From Tamlana sp. I1 (GTDB lineage Bacteria; Bacteroidota; Bacteroidia; Flavobacteriales; Flavobacteriaceae), in contig NZ_JACLAF010000017.1 of the NCBI RefSeq assembly GCF_015355625.1, forward strand, positions 1-64,000: DNA of 64,000 bases. The letters run 5' to 3'. The position numbers and the translations under genes were made by a program. The notes beneath the pieces are model-generated. The model was not told where the DNA came from and made no database searches. It worked only from the letters and a program-made list of their open reading frames with translations. Shown one piece after another: positions 1 through 64,000 of this stretch; position 1 is the stretch's first letter, and each line of letters starts with the position of its first letter.

Positions 1-1
1 A

Positions 2-100
2 AAATACTTAATAAGTATTTCTGGAAGTAATAAATTGGCTATGGCTAATAATGAATCTGATGGCATTAAAAATTTTTATTCAAAGGTCTTGCTTTTTTAG
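2..100 (+). CDS. possible C-terminal end of an upstream gene (partial)
   Basis: A reading frame enters from the left edge and stays open for 32 codons to a TAG at 98-100. The residues (KYLISISGSNKL at the start, ending FYSKVLLF) are not recognised. It lies on the same strand as prfA, whose own promoter starts about 60 bases further on. Length alone does not prove coding in AT-rich DNA, so this is only a possible gene tail. Confidence 0.3.
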   Translation, partial: KYLISISGSNKLAMANNESDGIKNFYSKVLLF

Positions 101-161
101 ATGCTCCACAACTTTTGAGATTGACCCGAAGTTAACATAAATTTAAACAAGAGTTCTAGGT

Positions 162-191
162 GTTGAAAATTCATAAATTATCGTATTTTTG
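162..191 (+). promoter_or_regulatory. prfA promoter (Bacteroidota type)
   Basis: GTTG at 162-165 is followed after 18 bases by TATTTTTG at 184-191. This fits the -33 TTTG / -7 TANNTTTG pattern of the housekeeping sigma factor of Bacteroidota. The prfA start codon lies 22 bases downstream, giving a short leader. Confidence 0.55.
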
Positions 192-212
192 ACATCCAAT
201 TAAAAAAGGCAG

Positions 213-1289
213 ATGTTAGAGAAATTACAAATAGTAAAGCAACGTTTTGATGAGGTTAGCGATTTAATCATTCAACCAGATATTATTTCAGATCAAAAAC
301 GTTACGTAGAGCTAAATAGAGAGTATAAAGACTTGCGTATTCTTATGGATAAACGCGAGGAATATTTGGAACTGACTAATAATTTAGCTGAAGCTGAAGA
401 AATTATTTCAGATGGAAGTGATGCAGAAATGGTTGAAATGGCCAAAATGCAATATGATGAGGCTAAAGAAGGGATTCCAAAGTTAGAAGAAGAAATAAAA
501 GTACTTTTAATACCTAAAGATCCTGAAGATTCTAAGAATGCCGTAGTAGAATTACGTGCAGGAACAGGGGGTGATGAAGCGAGTATTTTTGCTGGCGATT
601 TGTTTAGAATGTATACGAAATATTGCGAAGGTCGCGGTTGGAAAGTCGATACCGTAGATTTTAGTGAAGGTACCAATGGTGGATTTAAAGAAATTCAGTT
701 TGAAGTTACTGGCGATGATGTTTACGGAACTTTAAAGTTTGAAGCCGGAGTACATCGTGTGCAACGTGTGCCACAAACCGAAACTCAAGGTCGTGTTCAT
801 ACCAGTGCCGCAACAGTAATGGTATTTCCTGAAGCTGAAGAGTTTGATGTTGAAATCAATCCTAAAGATGTTCGTATCGATTTTTTCTGTTCTTCGGGTC
901 CAGGAGGTCAGTCGGTAAACACAACCTATTCTGCAGTGCGTTTAACGCATATCCCAACAGGTTTGGTAGCACAGTGTCAAGACCAGAAGTCGCAGCATAA
1001 AAATAAAGAGAAAGCCTTTAAAGTACTACGTTCGCGTTTGTACGATTTAGAATTAGCCAAAAAGATGGAAGAAGATGCTGCTTTACGTGGTACCATGGTA
1101 ACTAGTGGCGACAGAAGTGCTAAAATTAGAACGTACAACTATTCGCAAGGCCGTGTAACCGATCATAGAATTGGTTTAACACTTTATGATTTGTCAAATA
1201 TTGTGAATGGCGATATTCAAAAAATTATAGACGAATTACAATTGGCTGAAAACACCGAAAAGTTGAAAGCTAATAAAGATGTAATTTAA
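213..1289 (+). CDS. prfA: peptide chain release factor 1
   Basis: Class I release factor that recognises UAA and UAG in the ribosomal A site and triggers hydrolysis of peptidyl-tRNA. At 358 residues it has the usual RF1 length. The stop-codon recognition loop is PQT at residues 187-189 (PAT in E. coli RF1; RF2 has SPF), which separates it from RF2. The catalytic GGQ is at residues 231-233 within [10 protein letters not shown]. The first 100 residues are acidic and helical as in domain 1. The Gln of GGQ is a known methylation site of PrmC in other bacteria, and no prmC is in this window. pyrF follows after about 100 bases that contain a hairpin repeat. Identification is secure. Confidence 0.97.
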
Positions 1290-1366
1290 TTCCCAATCTG
1301 ACTCTTTTCTTAAGGAAAGACACTCGGCTAGATATGTTTAATAATAAAAGTAATTACGTAAAAGTT

Positions 1367-1392
1367 TCCTCCATAGGAGGATTAAGGAGGAT
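1367..1392 (+). repeat. hairpin repeat forming the pyrF leader, with two GGAGGA motifs
   Basis: TCCTCC (1367-1372), ATA, GGAGGA (1376-1381), TTAA, GGAGGA (1386-1391), directly before the pyrF ATG at 1393. The first arm can pair perfectly with either GGAGGA. The layout matches the element at 6272-6301 inside icmF: a TCCTCY arm, a short loop, a G-rich arm, TTAA, then a second G-rich block. I infer that both are copies of one small interspersed repeat. The second GGAGGA sits very close to the ATG, so whether it acts as a ribosome binding site is uncertain. Confidence 0.6.
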
Positions 1393-2211
1393 ATGACAAC
1401 AACCCAACTCGTTCAAGAAATAAAGAAAAAGAAATCCTTTCTATGTATTGGATTGGATGTCGATTTAAATAAAATCCCAAAACACCTTCTTAAGGAAGAC
1501 GATCCCATTTTTGCGTTTAATAAAGCCATTATTGATGCGACGCATCATTTATGTATAGCCTATAAACCCAATACAGCTTTTTATGAGGCATACGGATTAA
1601 AAGGTTGGAAATCATTAGAAAAAACGATTCAATATTTAAACGCTAATCATCCAGAAATTTTCACAATTGCTGATGCTAAACGCGGAGATATAGGCAATAC
1701 AAGTAGCATGTATGCTAAAGCTTTTTTTGAAGACTTAGCTTTCGATTCTGTTACAGTTGCACCGTATATGGGGAAAGATTCTGTAGAACCTTTTTTAGCT
1801 TTTGATAATAAGCATACCATTCTATTAGCTTTAACTTCTAATCAAGGTGCTTTCGATTTTCAAACGAAAACCATTGAAGGTAAAGAGGTTTATAAACAGG
1901 TTTTAGAAACTTCAAAAACATGGACCAACTCAGAAAACTTAATGTATGTTGTTGGTGCTACTAAAGCAGAGTATTTAGCCGATATTCGAAAAATCATCCC
2001 AAATAGCTTTTTATTAGTTCCAGGGGTTGGTGCTCAAGGCGGAAACTTGCAAGATGTTTGTAAGTACGGTATGACCGATACAGTAGGGTTGCTTATTAAC
2101 TCATCACGAGGTGTAATTTATGCTTCAAATCAAATCGATTTTGCGCAAGCTGCAGCCACTAAAGCAGAGGAGCTTCAAAATGAAATGGCGGTTATTTTGA
2201 GTAAACAATAA
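1393..2211 (+). CDS. pyrF: orotidine 5'-phosphate decarboxylase (type 2)
   Basis: Catalyses the last step of de novo UMP synthesis, OMP to UMP plus CO2, in the cytoplasm. The catalytic signature DAKRGD is at residues 94-99 with Lys96 as the active-site lysine, followed by [11 protein letters not shown]. At 272 residues it matches the longer type-2 enzymes rather than the roughly 230-residue E. coli type. The C-terminal phosphate-binding region contains VPGVGAQGG and NSSRGVIYA. It follows prfA in the same direction, separated by a hairpin repeat that places GGAGGA blocks before the ATG, which is unusual in this phylum. The start is supported by conserved sequence beginning within the first 20 residues. 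Confidence 0.95.
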
Positions 2212-2277
2212 ACAGTGACTTGGCTCCGTTAAGTTGCTTTCGATTTAAATTGGAATCTAAGCTTGTTAAACTTTAAT

Positions 2278-3054
2278 ATGATAGACCAACTTCAACGTGT
2301 AATTCATTTAGAAAAAACGCCTAAACGCATTATTTCATTAGTGCCAAGTCAAACCGAATTACTATGTGATTTAGGATTAAAGGATAGTCTTGTTGGAGTT
2401 ACCAAATTTTGTATTCATCCTAATTCTATAAGAAAAGAAGTTGCTGTTGTAGGCGGAACAAAGCAAATTAAAATAGATAAAATTAAAGCACTTCAGCCTG
2501 ATATTATTTTATGTAATAAGGAAGAAAACACTTTAGAGATTGTTGAAGCTTGCCAGTTAATTTGCAACGTCCATGTTTCCGATATTTATACTTTAGATGA
2601 TAGTTTGGAGCTGATGCGACAATACGGTGAAATTTTCAACTGTAAAGAGCGGGCTTCACAAATTATTGAAACGGTAAACAAAGAAGCTTCAGAATTTAAA
2701 ATATTTATAAAGGATAAACCAGCTTTAAAAGTGGCTTATTTCATTTGGAAAAATCCGTGGATGGTTGCAGCAAGTAATACTTTTATAGATTATTTGTTGT
2801 CCCTTAATAAATTTGAAAATGTGTATGGACACAAAAGTAGATATCCAGAAATAGAATGTTCTAATTCTAGCTTATGCGGTAATGCAGAGTTGATTTTATT
2901 GTCGTCTGAACCTTTTCCGTTTAAAGAATCTCATAAAAATGAGGTACAAGAAAATTTGCCCAATAGCACAGTGAAACTCGTGGATGGGGAAATGTTCTCT
3001 TGGTATGGATCAAGACTCATGAAAGCGTTTAAGTATTTTAGAACGCTCCATTAA
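2278..3054 (+). CDS. helical-backbone metal receptor, BtuF/cobalamin-binding-like, without signal peptide
   Basis: Resembles the class III periplasmic binding fold of BtuF-like proteins: an N-terminal RIISLVPSQTELLCDLG segment, then VVGGTKQIKIDKIKALQPDIILCNKEEN, a long backbone helix, and a second lobe with YFIWKNPWMVAASNTF and WYGSRLM. Such proteins normally bind cobalamin or iron chelates for an ABC importer. This copy has no signal peptide or lipobox, and no ABC transporter gene is adjacent, so a cytoplasmic role or a non-transport role is possible. I use the ATG at 2278; a TTG five codons upstream (2263) is an alternative. The 3' end overlaps a small minus-strand ORF by 17 bases. Family assignment is good; substrate is unknown. 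Confidence 0.8.
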   Translation: MIDQLQRVIHLEKTPKRIISLVPSQTELLCDLGLKDSLVGVTKFCIHPNSIRKEVAVVGGTKQIKIDKIKALQPDIILCNKEENTLEIVEACQLICNVHVSDIYTLDDSLELMRQYGEIFNCKERASQIIETVNKEASEFKIFIKDKPALKVAYFIWKNPWMVAASNTFIDYLLSLNKFENVYGHKSRYPEIECSNSSLCGNAELILLSSEPFPFKESHKNEVQENLPNSTVKLVDGEMFSWYGSRLMKAFKYFRTLH

Positions 3055-3184
3055 AATCTTCTGAATATTCTACTTTGGTTGTATCTTCTACAAAGTTTGC
3101 AATTCTGTTTTCTAATTCTTTTAAGCTAATTAACTTATTTAAGTTAGGCTTAATCTTTCCTACTCGGCAAAAATGATTGTTCAT
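3038..3184 (-). CDS. small hypothetical protein (48 aa)
   Basis: An ATG-started frame of 48 codons on the minus strand, too short for routine ORF calling, with a basic N-terminus (MNNHFCRVGKIKP) and an acidic C-terminus. It is listed because its upstream region (3185-3267) resembles the upstream region of the next minus-strand gene (3463-3554): both share a CGTACTTTAT block, which is similar to a -7 box, and a TTTAAMYTTTAAARAACATCTA-like block further upstream. That suggests a tandemly duplicated transcription unit. The protein itself does not clearly resemble its neighbours. Its 3' end overlaps the convergent metal-receptor gene by 17 bases. Function is unknown. Confidence 0.4.
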   Translation of the reverse strand: MNNHFCRVGKIKPNLNKLISLKELENRIANFVEDTTKVEYSEDFNGAF

Positions 3185-3267
3185 AATAGTGTCAGTTTTT
3201 ATTTATATAAAGTACGTGAAAACCTGTTGTTTAGATGTTTTTTAAAGGTTAAAAAAACGATAAGGAA

Positions 3268-3462
3268 TTAAATACTGGCAAATCTAACCTGATTTGTAGT
3301 TAGGTATTTGAGTTTATTTACTTCATTAAGGATTTTAATAGCTTTAAATTCTAAAATATCGCTCAAAGCGGCATCTATTTGACTGAAGTTATAGGCTTGT
3401 TCTATAAGTTGTTTATATCTATCAAGCAACTTGTTGCATTGGGTTAATATTGAGGCATTCAT
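3268..3462 (-). CDS. small DUF6435/Lacal_2735-like protein, copy 1
   Basis: A 64-residue, probably all-helical protein of unknown function. It is a clear paralog of the gene at 3555-3752: both contain YK.L(I/V)EQAYN, then (A/S)ALSDI, E(F/Y)(K/R)AIK(I/L)LN and (N/K)LKYL in the same order. The pattern of a Tyr/Lys-rich first helix, an SD turn and an Ala-rich second helix recalls the small Lacal_2735 family of flavobacteria, but I assign this from memory of the pattern only. No signal peptide or membrane segment is present. The upstream sequence is similar to that of the 48-residue ORF at 3038-3184. Confidence 0.65.
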   Translation of the reverse strand: MNASILTQCNKLLDRYKQLIEQAYNFSQIDAALSDILEFKAIKILNEVNKLKYLTTNQVRFASI

Positions 3463-3554
3463 AATGTTATATTTTTAAAATTATATAATAAAGTACGAGC
3501 AAGTATAATGCCCTAGATGTTCTTTAAAAGTTAAATAAATGGTAAATAAAATAG

Positions 3555-3752
3555 TTAGATGACCGAATTCTGCTGTTCTCGATAGAGGTATTTTAATCTA
3601 TTGAGTTTGTTAAGCAGTTTTATCGCACGATACTCTGAAATATCACTCAGCGCAGAATCTGTTTGACGCAAATTATAAGCTTGCTCCACAAGAGATTTGT
3701 AATCTCTGTAGAGTTTATCTTCATGAAGTTTTATGGCGTCAATTCTGTTCAT
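3555..3752 (-). CDS. small DUF6435/Lacal_2735-like protein, copy 2
   Basis: A 65-residue paralog of the gene at 3268-3462, about 90 bases upstream of it on the same strand. Roughly half of the residues in the central 40 are identical, including EQAYN, ALSDI, AIK.LN and LKYL. It starts with MNRIDAIKLHEDKLYRDYKSL and has no export signal. A TATATTTA block about 30 bases before the ATG could be its -7 element. Function is unknown; members of such small helical families may act by dimerising or binding a partner, but nothing in the sequence shows this. Confidence 0.65.
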   Translation of the reverse strand: MNRIDAIKLHEDKLYRDYKSLVEQAYNLRQTDSALSDISEYRAIKLLNKLNRLKYLYREQQNSVI

Positions 3753-3844
3753 TGTTATTGCTTGATAAACAAGTACTTAAATATACATTTTTTTTATTTA
3801 AATTTTTAAAATCTGTTTAAAAAATTAATAAAAAATTAACGGCA

Positions 3845-3875
3845 TAAAAAAACCGAATGAAAATCATTCGGTTTT
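3845..3875 (-). terminator. terminator of the DUF4197 gene
   Basis: Perfect 12-bp stem (AAAACCGAATGA / TCATTCGGTTTT, 3849-3860 and 3864-3875) with a 3-base loop and a run of seven A on the plus strand, which is a T-run on the minus strand. It lies 21 bases past the stop of the gene at 3897-4631. Confidence 0.8.
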
Positions 3876-3896
3876 AGAAAATTAAGTTGGTGTATT

Positions 3897-4631
3897 TTAG
3901 TCTTGTAAAGCAAATACTTTTTTAAGTAAATCTGTACTTCTATATGAATATTTTGTTCTTATGTCTTTTTCTTCAACTGCAATCATTTTATAAACACCAT
4001 CTAAGGCTTCATGAGTGACATAATCGGTTAAATCTGGGTTAACAGCTTCCGTAAATGGAATCGTATTGTATTTATTAATCAAATTTGTCCATATTTTGTC
4101 GGCGCCCACTTTACTAAAGGAGTTTTTAATTACGGGATTAAATTTATCATAAAGTGATGTTTGGGTTTTCGAAGTTAAATATTGCGTTGCAGCATCATCG
4201 CTGCCTGTTAAAATGGCTTTAGCATCGTTAAAAGTTATGTCTTTAACAGCATCAACAAAAATAGGTGTCGCTTCTTTTACGGCGTCTTCAGCAGCTCTGT
4301 TAAGTACTTTAAGGCCTTCATCGGCTAAACTGCCTAAGCCAATACTTCTAAGGCTTTTATCTACTTTCTGTAATTCTTTTGGTAAAAGAATTTTAACCAT
4401 ATCATTTTTATAAAAACCATCAGTTTTAGTCAGCTTTGTAACTTGTTTTTCAATACCTAAGTCTAAGGCTTGTCTTAATCCTGCAGCAATATCAGCATTT
4501 CCAAGTACACTTGTACCAGAATTAGAACTAGTACTTGTTTGTGGCTGAGTGATTTGATTTGTGGCGTGTTGTAATTCTGCGCAGGCAGTTAAACTAAAAA
4601 CAGCGGTGATAGCTAAAAAAGTACGAATCAT
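3897..4631 (-). CDS. DUF4197 family lipoprotein
   Basis: A 244-residue protein with an N-terminal lipoprotein signal (MIRTFLAITAVFSLTAC, lipid-modified Cys17), a Gln/Ser/Thr-rich linker to about residue 45, then the DUF4197 domain: ALDLGIEKQVTKL, DGFYKNDMVKILLP, and the C-terminal ALDGVYKMIAVEEKDIR. The family is widespread in Gram-negative bacteria and its function is not established. It is expected at the outer or inner membrane, facing the periplasm. The upstream region carries two 15-base direct repeats (4645-4659 and 4665-4679). purU lies 58 bases upstream on the same strand. Confidence 0.88.
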   Translation of the reverse strand: MIRTFLAITAVFSLTACAELQHATNQITQPQTSTSSNSGTSVLGNADIAAGLRQALDLGIEKQVTKLTKTDGFYKNDMVKILLPKELQKVDKSLRSIGLGSLADEGLKVLNRAAEDAVKEATPIFVDAVKDITFNDAKAILTGSDDAATQYLTSKTQTSLYDKFNPVIKNSFSKVGADKIWTNLINKYNTIPFTEAVNPDLTDYVTHEALDGVYKMIAVEEKDIRTKYSYRSTDLLKKVFALQD

Positions 4632-4644
4632 AATTAGGGCTTTT

Positions 4645-4679
4645 TATTTTGAAATTGAATTGTATATTTTGAAATTGAA
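4645..4679. repeat. 20-bp-period direct repeat upstream of the DUF4197 gene
   Basis: TATTTTGAAATTGAA occurs at 4645-4659 and again at 4665-4679. It lies in the 58-base gap between purU and the DUF4197 lipoprotein gene, just upstream of the lipoprotein start. The two-turn spacing is compatible with a protein binding site, but AT-rich drift by slippage is equally possible. Confidence 0.5.
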
Positions 4680-4689
4680 AATCTCCGGT

Positions 4690-5544
4690 TTAGGTAAAAA
4701 TAACTGTTTTGTTATTATAAACCATTACTTTTCTATTGGCATGAAGCTTTACGGCATTGGCTAAAACTACTTTCTCTAAATCTCTACCTTTAGCAATTAA
4801 ATCGGTTATGGCATGGGCGTGAGAAACTCGGGCAACATCTTGCTCGATAATAGGACCTGCATCTAATTCTTCAGTGACATAATGACTTGTAGCGCCAATA
4901 ATTTTTACGCCACGTTTATAGGCTGAATGATAAGGTTTTGCGCCAACAAAGGCAGGTAAAAAAGAATGGTGAATGTTAATGATTTTGTTAGGGTACTTAC
5001 TAATCAATCGATCTGAAACAATTTGCATGTATCGCGCAAGCACAATAAAGTCTATTTTATGCGCTTCTAATAATTCAAGTTGTTTATTTTCAGCTTCTTT
5101 TTTGGTGTCTTTAGTTACTGGAATATGATAGAACGGAATATTGAAATTTTTAGCAATATGCTCTAAATCCCTATGGTTACTTATTATAAAAGGGATTTCT
5201 AAGTTTAGTTCTCCAGAATTATAGCGTCCTAGCAAATCGTATAAGCAGTGGTCGTATTTCGAAATAAACAAGGCCATTTTTGGCTTTTTTTCCGAAGAAT
5301 AAATACGCCATTTCATTTTAAATACTTCAGCTAATTCACTTTTAAAAGCCGCTTTAAAATCTATAGTTGAAAATGATTCAGCAGCAAATTCGCTCTCTAA
5401 ACGCATAAAAAAGATGTCTTGTTCTCTATCAACATACTGGTCGATATAAACAATATTTCCACCTTTTTGTGCAATAAAATTTGTTATGGAAGCAATAATA
5501 TTTGGTTGATCCTTACAATGTATAAGTATGGTAATTTTTGTCAT
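4690..5544 (-). CDS. purU: formyltetrahydrofolate deformylase
   Basis: Hydrolyses 10-formyltetrahydrofolate to formate and tetrahydrofolate, balancing one-carbon pools and supplying formate for purine synthesis. Residues 1-75 form an ACT-like regulatory domain (ILIHCKDQPNIIASITNFI). The formyltransferase domain follows, with the catalytic triad recognisable as Asn190 and His192 (NIHHSFLPAF) and Asp228 (LDAGPI). At 284 residues it is of normal length. A CAAAATTA at 5577-5584 reads as a TAATTTTG -7 box on the minus strand, about 30 bases before the ATG. The divergent neighbour is the fused mutase gene. Confidence 0.95.
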   Translation of the reverse strand: MTKITILIHCKDQPNIIASITNFIAQKGGNIVYIDQYVDREQDIFFMRLESEFAAESFSTIDFKAAFKSELAEVFKMKWRIYSSEKKPKMALFISKYDHCLYDLLGRYNSGELNLEIPFIISNHRDLEHIAKNFNIPFYHIPVTKDTKKEAENKQLELLEAHKIDFIVLARYMQIVSDRLISKYPNKIINIHHSFLPAFVGAKPYHSAYKRGVKIIGATSHYVTEELDAGPIIEQDVARVSHAHAITDLIAKGRDLEKVVLANAVKLHANRKVMVYNNKTVIFT

Positions 5545-5689
5545 TAGAATTCAATCTTTAATCTTTCAAAATTAGGTTAAAAATATAAAAGACTAAACAT
5601 AGAATATAGTTTTAGATAATATCAAGGAAATGGTTTGATTTTTTGAATATTTCGTAAATTGCCAGACTAAAATAAGAGAATCGTTACGA

Positions 5690-8600
5690 ATGAATCAGCA
5701 AGCAATTTACAAGCCCAAACATAAAATTAGAATCGTTACCGCAGCATCACTTTTTGATGGTCATGATGCCTCCATTAATGTCATGCGACGTATTATTCAA
5801 GCCACTGGTGTTGAGGTGATTCACTTAGGTCACGATAGAAGCGTGGAAGAGGTTGTAAATACGGCTATTCAAGAGGATGTTAACGCAATCTGTTTAACTT
5901 CCTACCAAGGCGGTCACAACGAATATTTTAAATATATGTTCGATCTTTTAAAAGAAAACGGCGCAGAACATATTAAGATTTTTGGCGGAGGTGGTGGTGT
6001 TATTTTGCCTTCGGAAATTAAAGATTTAATGGATTATGGCATAACACGTATTTATTCGCCAGATGACGGACGCGAAATGGGCTTACAAGGCATGATTAAC
6101 GATTTGGTTGAACAATCGGATTTTCAAAGCCCATCATTAATCCTTCCCAAAGGAAAAGAGATTAAAGCAAGTTTAAAAGATAAAGATGTTTCTACAATTG
6201 CTCGTTTAATCTCGTTTGCAGAGAATCAACATGATGTTTTTGATAAACTATTCAACCCACAGAGTGAGAATTCCTCTCCTTCGGGGAAGTTAAGAGGGGT
6301 GCCTGTTCTAGGAATTACAGGGACCGGAGGCGCAGGGAAATCAAGTTTGGTTGATGAATTAGTACGACGCTTTTTAATGGATTTTCCTGATAAAACGGTT
6401 GGTATAATTTCTGTAGATCCTTCAAAACGAAAAACAGGAGGCGCACTGCTTGGTGATAGAATTCGCATGAATGCCATTAATAATAACCGTGTGTATATGC
6501 GAAGTTTGGCGACGCGTCAGTCTAATTTAGCGCTTTCTAAACATGTTAATGAAGCGGTTGAAGTTTTAAAAGCTGCAGAATACGATTTAATCATTTTAGA
6601 AACTTCAGGAATCGGACAATCAGATACCGAAATTATTGAACATTCAGATGTGTCACTTTATGTAATGACTCCTGAGTTTGGTGCAGCCACACAGTTGGAA
6701 AAAATTGATATGCTTGATTTTGCCGACTTAGTCGCTATAAATAAATTTGATAAACGAGGAGCGCTAGATGCCCTACGCGATGTGAAAAAACAGTACATGC
6801 GCAACAACCTGCTTTGGGATACGCCACAAGAAGATTTGCCTGTTTTTGGAACGATTGCTTCTCAGTTTAACGACCCAGGCATGAATACGCTTTACAAAGC
6901 GATTATTAATAAATTGGTTGAAAAAACAGAAACGGTTTTAGATTCTAGTATGGTTGTTTCAAGTGGTGTTAGTGAAAAAATATTTGTAATTCCCCCAACG
7001 CGAACACGTTACTTATCTGAAATTGCCGAAAACAATAGAGCATATGATAAAAAAGCCAATGAACAAGTTGAAATTGCTCAAAAATTATACGGAATTTTTA
7101 AAACCATTTGTTCTGTTATAAATGTATCTTCAACAGCGGACGAATTGGCTTTAATAGGCAAATTAGGATTGAATGAAGATGCTATTTCAAAATTTGTTCA
7201 GAAGGAAAATAACGATTTTGTAAAACTGCTTATAGCTGAATTTGATAAGGTTAAAATGAACCTCGATCCATACAATTGGGAAATAATTACGGGTTGGGAT
7301 GATAAAGTGAATAAATACAAAAATCCAATTTACACCTTTAAAGTTCGCGATAAGGAAATCAACATTGAAACACACACCGAATCATTATCTCATACACAAA
7401 TTCCAAAAGTAGCGTTTCCAAAATATCAAGCTTGGGGCGATGTTTTAAAATGGTGTTTGCAGGAAAATGTGCCAGGAGAATTTCCATATACTTCAGGTTT
7501 GTATCCTTTTAAACGAACAGGTGAGGATCCGGCACGAATGTTTGCAGGCGAGGGGAGTCCGGAACGTACTAATAAGCGTTTTCATTATGTGAGTGCAGGC
7601 ATGCCAGCCAAAAGGTTATCAACGGCTTTTGATAGTGTGACCCTTTACGGAAATGATCCAGATAACAGACCAGATATTTACGGTAAAATTGGAAATGCAG
7701 GCGTTTCTATTTGTTGTTTAGACGATGCTAAAAAACTGTACTCTGGGTTTAATTTAGCCGATGTTTTAACTTCGGTAAGCATGACAATAAACGGTCCTGC
7801 GCCTATGTTATTAGGTTATTTTATGAATGCGGCCATAGACCAGCAATGTGAAATTTACATCAAAGAAAATGGTTTAGAAAAAGAGGTAGAAACTAAAATT
7901 GCAAAGCTTTATAAAGATACCGAACGACCAAAATATAATGGAAACCTCCCAGAAGGAAATAATGGGTTAGGTCTACTATTATTAGGCGTTACTGGCGATC
8001 AAGTTTTACCGAGTAATATCTATCAAGACATAAAATTCAAAACGATTTCTCAAGTTCGTGGTACCGTTCAAGCAGATATTTTAAAGGAAGATCAAGCGCA
8101 AAATACCTGTATTTTTTCAACAGAATTTGCTTTGCGTTTAATGGGCGATGTGCAGGAATATTTTATTGAGAATAATGTGCGGAACTTTTATTCGGTTTCC
8201 ATTTCAGGCTACCATATTGCCGAGGCAGGCGCAAACCCCATTACCCAATTGGCGCTAACTTTATCTAATGGTTTCACATACGTGGAATATTATTTAAGCC
8301 GTGGCATGGATATTAATAAATTCGGACCAAATTTATCGTTCTTTTTCTCCAATGGTGTCGATCCAGAATATGCTGTTATTGGTCGTGTGGCTCGTAAAAT
8401 TTGGGCAAAAGCCATGAAACATAAATATGGAGCTAATGCCAGAGCGCAAATGCTTAAATACCATATTCAAACGTCGGGGCGTAGTTTACATGCTCAAGAA
8501 ATTGATTTTAACGACATTCGCACCACGCTTCAAGCCTTGTATGCGATTTACGATAATTGTAACTCGCTGCACACAAATGCTTACGATGAAGCGATTACCA

Positions 8601-9151
8601 CACCAACAGAAGAATCGGTGCGTCGCGCCATGGCCATTCAACTTATAATTAATAAAGAGTTGGGCTTAGCTAAAAATGAAAATCCTATTCAGGGTTCATT
8701 TATTATTGAAGAATTAACCGATTTAGTAGAAGAGGCTGTGCTTTTAGAGTTTGATAGAATTAACGAACGTGGCGGTGTTTTAGGAGCCATGGAAACGATG
8801 TACCAACGCAGTAAAATTCAAGAAGAGAGTTTGTATTACGAAACCTTAAAACATAATGGCGATTTTCCAATAATAGGCGTGAATACCTTTTTAAGCAGTA
8901 AAGGGTCTCCAACAGTTTTACCTGCGGAAGTGATTCGTGCTACCGAAGAAGAAAAACAACTTCAAATTAAAACTTTAGAGCAGCTGCATCAAGTCAATAA
9001 TACAGAGGCATTATTAAAAGACTTACAACAAAAAGCCATCAATAATGAAAATATTTTTGAAGCTTTAATGGATGTTTGTAAAGTGTGTTCGCTTGGTGAA
9101 ATAACAAATGCGTTGTTTAAAGTTGGTGGGCAGTACAGAAGAAACATGTAG
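5690..9151 (+). CDS. icmF: fused acyl-CoA mutase with G-protein chaperone, isobutyryl-CoA mutase type
   Basis: Adenosylcobalamin-dependent carbon-skeleton mutase in one chain of 1153 residues. The B12 domain (about 10-145) has the base-off motif DGHDASI with His25. The MeaB-like GTPase domain (about 205-420) has P-loop [10 protein letters not shown] at 209-218 and NKFD at 351-354. A linker follows, then the large mutase barrel (about 560-1140). Residues that separate isobutyryl- from methylmalonyl-CoA mutase are Phe618 (in RMFAGEG; Tyr in MCM) and Gln804 (in AQNTCIF; Arg in MCM). Both are of the isobutyryl type, so the substrate is isobutyryl-CoA/n-butyryl-CoA or possibly isovaleryl/pivalyl-CoA. 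Residues 194-205 ([12 protein letters not shown]) are encoded largely by an inserted hairpin repeat just before the GTPase domain. A role in branched-chain acyl-CoA metabolism is inferred. Confidence 0.93.
6272..6301 (+). repeat. hairpin repeat inserted in frame in icmF
   Basis: TCCTCTCCTTCGGGGAAGTT followed by AAGAGGGGTG. A C-rich arm, a TTC turn, a G-rich arm, TTAA and a second G-rich block give the same plan as the element at 1367-1392. It encodes residues of the linker between the B12 and GTPase domains, and reading frame is preserved. The purine/pyrimidine bias and higher GC differ from the surrounding codons. Confidence 0.6.
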
Positions 9152-9400
9152 TTAAATAATTTTATTTTGTTGATTATAAGTGGATTGTGTTTTGTTTTGA
9201 ACGACTCATATTAAAGCTCTCTGGTTTTATAAAGCGATTTCATCCTGTTTTTTGACAATTTAAAACAGATAATAGGATTATGTAAACCCTTAATCTAAAT
9301 TATTTAAAATATTTTTTGGCTTTAATTTTCTAGGTGTAAATTCATTCATAAGGTGCTATTAATTTAGCATGGTTTAACCCAAACTTTAAATTTATTCCCT
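9152..9400. other. gene-free stretch after icmF
   Basis: About 250 bases of AT-rich DNA between icmF and a small ORF. I see no convincing terminator for icmF and no open frame of note. It probably carries the promoter of the 46-codon ORF that begins at 9401, but no clear TTTG/TANNTTTG pair is present. Confidence 0.4.
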
Positions 9401-9541
9401 ATGAAATCAACCCTCAAGTACAAGTTTAAAAGACGCTCTAAAAATTATTTAGATTGGTTAGTTTATACAGTGAAATCGGAAAAATATTATTTAGCTGAAG
9501 GCTGTATTATGAATAGCAAGAAACGCATGTCAATCGGTTAG
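9401..9541 (+). CDS. small basic hypothetical protein (46 aa)
   Basis: ATG-started frame of 46 codons: strongly basic N-terminus (MKSTLKYKFKRRSKNYLDWL) and a second half with VYTVKSEKYYLAEGC and KKRMSIG. No signal peptide or domain is recognised. Support for it being real is a strong factor-independent terminator starting only 19 bases after its stop and a long gene-free leader before it. The convergent neighbour on the minus strand could also use that terminator. Function unknown. Confidence 0.45.
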   Translation: MKSTLKYKFKRRSKNYLDWLVYTVKSEKYYLAEGCIMNSKKRMSIG

Positions 9542-9560
9542 TATTTATACTCAAACCAAT

Positions 9561-9600
9561 AAAAAATCCTCAAGAATTATAGGTTCTTGAGGATTTTTTT
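9561..9600. terminator. bidirectional terminator
   Basis: 12-bp perfect stem (AATCCTCAAGAA at 9565-9576 with TTCTTGAGGATT at 9584-9595), 7-base loop, flanked by A-run on the left and T-run on the right. It sits between the small plus-strand ORF at 9401-9541 and the convergent minus-strand gene ending at 9612. Confidence 0.85.
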
Positions 9601-9611
9601 TGTGGAGAATT

Positions 9612-10007
9612 TTACAAAGTTAACATCCAATTTCGTTGTAACTTTTTAAACTTTCTTAACTCGTTTCTTAAAATGGGTAAAAAATCTTTGCCGTTACTAT
9701 TTGAACGTTCTAATCGATACGAATTTTTGTAAAGTTTATTAGTTAGCCTTTTTAACGAAGCAATGTGTTTATGGCGACGTTCGGAGTGTCTTTCTAATTC
9801 AGCATTTAGAATTTCTGGAGCTAATGCAACTGACTGTTGAATGATGTCACCAGAAAAATAAATATCGTTATCTTCTGACCCATCGGGTTTTAGAATGGAT
9901 AAGTCATCCTTTAGGTACATTGAAATATTTTGGGACAATGTAAAAATCTCCAATGCCTTTTGGTAAATAGGTAATTCCGATAGGTTTAGTGGGATATTAG
10001 ACGACAT
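9612..10007 (-). CDS. hypothetical helical protein (131 aa)
   Basis: A soluble, helix-rich protein of unknown function: LPIYQKALEIFTLSQNISMYLK, GDIIQQSVALAPEILNAELE, and a basic C-terminal half (SLKRLTNKLYKNSYRLERS, LRNELRKFKKLQRNW). The helical pattern and length resemble the four-helix-bundle proteins of the S23/Avd type, but I cannot confirm this by eye. I chose the ATG at 10007; the frame extends nine codons further to a TTG at 10034. It has no export signal. It is divergent from the Lrp-type regulator gene, with about 120 bases between them. Confidence 0.65.
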   Translation of the reverse strand: MSSNIPLNLSELPIYQKALEIFTLSQNISMYLKDDLSILKPDGSEDNDIYFSGDIIQQSVALAPEILNAELERHSERRHKHIASLKRLTNKLYKNSYRLERSNSNGKDFLPILRNELRKFKKLQRNWMLTL

Positions 10008-10061
10008 GGCTCTTTTTCTAAGAATTTTATTCAAAATTACTCACAAGAAAACAAAATCAAC

Positions 10062-10091
10062 TTTAGTTTTTAAAGTAAAATTGTATATTTG
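10062..10091 (+). promoter_or_regulatory. promoter of the Lrp/AsnC gene with flanking direct repeats
   Basis: TATATTTG at 10084-10091 is a perfect -7 box; TTTA at 10062-10065, 18 bases upstream, is a weak -33 match. The 13-mer CTTTAGTTTTTAA occurs at 10061-10073 and again at 10092-10104, flanking the -7 box at a 31-base interval. Lrp-family proteins often autoregulate, so these repeats are a possible operator. Confidence 0.55.
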
Positions 10092-10129
10092 CTTTAGTTT
10101 TTAATTTATAATAGTTAAAATTCCTTTAA

Positions 10130-10573
10130 ATGAGTGTAGATGCCCTTAATAGTAAGATTTTAAAGTGCTTACAGCAAAATGCGAGGCTCTCAAATGCCGA
10201 AATTGGCCGTCAAGTTGGTATTAGTTCCCCGGCTGTTTCAGAGCGTATCAAAAAAATGGAAGACCTAGGTATTATTGAAGGTTATAAAACGATTGTGTCA
10301 CCTTTTGAAATAGGTTACCAGCTAAAAGCCATCATTACTTTAAGGGCTTTTATGGGGAAGTTGAGACCCTTTTTAGAAAAAGTAAAAACTTACGATGAAG
10401 TTATAAATTGTTACCGAATTACAGGTGATGAAAATATTGTTATGGAGGTTGTTTTAAAAAACCAAAAACATCTTGAATCTTTTATCGATCAGCTTATTTC
10501 TTATGGCGAATCTAAAACTCAAATTGTACTTTCAAACGTCGTAAAACAAAAGGAAGTTACGCCAATTAAATAA
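10130..10573 (+). CDS. Lrp/AsnC family transcriptional regulator
   Basis: A 147-residue regulator with the two-part Lrp layout. The N-terminal winged helix-turn-helix covers residues 5-55 (ILKCLQQNARLSNAEIGRQVGISSPAVSERIKKMEDLGII, read in parts). The C-terminal RAM/ACT-like ligand domain covers about 65-140 (AIITLRAF, GDENIVMEVVL). Such proteins form octamers and sense amino acids or related metabolites; the ligand here is unknown. The gene is monocistronic with its own promoter. The next gene is convergent. Confidence 0.92.
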   Translation: MSVDALNSKILKCLQQNARLSNAEIGRQVGISSPAVSERIKKMEDLGIIEGYKTIVSPFEIGYQLKAIITLRAFMGKLRPFLEKVKTYDEVINCYRITGDENIVMEVVLKNQKHLESFIDQLISYGESKTQIVLSNVVKQKEVTPIK

Positions 10574-10582
10574 TTTTTTAAG

Positions 10583-10960
10583 TTACTTTAAGCGCCACGG
10601 CGGATTTTTTCTGTTTTTTCCAGCGTGATATAAAATGATTTGGTTGCCATCAGGATCTTTTAAACGTGCTTCACGCCATAGCCAAGGTTTGTCTTCTGGC
10701 AACTCGTCAAAAACAATGCCTTTTGATAACAGTTTTTCTACGGCAGCATCTAAATTCGTTTCCTCAAAATAGATTGTAATCCCTTGTCCTTTTGGTAATG
10801 CATCTACCTGATGAATCGAGAATGTAGCATCGCCATCTGGGCATTCAAATCTGGCATACCGTGGATGTGTAAAAACAATAAGATGCAATCCTAAGGTTTT
10901 ATAAAAAGCGATTGATTTTTCAATATTTAGCGATGGAATGGTTACTTGATTTAAATTCAT
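10583..10960 (-). CDS. VOC family protein (glyoxalase/bleomycin-resistance fold)
   Basis: A 125-residue single-chain vicinal-oxygen-chelate protein: the first beta-alpha-beta-beta-beta module begins SLNIEKSIAFYKTLGLHLIVF, the second has DAAVEKLLSKGIVF and EARLKDPDGNQIILYHAG. The EARLKDPDGN segment is the typical end of such folds. Specific activity cannot be told from sequence; members include lyases, dioxygenases and antibiotic-binding proteins. It is 8 bases downstream of the ypdA-like gene in the same direction, so the two probably form an operon. Confidence 0.85.
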   Translation of the reverse strand: MNLNQVTIPSLNIEKSIAFYKTLGLHLIVFTHPRYARFECPDGDATFSIHQVDALPKGQGITIYFEETNLDAAVEKLLSKGIVFDELPEDKPWLWREARLKDPDGNQIILYHAGKNRKNPPWRLK

Positions 10961-10968
10961 AATAAAGC

Positions 10969-11940
10969 TTATTTTATGCTTTCAATATGTTTGGCAATTA
11001 ATTTGGCGTGTATTCTAGAATTTTCAATAAACCATTTATGTGTTTCTTTGCCACCGCAAACTACGCCTGCCAAATACAGTCCTTTAATGTTCGATTCCAT
11101 GGTGTTACTATCATATTCAGGTATGCATTTTTCGTCTTTAGATAAGGTGATACCACTGTTTTTTAGTAAATCAAAATCAGGAAGATATCCCGTTAAGGCG
11201 ATTACAAAATCATTTGGAATAGTTACAGAGCCGTTTTGAGTTTTTATAATGGCAGAATCTTCCTTTATTTCTTCAATTTCCGAGCTAAAGTAGGCGGTAA
11301 TACTGCCTTCTTCAATACGGTTTAAAATGTCTGGTCGCACCCAATATTTTACACGCTCACCAATAGTTTCGCCACGAATTACCATGGTAACTTGGCCTCC
11401 TTTACGCCAAATTTCTAAAGCTGCATCAACAGCCGAATTGCTAGCACCTACAATAATGACATTTTGTAAAGTGTAATTGTGGGCTTCTTTGTAATAATGT
11501 GACACTTTATCTAAATGCTCTCCAGGCACGTTTAAAAGTTTAGGGATATCATAAAACCCTGTACAAAGGATAACTTGATTTGATGTATAGTGTGCTTTAT
11601 CTGTAATGGTTTCAAAAGTTTCTGAATTTTTGTTGACAGAAACTACCGTTTCATACAAATTAACATGCAATTTATTCGAAGTAGTTACGCGTCGGTAATA
11701 TTCTAAAGCCTCATCGCGGTTGGGTTTTGGGTTGTTGCTTATAAATGGAATGTCGTCAATTTCTAACTTTTCGGAAGTTGAAAAAAACGTCATGTTTTTT
11801 GGGTAGTTAAAAAGTGAATTTGCTAAAGTGCCTTTTTCGATAATCACATAATTCCAGTTTCTTTTTTGGCATTCCAAGGCACATGCAATACCTATAGGAC
11901 CACCACCAATTATTATGATGTCTTTCTGTACTTTTTTCAA
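10969..11940 (-). CDS. ypdA: YpdA-type putative bacillithiol disulfide reductase
   Basis: A 323-residue FAD/NADPH oxidoreductase. The FAD-binding GGGPIG is at residues 12-17 and the NADPH-binding GASNSA at 165-170. It lacks the CxxC of thioredoxin reductase, as YpdA proteins do. YpdA reduces bacillithiol disulfide in Firmicutes. In the staphylococcal enzyme the key Cys follows GGGP directly; here that position is Ile and the nearest Cys is residue 20 (GIAC), so the active-site arrangement may differ. The presence of ytxJ elsewhere in the window supports bacillithiol chemistry. A CAAAGCTA at 11980-11987 gives a TAGCTTTG -7 box on the minus strand. Confidence 0.88.
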   Translation of the reverse strand: MKKVQKDIIIIGGGPIGIACALECQKRNWNYVIIEKGTLANSLFNYPKNMTFFSTSEKLEIDDIPFISNNPKPNRDEALEYYRRVTTSNKLHVNLYETVVSVNKNSETFETITDKAHYTSNQVILCTGFYDIPKLLNVPGEHLDKVSHYYKEAHNYTLQNVIIVGASNSAVDAALEIWRKGGQVTMVIRGETIGERVKYWVRPDILNRIEEGSITAYFSSEIEEIKEDSAIIKTQNGSVTIPNDFVIALTGYLPDFDLLKNSGITLSKDEKCIPEYDSNTMESNIKGLYLAGVVCGGKETHKWFIENSRIHAKLIAKHIESIK

Positions 11941-12083
11941 ATTTTGTGATTTTTGGGTTTCAAATGTTTTTGATTTATCAAAGCTATTTAAAACAATTGG
12001 AAATTGTATTTTTGATTTAATATATTTTGAAAATGATTGTTTTCAAATGAGGTGTCTCAGTAAATCAAAATCATATAAAACAC

Positions 12084-12689
12084 ATGAGAATCAATTTTTT
12101 TATCATCATTATTTTAGTATCATTTTTTAGTTGTGCTCAAAAAAAACGTCCAATTCAAGGCGAAACCGATTTTCAAAAGCAAATGAATGCCGATTTTAAA
12201 GATGCATCAAAATCACCATTAAAAACGAGTGATAGAAAGACTTTTGAAGGATTGGATTTTTTTAAAACAGATTCCACTTATGTGGTTACAGCACAGTTGG
12301 AACGTACACCAGACACAGATTGGTTTCAAATGAAAACCACTACAGATCGTGTTTCAGAAGAGCGTGTTTTTGGAGTTTTAACTTTTGAATTGCATGGAAA
12401 GACACATCAATTAAATATTTATCAAGGCAAAGAAATGATGCATGAACCAGGTTTTGAAAATTATTTGTTTTTACCTTTTTTAGATGAAACTAATGGGTTT
12501 GAAACTTACGGCGGAGGGCGTTATATTGATGCTGAAACCCCAAATGGGGATATCATGATTATAGATTTTAACAAAGCCTATAACCCTTACTGTGCTTACA
12601 ATGAGAAGTATTCTTGCCCAATTGTGCCTAGAGAAAATTATTTAAAAACTAGAATTGAAGCTGGCGTAAAAAACTTTAAAAAGCATTAA
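12084..12689 (+). CDS. DUF1684 family lipoprotein
   Basis: A 201-residue protein with an N-terminal lipoprotein signal (MRINFFIIIILVSFFSC, Cys17). The DUF1684 domain includes FGVLTFELHGKTHQLNIYQ and the conserved end YGGGRYIDAETPNGD, IDFNKAYNPYCAYNEKYSCP. The two conserved Cys near NPYCAY and KYSCP could form a metal site or disulfide. Function of the family is not known. A TATTTTTG at 12007-12014 could be its -7 box, leaving a leader of about 60 bases. The last four bases overlap the convergent crcB gene. Confidence 0.88.
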   Translation: MRINFFIIIILVSFFSCAQKKRPIQGETDFQKQMNADFKDASKSPLKTSDRKTFEGLDFFKTDSTYVVTAQLERTPDTDWFQMKTTTDRVSEERVFGVLTFELHGKTHQLNIYQGKEMMHEPGFENYLFLPFLDETNGFETYGGGRYIDAETPNGDIMIIDFNKAYNPYCAYNEKYSCPIVPRENYLKTRIEAGVKNFKKH

Positions 12690-13057
12690 AAACTTTTGGC
12701 TAAAAACATGCCAAAAAATACAGCAAGAAAACCAACAATAAAACTCAAGCAAGTATACATAGCAAAACTTAAAAAATCGCCAGATTTTAAAAACACATGG
12801 TTTTCATAAGCAAATGTTGAAAATGTTGTAAAACCACCACAAAACCCTGTTGCAAGAAGCAACGTATGATTTTGAGTAAGTGTATCATTTTTAGCCGCTA
12901 AACCTAAAATTAATCCTATTAACAAGCTACCTAAAATATTGGCTACAAAAGTGCCGTAAGGTATACCACTTTCAAAACTATTAAGATGTTTTCCAATAAT
13001 ATAGCGTAAAACACTTCCAAAGCCACCACCAACAAATACAAATAAAAGGCTCTTCAT
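12686..13057 (-). CDS. crcB: fluoride efflux protein CrcB/Fluc
   Basis: A 123-residue inner-membrane protein with four hydrophobic segments that forms dual-topology dimers and exports fluoride. Family marks visible are the N-terminal GGGFGSVLRYIIG, the central TFVANILGSLLIG with the conserved Asn, and GFCGGFTTFSTF with the Thr/Phe fluoride pathway residues. It follows the SRPBCC/GyrI gene by 3 bases on the same strand, so the two are probably cotranscribed. I see no fluoride riboswitch upstream of the pair. Confidence 0.95.
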   Translation of the reverse strand: MKSLLFVFVGGGFGSVLRYIIGKHLNSFESGIPYGTFVANILGSLLIGLILGLAAKNDTLTQNHTLLLATGFCGGFTTFSTFAYENHVFLKSGDFLSFAMYTCLSFIVGFLAVFFGMFLAKSF

Positions 13058-13060
13058 AAT

Positions 13061-14083
13061 TTATTTTACTGCAATGTATATTTCAGTAATCCAATCGGCT
13101 GGATTTTCGCTATCTGTTGGCGTTGTAATATATGTTTCAAGCATGGGACCGTTTCCGCTAAATTCCAAGTTGTTTGAAGGAATGTATGTCATCGCTGTTT
13201 CCCAAGCTTCTTCTAAATTTTTATAGTTTCCTTTTAGGGTTGTTTTTACAGCTTTAAAAGGTTCTAATTGTCCTGTTAATATATCATTTTCAGCTGAAAT
13301 GGTTTTTTCTATAGTTGGAATGCAGCAGGAAAATATTACGGCATTATTGTCTATATCCCATTTATGGTAGTATACAAAAGGCGTTCCTGCCATTTTTATG
13401 TTGTTCGTTTTTGCGTATTGAATCACTCTAGGCAACATGGTTTCCATCTTATTTTGTAAATCGGAAATTTTACATGAAGTCGTGTTGTAAATATAGTATC
13501 CGCCACCATGTTCGGTAATACCATTTACAGTGATGTTGTATATTTTCATGTCAGCATTAACAATACTGTCTAATTTAAACAAACCACGATCAAAATCTGG
13601 AGCCGTATTTTTTTCAATAGAACCAGCAAATGTTGTATACATTTTTGTCATAAAATCTTGTTTTCCGTGCATGGCCCAAGTTACTTTGGTGCCTTCATCG
13701 GTATCTTCAAAAGTCCAATTAATATTCGATTTAGACTTAAAAGGCTTAATAAATTCTATGTTTTGTTTTATCGATTTATCTTTTTCAACAGCGATTGTTT
13801 TCATTTTGCCTTCACCTAAAATCTTGCCATTCCAGGAATAACCAGCGTCAACGCCCGAGGTTTTTTCTTCATAAGTTAAGTCGGCATCGGGTTCGTGTTC
13901 AATCCAAGGCGAAAAACTTGGCCAACTCTTATAATCGTTTACCTTATTGTATAGGAGTGAAGCTGGGGCTTTAATAATTCTACTTCTATTAAAACTAAAT
14001 TCATTTGGCTGCACGGCGATGTATATGGCGGTACCAATAAAAATAATAAGTAAAAGGAATAAAATGTATTTAAATGCTTTCAT
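13061..14083 (-). CDS. SRPBCC domain protein fused to a GyrI-like effector-binding domain
   Basis: A 340-residue protein with an N-terminal membrane segment (MKAFKYILFLLLIIFIGTAIYIAV), then an SRPBCC/polyketide-cyclase-like domain (about 35-180: RSRIIKAPASLLYNKVNDYKSWPSFSPW, WNGKILGEGKM, TKVTWAMHGK), then a GyrI-like/AraC effector-binding domain (about 185-340, ending with ISTPTDSENPADW-like acidic loop and ITEIYIAV). Both halves bind small hydrophobic ligands in other proteins. The ATG at 14083 is chosen; a TTG ten codons upstream is the alternative. It precedes crcB by 3 bases. Confidence 0.82.
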   Translation of the reverse strand: MKAFKYILFLLLIIFIGTAIYIAVQPNEFSFNRSRIIKAPASLLYNKVNDYKSWPSFSPWIEHEPDADLTYEEKTSGVDAGYSWNGKILGEGKMKTIAVEKDKSIKQNIEFIKPFKSKSNINWTFEDTDEGTKVTWAMHGKQDFMTKMYTTFAGSIEKNTAPDFDRGLFKLDSIVNADMKIYNITVNGITEHGGGYYIYNTTSCKISDLQNKMETMLPRVIQYAKTNNIKMAGTPFVYYHKWDIDNNAVIFSCCIPTIEKTISAENDILTGQLEPFKAVKTTLKGNYKNLEEAWETAMTYIPSNNLEFSGNGPMLETYITTPTDSENPADWITEIYIAVK

Positions 14084-14259
14084 CTGGTTGGTTTTATTAA
14101 ATGTATAAATCAAAGATACTCATTTTTAATTTTCAGTTAATAAATTATTACTTTTGTTGAAATTCTGTTTGTGTTTTATAGTTAAATGTGGTTTTGTTAT
14201 TTTAATCTATAGCGCTTCATAGTTGTATTGGTATTAATTTATAATTATAATTTAAGAAT

Positions 14260-16299
14260 ATGCGAATAAAAACAATTTTAAATTTAGCACTAATAAGTGT
14301 CGTGTTTTGGTCTTGTGGTAGCGAGAAATCCGAGCAAAACAATCAAGAAATAACTGAAGAGAAAAAAGTAGAGTTTGATTACAATGTGGAACAGTTTGGA
14401 GACGTAAAAGTGCTGCGTTATCAAATTCTAGGTTGGGAAAAGTTAACCCTTAAAGAACAAAAACTAGTGTACTATTTAACGCAAGCTGGTTTGTCGGGAC
14501 GTGATATTATGTGGGACCAAAATTACCGCTATAATTTAAAAATTAGGAATGCACTAGAAAATGTTTACACCCATTATAAAGGTGATAAAACGACTGAAGA
14601 TTGGAAAGCTTTCGATACCTATTTAAAACGTGTTTGGTTTAGCAATGGTATTCATCATCATTATTCAAATGATAAATTGAAGCCTTCATTTTCAGCTGAA
14701 TATTTAAAGACCCTATTAACTGAAACTAATACGACCTTAGAAGCTGATGCGTTTAATGTGATTTTTAACGCTATCGATTCTAAAAAAGTAAATCAAGCGA
14801 AGGGTGTTGATAATGTATTGCTTTCTGCTGTTAATTTTTACGGTCCTGATGTAACCAATGCCGATGTTGAAAATTTTTATAAAACAAAGGTTTCTCCTAA
14901 CCCAGAAAAGCCGTTGTCGTTTGGATTAAATTCACAATTGGTTAAAGAAAACGGGGTGTTAAAAGAGCGTGTTTTTAAATCGGGAGGTTTATATGGTTCG
15001 GCGATAGATGAAATTATCAAATGGTTAGAATTAGCCAAAGAAGTTGCCGAAAATAAAGCACAAGGCGATGCTTTAGGTTTGCTTATTTCGTATTATAAAA
15101 CTGGCGATTTACAAACTTGGGATGATTATAATGTAGCATGGACAGGCGCAACCAAAGGCAATATTGATTATATAAACAGTTTTATTGAAGTGTACAACGA
15201 TCCTTTGGGATATCGCGGATCTTATGAAAGTATCATTCAAATAAATGATTTCGATATGTCTGAAAAAATGAAAGTTTTATCAGATAACGCGCAATGGTTT
15301 GAAGATCATTCTCCATTAATGGAAGCCCACAAAAAGAAGAATGTTGTTGGTGTAACTTATAAAGTAGTTAATGTTGCAGGCGAGGCGGGAGACGCTTCAC
15401 CAAGTACACCAATTGGAGTTAATTTACCTAACGCGAACTGGATTCGTGCTGCGGTAGGAAGTAAGTCGGTATCGCTAGGAAATATTATTCAGGCGCATAA
15501 CAGTTCAGGTGGAAGTGAGCGTTTAAAAGAGTTTGTAAACGATGAAAAAGAATTAGAGCTAGAAGAAAAATACGGTCAGTTAGCCGATAAGTTACACACC
15601 GCTTTACACGAAGTTATTGGGCATGCATCTGGGCAATTAAATCCTGGAGTAGGAGAGACTAAGGAGACTTTAAAAAATTATGCCTCTACTTTAGAAGAAG
15701 GACGTGCCGATTTGGTTGGTCTTTATTATTTATACGACCCGAAACTGCAAGAATTAGGTTTGGTAGTCGATTGGAAAGCTGTTGGTGAGGCGGCTTACGA
15801 TGGTTATATTAGAAACGGTTTACTAACGCAATTAATTCGTTTAAATTTAGGTGATGATGTTGAAGAAGCGCACATGCGAAACAGACAATGGGTTTCTGCT
15901 TGGGTTTTTGAAAAAGGTCAGCCAGACAACGTTATTGAAAAAATAACAAGAAATGGAAAAACCTATTTCAATATTAATGATTATGAGAAATTGCATGAGC
16001 TATTCGGACAATTATTAAGAGAAACTCAACGTATTAAGTCTGAAGGGGATTATGCTGCTTGCGAGGCTTTGGTTGAAGGTTATGGTGTAAAAGTAGATCA
16101 AGCCATTCATGCCGAAGTTCTTGAGCGTAACAAGCAATTTAAATCGGCGCCCTATAGCGGATTTGTAAATCCTGTTTTAGTGGCTGATAAAAATGAAAAA
16201 GGCGAAATAATAGCTATAAAGGTAACACAGCCAGAAACTTTTGAAGGACAAATGCTAAATTATAGCAAAAACTATAGTTTCCTGCCAGAGGTTAATTAA
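14260..16299 (+). CDS. dipeptidyl-peptidase III (M49), lipoprotein form
   Basis: A 679-residue zinc metallopeptidase that releases dipeptides from the N-terminus of short peptides. The M49 signature HEVIGH is at 450-455 (zinc ligands His450, His455; Glu451 catalytic) and EEGRAD at 479-484 (third ligand Glu480). The N-terminus is a lipoprotein signal ending FWSCGSE with Cys19, so unlike the cytosolic eukaryotic enzyme it is expected to be membrane-anchored outside the cytoplasm. The order of the two motifs and the length match the family. It is followed by a strong terminator and appears monocistronic. Confidence 0.93.
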   Translation: MRIKTILNLALISVVFWSCGSEKSEQNNQEITEEKKVEFDYNVEQFGDVKVLRYQILGWEKLTLKEQKLVYYLTQAGLSGRDIMWDQNYRYNLKIRNALENVYTHYKGDKTTEDWKAFDTYLKRVWFSNGIHHHYSNDKLKPSFSAEYLKTLLTETNTTLEADAFNVIFNAIDSKKVNQAKGVDNVLLSAVNFYGPDVTNADVENFYKTKVSPNPEKPLSFGLNSQLVKENGVLKERVFKSGGLYGSAIDEIIKWLELAKEVAENKAQGDALGLLISYYKTGDLQTWDDYNVAWTGATKGNIDYINSFIEVYNDPLGYRGSYESIIQINDFDMSEKMKVLSDNAQWFEDHSPLMEAHKKKNVVGVTYKVVNVAGEAGDASPSTPIGVNLPNANWIRAAVGSKSVSLGNIIQAHNSSGGSERLKEFVNDEKELELEEKYGQLADKLHTALHEVIGHASGQLNPGVGETKETLKNYASTLEEGRADLVGLYYLYDPKLQELGLVVDWKAVGEAAYDGYIRNGLLTQLIRLNLGDDVEEAHMRNRQWVSAWVFEKGQPDNVIEKITRNGKTYFNINDYEKLHELFGQLLRETQRIKSEGDYAACEALVEGYGVKVDQAIHAEVLERNKQFKSAPYSGFVNPVLVADKNEKGEIIAIKVTQPETFEGQMLNYSKNYSFLPEVN

Positions 16300-16322
16300 T
16301 TCCGCTGTTATAAAGAATTATA

Positions 16323-16350
16323 AAAACACAATCTTTTAAGGTTGTGTTTT
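16323..16350. terminator. terminator after dipeptidyl-peptidase III
   Basis: Stem AAAACACAA (16323-16331) with TTGTGTTTT (16342-16350) and further T residues. It starts about 25 bases after the peptidase stop. The stop codon of a possible tiny minus-strand ORF lies inside the loop. Confidence 0.8.
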
Positions 16351-16422
16351 TTTATTTACGCTAAAAATTAATAAAATAGCATTAATTACAAGCAGGGCAC
16401 TTATTATTAAAATAACGTTCAT
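16336..16422 (-). CDS. possible 28-residue single-span membrane peptide
   Basis: ATG-started frame of 28 codons, MNVILIISALLVINAILLIF followed by SVNKKTQP. It has the shape of a single transmembrane helix with a basic tail. The stop falls within the terminator hairpin of the convergent peptidase gene. AT-rich DNA on its own easily produces such hydrophobic frames, so this is only a candidate. Confidence 0.28.
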   Translation of the reverse strand: MNVILIISALLVINAILLIFSVNKKTQP

Positions 16423-16552
16423 ATTACGGTTTAGTTTATGTTAGTTAAGTAGTAGATGCTTAGTTTGTAAAAAGGTTGCGTTAAAAATATTATTTATTTT
16501 GAAATTTTGTTAAATACTAATTTATTTAACAGAGAAATAGGTTGAATATTGC

Positions 16553-16738
16553 CTATTTGAAAAAGTATTTAATCGCAGAAATAAAAGCAATAAAAGCAAT
16601 AAACGCAATAAGCATCCAGTAACTACCAGCATAGAAACGCTTGTGAAGTTTTAAATCTTTTCTGTAGGTATAAGCGATAATAATGGAAAAGACGATAAAA
16701 AATAAAACTCCGAAAATGATTTGACCTTTACTGAACAT
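16553..16738 (-). CDS. small two-span membrane protein (61 aa)
   Basis: MFSKGQIIFGVLFFIVFSIIIAY forms the first membrane helix, a basic loop YRKDLKLHKRFYAGSYW follows, and WMLIAFIAFIAFISAIKYFF the second. Both ends are basic. I chose the ATG at 16738 because the sequence from there fits a compact two-helix protein; the frame is open 13 codons further. I recall similar short membrane proteins in other flavobacteria but know no function. It is divergent from the MazG-like gene. Confidence 0.7.
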   Translation of the reverse strand: MFSKGQIIFGVLFFIVFSIIIAYTYRKDLKLHKRFYAGSYWMLIAFIAFIAFISAIKYFFK

Positions 16739-16810
16739 ATGGTTATTTTTATGCAAATTTAAGGAATTAGAAACCATTTTCTTCTTAAATCAAACCACTA
16801 ATTATTACTT

Positions 16811-17197
16811 ATGAAAGATAAAATTGAAGCTGTAAAGGCTTTTCATACAGCATTTAAAATAGGGCATTTAGAATCTCCTAAAGCCAATTTGGGTACAGCT
16901 AAAAATACACTTCGTTTTAATTTAATGAAGGAAGAAAATGAAGAATATTTAGAAGCCGCCAATAATAACGATTTGGTTGAAGTTGCCGATGCTCTTGGCG
17001 ATATGCTTTATATTTTATGCGGAACCATTATAGAGCATGGTATGCAATATAAAATTGAAGAAGTTTTTGAAGAAATTCAACGCAGTAATATGAGTAAGTT
17101 AGGTGAGGGTGGTCAGCCTATTTATCGAGAAGATGGTAAAGTACTTAAAGGGCCTAACTATTTTAAACCTGATATTAAATCTATATTAGATAAATAG
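16811..17197 (+). CDS. MazG-like nucleotide pyrophosphohydrolase
   Basis: A 128-residue all-alpha NTP pyrophosphatase of the MazG/PRA-PH superfamily. The metal-binding pattern ExxE...ExxD is at Glu42, Glu45, Glu57 and Asp60 (KEENEEYLEA, LVEVADALGDMLYIL). Such enzymes remove pyrophosphate from (d)NTPs, often as house-cleaning of altered nucleotides, or act in related phosphoribosyl chemistry; the substrate is not determined here. The C-terminal GGQPIYREDGKVLKGPNYFKP is typical of the subgroup. A bidirectional terminator separates it from convergent ilvE. Confidence 0.87.
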   Translation: MKDKIEAVKAFHTAFKIGHLESPKANLGTAKNTLRFNLMKEENEEYLEAANNNDLVEVADALGDMLYILCGTIIEHGMQYKIEEVFEEIQRSNMSKLGEGGQPIYREDGKVLKGPNYFKPDIKSILDK

Positions 17198-17233
17198 ATT
17201 ATTTTTAAATATTGAATTATCTCAAAATTGAGC

Positions 17234-17265
17234 AAAAAAAATGGTCTGTAAAACAGACCATTTTT
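17234..17265. terminator. bidirectional terminator between MazG-like gene and ilvE
   Basis: Stem AAAAATGGTCTGT / ACAGACCATTTTT with a short loop and A-run on one side, T-run on the other, between two convergent stops. Confidence 0.85.
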
Positions 17266-17268
17266 AAT

Positions 17269-18336
17269 TTATTTAACCTCAAAACGCCATCCAAAAGGAT
17301 CTTCGGCTTTATTGGTTTGAATATCTGTAATGCGTTTTTTTAAGAAACTCGCATAGGTTTCATCTAGTTTTGGTATTTCGTAATCTTTATCTTTATAACC
17401 AAATCCAGAGATTGGCGAAATTACTGCAGCGGTACCAGCACCAAACATTTCTTTTAACGAACCATTTTTAGCAGCTTCTACAACTTCGCTAACCGTAATT
17501 TTTCTAACTTCAACAGGAATATTTTCCGATTTTGCTAACTCAATAATACTCTTACGGGTAATACCGTCAAGAATTCTATCACTTGTAGGGCCTGTAATTA
17601 AAGTATCGTTAATACGAACAAAAATATTCATCGCACCAGCTTCCTCAATATATTCATGCGTGTTATCATCCGTCCAAATAACTTGTTGGTAACCTTTTTC
17701 AATAGCTAACTGAGTTGGGTAAAACTGTCCAGCATAGTTTCCTCCAGCTTTTGCAAATCCTACACCACCGTTAGCAGAACGCGAATATTTTTCTTCAATT
17801 AAAACTTTTATATCGCCAGAGAAATAAGCCCCCGAAGGTGCTGTGCTAATAATAAATTTATATTCGTCGGCAGGCGAGGCGTGAAAACCGTTTCCTGAAG
17901 CAAAAATAAATGGTCTTATGTATAGCGAACTTCCTACTTTTTTAGGAATCCAATCTTTATCCACTTCTAAAAGCGCTTTTAAACCATCCATAAAATAATT
18001 TTCAGGAAGTTCAGGAATCGCCAATCGTTTAGATGAAATATTTAAACGTTTAAAATTTTCTAAAGGGCGAAATAACCAGACTTTATCATTGGCATCTTTA
18101 TAGGCTTTCATACCTTCAAAAACGGATTGCCCGTAATGAAAAATTTTAGCTGATGGATCTAAAGTTATGCCTTGGTAAGGAATGACTTTAGGTGCTTGCC
18201 ATGCGCCATCTTTATAGTTACATTCCAGCATATGATCTGAAAAAACATGCCCGAATTTTAAATTATCAAAATCTACATCTGTAATTTTAGTAGTTTTTGC
18301 TTTTATAATCTCGATATCGTTGATTATAGCACTCAT
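17269..18336 (-). CDS. ilvE: branched-chain amino acid aminotransferase
   Basis: PLP-dependent class IV aminotransferase acting on Val, Leu and Ile and their 2-oxo acids. The 355-residue length and motifs (GQSVFEGMKAYK; the PLP Lys196 in FAKAGGNYAGQ; EYIEEAGAMNIF; DGITRKSIIELA) place it in the longer BCAT group typical of eukaryotes and Bacteroidota, not the short E. coli type. It supplies or drains branched-chain oxo acids, whose acyl-CoA derivatives could feed the IcmF mutase. CAAATTTA at 18357-18364 reads as a TAAATTTG -7 box on its strand. Confidence 0.95.
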   Translation of the reverse strand: MSAIINDIEIIKAKTTKITDVDFDNLKFGHVFSDHMLECNYKDGAWQAPKVIPYQGITLDPSAKIFHYGQSVFEGMKAYKDANDKVWLFRPLENFKRLNISSKRLAIPELPENYFMDGLKALLEVDKDWIPKKVGSSLYIRPFIFASGNGFHASPADEYKFIISTAPSGAYFSGDIKVLIEEKYSRSANGGVGFAKAGGNYAGQFYPTQLAIEKGYQQVIWTDDNTHEYIEEAGAMNIFVRINDTLITGPTSDRILDGITRKSIIELAKSENIPVEVRKITVSEVVEAAKNGSLKEMFGAGTAAVISPISGFGYKDKDYEIPKLDETYASFLKKRITDIQTNKAEDPFGWRFEVK

Positions 18337-18470
18337 AGTCTCGTAGTTTTATAAAACAAATTTAAACAAAATCGGCTTTAAAAAGTGCTATATTTACAAC
18401 AAATCGTGGTTTCTTTTATTTTTTTTGAAGCGAATTGATTTTAAGTCACTTTTTACTAGATGTTTTTATT

Positions 18471-19163
18471 TTGAAACGAGAAATTATTATTACTTCTGAT
18501 GGTTCTTCAACCATTCATATTCCAGAATGGGACGAGCAATACCATTCTAAACACGGCGCGATACAAGAGGCTTATCATGTTTTTATTAAAAATGGTTTTC
18601 AGTATTTTAATGAATTGGATTCATCAACTACCAACCAGAACATTTCAATTTTAGAAATTGGTTTCGGCACGGGTTTAAATGCTTTTATCACCTTTATTGA
18701 AGCCAAAAAGTTAAATAGAAAAATAGATTATTTTGGGGTTGAAGCCTATCCTGTTTCTTTTGATGAAGTTGAAAAACTTAATTATTCAAAAACATTGGAA
18801 TCGGGACAGTATGATGATGTTTTTAGTAAAATGCATAACCTATCTTGGGAAGAAAAACATGAAATCACCAAAGACTTTTCATTAACTAAACAAAAGAAAT
18901 TTTTTGATGAGATTGAAGCCATTAATCAGTTTAACATCATTTACTTTGACGCTTTTGGTGCTCGAGTTCAACCCGAATTATGGACAGAACTAATTTTCTT
19001 AATCATGTATAAAGCCTTGAAAACAGGTGGAGTATTAGTCACGTATGCCGCAAAAGGCAGTGTGCGACGCGCCATGCAAGCCGTTGGTTTTACCGTTGAA
19101 AGATTGCCTGGACCTCCAGGAAAACGAGAAATGCTACGAGCTACGAAGGCAATTAACAATTAA
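18471..19163 (+). CDS. mnmD: tRNA 5-methylaminomethyl-2-thiouridine methyltransferase MnmD
   Basis: Stand-alone version of the methyltransferase half of MnmC, completing the mnm5 modification at wobble position 34. Visible marks are the SAM-binding LEIGFGTGLNAF, acidic GVEAY, YFDAFGARVQPELWT, and the C-terminal TYAAKGSVRRAM with ERLPGPPGKREMLRA. The start is a TTG at 18471 (LKREIIITSDG reads M-K-R-E); the frame extends 12 codons further to another TTG at 18435, but family similarity begins at 18471. The last three codons and the stop lie within a 7-bp tandem repeat, so slippage would change the C-terminus. Confidence 0.9.
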   Translation: MKREIIITSDGSSTIHIPEWDEQYHSKHGAIQEAYHVFIKNGFQYFNELDSSTTNQNISILEIGFGTGLNAFITFIEAKKLNRKIDYFGVEAYPVSFDEVEKLNYSKTLESGQYDDVFSKMHNLSWEEKHEITKDFSLTKQKKFFDEIEAINQFNIIYFDAFGARVQPELWTELIFLIMYKALKTGGVLVTYAAKGSVRRAMQAVGFTVERLPGPPGKREMLRATKAINN

Positions 19164-19206
19164 CAATTAACAATTAACAATGAGCAATGAACAATGAAAA
19201 ATTAAG
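19151..19206 (+). repeat. 7-bp tandem repeat spanning the mnmD stop codon
   Basis: Four exact copies of AATTAAC (19151-19178) followed by the variant heptads AATGAGC, AATGAAC, AATGAAA and AATTAAG. The mnmD stop TAA is at 19161-19163 inside the second copy. The repeat unit length is not a multiple of three. Confidence 0.9.
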
Positions 19207-19368
19207 CGTTAAAAGTTATAACGTTATGTGGTTAGAAAGTTATGAAGTAGAAATAAGCTTATTAAAAAAAATAAATTCTATTTATATTTTTCCTAACACC
19301 CAACACTGTTAAACCTAATATAAAACCTTAGTTGCAGGCTTGCGCATTTTGTAACTTTATAAAAAAAA

Positions 19369-20271
19369 ATGCGGGTATTAATTACGGGGGCAACGGGTTT
19401 GATTGGTAAAGACATTGTAAAACTTTGTCACAGAAATAATATTCAGGTTAATTATTTAACCACACGAAAATCTCAGATTTCGCAAACCGAAAATTACCAA
19501 GGTTTTTATTGGAATCCTAAAACTTTAGAGATTGATACCAGATGTTTTAACGGTGTCGATGCCATTATTCATTTGGCGGGCGCATCAATATCTAATCGCT
19601 GGACGCCTAGTTATAAAAAAGAAATTTTAGCTAGCCGAACAGCTTCAACCGCATTATTAGTCAATAATTTAAAAGGCGAAACGCATACCATAAAACATGT
19701 GATTTCGGCAAGTTCTATTGGGATTTACCCCAGTTCTGAAACTAAATATTACGATGAAAATTTTAAAACTTCAAAAACCTCTTTTTTAAGTAAAGTAACT
19801 TGTGCTTGGGAACATGAAGTCGATGCTTTTAAGCAATTAAACATCATGGTTTCTAAAATTAGAATTGGTTTGGTTTTATCGGATAAAGGCGGTGTACTTA
19901 CCGAAATGATAAAACCAACTAAATATGGTGTTGGTACCGTTTTTGGTTGTGGAAAACAATGGCAATCATGGATTCATCATTCCGATTTAAGTCAGATGAT
20001 TTTTTATGTTTTACAGCACAAATTAAGTGGTGTTTACAATGCCGTAGCACCAAACCCTGTAACCAATAAAGAGTTTGTTAAGTCGATTAATAGAGTGCTG
20101 GATAAGTCGCTTTTTGTAGTTAAACTTCCCAAAATTTTAATGCGAATGGTTTTAGGTGAGATGCATACCATTCTATTTGAAAGCCAGCGTGTAAGTTCCA
20201 AAAAAATAGAAGATAAAGGTTTCTATTTTGAATACCACCATTTGGAACCTGCACTTATAGATTTATTGTAA
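19369..20271 (+). CDS. TIGR01777-family NAD(P)-dependent epimerase/oxidoreductase
   Basis: A 300-residue extended short-chain dehydrogenase fold. The dinucleotide-binding motif GATGLIG is at residues 7-13, followed by the family block DAIIHLAGASISNRWT and SASSIGIYP. The C-terminal DUF1731-like end (VLDKSLFVVKLPKILMRMVLGEM, LLESQRV-like FESQRVSSKKIEDKGF) is characteristic of TIGR01777/YfcH proteins. Substrate unknown. It stands alone between mnmD and a bidirectional terminator. Confidence 0.9.
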   Translation: MRVLITGATGLIGKDIVKLCHRNNIQVNYLTTRKSQISQTENYQGFYWNPKTLEIDTRCFNGVDAIIHLAGASISNRWTPSYKKEILASRTASTALLVNNLKGETHTIKHVISASSIGIYPSSETKYYDENFKTSKTSFLSKVTCAWEHEVDAFKQLNIMVSKIRIGLVLSDKGGVLTEMIKPTKYGVGTVFGCGKQWQSWIHHSDLSQMIFYVLQHKLSGVYNAVAPNPVTNKEFVKSINRVLDKSLFVVKLPKILMRMVLGEMHTILFESQRVSSKKIEDKGFYFEYHHLEPALIDLL

Positions 20272-20273
20272 AA

Positions 20274-20303
20274 AAAACCACCTTATTTACATAAAGTGGT
20301 TTT
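20274..20303. terminator. bidirectional terminator
   Basis: 13-bp stem with one mismatch (AAAACCACCTTAT / ATAAAGTGGTTTT) between the convergent TIGR01777 and YceI genes, flanked by A and T runs. Confidence 0.8.
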
Positions 20304-20322
20304 CAAAAAAAGTGTGTTTTAA

Positions 20323-20985
20323 TTAAGATTTTGTAGCCTTAATAAATACTTTCAATTCAATATCATCGTTAATAAATTTATCGCCTAAATCGCCAAAAAC
20401 AGACTTCGATTTATATTTTATATCCCATTGTGTTCTATCGATGGTAAATTTTTCACTCGTTACGAAAACATCATTTGTGTCAAATTTTACAGTCACCGGA
20501 AAAGTAATATTACGCGATATCTCTTTTATAATTAAGTTTCCAGAAAGCATTGTTTTACCTTCAGCTTCTGTTAATCCTGTAATTTCAAAAGTTGAAGTTT
20601 TATGATTTTCAGCATCAAAAAAATCATCATTTTTTAAATGCGCTAAAAGTTTTCCATTTCCTTCATCATCAACAGGAATGTCGTTAATAACAATGGTATT
20701 CATATCTATAGTAAACTTACCGCCAACAATTTCACCGTTAGTAACATTTAATTCACCATCTTTCAATTTAATGGTTCCGTAATGCGACCCCGTTGGTTTA
20801 AAACCTTCCCAATTCAAGTTAGATTCTGTTGTGTTTGCAGTATAAGTTACAGCATTTGTTGTGTTTTCAACTGCAGCAGGAGCTTCAGCGTTAGTAGTTT
20901 CTGCTTCTTTGGCTTTGTCTTTACAAGCTGTAAAAGCGATGCTTATTAGTGCTAAAAATAATAGTGATTTTAGGTGCTTTTTCAT
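20323..20985 (-). CDS. YceI family lipoprotein
   Basis: A 220-residue lipoprotein (signal MKKHLKSLLFLALISIAFTAC, Cys21; then a charged, Ala/Glu-rich linker to about residue 45) with a YceI lipocalin-like domain: YTANTTESNLNWEGFKPTGSHYG, GGKFTIDMNTIVIND, LLAHLKNDDFFD and the closing FGDLGDKFINDDIELKVFIKA. The fold binds isoprenoid-like or amphiphilic ligands in characterised members. It is expected in the periplasm, anchored to a membrane. The promoter region is shared with the divergent grpE gene, about 150 bases. Confidence 0.92.
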   Translation of the reverse strand: MKKHLKSLLFLALISIAFTACKDKAKEAETTNAEAPAAVENTTNAVTYTANTTESNLNWEGFKPTGSHYGTIKLKDGELNVTNGEIVGGKFTIDMNTIVINDIPVDDEGNGKLLAHLKNDDFFDAENHKTSTFEITGLTEAEGKTMLSGNLIIKEISRNITFPVTVKFDTNDVFVTSEKFTIDRTQWDIKYKSKSVFGDLGDKFINDDIELKVFIKATKS

Positions 20986-21059
20986 TTAAAAATGTTTTTA
21001 GGTTTTAAGTAACGAAATTAGCAAATCGAAATTGGAAAAAAAATAAAAATTAATTTCGT

Positions 21060-21099
21060 GACATTATGACATTTTTACAATATTGGCAGTACTTTTGCC
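21060..21099 (+). promoter_or_regulatory. grpE-dnaJ promoter with sigma54-like -24/-12 and upstream 11-mer
   Basis: GACATTATGAC at 21060-21070, 12 bases, TTGGCA at 21083-21088, 6 bases, TTGCC at 21095-21099. The GG (21085-21086) and GC (21097-21098) are 10 bases apart, as in sigma54 promoters. The same arrangement with identical spacing is found before clpB (41604-41643, minus strand). TACTTTTG at 21090-21097 also fits a housekeeping -7 box, and TTGGCA/TGCCAA form an inverted repeat, so other readings exist. The grpE ATG is 35 bases downstream. Confidence 0.65.
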
Positions 21100-21133
21100 A
21101 ACTAATTTTAGAATTGCAAAATTTGAATTTACC

Positions 21134-21697
21134 ATGAGTAAAAATGATAAAACCAACGAGATAGAAAACGAGCAAGTAGACGGTGTGCAAAACGAAACTG
21201 TTGAAGTTGAAAATCAAGAAGTTGAAGAAATAGCGAACGAGGAAACTGCAGAAGAAAAACTTGAAGCCGAGTTAAAGCAAGAGAAAGATAAATTTCTGCG
21301 TTTATTTGCTGAATTTGAAAATTATAAAAGAAGAACATCTAAGGAACGTATTGAGCTTTTCGCTACTGCCAGCGAAGGTGTAATGAAAACATTACTGCCA
21401 GTTCTTGACGATTTTGAACGCGCTTTAAGTCATATTGAAGACGATAAAGAAGCTGAAGAATTACGTAAAGGCGTGTTGTTAATTTATCAGAAATTAATAA
21501 ACACTTTAGAGCAAAAAGGTTTAAAAGCGATGGAGGTGAAGCAAGGCGATGTTTTTAACGCCGATAATCATGAAGCTATTACGCAAATTCCAGCACCAAG
21601 CGACGATTTAAAAGGAAAAATTATTGATGTTGTGGAAAAAGGATACGTTTTAGGAGAAAAAGTAATTCGTTTCCCAAAAGTAGTTATTGGGCAATAA
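21134..21697 (+). CDS. grpE: nucleotide exchange factor GrpE
   Basis: Releases ADP from DnaK during the chaperone cycle. The 187-residue protein has an acidic, Glu-rich N-terminus (about 1-55), a long coiled coil (EAELKQEKDKFLRLFAEFENYKRR), and the C-terminal four-helix/beta domain (LPVLDDFERALSH, FNADNHEAITQ, GYVLGEKVIRFPKVVIGQ). I chose ATG at 21134; a TTG 17 codons upstream would lie within the promoter. dnaJ follows after 8 bases. dnaK is not in this window. Confidence 0.95.
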   Translation: MSKNDKTNEIENEQVDGVQNETVEVENQEVEEIANEETAEEKLEAELKQEKDKFLRLFAEFENYKRRTSKERIELFATASEGVMKTLLPVLDDFERALSHIEDDKEAEELRKGVLLIYQKLINTLEQKGLKAMEVKQGDVFNADNHEAITQIPAPSDDLKGKIIDVVEKGYVLGEKVIRFPKVVIGQ

Positions 21698-21705
21698 TAT
21701 AAGAT

Positions 21706-22827
21706 ATGGCAAAAAGAGATTTTTACGAAATATTAGGAATTAATAAGGGAGCTAGTGCTGCTGAAATTAAGAAAGCTTATAGAAAAAAAGCAATCGAATT
21801 TCATCCAGATAAAAACCCTGACGATAAAGAAGCAGAAGCTAAATTTAAGGAAGCAGCTGAAGCCTACGAAGTTTTAAGCGACGAAAATAAAAAAGCACGT
21901 TACGACCAATATGGTCACCAAGCCTTTGAAAACGGCGGCGGTGGTTTTGGCGGCGGTGGCATGAATATGGACGACATATTCAGTCAGTTTGGTGATATTT
22001 TCGGAGGCGGCGGCTTCGGTGGTGGTTTTGGAGGCGGCGGTTTTGGCGGTGGTCAACGTCGTGTTAAAGGAAGCAATCTGCGTATTCGCGTCAAGCTAAC
22101 TTTAGAAGAAATTGCTAATGGCGTAGAGAAAAAAATTAAAGTAAAACGTAAAGTTCAAGCGCCAGGAACAACTTATAAAACATGTCCAACTTGTAATGGT
22201 AGCGGACAAGTAACACGTATTGCAAATACCATTTTAGGTAGAATGCAAACGGCTGCACCTTGTAACGATTGTGGTGGCGCAGGACAAACAATTGATAAAA
22301 AACCTAAAGATGCCGATGCTCAAGGCTTAAAAGTTGCCGAAGAAACCGTTTCGATTAAAATACCAGCAGGTGTGGTAGATGGTATGCAACTTAAAGTTTC
22401 AGGAAAAGGTAATGAAGCGCCAGGAAATGGTATTTCGGGTGATTTAATTGTGGTTATTGAAGAAGAACAACATGATAAATTACAACGTGAAGGCGATAAT
22501 TTACATTACGATTTGTATGTAAGTTTCCCTGAAGCTGTTCTAGGAACTTCGAAAGAAATTGATACCGTTACAGGAAAAGTGCGTATTAAAGTAGAAGCTG
22601 GCGTGCAATCTGGTAAAATTTTACGCTTACGCGGAAAAGGAATTCCAAGCATAAACGGTTACGGAAAAGGAGATCTTTTAGTTCATGTTAATGTTTGGAC
22701 GCCAAAAACATTGAATAAACAACAAAAAGACTTTTTTGAAGCCATGCAAGATGATGAGCATTTTGAGCCAAAACCTGAAAGTTCAGACAAATCTTTCTTT
22801 GAAAAAGTGAAAGATATGTTTTCATAA
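21706..22827 (+). CDS. dnaJ: chaperone protein DnaJ
   Basis: Co-chaperone that stimulates DnaK ATPase activity. The J domain (1-70) has the HPD triad at 33-35, then a Gly/Phe-rich region (76-117), a zinc-binding region, and two beta-barrel client domains (about 120-345). Only two CxxCxGxG motifs are present (Cys160/163 and Cys186/189) instead of the usual four, so it can form one zinc site, not two. The total length (373) is otherwise normal. I recall the same reduction in other flavobacterial DnaJ proteins. It is in an operon with grpE and ends at a strong terminator. Confidence 0.96.
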
Positions 22828-22848
22828 TAAAATAGCATCAAAATTAAG

Positions 22849-22877
22849 AAATCCGCTTTAAAGGCGGATTTTTTTTG
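22849..22877 (+). terminator. grpE-dnaJ terminator
   Basis: Stem AAATCCGC / GCGGATTT with a 7-base loop, followed by a run of T, 22 bases past the dnaJ stop. Confidence 0.85.
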
Positions 22878-22940
22878 CTTATTTCGGGAAGATCTGTTAA
22901 TGTTTTGCCGAAAGTACTGAAAAAAAAACTATATTTGGAA

Positions 22941-23024
22941 ATCACTAATTTTTTAGTGATAATTTTTCTTTTTCATAGCAATTTTTTTTCCCATCCTTAA
23001 TTCTGTTGAGGGTGGGTTTTGTTT
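22941..23024 (+). ncRNA. candidate small RNA between dnaJ and the ABC transporter
   Basis: TTTG at 22904-22907 and TATATTTG at 22930-22937 form a plausible promoter (22-base spacing). The predicted transcript would begin at about 22941 with a perfect hairpin (ATCACTAA / TTAGTGAT). It would end at a GC-rich hairpin CCCATCC / GGGTGGG (22990-23016) followed by TTTTGTTTTTT. No open frame fits. The first hairpin followed by T-rich sequence could itself be a second terminator of the dnaJ operon. Confidence 0.35.
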
Positions 23025-23130
23025 TTTAGTACTTTTCTAGTAAATATGCCTACTCGTCTGCCATATAAATTAACGAAAAGCCTACGTAGCTTTCATACAT
23101 TTAATATATTTACCATTCAAAATAACAGCT

Positions 23131-24057
23131 ATGAGTAATTTATTGGAGGTTGCTAATGTTTCTAAAAAATTTGGAAACTTTACAGCCTTAAACAATGCTT
23201 CGCTTTCGGTTCCCGAAGGCAGTATTTTTGGTTTATTAGGGCCAAATGGAGCAGGAAAAACAACCTTAATACGTATTGTAAATCAAATCACCATGCCAGA
23301 TTCGGGCACAGTTCATTTGGGAGGCGAATTACTTAACGAAAACCATATTCGCGATATTGGCTATTTACCAGAAGAACGCGGTTTGTATAAATCTATGAAA
23401 GTTGGCGAGCAGGCATTATACCTAGCGCAGTTAAAAGGTTTAAGTAAAGCAGAGGCAAAAAAACGCCTGAAATATTGGTTTGAACGCTTAGAAATTGGCG
23501 ATTGGTGGAACAAGAAAATTCAAGAGCTTTCCAAAGGTATGGCTCAAAAAATTCAGTTTGTGGTTACCGTTTTACACGAGCCAAAACTGCTTATTTTCGA
23601 CGAACCATTTTCTGGTTTCGATCCTATAAACGCGAATTTGATAAAAGATGAAATTTTGCGTTTACGCGATAATGGCGCAACCGTTATTTTTTCAACACAC
23701 CGCATGGAATCTGTAGAAGAATTATGCGATGATATTGCATTAATTCATAAATCGAACAAAATTCTAGATGGTAAATTAGTCGATATTAAGCGTCAATATA
23801 AAATAAACACTTTTGAAGTTGGTTTAAGAACTGCAAATAATGAAGCTTTAAGGTTAGAATTAAATGAGAAATTTAATGTTTCTGATGCTAATTTTAAAAC
23901 TTTAGAAGATGAGCTAAAAGTGAATATTAAGTTGAATCCAGATCAAAAACCAAACGATTTATTGAATTATTTAACAACGAAAGGCGAAATTTCTCATTTT
24001 GTTGAACTCATTCCTAGTGTTAACGATATTTTTATTCAAACAGTAAAGAATAACTAA
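23131..24057 (+). CDS. ABC transporter ATP-binding protein (NatA-like)
   Basis: A 308-residue ATPase subunit of an ABC-2 type exporter. Walker A is GPNGAGKTT (about 36-44), the signature is ELSKGMAQKI, Walker B is LLIFDEPFSGFDP, and the switch His is in FSTHRME. The 80-residue C-terminal extension after the ATPase core is typical of the DUF4162/NatA group. It works with the membrane protein encoded 5 bases downstream. TATATTTA about 20 bases before the ATG may be a -7 box. Exported substrate unknown; NatAB of Bacillus exports Na+. Confidence 0.92.
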   Translation: MSNLLEVANVSKKFGNFTALNNASLSVPEGSIFGLLGPNGAGKTTLIRIVNQITMPDSGTVHLGGELLNENHIRDIGYLPEERGLYKSMKVGEQALYLAQLKGLSKAEAKKRLKYWFERLEIGDWWNKKIQELSKGMAQKIQFVVTVLHEPKLLIFDEPFSGFDPINANLIKDEILRLRDNGATVIFSTHRMESVEELCDDIALIHKSNKILDGKLVDIKRQYKINTFEVGLRTANNEALRLELNEKFNVSDANFKTLEDELKVNIKLNPDQKPNDLLNYLTTKGEISHFVELIPSVNDIFIQTVKNN

Positions 24058-24062
24058 CTTTT

Positions 24063-25367
24063 ATGAACCATTTACCGCTTATTATAAAACGCGAATATTT
24101 AACCAAGGTTAAAAACAAATCGTTTATCATCATGACTTTTTTAAGTCCGATAATTTTTATGGCACTTATTGGTTTTGTGGCGTATTTATCGCAGTTAAAT
24201 AATGATAAAGTTCGCGTTATTTCTGTTTTAGACGAATCAAAACTCGTTCAAAATGTATTTAAAAATTCCGAGCATGTTACCTATAATATTCTAGAAGGCA
24301 TGTCGGTTAACGATGCTAAAGATTTAGTTCTTGAAACCGAAGGCACGGGTTTATTACATATTAATCAGCTCGAAAATGATGCTATTGATGCGCAGCATAT
24401 TACCTTTTATTCTGAAGATGCACCTTCTATCAGTTTAATTTCAGATATAGAAAATCAGTTAGAAAAGCGTCTAACCGATATCAACCTTCAGAAAAATGGG
24501 GTAGATGTTGAAATGATAAACAATTCAAAAGTAAGAGTTAATATTTCACAAGAAAGTTTTGAAGGTGAAAAAACTTCAAAAGTCGATAGTGTTGTTAAAT
24601 TAATTTTTGGTGGAGCAGCAGGTTATTTATTGTTCATGTTTATTATTATTTATGGTAATATGATTATGCGCAGTGTGATTGAAGAAAAAACGAGCCGGAT
24701 TATTGAGGTTATTATTTCATCTGTAAAACCCATACAACTCATGTTGGGGAAAATTATAGGAACCTCGTTAGCGGGCATCACACAATTTGTTATTTGGCTG
24801 ATTTTGGGCGGTGTTTTAATGTCAATAACAACACTAGTTTTGGGTATAGAAATGCAAACGCCACAGCAACAAATGGCCGAAGAAGCCATGAATAACCCAG
24901 AAGTGAATCTTCAAATTCAAAACATTGCAAACGCGTTTTATCACTTACCATTAACCAATTTAATTATTGCTTTTGTAATGTTTTTTGTTGGCGGTTATTT
25001 GTTATACAGTTCGTTATATGCTGCTATTGGTGCAGCTGTTGATAATGAGACCGATACGCAACAATTTATGATGCCCATTATAATGCCTTTAGTTTTAGCC
25101 GTTTATATTGGTATCTTTACAGTTATTGAAGATCCTCATGGTATGGTGTCGACAGTATTTTCATTTATACCATTAACATCGCCAGTGGTTATGCTAATGC
25201 GTATTCCTTTTGGAGTACCCATTTGGGAACAAATTTTGTCGTTCCTTATCTTAATAGGAACGTTTATGGGAACCGTTTGGTTTGCTGCCAAAATTTACCG
25301 TGTTGGTATTTTAATGTATGGTAAAAAACCAACGTACAAAGAATTATTAAAATGGATTAAGTATTAA
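24063..25367 (+). CDS. ABC-2 type transporter permease (NatB-like)
   Basis: A 434-residue inner-membrane partner of the preceding ATPase. The first membrane helix is SFIIMTFLSPIIFMALIGFVAYL, then an extracytoplasmic domain of about 150 residues, and five further hydrophobic segments from LIFGGAAGYLLFMFIIIYGNMI to the C-terminus. The EEKTSRIIEVIISSVKPIQLMLGKIIG coupling segment is the hallmark of NatB/YhaP-type permeases. The mechanosensitive channel gene starts 5 bases after it. Confidence 0.92.
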   Translation: MNHLPLIIKREYLTKVKNKSFIIMTFLSPIIFMALIGFVAYLSQLNNDKVRVISVLDESKLVQNVFKNSEHVTYNILEGMSVNDAKDLVLETEGTGLLHINQLENDAIDAQHITFYSEDAPSISLISDIENQLEKRLTDINLQKNGVDVEMINNSKVRVNISQESFEGEKTSKVDSVVKLIFGGAAGYLLFMFIIIYGNMIMRSVIEEKTSRIIEVIISSVKPIQLMLGKIIGTSLAGITQFVIWLILGGVLMSITTLVLGIEMQTPQQQMAEEAMNNPEVNLQIQNIANAFYHLPLTNLIIAFVMFFVGGYLLYSSLYAAIGAAVDNETDTQQFMMPIIMPLVLAVYIGIFTVIEDPHGMVSTVFSFIPLTSPVVMLMRIPFGVPIWEQILSFLILIGTFMGTVWFAAKIYRVGILMYGKKPTYKELLKWIKY

Positions 25368-25372
25368 TTAAA

Positions 25373-26302
25373 ATGCAACAAAATACAGCCGAAAAAATAG
25401 AAGAAGGCGTCGACCAAGTAAGTGATGCTATTACCGAAAGTGGTGTTTGGGAACAAATTGTTAAGTTTTTAGAATTTAAACTCATCGATTTCTCTTATGT
25501 TGCCGATGGAAATACCCATGAAATTGTACTTAAAGTAAAGTACGTTTTGCTGGTGGTTCTCGTTTTAATGGTAACCACTACCATTTTACGTTGGACTAAA
25601 AATGTAGTCACAAAAAAAATGCCTCTTGATGATAAAGCTAAGTTTACCACGGTATTTTCATTTGCTCGTTGGTTAATCTATATCATTGTTGTTCTAGTTG
25701 TTTTCGATTCCATAGGAATTAATGTAACCGGAATTTTCGCAGCCTCTGCCGCTTTATTAATTGGAATTGGTTTGGCGCTGCAAACCTTATTTCAAGATAT
25801 TATTTCCGGAATATTTATTCTTGTAGATCAAACCGTGCATGTGGGCGATATTATTGAAATAGAAGGTAAAGTAGGTCGCGTTGAAGAAATAAAATTACGA
25901 ACTACAAGAGCAGTAACCATCGATAATAAAGTATTGGTTATTCCCAACCATTTATATTTAGAAAATATGCTATATAATTGGACTCAAAACGGCACTACAA
26001 CAAGAGAGTCCGTTAGTGTTGGTGTGGCTTATGGAAGCGACGTACAGTTGGTTAAAAAGCTTTTACTTCAGGCAGCGAGTTCTAATCCGTCGGTTCTTAT
26101 TTCTCCAGAACCTTCGGTGGTTTTCATGGATTTTGGAGATAGTTCTTTGAATTTTAAAGTCGTTTTCACAATAAATGATAGTTTTAAAGCGCAGTTTCCA
26201 AAAAGTGATATCCGATTTGAAATAGATCGTTTATTTAGAGAAAACAATATTAGTATTCCGTTTCCTCAAAGAGACATACATATCATTAAAAATCCACAAT
26301 AA
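25373..26302 (+). CDS. MscS family mechanosensitive channel
   Basis: A 309-residue inner-membrane protein with a hydrophilic N-terminus, three membrane helices (about 58-80, 105-125, 128-155) and the MscS core: the pore-lining helix GIFAASAALLIGIGLALQTLFQDIISG (read in two parts), then the beta domain VGDIIEIEGKVGRVEEIKLRTT and a C-terminal alpha/beta cage. It releases small solutes upon hypo-osmotic shock in characterised homologs. It lies within a tight four-gene group with the ABC exporter and a response regulator, 36 bases before the latter. Confidence 0.92.
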   Translation: MQQNTAEKIEEGVDQVSDAITESGVWEQIVKFLEFKLIDFSYVADGNTHEIVLKVKYVLLVVLVLMVTTTILRWTKNVVTKKMPLDDKAKFTTVFSFARWLIYIIVVLVVFDSIGINVTGIFAASAALLIGIGLALQTLFQDIISGIFILVDQTVHVGDIIEIEGKVGRVEEIKLRTTRAVTIDNKVLVIPNHLYLENMLYNWTQNGTTTRESVSVGVAYGSDVQLVKKLLLQAASSNPSVLISPEPSVVFMDFGDSSLNFKVVFTINDSFKAQFPKSDIRFEIDRLFRENNISIPFPQRDIHIIKNPQ

Positions 26303-26338
26303 TTTTAAGTTAACTAGAATTAAATCAAATATAAAATT

Positions 26339-27502
26339 ATGCCCAAAATATTAGTTGTAGAAGATGAAGCAGCGATAAGACGCGTGTTGGTTAAAATTCT
26401 TTCTGAAGAAAATGATACTTACCAAGTTGAAGAAGCTGTTGATGGTTTAGACGGAATAGAAAAAATTAAGAATACCGATTTCGATTTGATTCTATGCGAT
26501 ATTAAAATGCCAAAAATGGATGGCGTTGAAGTTTTAGAAGCCACGAAAAAGATAAAACCCGAAGTGCCTATGGTTATGATTTCTGGTCATGGCGATTTGG
26601 ATACTGCTGTAAATACGATGCGTTTGGGGGCTTTCGATTATATTTCGAAACCACCAGATTTAAACCGTTTGTTAAATACGGTTAGAAATGCATTGGACAG
26701 AAAAGAGTTGGTTGTAGCTAATAAAATCTTAAAGAAAAAAGTTAGTAAAAAATATGAAATGGTTGGCGAAAGTGCCGCTATTACTCAAATTCAAGAGATT
26801 ATAGATAAAGTTGCGCCTACCGATGCCCGTGTTTTAATTACAGGAGCAAATGGTACAGGAAAAGAACTGGTAGCCCATTGGCTACATGAAAAAAGCGCCC
26901 GTTCTAAAGCATCTTTAATTGAGGTGAATTGTGCTGCAATTCCTTCTGAACTTATTGAAAGTGAATTGTTTGGTCATGTTAAAGGTGCTTTTACAAGTGC
27001 TAATAAAGACCGTGCAGGAAAATTTGAAGCAGCCAACGGTGGCACCATTTTTCTTGACGAAATAGGGGACATGAGTTTATCTGCTCAAGCCAAGGTACTT
27101 CGCGCTTTACAGGAAAATAAAATTCAGCGTGTTGGTAGCGATCGCGATATAAAAGTGGATGTACGTGTAATTGCAGCCACGAATAAGAACTTAAAAAAGG
27201 AAATTGAAGCAGGACGTTTCCGTGAGGATTTATATCACAGATTGGCCGTAATTTTAATTGAAGTTCCTTCGTTAAATGACAGACGTGCCGATATTCCTTT
27301 ATTAGTCAGTCATTTTTCAGAAAAAATAGCAAATGAAAACGGTACTGCTAAAAAACAGTTTTCAGATAGCGCTATAAAACTGCTTCAAGAATACGATTGG
27401 ACAGGAAATATTAGAGAACTTCGTAATGTTATCGAACGCTTAATAATACTAGGTGGTAAGGAAGTAAGCGAACAAGATGTGAAATTGTTTGCTAGTAAAT
27501 AA
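26339..27502 (+). CDS. sigma54-type response regulator lacking a DNA-binding domain
   Basis: A 387-residue protein with an N-terminal receiver domain (phosphoacceptor Asp54 in LCDIKMPKMDG; Lys104 in SKPP) and an NtrC-type AAA+ domain (Walker A GANGTGKE 169-176, Walker B IFLDE 237-241, NCAAIPSELIESELFGH, and the arginine-containing FREDLYHRLAV). The sigma54-contacting loop reads GAFTSA (216-221) in place of GAFTGA. The chain ends right after the AAA+ lid (NVIERLIILGGKEVSEQDVKLFASK), so the usual Fis-type helix-turn-helix is missing. No cognate histidine kinase is adjacent. It may activate from solution, pair with a separate DNA-binding partner, or have another role. Confidence 0.92.
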   Translation: MPKILVVEDEAAIRRVLVKILSEENDTYQVEEAVDGLDGIEKIKNTDFDLILCDIKMPKMDGVEVLEATKKIKPEVPMVMISGHGDLDTAVNTMRLGAFDYISKPPDLNRLLNTVRNALDRKELVVANKILKKKVSKKYEMVGESAAITQIQEIIDKVAPTDARVLITGANGTGKELVAHWLHEKSARSKASLIEVNCAAIPSELIESELFGHVKGAFTSANKDRAGKFEAANGGTIFLDEIGDMSLSAQAKVLRALQENKIQRVGSDRDIKVDVRVIAATNKNLKKEIEAGRFREDLYHRLAVILIEVPSLNDRRADIPLLVSHFSEKIANENGTAKKQFSDSAIKLLQEYDWTGNIRELRNVIERLIILGGKEVSEQDVKLFASK

Positions 27503-27590
27503 GCGAATTCTTTTTAGAATTCTTATTTATAAAAATCATATAAAACAAAAAAGCTGTGTAGAAATAAATGATTTACACAGCTTTTTTTGT
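27503..27590. terminator. two hairpins, the second a bidirectional terminator
   Basis: GAATTCT / AGAATTC hairpin directly after the response-regulator stop, then a strong stem AAAAAAGCTGTGTA (27547-27560) / TACACAGCTTTTTT (27574-27587). The second serves both the plus-strand operon and the convergent minus-strand gene ending at 27607. Confidence 0.85.
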
Positions 27591-27606
27591 TCTTCAAAAT
27601 AAAATA

Positions 27607-28380
27607 TTAGCTTGTTTCACAGCGATTTAACGCTTCTAAATAATCTTTAGTTAAAGCTTTCATTTGGTTTATATAATGCGATTTAATTTCAGAAATACTT
27701 TTGGTTTGTATGTCAATTGGCGTGTCTTCAAAACTAATTGGTGTGAAGTTTGCCGTATTGTAAACTTTTAAAGTTTCGTTGTAAGATTTAATGTTTTCTA
27801 AAATTCTCGTTTTATAAGATTCAACAATTTGTTGTTTTTCAAGCTCTAATTCGCGCTCTTTTTGCTCTGCTAATTTGTTTTTAATTTGCTCTGCTTTAAG
27901 TTTTAAAGCTTGTTGTTGTTGTTCTAATTGTAATTGCGCTGCTTGTAAATCTGATAATTCTGAATTGGCAGTTTGCGCAGCTACATAATTTTCATCTGCC
28001 TGATTATCTTGATATTGGTTAAAAGCACATTTGTCAATTTCAATAACACTTTCTTTGCTTAAATCTCTTCCGCGTTTAACAAAAAATCGGCCATCTTCAA
28101 AAGTTTCAGCATTGTCAACTTTCACCAATAATTCCAGGGTTTTGTTAGTTAATTCTTTAGCCTTTTTGCAATTGCATAAATTTAAGGCTTCCTTGGCGAG
28201 TTTTAAGGATTCAACAGAGCGGTTAGCATAATATTTTAAGTGACTAACATTGTTAGACTCGTAGGAGTCTTTAACATGAGAATACGCATTTACAAGATAA
28301 GAATTAGCGTTGTCACACTCGCTTTGTGCACTAACAACCAAAGAGGTCATTAGAAAAAATAATAGGTAAATTTTTTTCAT
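27607..28380 (-). CDS. secreted coiled-coil protein of unknown function
   Basis: A 257-residue protein with an export signal (MKKIYLLFFLMTSLVVSAQS) but no lipobox, so it is probably periplasmic. The N-terminal half has several Cys (SECDNANSY, LCNCKKAKEL, DKCAFNQY) in a helical, TPR-like or tetratricopeptide-like context. Residues about 135-200 form a Gln/Glu/Lys-rich coiled coil (QLEQQQQALKLKAEQIKNKL). I do not recognise a family. The start at 28380 is chosen because the signal peptide begins there; an in-frame ATG six codons upstream also exists. Confidence 0.7.
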   Translation of the reverse strand: MKKIYLLFFLMTSLVVSAQSECDNANSYLVNAYSHVKDSYESNNVSHLKYYANRSVESLKLAKEALNLCNCKKAKELTNKTLELLVKVDNAETFEDGRFFVKRGRDLSKESVIEIDKCAFNQYQDNQADENYVAAQTANSELSDLQAAQLQLEQQQQALKLKAEQIKNKLAEQKERELELEKQQIVESYKTRILENIKSYNETLKVYNTANFTPISFEDTPIDIQTKSISEIKSHYINQMKALTKDYLEALNRCETS

Positions 28381-28518
28381 AGTCATAGGGGTTAACATAA
28401 ATAGGTTCGACTAATGTATTAAAAATAACGATAAAGTGCAACATGTGGTGAGTTGAAATCATAGATTTACTATATTTATACTATTAATGTAAGAATAGAA
28501 AACCTTAAACATATAAAG

Positions 28519-29376
28519 ATGCATACAGATCCGTACAAAGTCACCTCAAACATTTCATTAAAAAACTCGGTAACTAAAGTAGTTATTGATGATGCCGAGA
28601 AGGAACTAAAGTCCATTAGTAAAAAATTAGGCAAGCTGCAAGACACCCTTTATGCGCATGGAAAGTATGCGGTTTTAATTTGTTTACAAGGCATGGATAC
28701 CGCCGGAAAAGACAGCTTAATTCGTGAAGTGTTTAAAGAATTTAATGCTAGAGGTGTCGTAGTTCATAGTTTTAAAGTGCCAACCGAGCTGGAGCTAAAA
28801 CACGACTTTTTATGGCGCCATTATATAGCGCTTCCTGCTCGTGGTAAATTTGGTGTTTTTAATCGTACGCATTACGAAAATGTTTTGGTAACTCGTGTAC
28901 ATCCCGAATATGTTTTGGGTGAAAATATCCCAACGGTTAATAGTGTTAGCGATATCGATGATGCCTTTTGGGATAAACGTTTTGAGCAAATTAATAATTT
29001 TGAAAAAAGCCTTGCACAAAGCGGAACCATCATTTTTAAATTCTTTTTAAACCTATCTAAATCCGAGCAAAAAAACAGATTGTTACGTCGATTAAACAAG
29101 CCTTCGAAAAACTGGAAATTTTCTCCTGGCGATTTAAAAGAGCGTGAATTATGGGATAAATACCAATTTTGTTATGAAGATGCCATAAACAGAACATCGA
29201 AACCTCATGCGCCTTGGTATAATATTCCTGCCGATGATAAAGCTTCTGCGCGCTATTTGGTTGCCAAAACGGTTTACGATACCCTTAAAAAGTTTGATGA
29301 TATTAAAGAGCCAGAGCTTGATGATGCTATTAAATCGCATTTAGAAGCCTATAAAAAGCAACTTAACGACGAATAA
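28519..29376 (+). CDS. polyphosphate kinase 2 family protein
   Basis: A 285-residue single-domain PPK2-type phosphotransferase that moves phosphate between polyphosphate and nucleotides. Walker A is GMDTAGKDS (58-66), followed by the lid/recognition region FKVPTELELKHDFLWRHY, and the second conserved block GVFNRTHYENVLVTRVHP. PPK2 class (NMP, NDP or both) cannot be fixed from sequence by eye. The DinB-like gene begins 5 bases after its stop. It is divergent from the coiled-coil secreted protein gene. Confidence 0.92.
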   Translation: MHTDPYKVTSNISLKNSVTKVVIDDAEKELKSISKKLGKLQDTLYAHGKYAVLICLQGMDTAGKDSLIREVFKEFNARGVVVHSFKVPTELELKHDFLWRHYIALPARGKFGVFNRTHYENVLVTRVHPEYVLGENIPTVNSVSDIDDAFWDKRFEQINNFEKSLAQSGTIIFKFFLNLSKSEQKNRLLRRLNKPSKNWKFSPGDLKERELWDKYQFCYEDAINRTSKPHAPWYNIPADDKASARYLVAKTVYDTLKKFDDIKEPELDDAIKSHLEAYKKQLNDE

Positions 29377-29381
29377 ATTAT

Positions 29382-29942
29382 ATGAAGCATTTACTAGTGG
29401 TTTTTGTTTTTATGGTAGTTTTCAATGTAAACGCACAGGATATGACTGAAGCACAATTGCCTTTTTACGAAATTCCTGAGGCTCCAGAATCCTATACAGC
29501 TGGAACGGTTGCAGCGCGAATGGTTGATGGTTTAGGATTTCGATATTTTTGGGCTTCGGAAGGCTTAACAGATAAAGATTTAAGTATGAAAGCCAGTGAA
29601 TCTGGTCGAACCAGTGCCGAAACTATTGAACATATTTACGGATTATCAAAATTTATTAGAAACCAGATTGTAGTAGATAACAAAGATTTGAATAAGGAAG
29701 AATTAAGTTTTGAAGCCAAACGCAAACAGACCTTATTAAATTTAAAAATGGTTTCTGATGTTTTAAGAAACACTGAAAAACCTTTTAATTTAGAAAATAC
29801 CGATGTGCCTTTTTGGAACATTGTTAATGGACCAATTGCCGATGCTTTATGGCATTGCGGACAAATAGTGATGTTAAGACGTGCTTCAGGAAATCCTTTT
29901 AATTCGAAAGTGAATGTTTTTTCAGGAAAACTGAAGGTGTAG
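29382..29942 (+). CDS. secreted DinB-like protein
   Basis: A 186-residue protein with a signal peptide (MKHLLVVFVFMVVFNVNAQ) and a four-helix DinB-type fold: GLGFRYFWASEGLTDKDLSM, SAETIEHIYGLSKFI (with the first helix His), and the C-terminal ADALWHCGQIVMLRRASGNP with the conserved HCGQ. DinB-type proteins often bind a divalent metal with three His; thiol-transfer enzymes are one relative. It is probably periplasmic, unlike most DinB proteins. It is in an operon with the polyphosphate kinase gene. Confidence 0.8.
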   Translation: MKHLLVVFVFMVVFNVNAQDMTEAQLPFYEIPEAPESYTAGTVAARMVDGLGFRYFWASEGLTDKDLSMKASESGRTSAETIEHIYGLSKFIRNQIVVDNKDLNKEELSFEAKRKQTLLNLKMVSDVLRNTEKPFNLENTDVPFWNIVNGPIADALWHCGQIVMLRRASGNPFNSKVNVFSGKLKV

Positions 29943-30007
29943 CGTTTAGAAACGCTTTCAAAAATAAAAATCCTCTTAATGGCATGATACCAGAAAGAGG
30001 ATTTTTT
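29941..30007. terminator. two hairpins between the DinB-like gene and lysA
   Basis: AGCGTTT / AAACGCT hairpin overlapping the stop of the DinB-like gene (29941-29956), then a bidirectional terminator with stem AAAAATCCTCTT (29966-29977) / AAGAGGATTTTT (29995-30006) and a 17-base loop. Confidence 0.75.
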
Positions 30008-30024
30008 AATTTATAATGCGGTTA

Positions 30025-31260
30025 TTATTTTGCAGTAGCCGCTTTCTTTTTAGGAGTAAAATCTACTTCAATTTGATTTCTTAAGATATCTTCAAAAGTT
30101 TCGCGCTCTCTAATAACGTGGGCTTTGTTGTTATACCATAAAATTTCAGCAGGTCTAAATCTTGAGTTATAGTTGCTCGCCATAGAGAAACAGTAAGCTC
30201 CTGCGTTTTTAAAGCATAAAATATCACCTTCATTTATTTCATTAATACGTCGGTTATTACCAAAAGTATCGGTTTCACAAATATATCCTACAACGGTGTA
30301 AAAACGCTCACGTCCATTAGGGTTAGAAATGTTTACAATATCATGGTGCGACCCGTAAAACATTGGGCGAATTAAATGATTAAAACCAGAATCTACCTGA
30401 GCAAAAACTGTAGAAGTTGTTTGTTTAACCGCATTTACTTTGGTTAAAAAACTTCCAGATTCGCTTACCAAGAATTTTCCTGGTTCGAATGCTAAGGTTA
30501 AATCTTTGCCGTATTCTTTACAGAACTCATTGAATTTAGCCGATAATTTTTCACCTAATTCTTCAATATTCGTTTCAATATCGCCTGCTTTGTAAGGAAC
30601 TTTAAAACCTGAACCAAAATCGATAAAATCTAAATTTTTAAATTGTTTTGCAGTTTCAAATAAAATTTCACTCGCATAAAGAAATACTTCAATATCTAAA
30701 ATATCACTACCTGTATGCATGTGAATACCGTTAATAGTCATTTTAGTATTTTCAACAATACGTAAAATATGAGGTATTTGATGAATTGAAATTCCAAATT
30801 TAGAATCGATATGTCCTACCGAAATATTCGCGTTTCCACCAGCCATAACGTGCGGGTTAATACGAATACAAACCGGAACTTTAGGATGTTTAGTTCCAAA
30901 TTGTTCTAAAATAGAAAGGTTATCAATATTAATTTTAACCCCAAGTTTAGCAGCTTCTTCAATTTCAGCTAAAGACACACCATTTGGTGTAAAAATAATT
31001 TGTTCTGGCGCAAAACCAGCAGCTAATCCAAGCTGAACTTCTTGAATAGAAACCGTATCTATACCCGAACCTAAAGATTTAAAAAGCTTTAAAATTGATA
31101 TATTAGACAATGCTTTAACTGCATAGTTAAGTTTTAATTTTTTTACATTTTTAAATGCGTTTGTTAGTCTGTGGTACTGAAATTCAATTTTTTCAGCATC
31201 ATAAACATAAACTGGACTCCCAAAATCCTGTGCAATTTTAAGCAATTGATTTTCTAACAT
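30025..31260 (-). CDS. lysA: diaminopimelate decarboxylase
   Basis: PLP-dependent fold-type III decarboxylase that forms L-lysine from meso-diaminopimelate. The PLP lysine is Lys49 in YAVKALSN. Other marks are HMHTGSDI, the glycine-rich phosphate-binding DFGSGFKVPY, and the dimer active-site Cys in ICETDTFG. At 411 residues the length is normal; the C-terminus has a Lys-rich extension (DFTPKKKAATAK). The window also encodes dapF, the preceding enzyme. CAAAGATA at 31278-31285 reads as a TATCTTTG -7 box on its strand. Confidence 0.97.
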   Translation of the reverse strand: MLENQLLKIAQDFGSPVYVYDAEKIEFQYHRLTNAFKNVKKLKLNYAVKALSNISILKLFKSLGSGIDTVSIQEVQLGLAAGFAPEQIIFTPNGVSLAEIEEAAKLGVKINIDNLSILEQFGTKHPKVPVCIRINPHVMAGGNANISVGHIDSKFGISIHQIPHILRIVENTKMTINGIHMHTGSDILDIEVFLYASEILFETAKQFKNLDFIDFGSGFKVPYKAGDIETNIEELGEKLSAKFNEFCKEYGKDLTLAFEPGKFLVSESGSFLTKVNAVKQTTSTVFAQVDSGFNHLIRPMFYGSHHDIVNISNPNGRERFYTVVGYICETDTFGNNRRINEINEGDILCFKNAGAYCFSMASNYNSRFRPAEILWYNNKAHVIRERETFEDILRNQIEVDFTPKKKAATAK

Positions 31261-31422
31261 AGGTTTATAATTTTTGGCAAAGATATTTCTTTGTTGAATA
31301 TAAAAAAGGAATAACTGAAAAATTATACAAAATAAACAAAGTGTTAATTATTTAACAACAATATCTTGAAAACTTATTAAAGTTTTCATTATTAAATATT
31401 AGTGTAAGTAAAGCCTATTATT

Positions 31423-31430
31423 TACATTTG
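31423..31430 (+). promoter_or_regulatory. sucC -7 box
   Basis: TACATTTG matches TANNTTTG and lies 26 bases before the sucC ATG. No clear -33 TTTG is seen at the expected distance. Confidence 0.45.
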
Positions 31431-31456
31431 CTTTTTTCTTAATCAATTAGCAAATT

Positions 31457-32650
31457 ATGAATTTACACGAATATCAAGGTAAAGAGATATTAAGTAGTTT
31501 TGGAGTACGTATCCAACGCGGTTTAGTTGCACAGAATGCTCAAGAGGCAGTAGCTGCTGCGAAGCAATTAACTAGTGAAACAGGAACAAGCTGGCACGTA
31601 ATAAAAGCACAGGTTCACGCAGGTGGCCGTGGTAAAGGTGGAGGCGTTAAACTAGCCAAAAACCTTAAAGAAGTTGAAGAGATTGCTGGACAAATTATAG
31701 GAATGGATTTGGTAACACCACAAACTTCTGCCGCAGGAAAACGTGTGCACCAAGTTTTAGTTGCTGAAGATGTTTATTACCCAGGAGAATCTGAAACAAG
31801 CGAATTTTACATGTCTGTATTATTAAACAGAGGTACAGGACGTAATATGATTATGTATTCTACTGAAGGTGGAATGGATATTGAAACGGTTGCTGAAGAA
31901 ACACCACATTTAATTTTTACTGAAGAAGTTGATCCTGCTGTAGGTTTATTACCTTTTCAAGCAAGACGCGTTGCGTTTAACTTAGGATTATCTGGTGTTG
32001 CTTTTAAAGAAATGACGAAATTCGTTACAGCTTTATACACCGCTTATGTGGCTTCTGATTCTTCTTTATTTGAAATCAACCCAGTTTTAAAAACAAGTGA
32101 TAACTTAATCATGGCTGTTGATGCAAAAGTAACTATTGATGATAACGCTTTATACAGACATAAAAAATACGTTGATTTACGTGATGTACGTGAAGAAAGC
32201 GCTATTGAAGTTGAAGCTGGAGAGCTAGGTTTAAACTATGTAGACCTTGACGGAAACGTTGGTTGTATGGTTAACGGTGCTGGTTTAGCTATGGCAACAA
32301 TGGATTTAATTAAACAAGCAGGTGGAGAGCCAGCTAACTTCTTAGATGTTGGTGGGACTGCAGATGCAGCTCGTGTTGAAGCGGCTTTTAAAATTATTTT
32401 AAAAGATCCAGCTGTAAAAGCAATTTTAATTAACATTTTTGGTGGTATTGTTCGTTGCGATCGTGTAGCGCAAGGAGTTATTGATGCTTACAAAAACATG
32501 GGTAACATTACTGTGCCAATTATTGTACGTTTACAAGGAACCAATGCAGACATCGCTAAAGAATTAATTGATAATTCAGGGTTAGCCGTTTTAAGTGCTA
32601 CTGAATTCCAAGAAGCTGCAGATAAAGTACAAGAAGTACTTGCTAAGTAA
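31457..32650 (+). CDS. sucC: ADP-forming succinate-CoA ligase beta subunit
   Basis: Beta subunit of succinyl-CoA synthetase in the TCA cycle, with an ATP-grasp nucleotide-binding domain and a C-terminal CoA-ligase domain. Marks are the start MNLHEYQGKEIL, the ATP-grasp loop AGGRGKGGGVKLAKN, EINPVLKT, DVGGTADAARVEAAFK and NIFGGIVRCDRVAQGV. At 397 residues it is of standard length. The alpha subunit gene sucD is not adjacent, as is common in flavobacteria. A very strong terminator follows. Confidence 0.97.
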   Translation: MNLHEYQGKEILSSFGVRIQRGLVAQNAQEAVAAAKQLTSETGTSWHVIKAQVHAGGRGKGGGVKLAKNLKEVEEIAGQIIGMDLVTPQTSAAGKRVHQVLVAEDVYYPGESETSEFYMSVLLNRGTGRNMIMYSTEGGMDIETVAEETPHLIFTEEVDPAVGLLPFQARRVAFNLGLSGVAFKEMTKFVTALYTAYVASDSSLFEINPVLKTSDNLIMAVDAKVTIDDNALYRHKKYVDLRDVREESAIEVEAGELGLNYVDLDGNVGCMVNGAGLAMATMDLIKQAGGEPANFLDVGGTADAARVEAAFKIILKDPAVKAILINIFGGIVRCDRVAQGVIDAYKNMGNITVPIIVRLQGTNADIAKELIDNSGLAVLSATEFQEAADKVQEVLAK

Positions 32651-32700
32651 TTAAACTTACTTTGTGTTGTTTTAATTGAAAAATAACACTTTAGCCTATA

Positions 32701-32737
32701 AAAAAACCTCCAAAAGTTTAACTTTTGGAGGTTTTTA
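32701..32737 (+). terminator. sucC terminator
   Basis: Near-perfect 17-bp stem AAAAACCTCCAAAAGTT / AACTTTTGGAGGTTTTT with T-rich flank, 50 bases past the sucC stop. It also faces the convergent gene ending at 32771. Confidence 0.88.
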
Positions 32738-32770
32738 TTTTTTTTAATGCGTTTAAAGAATAGTATTGGG

Positions 32771-33214
32771 TTAAAAATTACCTTTAAATCCTAATCTCAG
32801 TTTTTTAATAATATCTTCCATGTATAAAATGGACCATACAATATTATCGGTGTCTGCATAGGCAATAAAATCTGAAATAATCTCATCACTCGCCTTAATA
32901 TGTTCGCGCTCTTCAGTTTTATATTTACTTAATAGTTTTAAGTTTGAAGCGCTCGCACGAATACCAAAATCATCTAACTTTTGGTCAGATTTTGTTGTTA
33001 TTGCCATAAAAGGCATGGTTTTAATTAATTCTGAAAACCTGTCGGCATATAAATCAACAAGCTCTCCTTTACCTAAATCTTCTAAATCGTTAATGGTATG
33101 AAATTTTTCAATTCTATCCGATTTAGAGAAGAATGTTTGATCGGCCACTTGACCGTAAGTTGAAATGCAACTAAAAAATAAAGCTACTGCTATTAGGGTA
33201 TTTATTTTATTCAT
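32771..33214 (-). CDS. secreted hypothetical protein (147 aa)
   Basis: Has a signal peptide (MNKINTLIAVALFFSCISTYGQ; the Cys in LFFSC could make it a lipoprotein, but the cleavage site YGQ fits better). The mature part is helical: LEDLGKGELVDLYADRFSELIKTMP, FGIRASASNLKLLSKYKTEER and a C-terminal IVWSILYMEDIIKKLRLGFK. No family is recognised. It starts 8 bases after the beta-helix protein gene in the same direction, so the two likely act together outside the cytoplasm. Confidence 0.65.
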   Translation of the reverse strand: MNKINTLIAVALFFSCISTYGQVADQTFFSKSDRIEKFHTINDLEDLGKGELVDLYADRFSELIKTMPFMAITTKSDQKLDDFGIRASASNLKLLSKYKTEEREHIKASDEIISDFIAYADTDNIVWSILYMEDIIKKLRLGFKGNF

Positions 33215-33222
33215 TTTAATTT

Positions 33223-34512
33223 TTACTCGTTTATGTTATTTAATGTAATACTCTTTTTGTTTTTTATTTCTGTAGATTTTAATGCAAATGAAGGGGTTGT
33301 CGTATTTAAAGGATCTCTAAATAGACTTTCAGGCGATTTAAACTCGGCAGTGAAGATGTTGGTAGAAAATATACTATTTGTGTTTGAAATATTAAGTTTG
33401 TTAGCTTGTATGCCTAGATTACTAATATTAAAAAGGTTGTTTTTAAACTTTAGTTTATGGGTTACTTCATCAATATTTAAATAGGTTTTATCCAGTTCAA
33501 CAACGTGTGCATATCCTGAAATTGTAGAGGATTCAATAGAAATTCGCGCTAGTTTTTTTGCTGAAATAGCAGCTTTTATAAACGGAATATTTTCTTCGGA
33601 AGCTAAATTAATTAGTGTGGCATTTTTTACTTCTATATAAGATAAATTATTGTTTGAAGCATAGCTTACTTCCGAAGTATAACCATCTACTTCAATAGCA
33701 TAAGAGCCACTAATGTCAGAAATATAAGGATGCCTTACAGATAAAATATCAGTTAAGCTTCCTTTAAAACCATTAGTCACATCAAAATCATCATCTTTAG
33801 ATTTGAAGGATACCAAATTTTTAAATGCGCCTTCACCTCCAAACCATTCAAATGAATCGTCGGCAGAGTAACTTACCATTACATTTTCAATAATGGTTTT
33901 AGAACCTATTCCGCATAGTGTTAAACCATTTAATTCTTTAGATTCATTTATTTTATGTCCGGGAAATTCAATACGAACATATTTTAAAATAGCAGTTTCT
34001 TCATCGGCTATATCGCCTCCATAAAGCGAATATTGCGGAGAAAAATTGCCTTCAACTACGGCAACTCCAGCAGGGGAATTTAGCTTTCCGTTTCCTAAGA
34101 TTACAATACCACCCCAATCGCCACTTTTTCTTGATTTTGAGGGTTTGTTTGATGTAAATATTATCGGATTGTATTGGTCGCCTTCAGCAATTAGTTTTGC
34201 ATTTTTAGAAACAATTAAACTGGCAGGGTTCTTAGAATCGCAACGAATTACGGTTCCAGGAGCGATTGTTAATGTGGCACTTCCTATCACATAAACATTC
34301 CCAGTCATGAAATATGTTTTGTTGTTTGTAAGCACTAGATCTTCAGTAATAATTGAAGAGATTTGTATTTCAGCTTCTCTATAGCGTTCTAAATTAGGTT
34401 GAAAGTTTGTCCAACCACGCGTCCATTCTGTATTGTTTTCTTGTCCGTTTACCTTAGTAATTCCTAATATGGTAAATAAGGTTAAGATTAACACGATGTA
34501 ATTTTTTTTCAT
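33223..34512 (-). CDS. secreted beta-helix protein
   Basis: A 429-residue exported protein (signal MKKNYIVLILTLFTILGITKVNGQ). The body resembles the Bacteroidota proteins with repeated beta strands of the right-handed helix type: YFMTGNVYVIGSATLTIAPGTVI, GDWGGIVILGNGKL, LKYVRIEFPGHK, NGLTLCGIGSKTIIENV, YSADDSFEWFGGEGAFKNL and KDDDFDVTNGF. Homologs are often mislabelled as transporters. Ligand or substrate unknown. No T9SS C-terminal sorting domain is visible at the end (IKNKKSITLNNINE). CAAAGTTA at 34566-34573 reads as a TAACTTTG -7 box on the minus strand. Confidence 0.78.
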   Translation of the reverse strand: MKKNYIVLILTLFTILGITKVNGQENNTEWTRGWTNFQPNLERYREAEIQISSIITEDLVLTNNKTYFMTGNVYVIGSATLTIAPGTVIRCDSKNPASLIVSKNAKLIAEGDQYNPIIFTSNKPSKSRKSGDWGGIVILGNGKLNSPAGVAVVEGNFSPQYSLYGGDIADEETAILKYVRIEFPGHKINESKELNGLTLCGIGSKTIIENVMVSYSADDSFEWFGGEGAFKNLVSFKSKDDDFDVTNGFKGSLTDILSVRHPYISDISGSYAIEVDGYTSEVSYASNNNLSYIEVKNATLINLASEENIPFIKAAISAKKLARISIESSTISGYAHVVELDKTYLNIDEVTHKLKFKNNLFNISNLGIQANKLNISNTNSIFSTNIFTAEFKSPESLFRDPLNTTTPSFALKSTEIKNKKSITLNNINE

Positions 34513-34690
34513 AGTAAAATAATTTGGGGTTTGTTATTGCTAGTATTATATCTAGTAATGAATAGCAAAGTTATAACTCAAGATTACGAATTGCGAAAAT
34601 TGTAAATTACCTTTAGGTTAATGGAATATTAACCTATTGTCAACCAAACTGGTTGTTTAAACTGGCTTTTAGAAAGCCTATTATAAATAA

Positions 34691-34728
34691 AAAAGGTTGT
34701 CTAAAAAGTAACTTTTAGACAACCTTTT
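34691..34728. repeat. 16-bp hairpin terminator related to the repeat at 50176-50310
   Basis: AAAAGGTTGTCTAAAA (34691-34706) / TTTTAGACAACCTTTT (34713-34728), a perfect stem with a 6-base loop. It lies downstream of the DUF1456 gene and can terminate it. The core GGTTGTCTAAAAAGTA differs by one base from the outer arm GGCTGTCTAAAAAGTA at 50291-50310 (reverse strand), so the two may belong to one repeat family. Confidence 0.75.
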
Positions 34729-34754
34729 AAAGTTGTGATTTTAATATTTGGTGT

Positions 34755-35033
34755 TTATTTTTTTGGAGGAACTGGTTTGTTCACTTTTGTTTTTTTAGGT
34801 TGTTCACCTTTTTTGGGCATAGGCCCACGTAAGTGAATCACAAGACCGTTTAAAAAATTTCTTAGAATTTGGTCGCCACATTCCATGTACTTAGGATGGT
34901 CTTCTTTTCTGAAAAAAGCACCCAGTTCACTTTTAGAAATCCTAAAATCAACCAATTCTAGAATTTTCACAATTTCATCGTCACGAAGTTGTAATGCCAC
35001 GCGTAATTTTTTTAGAATATCATTATTTGTCAT
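34755..35033 (-). CDS. DUF1456 family protein, single-repeat form
   Basis: A 92-residue protein whose first 70 residues match one repeat of the DUF1456/YehS family: MTNNDILKKLRVALQLRDDEIVKILEL, ISKSELGAFFRKEDHPKY, CGDQILRNFLNGLVI. YehS of E. coli has two such repeats in about 150 residues; this form keeps one and then has a basic Lys/Pro tail (RGPMPKKGEQPKKTKVNKPVPPKK). The basic tail could bind nucleic acid, but that is a guess. No export signal. Followed by a hairpin terminator. Confidence 0.8.
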   Translation of the reverse strand: MTNNDILKKLRVALQLRDDEIVKILELVDFRISKSELGAFFRKEDHPKYMECGDQILRNFLNGLVIHLRGPMPKKGEQPKKTKVNKPVPPKK

Positions 35034-35404
35034 AATTGTAATTTTTTGGCTTTTTTTATGCTGTTTTTCATCCTTTTAAGAAGAATACATAGGTGTTTTT
35101 AGCGTTTTTTAAGTTTTGTAAAGATACCTTAATTATTGATTTTTAGGAATTGTAATAATATCTAAAGTAAAATATGTTTAATTAATTGTTTTTCAAGTGT
35201 TTATAGTTGTTTTGTTTAGCTTCAACTTTTTGTTTTTGAAAGATGAAATGCATTTTAATTAGTTGAATTAAAATGATTTATTGATAAACACATTAAAATC
35301 AACGATTAACAGCGTGCGGTTTTTCGATAAGCGACATTAAATGTACGATTAATATTTGGGGGTTCTGCTTAACTTTATAAAGTAACCAGATAATCCCTCA
35401 AGAA
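35034..35404. other. 371-base gene-free stretch between divergent DUF1456 and TerB-like genes
   Basis: AT-rich intergenic region carrying the promoters of two divergent genes. I see no open frame and no strong inverted repeat in it. No clean TTTG/TANNTTTG pair is visible on the plus strand. Confidence 0.5.
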
Positions 35405-35818
35405 ATGATTAATAGAGTAGAAAAATTAAGTCTTTTATCTGAAATGATTGCTTTTGCAAAATATGATAAAGACATCAGGAAAATAGAGTATAACTTTCTC
35501 TTAGGTGTAGCAAAGCAGTTGGGGATTTCTCGTGAAGATTTTGATTATTTATTAGAAAACCCTATTTCTTACACCCATTTAAAATCGCATAGCGAGCGTA
35601 TTGTGCAATTTCACAGATTGGTTTTGTTGATGAATATTGAGCAAGAGTTTGGTGGTAATAACAATTCTAAAAGTGTTATAAAGTTGTATAATTTCGGTTT
35701 AAGAATGGGGTTAAGCCATGAGTCTATAACCAAAGTACTGTATTTAATGGATAGCTTTCCTAATAAAATTGTACCTCCAGATGTGCTTATAGATATATTT
35801 AAAACACATTATAATTAA
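35405..35818 (+). CDS. TerB-like domain protein
   Basis: A 137-residue helical protein resembling the TerB/DjlA N-domain fold: VEKLSLLSEMIAFAKYDKDIRKIEYNFLLGVAKQLGI with an acidic DKD...E turn that can bind metal in TerB, then FHRLVLLMNIE and the closing LRMGLSHESITKVLYLMDSFP, VPPDVLIDIF. Many flavobacterial proteins of this type exist with no assigned function. No export signal. It is monocistronic. Confidence 0.72.
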   Translation: MINRVEKLSLLSEMIAFAKYDKDIRKIEYNFLLGVAKQLGISREDFDYLLENPISYTHLKSHSERIVQFHRLVLLMNIEQEFGGNNNSKSVIKLYNFGLRMGLSHESITKVLYLMDSFPNKIVPPDVLIDIFKTHYN

Positions 35819-35928
35819 ATTATTGTTAGCTTTAATTGCTAATTATAGTGAGGTTTTGGTATTGCATATTTTATGATAGATTCAAGTTTTACGTCTTATT
35901 CTCAAACGAAGCGCTTATTTAAGATTGT

Positions 35929-36627
35929 TTAAACCAATTCCAAAGCAATTTCAACCATATCTTTAAAGGTGGTTTCGCGTTCTTTACTTGTGGTTCGTTC
36001 GCCTGTAACTAAGGAATCTGAAATGGTTAAAATGGCCAATGCTTTAACGTGATGTTTTGCGGCTACGGTATATAAGCCAGCGGTTTCCATTTCAACGCAG
36101 AGCATTCCGAATTTCGACCATTTTTTATAGGTTTCAAAATCGTCGGCATAAAATTCATCCGAACTAAAAACATTACCCGCTTTTACAGGGATATTTTTTT
36201 CTTTTGCTGCGTCCAATGCTTTTTGAAACAATTCAAAATTAGCCGTAGGGGCATAGTCGGCACCGTTAAATCGGATTTTATTCAATCCAGAATTTGATGA
36301 AGCTGCCATGGCAAATACAATGTCTCGAATTTTAATGTCTTTTTGATAGGAGCCAGCGCTTCCTACACGAATTAGATTTTTTACACCATAATCGGTAATC
36401 AATTCATGGGCGTAAATGGATATAGAAGGAATGCCCATGCCTGTACCCATTACCGAAACGCGTTTTCCGTTGTAAGTGCCTGTGTAGCCAAACATATTTC
36501 TAACTTTATTGAAACATACAGGGTTTTCTAGGAAATTTTCGGCAATCCATTTGGCACGCAATGGGTCGCCAGGGAGTAAAATGGTTTCAGCGATGTCTCC
36601 TTTTTTGGCTTCAATATGAACACTCAT
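35929..36627 (-). CDS. deoD: purine-nucleoside phosphorylase (DeoD type)
   Basis: Phosphorolysis of purine (deoxy)nucleosides to base and (deoxy)ribose-1-phosphate. The trimer/hexamer-type PNP signature is clear: [26 protein letters not shown] at the start (phosphate Gly/Arg), [24 protein letters not shown], and the base-binding [12 protein letters not shown] with catalytic Asp in [11 protein letters not shown] chose ATG at 36627 (232 residues); the frame is open 17 codons upstream but overlaps deoC. It lies 10 bases downstream of deoC in the same direction: one deoxynucleoside salvage operon. Confidence 0.95.
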
Positions 36628-36637
36628 ACATGATGAT

Positions 36638-37303
36638 TTAATAATTAGAATTCGATTTTGTTCCGCTAACAATAGCAATACCAGAGGAGGTACCTAGTCG
36701 TTTTACGCCCATGTTGATATAGTGTAAAGCAGTTTCAGCATCTTTAATACCTCCTGAAGCTTTTATTTTAGTACCGTTTTTGCAAACACTTTTCATAAGT
36801 TTTATGTCGTTTGAGTTTGCACCTCGCGTTCCAAATCCAGTAGATGTTTTAATAAAATCGGCGCCAGCTTCAATAGCTAATGTACTGGCTTTAATGATTT
36901 CAGAATCGTCTAAATAGCAGGTTTCTAAAATCACTTTTAAAATATTGTTAGGCATGACGCTTTTTACAGCTTCGATATCATTTTTAACAGCATCATAATC
37001 TTGGCTTTTTAGTAAACCGATATTCATAACCATGTCAATTTCAACTGTGCCATTTTTTAAGGCTTCCTTAGCTTCTGAAACTTTCGATTCAGTACTCATG
37101 GCACCTAAGGGGAACCCGATTACACAACATACCTTTACCTGAGATCCAGCTAAGGTTTGTTTTGCTAAAGAGACATAGCAACTGTTTACACAAACGGAAT
37201 AAAAATGATGTGTTTTGGCTTCTTCACAAAGTTGAATGATGTCGTTTTTTGTGGCAGTTGCCTTTAAAAGCGTGTGGTCGATGTAATGGCTAAATGGATT
37301 CAT
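36638..37303 (-). CDS. deoC: deoxyribose-phosphate aldolase
   Basis: Class I aldolase that cleaves 2-deoxyribose-5-phosphate to glyceraldehyde-3-phosphate and acetaldehyde. All key residues are present: Asp90 (EIDMVMN), Schiff-base Lys152 (FIKTSTGF) and Lys181 (IKASGGI). At 221 residues it has the normal length. It is the first gene of the deoC-deoD pair. A second, catalytically degenerate copy lies 475 bases upstream on the same strand, separated by a fold-back repeat. Confidence 0.96.
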
Positions 37304-37408
37304 GTGTTAAACCTTTTTTTGATAACAGATTAGATATTAAATATTATTCCCGTTCTAAATAATGTTGTTCATTTTTTCCATTGATGAAAAAACGAACCAA
37401 AAAAATCT

Positions 37409-37566
37409 AGGCTTACGAATCTTTATCTAAATTTTTTGTTCGACACCTAAATTTCAGGAACTCGCTATGAAAAATATAGGTTCAATCAAAAAAAACGTTT
37501 AGCTCAAACAGCCTGAAATTTCACGGTGTTTTCACTTCAAATTTCACGATAAATTTTCGATAGGCC
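37409..37566. repeat. long imperfect fold-back element
   Basis: Left arm 37409-37458, right arm 37512-37566, about 53 bases between. The arms pair in blocks: AGGC-TA-CGAA near the outer end with TTCGATAGGCC, and ACACC followed by AAATTTCAGG next to the loop with CCTGAAATTT and GGTGT. No ORF is inside. It looks like a member of an interspersed flavobacterial repeat family, which I recognise only from general memory. It lies in the 475-base gap (37304-37778) between deoC and its paralog; the rest of that gap shows nothing else. Confidence 0.7.
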
Positions 37567-37778
37567 ATAAAACCTCTTTCCATAAAGTAATTTCATATTC
37601 AAATATACAGTTTAGCATCTATTTAATGATAGACTCTAATTTATGAAAAAAGTTTCGGATACTTTGGGTTGTAAAATGACTAAATTTAGAAGCTGTTCTT
37701 TTAAAGGTATTAACAATTTTCTATTTTCACTAGGTTAGGGTAGTGATAAATAGAAATAAAAAGGGTTTGTTTTGAAAC

Positions 37779-38528
37779 TTAAAAGGTTGTTTTGTTGGAA
37801 ATAGAATTTGAATTTGTGCTTTCAGATTTTTTTGCTGCAGATTCTAAATACTGTTTAAATATTTTACTATTTCTATTTTGGCGCGTATTAGTGTTTTGAC
37901 CTTTATAGTTGGTTGTAATGCCTAATCTGTCTGCACCAACTTCAAGATATTTTACAGCCGATTCAAAATCTAAAATATCGCCAGATGCTTTTATCTGCGC
38001 AGCATCTTTAATTGTTTTTTTAATAATTTTAATTGCAGTAAGCGTTGCTCCAGATTTTGAAAAGCCAGTTGAAGTTTCAATAAAATCAGCTTTAGCATCG
38101 ATGCAGATTTCACTAATTTTTACAATTTCATTTTTATTTAACTCAGAAATTTCAATAATTACTTTTAAAGGCGTGCTACCAATGGCCATTTTTACATCGG
38201 TAATGTCTTTTAAAATTGAAACGTAATTTTTGCTTTTAACGTAGCCTAAATTAATCACCATACCAATTTCTTCAGCACCATCTTCAATAGCTTGTTGTGC
38301 TTCGTAAATTTTTGCCTTTGTGGTCATAGAACCAAGAGGAAATCCAACAACTGTAGATACTTTTATTTTAGTGTCTTGTAGAAATTGTTTTGCTAAAGAC
38401 ACGTAACAACCATTTACGCAAATACTATAATAGTTATTGGTTCTTGCATTGTTACAAAGGTCGATAACATCGCGTTCTGTGGCAGTCGATTCTAAAAGGG
38501 TGTAATCTAAATATTGGGATATATTCAT
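37779..38528 (-). CDS. deoxyribose-phosphate aldolase paralog, probably catalytically inactive
   Basis: A 249-residue DERA-fold protein, colinear with deoC over about 205 residues ([34 protein letters not shown]). The Schiff-base Lys is replaced by Glu151 (FIETSTGF), the catalytic Asp by Gly89 (EIGMVIN), and the Lys of the N-terminal DHTLLK block by Glu13. Lys180 of KASG is kept, but the next residues are Asp-Ile instead of Gly-Ile. The reading frame is intact, so it is not a decayed gene. A polar 40-residue tail (Asn, Ser, Lys-rich) follows the barrel. Aldolase activity by the known mechanism is not expected; a binding or regulatory role, or a changed reaction, is possible. Confidence 0.9.
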   Translation of the reverse strand: MNISQYLDYTLLESTATERDVIDLCNNARTNNYYSICVNGCYVSLAKQFLQDTKIKVSTVVGFPLGSMTTKAKIYEAQQAIEDGAEEIGMVINLGYVKSKNYVSILKDITDVKMAIGSTPLKVIIEISELNKNEIVKISEICIDAKADFIETSTGFSKSGATLTAIKIIKKTIKDAAQIKASGDILDFESAVKYLEVGADRLGITTNYKGQNTNTRQNRNSKIFKQYLESAAKKSESTNSNSISNKTTF

Positions 38529-38788
38529 TGCTGTTAATCAGTTTTTTCTGCTTATTTACGTAATTAAGGTAAATACAATTAATTCCTTGTTTAGTGCTAT
38601 CTAACCTTTTTGAGAATTCAAGAATTAATGTTGAAGCTAAACTAATATTAAAAGCAATTTAACAGATGAAATTATTTGTTTTTTAGATTAACGGTAGACT
38701 GAATGTGTACATCATAGAAAAGTTGTATAAATATTTTATTATATGAGATATTTTTACTAAATCATTGAGAACTTAGGAATAAAAAATT
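38529..38788. other. gene-free stretch upstream of the deoC paralog
   Basis: About 260 AT-rich bases between the start of the deoC paralog and the terminator of clpB. I see no frame or repeat here. It presumably holds the promoter of the deoC paralog, though no clear CAAANNTA (minus-strand -7 box) stands out near the start. Confidence 0.4.
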
Positions 38789-38829
38789 AAAATCAGCAAG
38801 AATTCAATAATTTGATCCTTGCTGATTTT
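38789..38829 (-). terminator. clpB terminator
   Basis: Stem AAAATCAGCAAG (38789-38800) / CTTGCTGATTTT (38818-38829) with a 17-base loop and A-rich sequence on the left, i.e. a T-run on the minus strand, about 70 bases past the clpB stop. Confidence 0.75.
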
Positions 38830-38901
38830 TGGGTTAACTAACCAATTATTAGGTGGTTAGCGATGTGTTTTGCTACATGATTTAAGTTGGCTGTTTTATA
38901 A

Positions 38902-41502
38902 TTAGCCTTTAACTAAATCGTCTTGATTTCTAAAAACGAGTTGATTATCAAAAGCGTCTAATAAAATAATACTATCGGTAGTTACTTTTCCTGCTAAAAT
39001 TTCTTTACTCAAAGCGTTTAAAACTTCTTTCTGAATGACACGTTTTACAGGTCGCGCACCATATTCAGGATTGTATCCTTTGTCGGCTAAATAGGCGACA
39101 GCTTCTGGAGTGGCGTCAAAAGTAATGCCTTGTTCTGCAATCATTTTTGTAATGCCTTTAAGTTGTAAGCCTACAATTTCAACAATGTTTTCTTTGCTTA
39201 ACGGTGTAAACATTACGGTGTCGTCAATTCTATTTAAAAACTCTGGTCTAACCGTTTGTTTTAAAAGCGCTAACACGTCAACCTTTGCAGCTTCAATTGC
39301 AGAATCGATATCCTTGGTGGCTTCAAATCGCTCTTGAATAATTTGACTACCCATATTTGAAGTCATGATGATAATCGTGTTTTTAAAATCGGCAATACGC
39401 CCTTTATTGTCTGTTAAATGCCCTTCATCTAAAACCTGTAATAAAATATTAAAGGTATCTGGATGAGCTTTTTCAATTTCATCTAAAAGAACAACAGAAT
39501 ACGGCTTGCGTCGTACAGCTTCCGTTAATTGTCCGCCTTCATCGTAACCCACGTATCCTGGAGGCGCACCAACCAAACGGCTTACGGCATGACGTTCTTG
39601 GTATTCGCTCATATCAATTCGCGTCATGGCATTTTCATCATCAAATAAATATTCAGCCAAAGCCTTTGCAAGTTCTGTTTTTCCAACGCCTGTAGTTCCT
39701 AAAAACAAGAAGGTTCCAATAGGTTTTTTCGGGTTTTGTAAACCAGCACGACTTCTTCTAACAGCATCACTAACCGCTTCAATTGCTTCTTCTTGGCCAA
39801 CCACACGTTTGTGTAATTGATCTTCCAATTTTAAAAGTTTTTCACGTTCACTTTGTAGCATTTTGGTAACCGGAATTCCAGTCCATTTGGCTACAACTTC
39901 AGCAATGTCATCATAAGTCACTTCTTCTTTAATTAATGAAGTTTCCGATTGTTCTTGAAGTTTCTTTTGTGAAATTTCAAGTTCTTCTTGGGCTTCTTTA
40001 ATTTTTCCGTAACGCAATTCGGCTACTTTACCATAATCGCCTTCACGTTCTGCTTTTTCAGCTTCAAGCTTGAAATTTTCAATCGCTTGTTTGGTGTTTT
40101 GAATATGGTCAACAACTTCTTTTTCGCTCTTCCATTTGGCGTTAATTTCATTTCTAGACTCTTTAAGATTAGCTAAATCGGCACGAAGTGATTTTAACTT
40201 TGTTTCATCTTTTTCACGTTTAATGGCTTCAATTTCAATCTCCAACTGCATGATTTTTCGATCTAAAACATCTAATTCTTCTGGTTTAGAGTTGATTTCC
40301 ATGCGTAATTTTGATGCTGCTTCATCCATTAAATCGATGGCTTTATCTGGTAAAAATCGATTGGTAATGTATCTGGATGAAAGTTCTACGGCACCAATAA
40401 TAGCCTCGTCTTTTATGCGTACTTTATGATGCGTTTCGTATTTTTCTTTAATACCTCGAAGAATTGAAATAGCACTTTCGGTGTCTGGCTCGTCGACCAT
40501 CACTTTTTGAAAACGACGCTCTAAAGCCTTGTCCTTTTCAAAGTATTTTTGATATTCATCTAAAGTGGTTGCGCCAATAGCACGCAGTTCGCCACGGGCT
40601 AAAGCGGGTTTTAAAATATTAGCCGCATCCATAGCGCCTTGTCCGCCGCCAGCACCTACAAGTGTGTGGATTTCGTCTATAAATAGTACGATATCACCTT
40701 CGCTCGTGGTTACTTCTTTAATAACTGCTTTTAGTCGTTCTTCAAATTCGCCTTTATATTTGGCACCAGCAATTAGTGCGCCCATATCTAAAGCGAAAAT
40801 TTGTTTGTCTTTAAGGTTTTCAGGAATATCGCCATCAATAATTCTATGCGCTAAACCTTCAGCAATAGCGGTTTTACCTGTTCCAGGTTCACCTACTAGA
40901 ATGGGGTTGTTTTTTGTTCTACGCGATAATATTTGTAGAATACGTCTTATTTCTTCATCACGACCAATAACAGGATCTAGTTTGCCGTCTTTGGCCAACT
41001 GATTTAAGTTTTTGGCATATTTATTTAGGGAATTATAGGTCTCTTCTTGACTTTGAGAGGTTACATTTTCGCCTTGACGTAGCTCGTTAATAGCTGCTGT
41101 AAGACCTTTTTCTGTAACACCTTGGTCTTTTAGCATTTGTGCTATTTTGCTGTTCGATTTAAGAATGGCAAGAATTAAATGTTCTATAGAAACATAATCA
41201 TCTTTCATTTTTTTTGCAATAATAGAGGCTTCATTCAAGCTTTTTCCGGCTTCACGGGACAGCATAAGTTCGGTTCCAGAAACTTTAGCAAAACTTTCAA
41301 TCTGTTTGTCTAACGCTTGTTCAAGCATAGAAACGTTTACATTCAGTTTTTTTAATAAAAAAGGTAATACGTTTTCGTCCACTTCAAAAATCCCTTTGAA
41401 GAGGTGTTCGTTTTCAATTTGCTGGTGGCCATAACCTTGCGCAATTTGTTGCGCTTGTTGTATGGCTTCTTGCGATTTTATGGTATAATTATTTAAATTC
41501 AT
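38902..41502 (-). CDS. clpB: ATP-dependent disaggregase ClpB
   Basis: An 866-residue hexameric AAA+ chaperone that works with DnaK/DnaJ/GrpE to rescue aggregated proteins. The N-domain (1-145) is followed by AAA1 (Walker A GEPGTGKT near residue 205, Walker B VLFIDEIHTLVGAG), the middle coiled-coil domain (about 400-530, KLKSLRADLANLKE and neighbours, which distinguishes ClpB from ClpA/C), and AAA2 (Walker A GTTGVGKT near 607, Walker B VVLLDEIEKAH). The C-terminal arginine region ARPVKRVIQ is present. Its promoter shares a three-part element with grpE-dnaJ, so the two chaperone units are probably co-regulated. Confidence 0.97.
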   Translation of the reverse strand: MNLNNYTIKSQEAIQQAQQIAQGYGHQQIENEHLFKGIFEVDENVLPFLLKKLNVNVSMLEQALDKQIESFAKVSGTELMLSREAGKSLNEASIIAKKMKDDYVSIEHLILAILKSNSKIAQMLKDQGVTEKGLTAAINELRQGENVTSQSQEETYNSLNKYAKNLNQLAKDGKLDPVIGRDEEIRRILQILSRRTKNNPILVGEPGTGKTAIAEGLAHRIIDGDIPENLKDKQIFALDMGALIAGAKYKGEFEERLKAVIKEVTTSEGDIVLFIDEIHTLVGAGGGQGAMDAANILKPALARGELRAIGATTLDEYQKYFEKDKALERRFQKVMVDEPDTESAISILRGIKEKYETHHKVRIKDEAIIGAVELSSRYITNRFLPDKAIDLMDEAASKLRMEINSKPEELDVLDRKIMQLEIEIEAIKREKDETKLKSLRADLANLKESRNEINAKWKSEKEVVDHIQNTKQAIENFKLEAEKAEREGDYGKVAELRYGKIKEAQEELEISQKKLQEQSETSLIKEEVTYDDIAEVVAKWTGIPVTKMLQSEREKLLKLEDQLHKRVVGQEEAIEAVSDAVRRSRAGLQNPKKPIGTFLFLGTTGVGKTELAKALAEYLFDDENAMTRIDMSEYQERHAVSRLVGAPPGYVGYDEGGQLTEAVRRKPYSVVLLDEIEKAHPDTFNILLQVLDEGHLTDNKGRIADFKNTIIIMTSNMGSQIIQERFEATKDIDSAIEAAKVDVLALLKQTVRPEFLNRIDDTVMFTPLSKENIVEIVGLQLKGITKMIAEQGITFDATPEAVAYLADKGYNPEYGARPVKRVIQKEVLNALSKEILAGKVTTDSIILLDAFDNQLVFRNQDDLVKG

Positions 41503-41603
41503 TTTTTATTTTCTTTTTTTAGTATTCCTGTTTTAGTAGGAATCAATTCTTAGTTTTTTTCTTTTGTAATTGCTGAAATAATTTACATTTACAAGCACAT
41601 AAA

Positions 41604-41643
41604 GTCAATTATCTTACCAATGCGAATTATCAGACAAAATGTC
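41604..41643 (-). promoter_or_regulatory. clpB promoter with the element shared with grpE
   Basis: On the minus strand: GACATTTTGTC (41643-41633), 12 bases, TTGGTA (41620-41615), 6 bases, TTGAC (41608-41604). The blocks and both spacings equal those before grpE. A second palindrome TGACAAAAAGTCA lies further upstream (41676-41664). The clpB ATG is about 100 bases downstream. The -12 dinucleotide is GA here, where sigma54 promoters have GC. Confidence 0.6.
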
Positions 41644-41769
41644 GTAAATCAACTGGTTTTTAATGACTTTTTGTCAAAACGTAAGATTTATAAAAGATAA
41701 CGACTTACTGTAAAATTAAAAATAATATTTGAATTTTCGCTTTCGCGGAACACTATAAAGCTATTGATT

Positions 41770-42165
41770 ATGAGTTTATTAAATAAATTGTTTGGTTCGT
41801 CTGAAGCAAAAGAGAAAAAGGAAGAAAAGGTATTACCATGGATTCCTTTAGTTGAAGTTTCTCAATTGGAAACCATTAAGGAGAAATCGAATACAAAAAC
41901 ACAAGCAATTTTTAAGCATTCCACAACATGTGGTATTAGTAGAATGGTTATGAAACAATTTATAGCCGCTTATAATGTTTCGGAAAGTGATTTGGATTTG
42001 TACTATTTAGATTTATTGAATTACCGCGACGTTTCAAATGAAACGGGTTATAAATTTCAAGTAAGACACGAATCCCCTCAATTACTAATCATAAAAAATG
42101 GCGTGGTTGTTAAGCACGATTCTCATGGCGCGATTAATGCCATCGATTTAAGTACCTTTATTTAA
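41770..42165 (+). CDS. ytxJ: YtxJ-type monothiol bacilliredoxin
   Basis: A 131-residue thioredoxin-fold protein with the single active-site Cys in FKHSTTCGISRMV and the cis-Pro in RHESPQLLIIKNG. YtxJ proteins are proposed to remove bacillithiol from mixed disulfides in Firmicutes and Bacteroidota. The N-terminal 35 residues are charged and not part of the fold. ATG at 41770 is used; a TTG two codons upstream is the alternative. Together with ypdA (10969-11940) it suggests bacillithiol as the main low-mass thiol. The next gene follows after 10 bases. Confidence 0.9.
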   Translation: MSLLNKLFGSSEAKEKKEEKVLPWIPLVEVSQLETIKEKSNTKTQAIFKHSTTCGISRMVMKQFIAAYNVSESDLDLYYLDLLNYRDVSNETGYKFQVRHESPQLLIIKNGVVVKHDSHGAINAIDLSTFI

Positions 42166-42175
42166 TAATGCGCGC

Positions 42176-42589
42176 TTGAAACCAGATTATTTATTTGTTT
42201 ACGGCACCTTATTAAAGGGCGTAAAAAACGACATGTCTAGATTTTTAGCGGCACATGCGCAGTTTGTTGCTAAAGGCACTTTTCAAGGAAAACTCTATCA
42301 AGTGTCTTGGTATCCAGGTGCCGTTGTTAGTGCTAATGCTTCAGAGAAAGTTTATGGTGCTGTTTTTAAAATAGATGATTTTGAAAATGTTTTTAAAGTT
42401 TTAGACCATTATGAAGGTATTGGGCATGTTCCAAGTGCATCCGATTTGTTTAAAAGAGAAAGTGTTCAAGCTGTTCTAGTTGATGGAACCACAATTGAAA
42501 CTTGGGTGTATCTTTATAACCGTGATGTAAGTCATTTAAAATGGATTTCTTCTGGAGATTTTTTGAAGTTTTCTAATGAAGAGGTTTAA
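42176..42589 (+). CDS. gamma-glutamylcyclotransferase-like (AIG2/GGCT fold) protein
   Basis: A 137-residue protein with the fold's N-terminal substrate loop YGTLLKG and the segments GAVFKIDDFENVFKVLDHYEGI, in which the Glu of DHYEG is the catalytic acid position of GGCT enzymes, and VYLYNRD near the end. Family members cyclise gamma-glutamyl groups, for example of glutathione-like or polyamine conjugates. The start is a TTG at 42176; no in-frame ATG lies nearby and similarity begins at the third residue. It is probably cotranscribed with ytxJ. Confidence 0.85.
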   Translation: MKPDYLFVYGTLLKGVKNDMSRFLAAHAQFVAKGTFQGKLYQVSWYPGAVVSANASEKVYGAVFKIDDFENVFKVLDHYEGIGHVPSASDLFKRESVQAVLVDGTTIETWVYLYNRDVSHLKWISSGDFLKFSNEEV

Positions 42590-42690
42590 GTTGTTTTACT
42601 ACGAAATAGCCATTATTTTGTATTCAATTTCAATTTTAATATGACATTTTTACGATTTTTATGTAATATTATATCGTAAAATGATATTAA

Positions 42691-43425
42691 ATGGGAAAAA
42701 AATTACGCGCACTAGTTGAAGATAACACCTCTAAACACGGAAAAATATTTGATTATTTTATTCAGGTTTTAATCCTTTTGTCGCTTATTTCATTTGCTGT
42801 AGAAACCTTACCAAATAACTCTAAAAATACAATCGTTTTAATAGAAAGTTTCGAGATATTTTGTGTCCTTGTTTTTACTATAGAGTATATATTACGTATT
42901 TATGTTGCTAAACATAAATTAAAATATATTTTTAGCTTTTACGGGCTTGTCGATTTCTTGGCTATTTTCCCTTTTTACCTTAGTAGTTTCTACGATTTAA
43001 GAGCGTTAAGAGCATTTCGCATATTTAGAATTTTTAGAGCCTTAAAATTAATTCGTTACAACAAGGCGCTTAACCGATTTCATATAGCGGCCAGATTGGT
43101 AAAGGAAGAAGTTATACTTTTTTTAATTGTAACCGGAATTTTTGTTTTTCTAGCTTCTGCAGGTATTTATTATTTTGAAAATGAAGCGCAACCCGAAGTG
43201 TTTTCTTCTGTGTTTCACAGTGCTTGGTGGGCCATTGTAACTTTAACAACCGTAGGGTATGGTGATGTTTATCCCATTACAGATGGCGGTAAAATATTCA
43301 CCTTTTTTATTCTTATTATTGGTGTTGGTATTGTAACAATTCCTGCAGGGTTAGTCGCTAGTGCTTTGTCTAAAGCGAGAGAAATTGAAGATGAAGAGAT
43401 TCTTGAAAAGTCTAAGCGTAAATAA
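42691..43425 (+). CDS. voltage-gated-type potassium channel
   Basis: A 244-residue six-helix ion transporter. The K+ selectivity filter TLTTVGYGD is at 184-192 between the last two membrane helices. The S4-like segment (about 103-123, RALRAFRIFRIFRALKLIR) has Arg/Lys at every third residue, as in voltage sensors. The short acidic cytoplasmic tail (REIEDEEILEKSKRK) has no RCK or cyclic-nucleotide domain. It is monocistronic, 100 bases after the GGCT-like gene. Confidence 0.93.
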   Translation: MGKKLRALVEDNTSKHGKIFDYFIQVLILLSLISFAVETLPNNSKNTIVLIESFEIFCVLVFTIEYILRIYVAKHKLKYIFSFYGLVDFLAIFPFYLSSFYDLRALRAFRIFRIFRALKLIRYNKALNRFHIAARLVKEEVILFLIVTGIFVFLASAGIYYFENEAQPEVFSSVFHSAWWAIVTLTTVGYGDVYPITDGGKIFTFFILIIGVGIVTIPAGLVASALSKAREIEDEEILEKSKRK

Positions 43426-43454
43426 TGAGTTTTTTAAAAAACACAACATAAAAA

Positions 43455-43499
43455 AAGGCTATTTAAGCGCCTAATTTATTAGGATACCTAAATAACCTT
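43455..43499. terminator. double-stem terminator between the K+ channel and fahA genes
   Basis: Outer arms AAGGCTATTTA / TAAATAACCTT with one mismatch enclose an inner hairpin CCTAA TTTA TTAGG. A-rich and T-rich flanks fit a bidirectional terminator for two convergent genes. Confidence 0.6.
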
Positions 43500-43534
43500 G
43501 TATTATTAACCTAAAGGTTTAATCTTTAAGTTTG

Positions 43535-44821
43535 TTATTTTTTCTTCTTGTAAACGGGTAATAATTTGGTTGAAACTTCGCCAAAACCAATTCGTGTTCC
43601 GTCTTTTTCACAGAATCCGCGCATAATTACCGTATCGTTATCATTAATGTATTTGCGTTCACTGCCATCTTTCATTTTTAATGGTTTTTCGCCATTGTGA
43701 GTGAGTTCTAACATGGAACCATAACTGTTTTCGGTAGGTCCAGAAATTGTACCGCTCCCCATCATGTCGCCCGAATTTATCGGACAACCGTTTATCGTGT
43801 GGTGCGCTAATTGTTGTACCATATTCCAATACATGTATTTGAAATTCGATTTGCTAACTACGGTTTCTTTAGCACCTTTTGGTTGAATAGCCACTTCTAA
43901 GTTAATGTCGTAGCTTTTCTTGCCTTCATACTTTAAGTAGTCTAACTGTGGTTTTAGAGGTTTCGGACTCTCAACACGGTAAGGCTCTAAGGCATCTAAA
44001 GTTACTATCCATGGTGAAATTGAAGACGCGAAATTTTTTGCTAAAAACGGACCTAAAGGCACGTATTCCCATTTTTGAATATCTCTAGAACTCCAATCGT
44101 TTAGTAATACCAATCCGAAAATATATTCTTCAGCTTCTTTTGTTGGAATAGGTTCTCCTAAATCATTAGCATCGGTAGTAATAAAAGCCATTTCTAATTC
44201 AAAATCAACCCATTTACTTGGGCCAAAAACGGGTTCGGTAGCACCATCTGGAAGCATTTGGCCTTGAGGTCTGTGTACCGGAATTCCAGAAGGAATTATT
44301 GACGAGCTTCTGCCGTGATATCCAATAGGAATGTGTAACCAATTTGGTAATAAAGCATTCTCTGGATCTCTAAACATACTGCCCACATTCGTAGCGTGTT
44401 CTATGCTTGAGTGAAAATCGGTATAATCACCAATTTGTACAGGAAGCTGCATTTCAATTTCATCCAATCTAAAAAGTATGGTTTCTTTATGTTTGGTATT
44501 ATTTTTTAAGCTGTCGTTATCGGCATCAAAAACTTCTGCAATACGGTTTCTAACTGCACGCCATGTTTTTCGGCCATCGGCAATAAAATCATTTAATGAA
44601 TCCTGAAGAAAAATATCGTCGGTTAAAGGGATGTCTTTAAAATAGCCCAATTGGTGTAAAGCACCTAAATCTATAGCGGTATCGCCAATTCGTGTACCAA
44701 TAGTAATAATATCGTCACGGGTTAAAAACACACCAAACGGAATGTTTTGAATTGGGAAATCTGAGTTTTTATCGACGTGTAACCACGATTTTCTATCTGG
44801 ATTGTTAGCTGATAATGGCAT
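43535..44821 (-). CDS. fahA: fumarylacetoacetase
   Basis: Last step of tyrosine catabolism: fumarylacetoacetate to fumarate and acetoacetate. The 428-residue length and motifs fit the eukaryote-like FAH group: QIGDYTDFHSSIEHATNVG with the metal-binding Asp and catalytic His, LLPNWLHIPIGYHGRSSSI, FELEMAF, VLLNDWSSRDIQKWEY and CPINSGDMMGSGTISGP. Other genes of the pathway (hppD, hmgA) are not in the window. CAAACCTA at 44855-44862 reads as a TAGGTTTG -7 box on its strand, about 35 bases before the ATG. Confidence 0.96.
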   Translation of the reverse strand: MPLSANNPDRKSWLHVDKNSDFPIQNIPFGVFLTRDDIITIGTRIGDTAIDLGALHQLGYFKDIPLTDDIFLQDSLNDFIADGRKTWRAVRNRIAEVFDADNDSLKNNTKHKETILFRLDEIEMQLPVQIGDYTDFHSSIEHATNVGSMFRDPENALLPNWLHIPIGYHGRSSSIIPSGIPVHRPQGQMLPDGATEPVFGPSKWVDFELEMAFITTDANDLGEPIPTKEAEEYIFGLVLLNDWSSRDIQKWEYVPLGPFLAKNFASSISPWIVTLDALEPYRVESPKPLKPQLDYLKYEGKKSYDINLEVAIQPKGAKETVVSKSNFKYMYWNMVQQLAHHTINGCPINSGDMMGSGTISGPTENSYGSMLELTHNGEKPLKMKDGSERKYINDNDTVIMRGFCEKDGTRIGFGEVSTKLLPVYKKKK

Positions 44822-44960
44822 AACTTAATTTTTTTTATGTTATAGTATTCTTATCAAACCTACACATTTTTTTTATTTTAAATGAAAAAAAAGAATAAAA
44901 TATAGATAAGCAGTAACCGTTAATAAAACCGTTAAAAACTTATAAGTAAATATATGTTTT

Positions 44961-44994
44961 TTGGTGCTTTTAACTAATCAATTTCCTATTTTTG
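44961..44994 (+). promoter_or_regulatory. glyA promoter
   Basis: TTG at 44961-44963 (within a T-run) and TATTTTTG at 44987-44994, spacing 23. The -7 box is a perfect match to TANNTTTG and lies 27 bases before the glyA ATG. Confidence 0.55.
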
Positions 44995-45021
44995 CCGAAT
45001 ATTTAATCATAATTTAATTTT

Positions 45022-46293
45022 ATGCAACGCGACGAACAAATTTTTGAACTTATTCAAGCTGAAAAAGAACGCCAATTACATGGTATAGAACTTATTGCAT
45101 CAGAAAATTTTGTAAGCTCTCAAGTAATGGAAGCTGCAGGATCTGTGCTAACAAATAAATATGCCGAAGGGTATCCTGGCAAACGTTACTATGGTGGTTG
45201 CGAGGTTGTTGATGAAGTTGAGCAAATTGCTATCGATAGAGCAAAAGCGTTATTTGGAGCGGCTTACGTAAACGTACAACCACACTCTGGAAGTCAGGCT
45301 AATACTGCTGTTTATCACGCATGTTTAACGCCAGGTGATAAAATTTTAGGTTTTGATTTGTCTCACGGAGGGCACTTAACCCACGGTTCTCCAGTTAATT
45401 TTTCTGGAAAACTTTACAATCCTGTATTTTACGGTGTAGAGCAAGAAACAGGGGTTTTAAATTATGATAAAATTCAAGAGATTGCTACTAAAGAGCAGCC
45501 TAAATTAATTATTGCTGGTGCTTCTGCTTACTCTCGTGACATCGATTTTAAACGTTTTAGAGTGATTGCCGATAGTGTTGGTGCTATTTTATTAGCTGAT
45601 ATTTCGCATCCTGCTGGTCTTATTGCTAAAGGTATTTTAAACGATCCGTTACCTCACTGTCATATCGTGACAACAACAACGCATAAAACTTTAAGAGGTC
45701 CAAGAGGTGGTATGATTATGATGGGACAAGATTTTGATAACCCATTCGGAATTACTCTTAAAAACGGGAGCTTACGTAAAATGTCTTCGTTATTAGATTC
45801 TGCTGTTTTCCCAGGAAATCAAGGTGGTCCATTAGAGCATATTATTGCAGCTAAAGCAATTGCTTTTGGTGAAGCTTTAACCGATAATTTTTTACATTAC
45901 CAATTACAAGTAAAACAAAATGCAGCAACTATGGCCGATGCTTTAGTCGCTAAAGGATATAATATTATTTCTGGTGGAACCGATAACCACTGTATGTTGA
46001 TCGATTTACGTAACAAAAACTTATCTGGTAAAGATGCTGAAAACGCTTTAGTAAAAGCAGATATTACGGTAAACAAAAACATGGTGCCATTTGATGATAA
46101 ATCACCATTTGTAACTTCTGGAATTCGTTTAGGAGTTGCTGCTGTTACTACACGTGGTTTAAAAGAAGATGATATGGTTGCTATTGTTAATTTAATTGAT
46201 GAAGTAGTAACTAATTTTGAAGATGAGGCGGTTTTAGAAGCTGTAAAAGTTAAAGTAAATAACATGATGAAGGATAAACCTTTATTTGTATAA
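45022..46293 (+). CDS. glyA: serine hydroxymethyltransferase
   Basis: PLP enzyme that interconverts serine and glycine and charges tetrahydrofolate with a one-carbon unit. The PLP lysine is Lys222 in [14 protein letters not shown]. Other marks: [37 protein letters not shown] and [13 protein letters not shown]. At 423 residues it is of standard length. It shares the one-carbon network with purU at 4690-5544. A strong terminator follows. Confidence 0.97.
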
Positions 46294-46334
46294 TTTACAA
46301 TGAAATAGAACCTTAGTATTAAGGTTTACAACTA

Positions 46335-46364
46335 AAAAAATCCTGCATCAAGCAGGATTTTTTG
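46335..46364. terminator. bidirectional terminator after glyA
   Basis: Stem AAAAAATCCTGC / GCAGGATTTTTT with a 5-base loop, between convergent glyA and the DUF885 gene. Confidence 0.88.
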
Positions 46365-46386
46365 TTTTTAAGCTTAGCGTAAAAGT

Positions 46387-48213
46387 TTATTTTTTTGAAG
46401 CCATGTAGTCGTCTACAAAATCTTCTAATACATTTAAAGGTATGGCGCCATGAGAAATCACGACTTCATGGAATTCTCGAATATCAAATTGATCACCTAA
46501 GGCATCTTTCGCTTTTTTACGTAATTCTAAAATTTTCAACATGCCTATTTTATATGCTGTGGCTTGACTAGGCATCACAATATGGCGTTCTACCATTTTA
46601 ACCGCGTCTAATTCGGCATTAGGGGTATTATCGGTGTAGTATTTAATACCTTCTTCGCGAGTCCATTTTTTAGCGTGAATTCCTGTGTCTACAACCAATC
46701 GGCAGGCGCGCCATAATTCCATTGCTAAGCGACCGAAATCTGAATAAGGGTTAGCATAGAAGCCCATTTCTTTAGGAATAAACTCAGAATATAATCCCCA
46801 ACCTTCAGTATAAGCGGTATAACCCCCAAATTTTCTAAACATAGGTACATCTTTCAATTCTTGCTGAATAGCCAGTTGCATGTGGTGTCCAGGAATGCCT
46901 TCATGATAGGCTAATGCTTCCATTTGATATGTTGGCATAGAAGCCATGTCATATAAATTGGCGTAATATATGCCCGGTCTAGAGCCGTCGGCGGCGGGAC
47001 GATTGTAAAATGCTTTTCCAGCCGATTGCTCTCTAAACGGTTCAACGGCTTTAACAATAATATCGGCTTTTGGTTTTGTAATGAATATCTCGTCTAATCT
47101 CGTTTTCATACTGTCGATAATACGAACCGCTTCCGCTAAATAGGCGTCTTTTCCTTTTTGGTCAGATGAGTAATAAAACTGTTTATCGGTTTTCATAAAC
47201 TCAAAAAACGCTTGCAAATCGCCTTCAAATCCAACGTTCTCACGAATAGCGTTCATTTCTTTGTGAATTCTGGCTACTTCAGCTAAACCAATTTCGTGAA
47301 TCTCTTCAGCAGTTAAATTGGTGGTTGTTGTTCTATTTAAAGCGTTATTAAAAAAGGCTTCACCATCAGGGAATTTCCATGCGCCATCATTTGTGTTTGC
47401 GCGCCCTTTTTGGGCTTTCATAAAAGAAATAAGCGTGTTGTATGCCGGTTTTACAGCGGTTAATAGCGCGTCCTTGGCTTGTTCTTCTAAGGCCGATTTG
47501 GTGTCGTTGTCTAGGTCTAATTTGTTCACTTTCTTAGTGAAATCATCATATAAAGCACTTTTTTTATCTGAAGTATCAAAAGGTTGTCCTACTAAAATGT
47601 TTTCAGAATCTTGAATCACTTTATCATAAACAAATAACGGCGGCATGATGCCCATGGTTTCACGGGTTTTTAAGTTTTCAACCAATTGGTTGAAGAATTT
47701 ATTAAAGCCATTTAGTCTAGAAATATAGGCTTCAGCATCTTCGATAGAATCGATTTGATGCATGTTTATCATAAATGCAGGTTTTCCCGATTGTGCCCCA
47801 AACATTTGGTTTACAGGGTAATTATGAAATCGGTATTTGTAGTCGTAAATGTTATTTTCAACCTTTTGTTTAAAAAGTTTATAACTTAATAAAACATCTT
47901 TTGAAAGTAAATCGACGTTAACCGAATCTATTAACCAGGCAAGTGCTTCTTTGTTTCTTTTTAGATCTCTTTCTGCGGCAGCAGGCGAGTTGTCATTCAG
48001 TTTTCCATAATCTTTTTTAATCTCTAGTCTTGTTTGAAATTCAGGGTAAGCATCAACTCGTTCATCAAAAGCTTTTTGAAAAAAAGCAGTTACTTTTTCC
48101 GACTCTACTTCAATTTCAGCATTTGTAGGTGTTTTGGTTTTTTCTTTTTTACAGGAAAAGCATAGGGCAAGCATAAAAATAATTTGTGCAGATTTTAAAA
48201 ATAATGGTTTCAT
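46387..48213 (-). CDS. DUF885 family metallopeptidase-like lipoprotein
   Basis: A 608-residue exported protein with a lipoprotein signal ending LALCFSC (Cys21). The family's zinc-site motif HEGIPGHHMQ is at 437-446, with GGYTAYTEGWGLYSEF about 25 residues later supplying the third-ligand Glu as in gluzincins. DUF885 proteins are predicted peptidases with unknown substrate, usually on the cell surface or in the periplasm. The final residues (EFHEVVISHGAIPLNVLEDFV) are conserved in the family. No operon partner is evident. Confidence 0.9.
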   Translation of the reverse strand: MKPLFLKSAQIIFMLALCFSCKKEKTKTPTNAEIEVESEKVTAFFQKAFDERVDAYPEFQTRLEIKKDYGKLNDNSPAAAERDLKRNKEALAWLIDSVNVDLLSKDVLLSYKLFKQKVENNIYDYKYRFHNYPVNQMFGAQSGKPAFMINMHQIDSIEDAEAYISRLNGFNKFFNQLVENLKTRETMGIMPPLFVYDKVIQDSENILVGQPFDTSDKKSALYDDFTKKVNKLDLDNDTKSALEEQAKDALLTAVKPAYNTLISFMKAQKGRANTNDGAWKFPDGEAFFNNALNRTTTTNLTAEEIHEIGLAEVARIHKEMNAIRENVGFEGDLQAFFEFMKTDKQFYYSSDQKGKDAYLAEAVRIIDSMKTRLDEIFITKPKADIIVKAVEPFREQSAGKAFYNRPAADGSRPGIYYANLYDMASMPTYQMEALAYHEGIPGHHMQLAIQQELKDVPMFRKFGGYTAYTEGWGLYSEFIPKEMGFYANPYSDFGRLAMELWRACRLVVDTGIHAKKWTREEGIKYYTDNTPNAELDAVKMVERHIVMPSQATAYKIGMLKILELRKKAKDALGDQFDIREFHEVVISHGAIPLNVLEDFVDDYMASKK

Positions 48214-48465
48214 TGGGATTTGTTTTGAATCAATTTTTATAAGATATGAAAATCTTTTGAAAGTGTTTTGAAGAATTTAAATTCTATTCAAATCATGTGC
48301 TAATTCAGTCTATTTTGTATTTTGATGACTACAATAATGTTGAATATAGATACGAAATTTTAGTGTAGCATACGATTCTCGATGCATGTACTTAGGGTCG
48401 CATTATTTGAGTTGATACAGCGAGTCAAAATAAAACACAGTTCTAGAAAACCTAAACTATTTCAA
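48214..48465. other. gene-free stretch upstream of the DUF885 gene
   Basis: About 250 bases with no frame or strong repeat. It should contain the promoter of the DUF885 gene on its left side. A short GC-richer patch at about 48365-48425 (CGATTCTCGATGC and neighbours) has no recognisable meaning. Confidence 0.4.
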
Positions 48466-48503
48466 AAACCAAGGGTGAACATTTTAATGTTCACCCTTGG
48501 TTT
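48466..48503 (-). terminator. terminator of the beta-helix lipoprotein gene
   Basis: Near-perfect 18-base palindrome AAACCAAGGGTGAACATT / AATGTTCACCCTTGGTTT, 29 bases past the stop of the gene at 48532-50097 on the minus strand. The practical loop is TTTTAA or similar. Confidence 0.85.
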
Positions 48504-48531
48504 ATAATTGTAGAAGTATATGACTTCTAAT

Positions 48532-50097
48532 TTACTCTTCCTCCGGAAAAGTGATGTGTTGATAAGCGCCCAAATCTGGTGCTAAAGTTCTGCTTACGTT
48601 TAAAATGTCGAATGGCACTTGTAAAGCGTATATTGAATTCCCTTGGTTTATTGCAGCAGATTCTTCGCCAATAATCATTTGGTTGCTTTCAGTGTTTTTA
48701 AAATTAGGGTCTTCATTTAAAATAATCGATTCGTAATGCGTGTTATCTGTAAAATCGTAATTCGGCCCATCAAACTCATCGTTATTATCATTAAAACGAA
48801 TTAAGCAATTGGTGAGTTTAAAATTGAAAACGGTGTTGTCTGCTTCAACTTCATCAGCTAAAAACTCGATGTTTTCGTTACCATAAATGATGCAGTTGTT
48901 AAAATTAGCTTCGGTTAAATTGGTTGCAATAATCCCGTTGTCTTCGTCGAACACAAAATTATTTAGTAATAATGCAGGGTATTGTCTGAAACTATAATCC
49001 CAATAATTAGCAAATGTACTGTGTGTGAAATTGTATTTTCCGCCAATAGTTCCAGCAAAAGAAGCTAGTCCGGAATTGTTAATCACAACATTTTCACCAC
49101 TTATAGATGTGTTTCTACCTAAAATACCAAAACTGCTTGAATTGTATATTTGAGAGTTTGTAATGCTAAGTTTGTCGCTAGACTCTTGTGGATTTCCATC
49201 GCTAATTATGCCCGCGGTTGCGTTTTTTATCGTGGCGTAATTTATAATGTTATTTACACTGCCTTCAAACAGCCAAATGGCAGACCATTGTCCGGGGACT
49301 TCGGCGTATTCAGGCTCTAAGCGGTCGCCTTCAAAAATCACTTCATTTTCCAATAATTCTTGATCACTACTATAGGCACCATTTACATGGAGCGATGCGT
49401 TGTTATACACAATAATGCCCGAATTTTCATGAAAATGTATACGTGCACCAGCTTCAATAGTTAGAGTTTCGTTTTCAGGAACGGCAGCAAAACCGTATAT
49501 CACATAAGGTTTTTGGTTGGTGAAGGTAAGTTCGGAAGCTTGCAGTTCGCGACCTTGTATATCGGTTTCAACCAATTCGCCATCAATATTAATTTTTAAA
49601 GTTTCTATAACTTTGGTGTCATCATCTCGGTCTGGATAGATAAAAACAGCATCTTGAACCAGGGTAACTAATTCTACTTTTTGAAGATTTGAACCTGCAT
49701 CAAATTCAATTTGGTCGGTGTATAAAAAAGTACCGTCTAAACTTGGTAATTTACTGATGTCTATTGTCGATTCAACAAAAATATACATGCTGTCTTTGGC
49801 AAGAATCTCTACGTTTTCAAAAGTTTTTCCTGTCATCCCATCTATGCTCAAACGGTAATTTGAAGCATCTCCAAGGCTTAGTCTTACTGAAGGTACTGAA
49901 ATATCATCATCACTATTATTATACACTTTTAAATTGTAGGTGCTCGATCCAATATCGGTAAAAACGGTATCTAAATACACGGTGTCTTTAGAAAATTGTA
50001 AACTGCCGGTACTTGGAGAAAATTCAAAATCTTTACGGCAAGAGCTCCAAAGCATTAAAAATCCAAGAGTGATAAAAAAGTATAAATAGCGTTTCAT
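48532..50097 (-). CDS. beta-helix lipoprotein of unknown function
   Basis: A 521-residue lipoprotein (signal ending LMLWSSC, Cys20). The N-terminal 150 residues look like an immunoglobulin-type beta domain (DTVYLDTVFTDIGSSTYNLKVYNNSDDDI). The rest has the short repeated strands of a right-handed parallel beta-helix (LTIEAGARIHFHENSGIIVYNNASLHVNG, ITNSQIYNSSSFGILGRNTSI, FNNCIIYGNENIEF read in parts). The C-terminus ends with LAPDLGAYQ, a motif common in such helices. Probably surface-exposed; ligand unknown. I recall similar proteins widely in flavobacteria. Confidence 0.8.
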   Translation of the reverse strand: MKRYLYFFITLGFLMLWSSCRKDFEFSPSTGSLQFSKDTVYLDTVFTDIGSSTYNLKVYNNSDDDISVPSVRLSLGDASNYRLSIDGMTGKTFENVEILAKDSMYIFVESTIDISKLPSLDGTFLYTDQIEFDAGSNLQKVELVTLVQDAVFIYPDRDDDTKVIETLKINIDGELVETDIQGRELQASELTFTNQKPYVIYGFAAVPENETLTIEAGARIHFHENSGIIVYNNASLHVNGAYSSDQELLENEVIFEGDRLEPEYAEVPGQWSAIWLFEGSVNNIINYATIKNATAGIISDGNPQESSDKLSITNSQIYNSSSFGILGRNTSISGENVVINNSGLASFAGTIGGKYNFTHSTFANYWDYSFRQYPALLLNNFVFDEDNGIIATNLTEANFNNCIIYGNENIEFLADEVEADNTVFNFKLTNCLIRFNDNNDEFDGPNYDFTDNTHYESIILNEDPNFKNTESNQMIIGEESAAINQGNSIYALQVPFDILNVSRTLAPDLGAYQHITFPEEE

Positions 50098-50175
50098 TTA
50101 AAGGCTTTAATTTTAGATGGCTAAAAATATAACTTTTGAAGCTATGATTTAGTATTTATAGCTGTAAAATAAACA

Positions 50176-50310
50176 AAGAGGCTGTTTAAAAAGTAAGGAA
50201 AATTTGATTTGTCAGGTTGAGCTTGTCGAAACCGATATTGATTAGCAATCAGTTAGAAATATTTCGACAAGCTCAATATGACATTAGTTATACTTTTTAG
50301 ACAGCCTCTT
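50176..50310. repeat. nested inverted-repeat element
   Basis: Three nested palindromes. Outer arms AAGAGGCTGTTTAAAAAGTA (50176-50195) and its complement (50291-50310), 19 of 20 matching. Inner arms of 21 bases (50211-50231 and 50262-50282), starting GTCA and containing TTGAGCTTGTCGAAA, with two mismatches. Central GATT AGC AATC. The element lies between galT and the beta-helix lipoprotein gene, can form a long foldback, and can act as a terminator for galT. The outer arm is related to the hairpin at 34691-34728. Confidence 0.85.
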
Positions 50311-50342
50311 GTTAAAGCATTTTTTATTTTATCGTGTTCAAA

Positions 50343-51365
50343 TTAAAGTAAATCACGAAGCATTTTTACAGCGGTTTCGGCAGTAATGTCGCGTTGTGGC
50401 GAACCAAACATTTCGTAACCTACCATGAATTTTTTAACCGAAGCACTTCTTAAAAGTGGCGGATAAAAACTCATGTGCCAATGCCAATGTTTGTTTTCAT
50501 TTCCATCGGTAGGAGCTTGATGAATTCCGCTAGAGTAGGGGAACGAGGTGTTAAATAATTTATCGTATGCTTTGGTAATTACCGAAATGGCTTCAGCGTA
50601 TTGTAGCGCTTGTTCGGCATTCATATCCAAAATATTGGCTTGATGCTTTTTAGGAACAATCATGGTTTCAAAAGGCCAAACTGCCCAAAACGGAACTAAA
50701 ACGACAAACTCATCATTTTCAAAAATGATACGTTCTTGTTTTTCTAATTCTTGTGCTAAATAATCACCTAATAAACTGCTGTTATTTTTGCTGAAGTAAT
50801 TAAATTGTTGCGTGTTTTTTTTATCAACTTCGTTAGGAAGTGTAGACTGGCTCCAGATTTGTCCGTGTGGATGCGGATTGCTACATCCCATAACAGCACC
50901 TTTGTTTTCAAAAATTTGAACATAGTTAATGTCTGGGTTTTCAGCAAGTGCTTTAAATTCTTTTTGCCATGTAAAAACAACTTTTTCAATCTCTTTAGGT
51001 GTCATATCAGCCAAACTTTTAGAATGGTCTGGGCTAAAACACACCACTTTACAAATGCCTGTTTCACTTTGTGCCACTAGAAGTCCGTCGTTTACAGCAA
51101 AGGTTTTAGAGTCTTTTTGAAGCGCTGCAAAGTCGTTCGTAAACACAAAAGCATCGGTGTATTTTGGGTTAACTTCACCATTAATTCGGGTGTTTCCTGC
51201 ACATAAATAGCAGGATTCATCGTAGCTAGGGCGTTTTTCGTTAGAAACGGCTTCGTTTTGTCCTTGCCATGGTCTTTTTGCACGGTGTGGAGAAACTAAA
51301 ACCCATTCTCCTGTTAGAATATTAAAACGTTTATGTGAGTAATCTTGTAAATCTGTATTTTTCAT
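50343..51365 (-). CDS. galT: galactose-1-phosphate uridylyltransferase
   Basis: Leloir-pathway enzyme exchanging UMP between UDP-glucose and galactose-1-phosphate. The active-site NPHPHGQIW contains the nucleophilic His167. Cys residues in SCYLCAGN and the His in GIHQAPTDG match the zinc/iron sites of HIT-superfamily GalT. The ATG at 51365 gives 340 residues; a TTG two codons upstream is the alternative. It is the last gene of the gntR-galM-galK-galT operon, 17 bases after galK, and a nested fold-back element follows. Confidence 0.96.
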   Translation of the reverse strand: MKNTDLQDYSHKRFNILTGEWVLVSPHRAKRPWQGQNEAVSNEKRPSYDESCYLCAGNTRINGEVNPKYTDAFVFTNDFAALQKDSKTFAVNDGLLVAQSETGICKVVCFSPDHSKSLADMTPKEIEKVVFTWQKEFKALAENPDINYVQIFENKGAVMGCSNPHPHGQIWSQSTLPNEVDKKNTQQFNYFSKNNSSLLGDYLAQELEKQERIIFENDEFVVLVPFWAVWPFETMIVPKKHQANILDMNAEQALQYAEAISVITKAYDKLFNTSFPYSSGIHQAPTDGNENKHWHWHMSFYPPLLRSASVKKFMVGYEMFGSPQRDITAETAVKMLRDLL

Positions 51366-51382
51366 TTTCAATTAAATTACTT

Positions 51383-52534
51383 TTATAATTCTACTATATG
51401 TGTACCTTGAGAAAGCTCGATGAAGTAAACAGAACAGTCTTTATTAAAGGCTTTTTTATATGCTTTAGAGGTTGTTTCAGCAAAAGCTTCAGCCTCAGTT
51501 TTTGAAATTAAGTTTATGGTACAACCACCAAAACCACCGCCCATCATTCTAGCGCCTAAAACCTGTTTGTTAGCTTTAGCTTGATCTACTAGAAAATCTA
51601 ACTCTTCACAGCTTACTTTGTATTGGTGTTGTAAACCATTGTGAGAGGCATAAATTAACTGTCCTAGAGTTTCTAAATCGTTATCTTCAATGGCTTGCGC
51701 CGCCTTTTCGGTACGTTCATTTTCCTGAATAACGTATAATGCTTTTTGATAATTTTCAGGCGTTACTTGGTCTTCAATACTTTTTAAATCACCTTCAGTA
51801 GCATCTCTTAAAGCTTTTATTCCTAGCAGTTCAGAAATGCTTTCGCAAGCAGAACGACGGTCGTTATAGGCACTATCAGATAATTGATGTTTTACGTTAG
51901 TGTTAATCAGCATTAATTGATGGTCTTTAAAATCAATTTTATGAGGGGTCGATTTTAAACTTCTGCAATCTAAGTGTAGCGCGTTGTCTTTAATGCCAAA
52001 CATGCTGGCGTATTGGTCCATAATACCACAATTAACACCAACATAATTATGCTCTGCTTTTTGTGAAATATAAATCATGTCCTCTTTAGATAATTCTAAA
52101 TTGAACAATTCGTTTAAACCAAAAACTACCGAATTTTCTAATGCTGCAGATGATGACATGCCAGCACCACCAGGAATATTGCCTTTAAAAACGATGTTGA
52201 AGTTACCAATAACTTTATTTCTATTCTGAATTTCGGCAACAACACCAAAAACATAGTTTTGCCAGCTTCCTTCTTTTGAAGGTTTTATTTGGTTTAGATC
52301 GAATTCAATTTTGCTGTTTTTATCAAGAGCATAAGCGGTCGATATATTGGAGTCGCTTTTTTGTATCGCGGCAGCAATACCTTTGTTTACTGCGGCAGGA
52401 AATACAAATCCATCGTTGTAATCGGTATGTTCTCCAATGATGTTTATACGCCCTGGCGAAAAAATTAGTAAAGGCTCTGTTTTAAAGTTTTCGATGTATT
52501 TGTTTTTTACATCTTGAATGAGTTGCGTGTTCAT
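51383..52534 (-). CDS. galK: galactokinase
   Basis: GHMP-family kinase that phosphorylates galactose at C1. Family marks are the galactose signature GRINIIGEHTDYNDG, the ATP loop IPGGAGMSSSAALE, and the third motif GARMMGGGFGGCTINL. At 383 residues it is of standard length. It follows galM with a single base between stop and start and precedes galT, so translational coupling is likely. Confidence 0.97.
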   Translation of the reverse strand: MNTQLIQDVKNKYIENFKTEPLLIFSPGRINIIGEHTDYNDGFVFPAAVNKGIAAAIQKSDSNISTAYALDKNSKIEFDLNQIKPSKEGSWQNYVFGVVAEIQNRNKVIGNFNIVFKGNIPGGAGMSSSAALENSVVFGLNELFNLELSKEDMIYISQKAEHNYVGVNCGIMDQYASMFGIKDNALHLDCRSLKSTPHKIDFKDHQLMLINTNVKHQLSDSAYNDRRSACESISELLGIKALRDATEGDLKSIEDQVTPENYQKALYVIQENERTEKAAQAIEDNDLETLGQLIYASHNGLQHQYKVSCEELDFLVDQAKANKQVLGARMMGGGFGGCTINLISKTEAEAFAETTSKAYKKAFNKDCSVYFIELSQGTHIVEL

Positions 52535-52535
52535 T

Positions 52536-53438
52536 TTAGTTGTTTTTAATTTTATTTACTTCGATGGTCCATCGTATTTCGTAAGTTTTGTATGAGCGTA
52601 ATTCCTTTATGCCTATTTTGTTATTAAAACTATCGGAAACACCCGTGGTAGGTTCGATGGCAATAACATTTTTAACTGGTGGTGTATAGGCTTGAACAAA
52701 GCTGTTTTCTTCTGAAGAATCAATGATTAGTTCGTATTCAGGTGTCGTAAATTTGATGGTTTTATCGTTGTTTAATACCCAGCAATCATCCAGTTGTTTG
52801 TCTTCAATCTGAAGGTCTTTAACAGGCTTGATATCTTCAATTCCAGTGGCAATATTTCGTTCGCCAATAATGAGCTTTTTTGAGCTTCCAAAATTTAAGG
52901 TGCTATTAAATAAATTGGCACTTAAAAAGTAAGGATGCCAGCCCACGGTAAACGGAAACGTGCCAGAGCTGGTGTTTTTTATATTAAATTCGATGTCTAA
53001 GCTGTTTTTGTGGAAAATATAATGCAGTAAAATGGTATAGGTAAATGGGAAACCTTCGTGTTTTTTTACTTCGTCATATTCAAAAATGGCAACTGCCGTT
53101 TCTTCTTTAGCGTATGTACCAAGAAGCTTGAATTTCTTATCGAATATTAAACCATGAAGCGCATTGTTTTCGGGTTTGTTATTTACTTCTAATTGATAAG
53201 GCTTTTCATTATACGAATAAGCGCCATCTTTAACTCTGTTCGCAAAAGGAAATAGAAATGCAGAAGCATAAGTATATGCATACGTTAATGGCGCTAAATC
53301 TTTTATAAGTGTTTGCCCCATTAAGGTTAATTCTTGAATGCTTGCCCCTTGATTGAGGTGAATTTTAGCAAAAGATTTGCTTTCCGGATAAGAAACTTCT
53401 AGGATATTGGTTTCTTTATTATGATTGAATTGATACAC
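52536..53438 (-). CDS. galM: aldose 1-epimerase (mutarotase)
   Basis: Converts beta- to alpha-galactose so that galactokinase can act. The 300-residue protein has the galactose-mutarotase fold; visible marks are ASAFLFPFANRVKDG (substrate Arg), NALHGLIFDK with the catalytic His, and VGWHPYF with the second His. The general-base Glu is likely in NVIAIEPTTGVSDSF. No signal peptide, so it is cytoplasmic. It lies 10 bases after the regulator gene and 1 base before galK. Confidence 0.93.
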   Translation of the reverse strand: MYQFNHNKETNILEVSYPESKSFAKIHLNQGASIQELTLMGQTLIKDLAPLTYAYTYASAFLFPFANRVKDGAYSYNEKPYQLEVNNKPENNALHGLIFDKKFKLLGTYAKEETAVAIFEYDEVKKHEGFPFTYTILLHYIFHKNSLDIEFNIKNTSSGTFPFTVGWHPYFLSANLFNSTLNFGSSKKLIIGERNIATGIEDIKPVKDLQIEDKQLDDCWVLNNDKTIKFTTPEYELIIDSSEENSFVQAYTPPVKNVIAIEPTTGVSDSFNNKIGIKELRSYKTYEIRWTIEVNKIKNN

Positions 53439-53448
53439 GGCTTATAGT

Positions 53449-54441
53449 TTAAAGTGAGTTTCTAATAATAATATTATGAGGGTTTTTTATTTTAATGTTT
53501 TCTTTATTTAAAATCATTTCTGCCAAGCGTTTTCCCATGGCCTTAAAATCTGTAGAAATAGTGGTTATTCCGCCTTCTACAATTTCTTTTAAAAGCGTTT
53601 CGTTGTATGAAATGACTCCAACATCTTGAGCTAGTTTTAATTTTTCTTTTTTCGAGCTTTTAATAATGTTCAGTAAATTCCTATCGTCGGGAATAATGTA
53701 AAGACTGCCTTTTTTAAGGGTTTCAGTATCAAAACTGTTTATTACATCAAAAGGAATGTTATTAGTTTTACAATATTTAATAAATCCTTTTTGCATTCCC
53801 ATTGGTTGCTTTTTCTTATTGAAAACCAAAATTAGTTGCTCGTATTTAGTAATGAGTTGATTGGCTTTGGAAAGGTTGTCGAAAATGTCGTTTTCAAAAT
53901 CTTGATAAATAGCAGCGTATTTCGACAAATCTTTAGGAAGCTGGTCTAAAATATACACTTTCTCCTTCGGAAGTATTTTAAGTTCCTGAGCGGTATGCTT
54001 CAAATTTGCAGGCATAATAACGTAATAATTATAGTCGCCAGCATTATCCTGAATTAATTGACTGAAACTTTTTTCATTAAAATGATGAAAGAAAAGATCA
54101 ACCTGAATATGCGAACCTAGATGATCTAAAAGGGCATTGTATAAATCCTCTTTAAAGGAATTAAATTCATCAAAAAGTAAAAATATTTTTTGCTGAATTT
54201 GGATGTGTTCACTCGAAACAAAATACCCTTTTCCCACAATAGACTGAATGATGCCTCTGTTTTTTAATTCGTTATAAGCCGTTAAAACAGTGTCTCTAGA
54301 AAGGTTATGGGTGTCTTTAATAGCGTTTATAGAAGGTAATTGGTCACCTTTTTGTAATGCACCACCATCTATAGCTTCTTCAATACTATTGACGATTTGC
54401 TTGTACTTCGGTACGCCTGTTTTTTTGTTTATTTCTATCAT
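53449..54441 (-). CDS. GntR-family regulator with LacI-type sugar-binding domain
   Basis: A 330-residue regulator. The N-terminal winged helix (about 1-75: GVPKYKQIVNSIEEAIDGGALQKGDQLPSI, LSRDTVLTAYNELKNRGII) is of the GntR type. The remainder is a periplasmic-binding-protein-like ligand domain (about 85-330: FLLFDEFNSFKEDLYNALLDHL, DVGVISYNETLLKEIVEGGITTIS). This arrangement is common in sugar regulators of Bacteroidota. As the first gene of the galactose operon and divergent from a sugar symporter, it probably controls both in response to a sugar such as galactose. I chose ATG at 54441; TATATTTG on the minus strand at 54458-54451 lies only 10 bases before it. Confidence 0.92.
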   Translation of the reverse strand: MIEINKKTGVPKYKQIVNSIEEAIDGGALQKGDQLPSINAIKDTHNLSRDTVLTAYNELKNRGIIQSIVGKGYFVSSEHIQIQQKIFLLFDEFNSFKEDLYNALLDHLGSHIQVDLFFHHFNEKSFSQLIQDNAGDYNYYVIMPANLKHTAQELKILPKEKVYILDQLPKDLSKYAAIYQDFENDIFDNLSKANQLITKYEQLILVFNKKKQPMGMQKGFIKYCKTNNIPFDVINSFDTETLKKGSLYIIPDDRNLLNIIKSSKKEKLKLAQDVGVISYNETLLKEIVEGGITTISTDFKAMGKRLAEMILNKENIKIKNPHNIIIRNSL

Positions 54442-54535
54442 AATTTCCAGCAAATATAATAAAATACACAATACCATACCAGACCCTACTAGTTGGTTTT
54501 TTAAAACTAAAGACTGAATATTTATAATTAATTTC

Positions 54536-54543
54536 TATATTTG
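54536..54543 (+). promoter_or_regulatory. -7 box of the sugar symporter gene
   Basis: TATATTTG, a perfect TANNTTTG match, 37 bases before the symporter ATG. No TTTG at the expected -33 distance is seen. The 140-base gap to the divergent regulator also holds a minus-strand TATATTTG and should contain the regulator's operator. Confidence 0.5.
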
Positions 54544-54580
54544 GAGCTGAACTAACTTATTTAAACTAATTTTTTTATTT

Positions 54581-56209
54581 ATGACAGCAGGATTTCAAAT
54601 GTGGGATTACGTGGTTTTTGTTGCGTATGCCGTGTTAATTCTAGGCGTAGGATTATGGGTGTCTCGAGACAAAGAGGGGCATCAAAAAAACGCAGAAGAT
54701 TATTTTTTAGCGAGTAAATCTTTACCATGGTGGGCGATAGGAACTTCGCTTATTGCAGCTAATATTTCAGCAGAACAATTTATCGGGATGTCTGGATCAG
54801 GTTTTGCACTAGGTATTGCTATTGCTTCGTATGAGTGGATGGCTGCTTTAACTTTAATTATAGTAGGTAAATATTTCCTGCCTATTTTTATTGAAAAAGG
54901 ACTTTATACCATTCCAGAATTTGTTGAAAAACGATTTTCAACCAACTTAAAAACCATTCTAGCTGTTTTCTGGTTAGGACTTTACATTTTTGTGAATTTA
55001 GCTTCAGTACTCTATTTAGGAGGTTTAGCTATTGAAACTATTATGGGTGTAGATATGATATATGCTATTATTGGTTTAGCGTTGTTTGCGGCAGCTTATT
55101 CACTATATGGTGGTTTGTCTGCAGTAGCATGGACCGATGTTATACAAGTGGTGTTTTTAGTACTTGGGGGTTTAGTAACAACTTATTTGGCCTTAAATAC
55201 AGTATCTGGTGGAGAAGGTGTGATAGCAGGGTTTTCTAAAGTTTTAGAAGCTGCTCCAGAGAAATTCCACATGATTCTTGAAGAATCGAATGATAACTAT
55301 GTTAATTTACCTGGTATTTGGGTGTTAGTAGGTGGTTTATGGGTAGCCAATTTGTACTATTGGGGATTCAACCAATACATTATTCAGCGTACTTTAGCTG
55401 CAAAATCTTTAAAGGAATCTCAAAAAGGTATCCTTTTAGCAGCATTTTTAAAGTTAGTTATTCCTTTAATTGTTGTTATTCCTGGAATTGCAGCTTATGT
55501 TATGGTTAACGACCCTGCAATTATGGCTAATTTAGGAGAAGTAGGTATGTTAAATGTGCCATCTTCTGCTCAAGCTGATAAAGCATACCCATGGTTGTTA
55601 CAGTTTTTACCTGTAGGTCTTAAAGGTGTGGCTTTCGCAGCTTTAGCAGCAGCAGTGGTTTCGTCTTTGGCTTCTATGTTAAATTCGACGTCTACCATTT
55701 TCACAATGGATATTTACAAACAATACATTAATAAGAATGCAAGCGATAAAGAAACAGTAAATGTAGGTCGTCTTTCTGGTGCAATTGCATTGGTTATTGC
55801 TGTAATTGTAGCACCTTTATTAGGTGGTATCGATCAAGCATTTCAATTTATCCAAGAATATACAGGAATAGTAAGTCCGGGAATTTTAGCGGTATTTATG
55901 TTAGGTTTGTTCTGGAAAAAAACAACAAACAACGCTGCAATTTGGGGGGCTATAGCTTCTATTCCAATTGCATTAGCGCTTAAGTTTTTACCAATTCCAA
56001 TTTTTGAACCTTGGATGCACCAAATGGGAATTACGGCTGTATTAACAATGATTATAATTGTTATTTTAAGTCATATTCAAAATAAAGGAGCAGACGACCC
56101 TAAAGGGATTGATCTTTCTGGAGATTTATTTAAAACCACACCGTTATTCAACATCGGATCGATGATTGTGTGTATTATTTTAGCAGTGCTTTATGCATTG
56201 TTTTGGTAA
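54581..56209 (+). CDS. sodium/sugar symporter (SSS family, SglT-like)
   Basis: A 542-residue inner-membrane protein with about 14 hydrophobic helices that couples Na+ entry to sugar uptake. Family marks are the first segment DYVVFVAYAVLILGVGLWVS, EDYFLASKSLPWWAIG, LIAANISAEQFIGMSGSGFA (Na+ site region), and GLSAVAWTDVIQ. Sugar-transporting SSS members (SglT) have this length and these blocks. Its position divergent from the galactose operon suggests galactose or a galactose-containing sugar as substrate. A terminator follows. Confidence 0.93.
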   Translation: MTAGFQMWDYVVFVAYAVLILGVGLWVSRDKEGHQKNAEDYFLASKSLPWWAIGTSLIAANISAEQFIGMSGSGFALGIAIASYEWMAALTLIIVGKYFLPIFIEKGLYTIPEFVEKRFSTNLKTILAVFWLGLYIFVNLASVLYLGGLAIETIMGVDMIYAIIGLALFAAAYSLYGGLSAVAWTDVIQVVFLVLGGLVTTYLALNTVSGGEGVIAGFSKVLEAAPEKFHMILEESNDNYVNLPGIWVLVGGLWVANLYYWGFNQYIIQRTLAAKSLKESQKGILLAAFLKLVIPLIVVIPGIAAYVMVNDPAIMANLGEVGMLNVPSSAQADKAYPWLLQFLPVGLKGVAFAALAAAVVSSLASMLNSTSTIFTMDIYKQYINKNASDKETVNVGRLSGAIALVIAVIVAPLLGGIDQAFQFIQEYTGIVSPGILAVFMLGLFWKKTTNNAAIWGAIASIPIALALKFLPIPIFEPWMHQMGITAVLTMIIIVILSHIQNKGADDPKGIDLSGDLFKTTPLFNIGSMIVCIILAVLYALFW

Positions 56210-56230
56210 CATAAATCAGTATAGAACTAA

Positions 56231-56256
56231 GGAGGCATCATTTTATGATGCCTTTT
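56231..56256 (+). terminator. terminator of the sugar symporter gene
   Basis: Stem AGGCATCA / TGATGCCT followed by a T-run, about 25 bases past the stop. Confidence 0.85.
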
Positions 56257-56339
56257 TTATTTAAAGTGAAGTAATAATATTCATAATATCAAAGGGTTAT
56301 GATGGAATTAAATTTTTAGTAAAAATTATAAACATTTCC

Positions 56340-56371
56340 TTTGGTTAGAAATATAGTTAATTTTATATTTG
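56340..56371 (+). promoter_or_regulatory. tRNA-Arg promoter
   Basis: TTTG at 56340-56343, exactly 20 bases, TATATTTG at 56364-56371. Both boxes are perfect matches to the Bacteroidota housekeeping promoter. The mature tRNA starts 31 bases after the -7 box. Confidence 0.8.
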
Positions 56372-56401
56372 CACACCAGAAATTAGAAATGGTTTCTGTG
56401 A

Positions 56402-56475
56402 GGGCTCTTAGCTCAGCTGGATAGAGCACCTCCCTTCTAAGGAGGCGGTCGCAGGTTCGAATCCTGCAGGGCTCA
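56402..56475 (+). tRNA. tRNA-Arg (anticodon UCU)
   Basis: A 74-nt cloverleaf. Acceptor GGGCTCT pairs with AGGGCTC with two G-U pairs; D-arm GCTC/GAGC; anticodon stem CCTCC/GGAGG with loop CTTCTAA, giving anticodon TCT for AGA (and AGG) codons; T-arm GCAGG TTCGAAT CCTGC; discriminator A. CCA is not encoded. It is a single tRNA gene with its own promoter and terminator. Confidence 0.97.
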
Positions 56476-56477
56476 CA

Positions 56478-56509
56478 AAAAGACTTACTAGAAATAGTAG
56501 GTCTTTTTT
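56478..56509 (+). terminator. tRNA-Arg terminator
   Basis: Stem AAAAGACTTACTA / TAGTAGGTCTTTT with one G-U pair, then T residues, directly after the tRNA. Confidence 0.85.
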
Positions 56510-56665
56510 GTTTTTATATGGTTTGTGTGCTGTTCAAGGTTTTACGGATCAAGCACAAAAGTTGTGGGATTTCAGAATTAAGCAAAAATAGTAGTTAATC
56601 TATTGAGGAAGAATTTTACGTTTCTCACGCCTCTGAAATGTGCTCTATAATAGTTTCATAAAAAA

Positions 56666-56703
56666 AGGTTGAAATTTTAAATTACTATTTAAAATTTCAA
56701 CCT
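56666..56703 (-). terminator. terminator of the coiled-coil membrane protein gene
   Basis: Perfect 17-base stem AGGTTGAAATTTTAAAT / ATTTAAAATTTCAACCT with a 4-base loop, preceded by an A-run on the plus strand. It lies 30 bases past the stop of the gene at 56733-57344. The bases between this and the tRNA terminator (56510-56665) hold nothing recognisable. Confidence 0.85.
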
Positions 56704-56732
56704 AAATAATTATTCAAAAAAAGGAATGTTTT

Positions 56733-57344
56733 TTATCCTTTTTTCTGTCTGTTTAATTCATCTTGAAGTTGACGACGCACCTTTTGTTCGCGTTCTAAAG
56801 CCGATCTGCGGTGCTCTTCAAACTCTTCTTCAATTTCAGCTAAGTTTTGTTTCGCTTCTTTGGTAACGGCATTACTGTTGTTAAATTTATAGATAAAGAA
56901 AGCAAGAAAAGCTATTAAAATTCCAATTATAGACCACATGAGTACATTGTAGTTAGCTTTACCCATTTGCAACCCAAACAAGGCCATATTATCCTTCTCG
57001 GTGTTTGTTTTATCTAAATCCATTTGGGTGTTAGAAAGCGATTCTTTTAAATCTAAAATCTCTTGGTTTTGGTTTTTAACTACCGCTTGTGTTTCTAATA
57101 AATCTTTATGTACAGCATTTAAAGAATCTAAAGTATGGGCTTTAAGCGTGTACAGCCAGTTTTTCTTTACAACCTTATAATCTTGATATTTATTTGAACG
57201 TCTTATAACAAACTCAAATTGACTATCAATAGTACCGCTGTTTAATGATAATTTATCTTCATCGATATCATCGGTTTGGGAAAAAGAATGAAGAGATATA
57301 AGACAGGTAAATACTATTAAAAGGGTTGATTTAATGAGTTTCAT
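56733..57344 (-). CDS. membrane-anchored coiled-coil protein
   Basis: A 203-residue protein with an export signal (MKLIKSTLLIVFTCLISLHSFSQ), a helical region, a coiled coil (about 75-125: VVKNQNQEILDLKESLSNTQMDLDKT in part), one membrane helix (VLMWSIIGILIAFLAFFIYKF, about 135-156) and a charged C-terminal coiled coil (AEIEEEFEEHRRSALEREQKVRRQLQ in part). Proteins like this in flavobacteria are often mislabelled as tRNA (guanine-N1)-methyltransferase; no methyltransferase motif is present. Function unknown. The ATG at 57344 begins the signal peptide; the frame is open 13 codons further up. Confidence 0.75.
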   Translation of the reverse strand: MKLIKSTLLIVFTCLISLHSFSQTDDIDEDKLSLNSGTIDSQFEFVIRRSNKYQDYKVVKKNWLYTLKAHTLDSLNAVHKDLLETQAVVKNQNQEILDLKESLSNTQMDLDKTNTEKDNMALFGLQMGKANYNVLMWSIIGILIAFLAFFIYKFNNSNAVTKEAKQNLAEIEEEFEEHRRSALEREQKVRRQLQDELNRQKKG

Positions 57345-57605
57345 GTTGGGAATAATTTTTAATGATTTTTCTAATTTGCGCAATTTATAAAATATAGTTT
57401 ACTATTTGCTGTGAATATTTAAAAAGCCTCAACAAGTGAGGCTTTAGTAACTACGTTGTAAAACGTTATTTAGATTATAATATTTTAATAAAATTCAAAG
57501 TTTTTAAATCACAAGCTTTCTTGTGGGTTTAGTATTTAATACGCTGTAATCTTATTCAGAATGAAGCTTTAAAATACGTACACGCTTTATTGTGATTTAA
57601 TTGGT

Positions 57606-59009
57606 TTATCTGAAATTAAAACGTTCTATTTCGCCGTTTAAATTAATAATTTCTATTCTTAATGGCTCGTAAGTCGATCTGTCTTTTAAAATCTCTTGAA
57701 CATCATCAACCGAATTAACTTTTATGTCGTTTATGGTTGATATGATGCAGCCTTCAGTGATGCCATTATTTTTCCAATATTGAGCATATTCACCATTTAA
57801 TTGAACAATTTTAACACCATTTTTAGCGCTAAGTTTTTTCAAATCTTCATGCTTAGCATTTTTAATTCTACCCACTAAAGGCATGTTAATGGTTTGGTTT
57901 TTTGCCAATGTTACCGAAACCGTTTTTGTAGAGCCGTCTCTAGCGAGTTTTAATTGTACGATATCTCCAGGGCGTTTTGCACTTAAATGGCCTGTTAAAT
58001 CTGAGAATTTAGAAACTTTAATGTTGTCAATCTCTTTAATAATATCGCCTTTTTGAAGCCCTGCTTTATCGGCTCCAGAGTCTTCAACAACGCTGTCTAC
58101 ATAAACGCCTTCGGTATCGTTAATACCAATTTCTTTAGCAACAGCACTATTTAGTGCGCCACCTTGAATGCCTAATATACCGTTTTGAACATTGCCATAT
58201 TCTAAAATGTCTTCAACAACTTTTCTAGCAATATTACTAGGTACAGCAAACGAATATCCAATATAAGAGCCTGTTTGCGAAGAAATGGCCGTATTAATTC
58301 CAACCAGTTGGCCATTGGTATTTACAAGTGCTCCTCCCGAATTTCCAGGGTTTACTGCAGCATCGGTTTGAAGAAAGGATTGGGCACTAACACCCGATAA
58401 ATCTCTCGATTTTGCACTAATAATTCCTGCTGTAACAGTAGATGTTAAATTAAATGGATTTCCAACTGCTAAAACCCATTCGCCAATTTTAACGGTGTCT
58501 GAATCTGCAAAAGTTACAAATGGTAAAGGGTCTTCAGCATTAATCTTTAATAGGGCAATGTCTGTTTTAGCATCGGTACCCACTAACTCGGCAGTGTAGG
58601 TTTTATTGTTATTCAGTGTAACCGAAAGTTCTTGAGCATTATTAATAACGTGATTATTGGTAATAATATAGCCATCTTCATTAATAATAACACCTGAACC
58701 TGTGCCTACCTGTGCACGCTGCGGACTTCTTCCTGAAAAGAAATCGTGAAAACTCATTTGTCCAGAGCTTAACGTTACATTTTTAACATGCACTACGGCG
58801 TTTACCGTATTTTCAGCAGCCTTAGTTAAATCTGGCGTTTCGTAGGGTATCGCTGTGTTTTCTGTGTGGTTGGCAGGAAGGTAAGTAGGCCTAATTTCTG
58901 TGGTAGTCGCTATTTCGGGTGTAGGGTTTTCAATGAGTAATTTATATGCACTTAAGGTAAAAACGCCACCTAAAGCAGATACTAACACTAATGATAAAAT
59001 CTTCTTCAT
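57606..59009 (-). CDS. degP: DegP/HtrA-type periplasmic serine protease
   Basis: A 467-residue envelope-stress protease/chaperone. The N-terminal signal or anchor is MKKILSLVLVSALGGVFTLSAY. The trypsin-like domain carries the triad His120 (NNHVINN), Asp150 (TDIALLKI) and Ser224 (GNSGGAL). Two PDZ domains follow (about 260-355 and 370-467; GVYVDSVVEDSGADKAGLQKGDIIKEI in the first). The second PDZ is short and less typical. It is divergent from dapF. It is monocistronic. Confidence 0.96.
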   Translation of the reverse strand: MKKILSLVLVSALGGVFTLSAYKLLIENPTPEIATTTEIRPTYLPANHTENTAIPYETPDLTKAAENTVNAVVHVKNVTLSSGQMSFHDFFSGRSPQRAQVGTGSGVIINEDGYIITNNHVINNAQELSVTLNNNKTYTAELVGTDAKTDIALLKINAEDPLPFVTFADSDTVKIGEWVLAVGNPFNLTSTVTAGIISAKSRDLSGVSAQSFLQTDAAVNPGNSGGALVNTNGQLVGINTAISSQTGSYIGYSFAVPSNIARKVVEDILEYGNVQNGILGIQGGALNSAVAKEIGINDTEGVYVDSVVEDSGADKAGLQKGDIIKEIDNIKVSKFSDLTGHLSAKRPGDIVQLKLARDGSTKTVSVTLAKNQTINMPLVGRIKNAKHEDLKKLSAKNGVKIVQLNGEYAQYWKNNGITEGCIISTINDIKVNSVDDVQEILKDRSTYEPLRIEIINLNGEIERFNFR

Positions 59010-59130
59010 AATATCGTTTATATTTTATTAATAGAGATTAAAATTAATTATTTATTGAAATAGAAAACGAACTTTAACTGTCATTTAACAATCAAAAAAA
59101 CGGTATAATATCATATCTTTGTGCCTTATT

Positions 59131-59904
59131 ATGCAAGAGACTTTTTATAAATACCAAGGAACAGGAAACGATTTTGTGATGATTGACAATCGTCAGCAAA
59201 CGTTTGATAAAAACAATACCAAACACGTTGCTTTTTTATGCGACAGACGTTTTGGAGTAGGGGCAGACGGACTTATTTTATTAGAAAATCATCCCGAATA
59301 CGATTTTAAAATGGTGTATTATAACGCCGATGGAAACGAAAGTACCATGTGTGGAAATGGTGGCCGTTGTTTAGTGGCTTTCGCACAGCAATTAGGTGTT
59401 ATTTCTAATAAAGCTGTTTTTGAAGCTATTGATGGTTTGCACCATGCAACGATTGAAAATGGCATCGTAAAACTTCAAATGTTAGATGTTCAAGTCGTAG
59501 AAAAACATGAAAACCACGTGTTTTTAAATACAGGTTCGCCACACCATGTGCAGTTTGAGAGTCATATTAATGATTTCGATATAAAAACAAAAGGCGCTGG
59601 TATTCGTTATGGTGCACCTTATAATGAAGCAGGAACGAATGTGAATTTTGTTCAGAAAATTTCTGATGATGTTTTTAGAGTGAGAACCTACGAGCGTGGT
59701 GTTGAAGATGAAACTTTATCCTGTGGTACTGGAGTTACAGCTGTAGCCATCGCCATGCACGCAACGGGTGAAACTACTAAAAATCAAGTGACTTTAAATG
59801 TTGAAGGCGGAAAACTGCAAGTAAGCTTTAATGAAGCAAACGGTACATATAATAATGTTTGGTTAATTGGTCCTGCTACTTACGTTTTTGAAGGCAAACT
59901 ATGA
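59131..59904 (+). CDS. dapF: diaminopimelate epimerase
   Basis: Converts LL- to meso-diaminopimelate for lysine and peptidoglycan synthesis, without cofactor. The two active-site cysteines are Cys74 (MCGNGGRC) and Cys198 (LSCGTGVTA); other marks are YQGTGNDFVMID and GAPYNEAGTNVNF. I chose ATG at 59131 (257 residues); a TTG four codons upstream overlaps the promoter. TATCTTTG at 59114-59121 is a perfect -7 box only 9 bases before the ATG, so the leader is very short. It overlaps the next gene by four bases (ATGA). Confidence 0.96.
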   Translation: MQETFYKYQGTGNDFVMIDNRQQTFDKNNTKHVAFLCDRRFGVGADGLILLENHPEYDFKMVYYNADGNESTMCGNGGRCLVAFAQQLGVISNKAVFEAIDGLHHATIENGIVKLQMLDVQVVEKHENHVFLNTGSPHHVQFESHINDFDIKTKGAGIRYGAPYNEAGTNVNFVQKISDDVFRVRTYERGVEDETLSCGTGVTAVAIAMHATGETTKNQVTLNVEGGKLQVSFNEANGTYNNVWLIGPATYVFEGKL

Positions 59905-60425
59905 GGACACTAAATGGCGATACTATTTATTTACGCGCTTTAGAGCCTGAGGATTTGGAGTTTATTCATAAGGTTGAAAACAACGAGTCCATCTGGGAAA
60001 TAAGTTGTACTCAAACTCCTTATTCTAAGTTTTTAATTAAACAATATCTAGAAAATGCTCATAAAGATATTTATGAAGTCAAGCAATTACGATTAGTGAT
60101 TTCAGATTATAATGATACGCCCGTTGGTTTGATTGATTTATTCGATTTCGATTTTAAAAACAAACGTGCAGGTATTGGCATTTTAATACAAGAACCTTCC
60201 GATAGATTAAAAGGTTATGGAAGCGAAGCCTTAGACTTATTAATCGATTATTGTTTTATACACTTAGATTTACATCAATTATACTGTAATATTTCAGAAG
60301 AAAACGAAGCCAGTATAAAGTTGTTTTCCAATCAAGGTTTTGAAAAAGTAGGCATAAAAAAAGACTGGAATTTTGTACACGGCACTTATAAAAACGAATA
60401 TTTATTTCAACTTATTAATAATTAA
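59901..60425 (+). CDS. GNAT family N-acetyltransferase
   Basis: A 174-residue acetyltransferase of the RimJ/RimL-like group: starts MRTLNGDTIYLRALEPEDLEFIHKVENN, CoA-binding region GIGILIQEPSDRLKGYGSEALDLLI, and the late block LYCNISEENEASIKLFSNQGFEKVG. The substrate (protein N-terminus, spermidine or other amine) cannot be told. It overlaps dapF by four bases and its stop directly abuts the ATG of mltG, so the three are one operon. Confidence 0.92.
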   Translation: MRTLNGDTIYLRALEPEDLEFIHKVENNESIWEISCTQTPYSKFLIKQYLENAHKDIYEVKQLRLVISDYNDTPVGLIDLFDFDFKNKRAGIGILIQEPSDRLKGYGSEALDLLIDYCFIHLDLHQLYCNISEENEASIKLFSNQGFEKVGIKKDWNFVHGTYKNEYLFQLINN

Positions 60426-61469
60426 ATGTATATAAAAAAGATACTTTTAGCCATTGTTGGTTTAGGACTTATTGCAGCAGGATTTTTTGCGAATTTTGTT
60501 TATAAAGCCATGTTAAAACCTAATACAGCTTTTAATAATGAATCGGCTTTCATTTTTATTCCAACCGGATCAAACTATCAATATGTTAGAAATGAGTTAG
60601 AGCCTTTATTAAACGATATCGAAGCTTTTGATGCATTGGCAAAACAAAAAGAATACATCACACACATAAAGGCAGGACGTTTTGAAATTAAAAAAGGGAT
60701 GAGTAATAACGATATTATTAATTCCATTAGAAGTAAAAACTTGCCCATTCGTGTCTCTTTTAACAATCAAGAGAGTCTTGAAAAATTAGCAGGGCGCATT
60801 TCCGATCAAATTGAAGCCGATAGTTTGTCGTTAATAAAAGCGATGACAGATACATCATTTCTAAAAGCAAATCATTTTACTAGGGCATCAGCACTTGGTA
60901 TGTATGTGCCTAATAGTTATGAGTTTTTCTGGAATACTTCAGCAAAAGACTTTAGAGAAAGAATGCTAAAAGAAAATAAGGCTTTTTGGAATACTTCTAG
61001 ACTTGATAAAGCAAAAGCCATAGGTTTAACACCAGAAGAAGTTATTACTTTGGCTTCTATTGTTCATGAAGAATCTAAGCAAGCATCAGAATTGCCTAGA
61101 ATTGCAGGAGTTTATATGAATAGATTAAAAATTGGTATGCCATTACAAGCAGATCCTACGCTTAAATTTGCAGCTTACCAACTTCCAGAATATCAAGGTA
61201 CTGTTATAAAGCGTGTTTTAAATGTTCATAAGGAAATTGATTCGCCATATAACACCTATCAAAATCGAGGTTTACCTCCAGGATTAATTGCGATGCCTGA
61301 TATTACGGCTATTGATGCGGTTTTAAATTATGAAAAACACAAATACCTCTATTTTGTTGCCGATGCTAAACGTTTAGGGTTTCATAAGTTTGCTAAAACT
61401 TTATCACAACATAATGCTTATGCCGCCGAATATTGGCGCTATTTGTCTTCACAGGGCATTAGAAAGTAG
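60426..61469 (+). CDS. mltG: endolytic murein transglycosylase MltG
   Basis: A 347-residue inner-membrane enzyme that cuts nascent glycan strands and so limits their length. One N-terminal membrane helix (ILLAIVGLGLIAAGFFANFVY), then a LysM-like region, then the YceG catalytic domain with the conserved Glu in ASIVHEESK, followed by LPRIAGVYMNRL, MPLQADPTLKFA and SPYNTYQNRGLPPGLIAMP. The start codon follows the GNAT stop with no gap. The operon dapF-GNAT-mltG joins two peptidoglycan functions. A terminator follows. Confidence 0.95.
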   Translation: MYIKKILLAIVGLGLIAAGFFANFVYKAMLKPNTAFNNESAFIFIPTGSNYQYVRNELEPLLNDIEAFDALAKQKEYITHIKAGRFEIKKGMSNNDIINSIRSKNLPIRVSFNNQESLEKLAGRISDQIEADSLSLIKAMTDTSFLKANHFTRASALGMYVPNSYEFFWNTSAKDFRERMLKENKAFWNTSRLDKAKAIGLTPEEVITLASIVHEESKQASELPRIAGVYMNRLKIGMPLQADPTLKFAAYQLPEYQGTVIKRVLNVHKEIDSPYNTYQNRGLPPGLIAMPDITAIDAVLNYEKHKYLYFVADAKRLGFHKFAKTLSQHNAYAAEYWRYLSSQGIRK

Positions 61470-61502
61470 TTTTACATCATTGCATTATACAGTGCAGTAT
61501 TT

Positions 61503-61554
61503 AAATTCTCATGTTTTATCTAGCACGAAAGTAGTTAATAAAACATGAGAATTT
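61503..61554 (+). terminator. dapF-GNAT-mltG terminator
   Basis: Perfect 17-base stem AAATTCTCATGTTTTAT (61503-61519) / ATAAAACATGAGAATTT (61538-61554), followed by T-rich sequence, 34 bases after the mltG stop. Confidence 0.85.
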
Positions 61555-62046
61555 TTGTTTACTTCCGACACGCCATGTCGCATAAATTTGTTTAAATCTA
61601 AGCTAACTTTGTTAAGTAGTTTGAGATTTTAAGCAGAAAAATGCGTTTAAAACGCTTTTCGCCATCAAAAAAAAGCATGCTTAGCAATAATAATTGTCAG
61701 TATTGGCATAGAAATTGGTAAGAAGCTTAAGCTCTAAGCTAAAAGTTAGCGTGTAGACTTATTAAATGGTTTTGATGATTGATACCGTTTCATTTTCAAA
61801 CATAATAAAAAGTTAAAAAGAACTTATGTTTTGATTATGAAACATTATAAATAGCTGTTTTTTAGCGGTTTGTATGTTGTTCGGTCTTTGTCTTAATACC
61901 ATGTTAAATAAGAGTATTTTAAGAGTTTTGGCAGTTTTATAATCTAAATTTAATGTAATAAAAAGGAATGTTTTAATAACAAAAACTTAATAGAAACCTG
62001 TGTATTTCGTCTATTGTTCAATAAAAAGAAACACATAATCGATTAA
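61555..62046. other. about 490-base gene-free stretch
   Basis: No open frame above 40 codons with coding character is seen on either strand. Several short hairpins occur (GCGTTTAAAACGC near 61642, AGCATGCT near 61674, and AAGCTTAAGCTC followed by TAAGCT near 61725). TTGGCA, 6 bases, TTGGT near 61709 resembles half of the chaperone promoter but lacks the 11-mer. It may hold an RNA gene or regulatory sites, but none can be named. Confidence 0.4.
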
Positions 62047-62078
62047 TTTTGAAGTTATTGAAAAAAAGCCTAATTTTG
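62047..62078 (+). promoter_or_regulatory. promoter of the lysozyme-like gene
   Basis: TTTTG at 62047-62051, 19 bases, TAATTTTG at 62071-62078. Both boxes match the Bacteroidota consensus and the spacing is ideal. Confidence 0.7.
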
Positions 62079-62137
62079 CAGGCTCAAATTTCAAGGTGGA
62101 AATTACATTTAATAAACACCGAAAAAATTTAAAATGT

Positions 62138-62794
62138 ATGGTAAAAAATATTGGAAGTTATGGAATTCTTGCACTTACAATATCAACACTATTGTATTTC
62201 TCGTTTCAATCGAGCGAGGCTTTTGATTTAAGTAAATATTCAACTGAAGGGTTAGACTTAAATTATACAGTAAAATTGGACGCGATAGAGGATAATTCTA
62301 CAGTTCAAAAGCACAACGAAGAAGTATTCACCCCGTATTTAGGAAAATCTTTTGTAGGCTTTAAAGAAGCATTAGCTTTTAAAGAGTCTCGAGGTAATTA
62401 TTCTGTGGTTAATTCTTATGGTTACATGGGAAAATATCAATTTGGAAAAAATACTTTAAAACTGATTGGGATTAACGATCCTGCTGCGTTTTTAAAGAGT
62501 CCTAGAATGCAGGAGAATGCTTTTGTAGCGAATACAGCTCGTAATAAGTGGATTTTAAGACGTGATATCAAGAACTATGTTGGAAAACGTATTAATGGTG
62601 TCTTAGTTACAGAATCTGGTATTTTAGCTGCAGCTCACTTAGCGGGTGCAGGAAGTGTAAAGAAGTACTTAAGAAGTTATGGTATTGATAACTTTGCAGA
62701 CGGTTACGGTACAACGGTTGGTTATTATATGAAACGTTTTTCAGGATATGATACGTCGTTTATTAAAGCCGATAGAAAAGCAAAAGCGATTTAG
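62138..62794 (+). CDS. secreted lysozyme-like (transglycosylase-type) protein
   Basis: A 218-residue protein with an N-terminal membrane/signal segment (VKNIGSYGILALTISTLLYFSF). The second half resembles lytic-transglycosylase-type domains: FKEALAFKESRGNYSVVNSYGYMGKYQFG, where the Glu of KESRG is in the position of the catalytic acid, then a helical region with MQENAFVANTARNKW and GILAAAHLAGAGSVKKYLRSYG. The substrate is probably peptidoglycan. I chose the ATG at 62138; a GTG 14 codons upstream (62096) is possible and would give a basic extension before the membrane segment. It has its own promoter. Confidence 0.72.
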   Translation: MVKNIGSYGILALTISTLLYFSFQSSEAFDLSKYSTEGLDLNYTVKLDAIEDNSTVQKHNEEVFTPYLGKSFVGFKEALAFKESRGNYSVVNSYGYMGKYQFGKNTLKLIGINDPAAFLKSPRMQENAFVANTARNKWILRRDIKNYVGKRINGVLVTESGILAAAHLAGAGSVKKYLRSYGIDNFADGYGTTVGYYMKRFSGYDTSFIKADRKAKAI

Positions 62795-62797
62795 TAT

Positions 62798-63514
62798 TTA
62801 ACTTTTATGAATTATAAATAGGGTAGGTCTTTTATGAAGGTCTACCTTATTTTTTTTCCATTGATTTGCAGTTTGGGTTTTTATAAACTCGTTTGGCAAT
62901 GTAATGTCGCAAGCCACACAAACATTGGTGTTGCTTTCTAAAATCGCAGATAAATCTTCAATCATTTTATTGTTTCGGTAAGGGGTTTCAATAAATAATT
63001 GCGATTGATTTCGTTCAAACGAAAGGCGTTCTAAATATTTTATTTCTGCTTTACGTTCTCCTTTATCAATGGGTAAATAGCCGTTAAAAGCGAAGCTTTG
63101 CCCGTTCATTCCAGAACTCATGAGTGCCATTAGAATGGAAGAAGGACCTACCAATGGTACAACCTTAATGTTTTTGTCGTGTGCAATTTTAACCACATCT
63201 GCGCCAGGATCGGCAACTCCAGGACAACCTGCTTCAGAGAGTAAACCAACATGAATCCCTCTTGAACAGGGTTCTAAAAAGTTTGGTAAATCGGTGGCTT
63301 CTGTGTATTTGTTTAATACAAAAAGGTTTAACGAAGGTTGTGATTTTTCTGGGCAAATGCGCTTTATAAAGCGTCTTGCAGTTTTTTCATTTTCAACAAT
63401 AAATGTATCGGTTTGCTCAATAATTTGTTTTACCGTAACAGGTAAAACTTCCAACGGATCGTTATCGCCTAAAGTGGTTGGAATTAAATAAAGTTTACCG
63501 CTATGTGTTGTCAT
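62798..63514 (-). CDS. SAM-dependent methyltransferase, RsmI-like (tetrapyrrole methylase fold)
   Basis: A 238-residue paralog of RsmI, which methylates the 2'-O of C1402 of 16S rRNA. It keeps the fold marks LYLIPTTLGDNDP at the start, GLLSEAGCPGVADPGADVV, VVPLVGPSSILMALMSSGMNGQSFAFNGYLP in part, and FIETPYRN. The start differs from RsmI proper (ATPIGNLGD) and the C-terminus is shorter, so the target may differ. The gene begins 1 base after the phosphatase gene, so they are cotranscribed. Confidence 0.9.
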   Translation of the reverse strand: MTTHSGKLYLIPTTLGDNDPLEVLPVTVKQIIEQTDTFIVENEKTARRFIKRICPEKSQPSLNLFVLNKYTEATDLPNFLEPCSRGIHVGLLSEAGCPGVADPGADVVKIAHDKNIKVVPLVGPSSILMALMSSGMNGQSFAFNGYLPIDKGERKAEIKYLERLSFERNQSQLFIETPYRNNKMIEDLSAILESNTNVCVACDITLPNEFIKTQTANQWKKNKVDLHKRPTLFIIHKS

Positions 63515-63515
63515 T

Positions 63516-63974
63516 TTATGAAGAAGTTAAATCTTGAGCTATTTTTGTACAGGCTTCATCTAGCATGTTGTATACATTTTGAAAGCCTTCATCGCCACCA
63601 TAATAAGGGTCGGGAACATCGAAGTTTTTATTAGGATACACTTCATTTAAAATAAACTTTACTTTATTTTCATCCTCCTCATTTCTAGCTAATTTCAATA
63701 CATTTTGGTAATTCGATTCATCCATCACATAGATAATATCGAATGTATCAAAATCTGAAACTTCAAATTGCCTGCCTTTTAAATTGGAAATGTTTAATCC
63801 GTGTTTTTTAGCAACGGCCACCGAGCGTTTGTCGGGAGCTGAACCAATATGATAACTTGCCGTTCCTGCAGAATCTACTTGAAAATCTTCGGCTGGAAGT
63901 TTTGACTTTAAAATACCTTCAGCTAGGGGTGAACGACAAATGTTTCCCAAGCATACCATTAAAATTTTAGTCAT
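63516..63974 (-). CDS. low-molecular-weight protein-tyrosine phosphatase
   Basis: A 152-residue phosphatase with the P-loop CLGNICRS (Cys8 nucleophile, Arg14) and the general-acid loop VPDPYYGG (Asp of DPYY). It dephosphorylates tyrosine-phosphorylated proteins, often counterparts of polysaccharide-export kinases. It precedes the RsmI-like gene by one base. In flavobacteria I recall this pair lying next to dnaA, which would be just beyond the right edge. The start ATG is 26 bases from the edge. Confidence 0.94.
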   Translation of the reverse strand: MTKILMVCLGNICRSPLAEGILKSKLPAEDFQVDSAGTASYHIGSAPDKRSVAVAKKHGLNISNLKGRQFEVSDFDTFDIIYVMDESNYQNVLKLARNEEDENKVKFILNEVYPNKNFDVPDPYYGGDEGFQNVYNMLDEACTKIAQDLTSS

Positions 63975-64000
63975 GGCTAAATGTTTTAAACAGAAAGTTT

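Follow-up and report, generated by a model that had tools for sequence, protein, structure and literature searches.

A probable sigma54-dependent chaperone promoter of the Bacteroidia and its candidate dedicated activator

The window analysed here, a 64,000-nucleotide stretch of contig NZ_JACLAF010000017.1 from Tamlana sp. I1, contains two chaperone loci. On the plus strand lie grpE (21134..21697, 187 aa; Pfam GrpE, 9.6e-39) and dnaJ (21706..22827, 373 aa; Pfam DnaJ and DnaJ_C), presumably in one operon, and on the minus strand lies clpB (38902..41502, 866 aa; Pfam Clp_N, AAA_2 and ClpB_D2-small). The original prediction had described the same three blocks in front of both: at grpE a first block GACATTATGAC (21060-21070), then 12 bases, TTGGCA (21083-21088), 6 bases and TTGCC, and at clpB GACATTTTGTC (41643-41633, minus strand), then 12 bases, TTGGTA (41620-41615), 6 bases and TTGAC. 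When re-read, the sequences, coordinates, blocks and both spacings proved exact. The GG-N10-GC match to a sigma54 promoter is likewise exact at grpE, whose -24/-12 element is TTGGCA-GTACTT-TTGC (21083..21098, plus strand); the sigma54-like element of clpB, TTGGTA-AGATAA-TTGA (41605..41620, minus strand), has GG-N10-GA.

Read symmetrically, the upstream block becomes a predicted activator box of two TGWCA half-boxes, 3 bp apart. At grpE this box is TGACATTATGACA (21059..21071, plus strand), that is TGACA-TTA-TGACA, with 11 bp to TTGGCA at 21083 and its first base 25 bp before the T of TGGCA. At clpB it is CGACATTTTGTCT (41632..41644, minus strand), or CGACA-TTT-TGTCT from 41644 to 41632, again with 11 bp to TTGGTA (41620) and 25 bp before the T of TGGTA. 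A second predicted clpB box, TGACAAAAAGTCA (41664..41676, minus strand), was overlooked in the original prediction; it begins 57 bp before the T of TGGTA and lies 32 bp above the first box, a distance of three helical turns.

By eye, against the consensus sequences, neither a sigma32-type -35/-10 nor CIRCE was seen at the grpE and clpB promoters. At 21090-21097, TACTTTTG matches TAnnTTTG, described in the available text of PMC9723704 as the sigmaA -7 element of flavobacteria, and overlaps the sigma54 -12 of grpE; both holoenzymes, sigma54 and sigmaA, might use this site. The overlap of TACTTTTG, starting at 21090, with the grpE -12 also speaks for a different explanation, in which grpE and clpB are transcribed from the primary sigmaA and the box serves as a class II activator site near -42. 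However, on the strand that encodes clpB, TAnnTTTG does not occur in the interval up to the next gene upstream, and the TA is unconserved (T 33%, A 54%) in 39 aligned class-wide grpE promoters, which were selected for TGGCA and TTG and not for TA. Mapped chaperone starts of Flavobacterium psychrophilum, as given in the part of PMC9723704 at hand, bear a sigma54 motif, and a sigmaA origin of this pattern seems very improbable.

Sigma54 as the reader of the -24/-12 agrees with the distribution of rpoN: the gene is present in 92 of the 99 genomes searched within the order and in 72/72 of good quality, the Tamlana genome and the 0.3-0.6-Mb genomes of family f16 included. According to the accessible text of PMC9723704, the F. 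psychrophilum starts mapped at groES, lon, dnaK, grpE, htpG and clpB have the sigma54 motif (SM4 regulon). Sigma54 promoters have also been predicted for groEL, groES, grpE, dnaJ, dnaK and ibpA, in species across Bacteroidota but mostly in Flavobacteriia, in the sections seen of PMC12316311, which cites Sabree 2009 for sigma54-dependent GrpE and GroES. The -24/-12 pattern, the occurrence of rpoN and the published F. psychrophilum starts (PMC9723704) together support the sigma54 reading that had been proposed. Because one of these papers maps such chaperone promoters and the other predicts them, that flavobacterial chaperones are under sigma54 control was known before this analysis (PMC9723704, PMC12316311).

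The Tamlana genome itself (4,036,669 bases in 32 contigs; Flavobacteriaceae) contains copies within 0-1 mismatch of the 40-bp pattern at grpE-dnaJ, htpG, dnaK and a SMODS (CBASS-like) operon, and looser copies at clpB and groES. The pattern as originally predicted has 3 matches without mismatch in 4.04 Mb (grpE, clpB and the SMODS operon) and 8 with up to three mismatches, against 4 for the reversed pattern. Its three 2-mismatch matches are htpG (C3:140081) and dnaK (C12:14548), both named from their translations, and one at C11:321317 that has no assigned gene. A half-box pattern, TGNCA-N11-TTGGCA-N6-TNG, matches without mismatch at exactly five places (htpG, grpE, groES, dnaK and SMODS) and with up to one mismatch at 23, compared with 8 when reversed; at groES of this genome the outer half-box is lost and the inner one kept. 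A loose search for TTGGCA-N5-7-TTGC yields mostly noise (36 matches versus 24 reversed).

The SMODS copy (G000:C32:5979-6018) is a near-perfect promoter copy (L007, L472) in front of a SMODS plus S_4TM operon and lies, by eye, beside transposase-like genes. At three relatives of the operon (93, 72 and 53% identical; found among 249 genomes of the family) the promoter copy is absent. The SMODS copy is therefore peculiar to this genome and does not speak for a regulated CBASS defence at large.

Across the order, I searched 99 genomes with TGWCA-N3-TGWCA-N11-TTGGCA-N6-TTGC, allowing up to two mismatches, and obtained 77 matches in 51 genomes, against 3 for the reversed pattern. Of these, 75 were classified (G003:C1:2453020 and G096:C1:284595 were left out), and chaperone genes stand behind 63: grpE, htpG, groES, dnaK or clpB in 62 and an hsp20, identified by Pfam, in one. 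The other classified matches precede the operon of miaB and an activator gene here called bEBP2 (3), SMODS (1), secA (3), a 101-aa ORF of family f8 (3), or nothing or an intragenic position (2). The secA copies (L198, L199 and L204; one named by Pfam, two by likeness) have two mismatches and belong to family f15. The f8 ORF is conserved after the promoter in L189, L193 and L195, and one copy gave no Pfam match; it is possibly a so far unrecognised member of the chaperone regulon. A draw of genomes from the whole phylum gave matches in 65 of 296 (4 matches for the reversed pattern), divided as 32/32 in the Tamlana family, 0/6 in f5, 16/38 in the rest of the class and 17/220 outside it; the 18 matches in those 17 genomes were left out of the gene reading. 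This draw supplied 22 further loci, all within the class, and 21 of them are chaperone genes. Like the 63 of 75 in the order, this count shows the pattern enriched before chaperone genes rather than placed at random.

To these pattern searches can be added a set of 100 grpE genes found by homology, independently of the pattern: 30 chosen by hand, in 25 cases from a genome that the pattern search had not matched, and the best 70 of 109 genomes of the class. One (L352) was too short, which left 99 promoters. In 83 a sigma54-like 16-mer reaches a score of 15 or more; 71 of these 83 also have, within 95 bp, a box with a score of 13 or more, and in 66 of the 99 the box starts 24-26 bp before TGGCA; further boxes start at 45 bp (2 promoters) and at 57-58 bp (3). 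In 100 dinucleotide-preserving shuffles the corresponding means were 4.66, 0.23 and 0.03, with maxima of 11, 2 and 1. The thresholds (15 for sigma54, 13 to 14.5 for the box) were set during data inspection and were identical for the shuffles; below them fell the sigma54 element in 16/99 promoters and the box in 12 of the other 83. Two examples in one window could be accidental, a chance likeness of two AT-rich upstream regions. That explanation is refuted by the 77 matches against 3 reversed and by the 66/99 promoters against 0.03 in shuffles, and its probability is now practically negligible.

Families f5 and f16, with one and no match to the order-wide pattern, had been taken for exceptions. 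This was dropped, as the architecture is present at their homology-found grpE genes in slightly altered letters or spacing, for instance TGTCATTATGACA-N12-TTGGCA-N6-TTGC in the 0.6-Mb f16 genomes and TGCCTAATTGTCA-N11-TTGGCA in f5. The chaperone targets, joined to the -24/-12 pattern, the rpoN occurrence and the published F. psychrophilum starts (PMC9723704, as far as its text was available), support the proposed dedicated stress promoter, sigma54-dependent and with a proximal activator site. It had been assigned to a single lineage; the dedication to chaperones holds, and the architecture is wider than that, extending across the class.

Viral sequences also carry the pattern. In IMG/VR there are 43 exact matches (L267-L309) with 28 distinct 40-mers, and the first genes behind them, sorted by simple patterns with representatives checked against Pfam, are 16 UVR-like (14 by script, 2 by eye), 11 Hsp20, 9 Hsp70, one sigma70-family factor and 6 other or none. 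The UVR-like type of L271 and L286 had no Pfam match. Phage genes are present on some of these contigs, for example the terminase large subunit in L267 and L269, and in L269 a ClpB/ClpC-type ATPase gene is divergent from the UVR gene. Among eight dnaK loci read from 34 phage records, three have a strong -24/-12, one of these with a box at 35 bp, and the architecture is absent at the other five (LR756504, LR756508 and three Lak phages). Large phages of Flavobacteriales (Moraphage) carry DnaK, DnaJ and Hsp20 according to the available text of PMC12619734, in which sigma54 and rpoN have zero occurrences. The viral promoter copies suggest phages that plug their chaperones into the stress circuit of the host.

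The opening of sigma54 promoters requires an enhancer-binding activator. Two types of sigma54-activator were found in the Tamlana genome. Type 1 (26339..27502, plus strand) is an activator homologue with a receiver and an AAA+ domain and the motif GAFTSA, without a DNA-binding domain, encoded 5 kb from grpE. Type 2, bEBP2, has an AAA+ domain, a linker of about 90-135 residues with a conserved stretch and a Fis-type HTH, and no receiver domain. The motif GAFTGA is present in 14/14 aligned bEBP2 proteins, and 12 loci from 11 genomes have GAFTGA (4) or GSFTGA (8); LGIS[EQ]RTLYRK occurs in all 14 and in the 12 loci, and the class of the C-terminal HTH was assigned by eye. PspF is likewise an AAA+ protein with a Fis HTH and without a receiver; it represses its own gene from its binding site and is held by PspA. 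Among 25 of the 27 NCBIfam models listed for the Tamlana bEBP2, no cut-off was reached, and against the PspF equivalog it scored 276.6 bits, below the cut-off of 443.55. Among the best 80 of at least 589 relatives of bEBP2 are proteins from Flavobacteriaceae, Chryseobacterium, Bacteroides, Pedobacter and Chitinophaga, with weaker ones from Balneolales and Gemmatimonadetes.

The gene order miaB-bEBP2-(lptE, TPR gene)-secG-groES-groEL recurs in 13 neighbourhoods, without lptE in a 345-kb genome. Of the 20 stretches fetched around bEBP2, 16 contain groES, the one from that genome included; on the same strand it accompanies bEBP2 in 28 of 80 named neighbourhoods and is missing from 52, many of which are short or from Bacteroidales. 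A PF00158 scan (E <= 1e-25) of 22 genomes found eleven with a single match, which is bEBP2 in ten (G008, G022 and G043 of f8; G011 and G045 of f11; G012 of f12; G016, G028, G038 and G094 of f16) and type 1 in G032. At least one promoter copy was found in nine of the ten, and none was seen in G008, where bEBP2 is present. In G061 (95% complete) the scan found no activator.

Type 1 was first taken for the regulator from its proximity to grpE. If it were, a partner would read the box, and in its favour are its homology to sigma54 activators, its place near grpE on one contig in several genomes, and G032 (86% complete), which has the promoter and in which type 1 is the sole activator found; G041 and G081, of the same genus, have both types. 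Against it, type 1 lacks a DNA-binding domain, occurs in 60/99 genomes (at least 55% identity over nearly the whole length) and went undetected in families f8, f11, f12 and f16, which retain the promoters. It was therefore dropped as the box reader, and I consider its role as the activator to be highly doubtful. In an f6 relative (L092), the type 1 gene adjoins a Ppx/GppA-like gene.

The box also lies on the promoter of the bEBP2 operon itself. Upstream of miaB a box of at least 14.5 is present in 48 of 52 loci (0.5 in mononucleotide shuffles, maximum 3), and it is absent before miaB in the 345-kb genome. Since TAnnTTTG follows 16-21 bp after the box in 32 loci (0.005 in shuffles), the box overlaps the -33 region; in several other miaB loci TAnnTTTG lies, by eye, about 8-11 bp after it. 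The seen part of PMC9723704 places an SM5-type start before sigma54 regulator-LptE genes, unlike the sigmaA promoter predicted at miaB, so there may be more than one promoter for the bEBP2 gene. By analogy with PspF, the miaB box suggests negative autoregulation of the bEBP2 operon.

The position of the box was studied in 148 groES and grpE promoters, 125 of which reach 15 or more for the sigma54 element. Strong boxes in these 125 start at 24-26 bp (41) or beyond 30 bp (28), with zero elsewhere up to 30. The 28 far boxes, a count that takes in related genomes and 15 boxes overlapping hairpins, cluster at 25 + 10.5k bp (R=0.73), with outliers at 61 and 123. Boxes within the secG terminator hairpins before groES were tallied apart, because hairpin sequence could mimic the box; outside terminator-like hairpins the phasing persists (n=13, R=0.68, simulated p 0.0003), as it does for one far box per clade from a hand-made list (n=10, R=0.68, p 0.0009), and the best-fitting period is about 10.25 to 10.75. 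In L385, L386, L402, L406, L407, L411 and others, the arm and loop of the secG hairpin upstream of groES hold TGNCA-N3-TGNCA, often in helical phase with the groES promoter, and this hairpin is possibly both a terminator and an activator site. The original prediction had called the 12-base gap unusual for a sigma54 activator, and I agree; some lineages have the box further upstream, mostly at whole turns, as an enhancer would be.

This geometry bears on whether a heat-shock repressor of the HrcA/CIRCE kind, distinct from the activator and also set over the bEBP2 operon, could instead use the box as its operator, with the activator acting without the box. A position near -24 and over the sigmaA promoter of the bEBP2 operon suits a repressor, and the protein that binds the box is itself a prediction. 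However, the helical phasing of the far boxes extends to some 88 bp from TGGCA, which is needless for blocking, and the 345-kb genome retains rpoN, bEBP2 and boxes at groES and grpE. An activator on an enhancer, working from one face of the DNA, explains the phasing; a blocking repressor does not, and I regard a repressor operator as unlikely. One dedicated activator very probably reads the box, and with the sole-activator genomes, the box on its own operon and the helical phasing as reasons, bEBP2 is the candidate. When the HTH residues of bEBP2 were compared with the box variants by eye, no clear pattern emerged.

Judged by size and gene content, the f16 genomes of 0.3-0.6 Mb are presumably flavobacterial symbionts, those of 0.6 Mb Blattabacterium-like. 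In the whole of one of them, G016 (344,793 bases), four sites score at least 14.5, a number not above that in mononucleotide-shuffled sequence (8 strand matches versus 8 to 16), so that their positions are the informative part. At groES the box lies 36 bp from TGGCA; at grpE it lies 24 bp away, with TTTGCA in place of TTGGCA; and another of the four stands directly before an in-frame ATG, apparently inside a longer gene. At dnaK of this genome (L489) the remaining box lies 165 bp upstream without a clear -24/-12. The retention of rpoN in such symbionts is called unusual, and tentatively tied to nitrogen, in the accessible text of PMC3971599, whose table has rpoN absent in one of four symbionts and whose text counts Walczuchella, Uzinura and Blattabacterium among the keepers and leaves Sulcia out. 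A 'Sulcia-like' label for G016 was dropped, as G016 has rpoN and Sulcia is not among the keepers named there. The sites before groES and grpE suggest that rpoN is kept for chaperones in minimal genomes, which offers a concrete answer to why some flavobacterial symbionts of 0.3-0.6 Mb retain RpoN.

What the DNA itself shows is a pair of elements whose distance hardly varies, which lie before chaperone genes and are widespread, together with a box on the bEBP2 operon's sigmaA promoter. With good confidence, I interpret the pattern as an enhancer-dependent sigma54 promoter of a heat-shock-type chaperone regulon of Bacteroidia, its box probably bound by bEBP2. In the proposed mechanism, the RpoN holoenzyme would occupy the -24/-12 element TTGGCA-N6-TTGC and bEBP2 the site TGNCA-N3-TGNCA, centred near -45, from where a bEBP2 hexamer would work on a single DNA face to remodel the closed complex. 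Through the box on its sigmaA promoter, bEBP2 would repress its own operon. More tentatively, and by likeness to PspF and PspA, free chaperones or another partner could hold the receiver-less bEBP2 inactive until unfolded protein releases it; I would put this at rather below an even chance. On balance I lean towards a single receiver-less activator as the chaperone master regulator of all Bacteroidia: it would govern groESL, grpE-dnaJ, dnaK, htpG and clpB through sigma54 from sites that may shift by whole helical turns, repress itself, account for rpoN retention in tiny genomes and be exploited by large phages. If so, the phage Hsp70, Hsp20 and UVR-motif genes would switch on with the host chaperone response.

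For Bacteroidota, a phylum of central importance in gut, soil and ocean communities, the literature as far as it was accessible assigns sigma54 to chaperone control and no activator, and in its open-licence part no description of the box or of a dedicated activator was found. What is new here is a probable dedicated activator with its site, and a regulon that is likely class-wide, with gene, site and geometry now defined.

Several known systems can be set beside this one. The SM4 regulon of F. psychrophilum shares the sigma54 -24/-12 at groES-groEL, lon, dnaK, grpE-dnaJ, htpG and clpB, but the seen text of PMC9723704 names three PF00158 proteins and assigns none to the regulon; in its main text TGTCA, TGACA, inverted repeat and palindrom- have zero occurrences, as has 'heat shock' in the text available. 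The PSSM of PMC12316311 covers the -24/-12 only, with activator specificity said not to be available for every organism, and no activator site was found in the sections at hand. Moraphages (PMC12619734, available text) resemble the viral contigs in their chaperone genes, whereas a host-type promoter is what the contigs described here add. The sigma32 regulon and HrcA/CIRCE have the same target genes but differ in sigma class, site and type of regulator. PspF is like bEBP2 in its receiver-less domain plan and in repression of its own gene from its own site, which bEBP2 is predicted to share; bEBP2 differs in its long linker with a conserved stretch, its predicted cytoplasmic chaperone targets and a putative site usually near -45.
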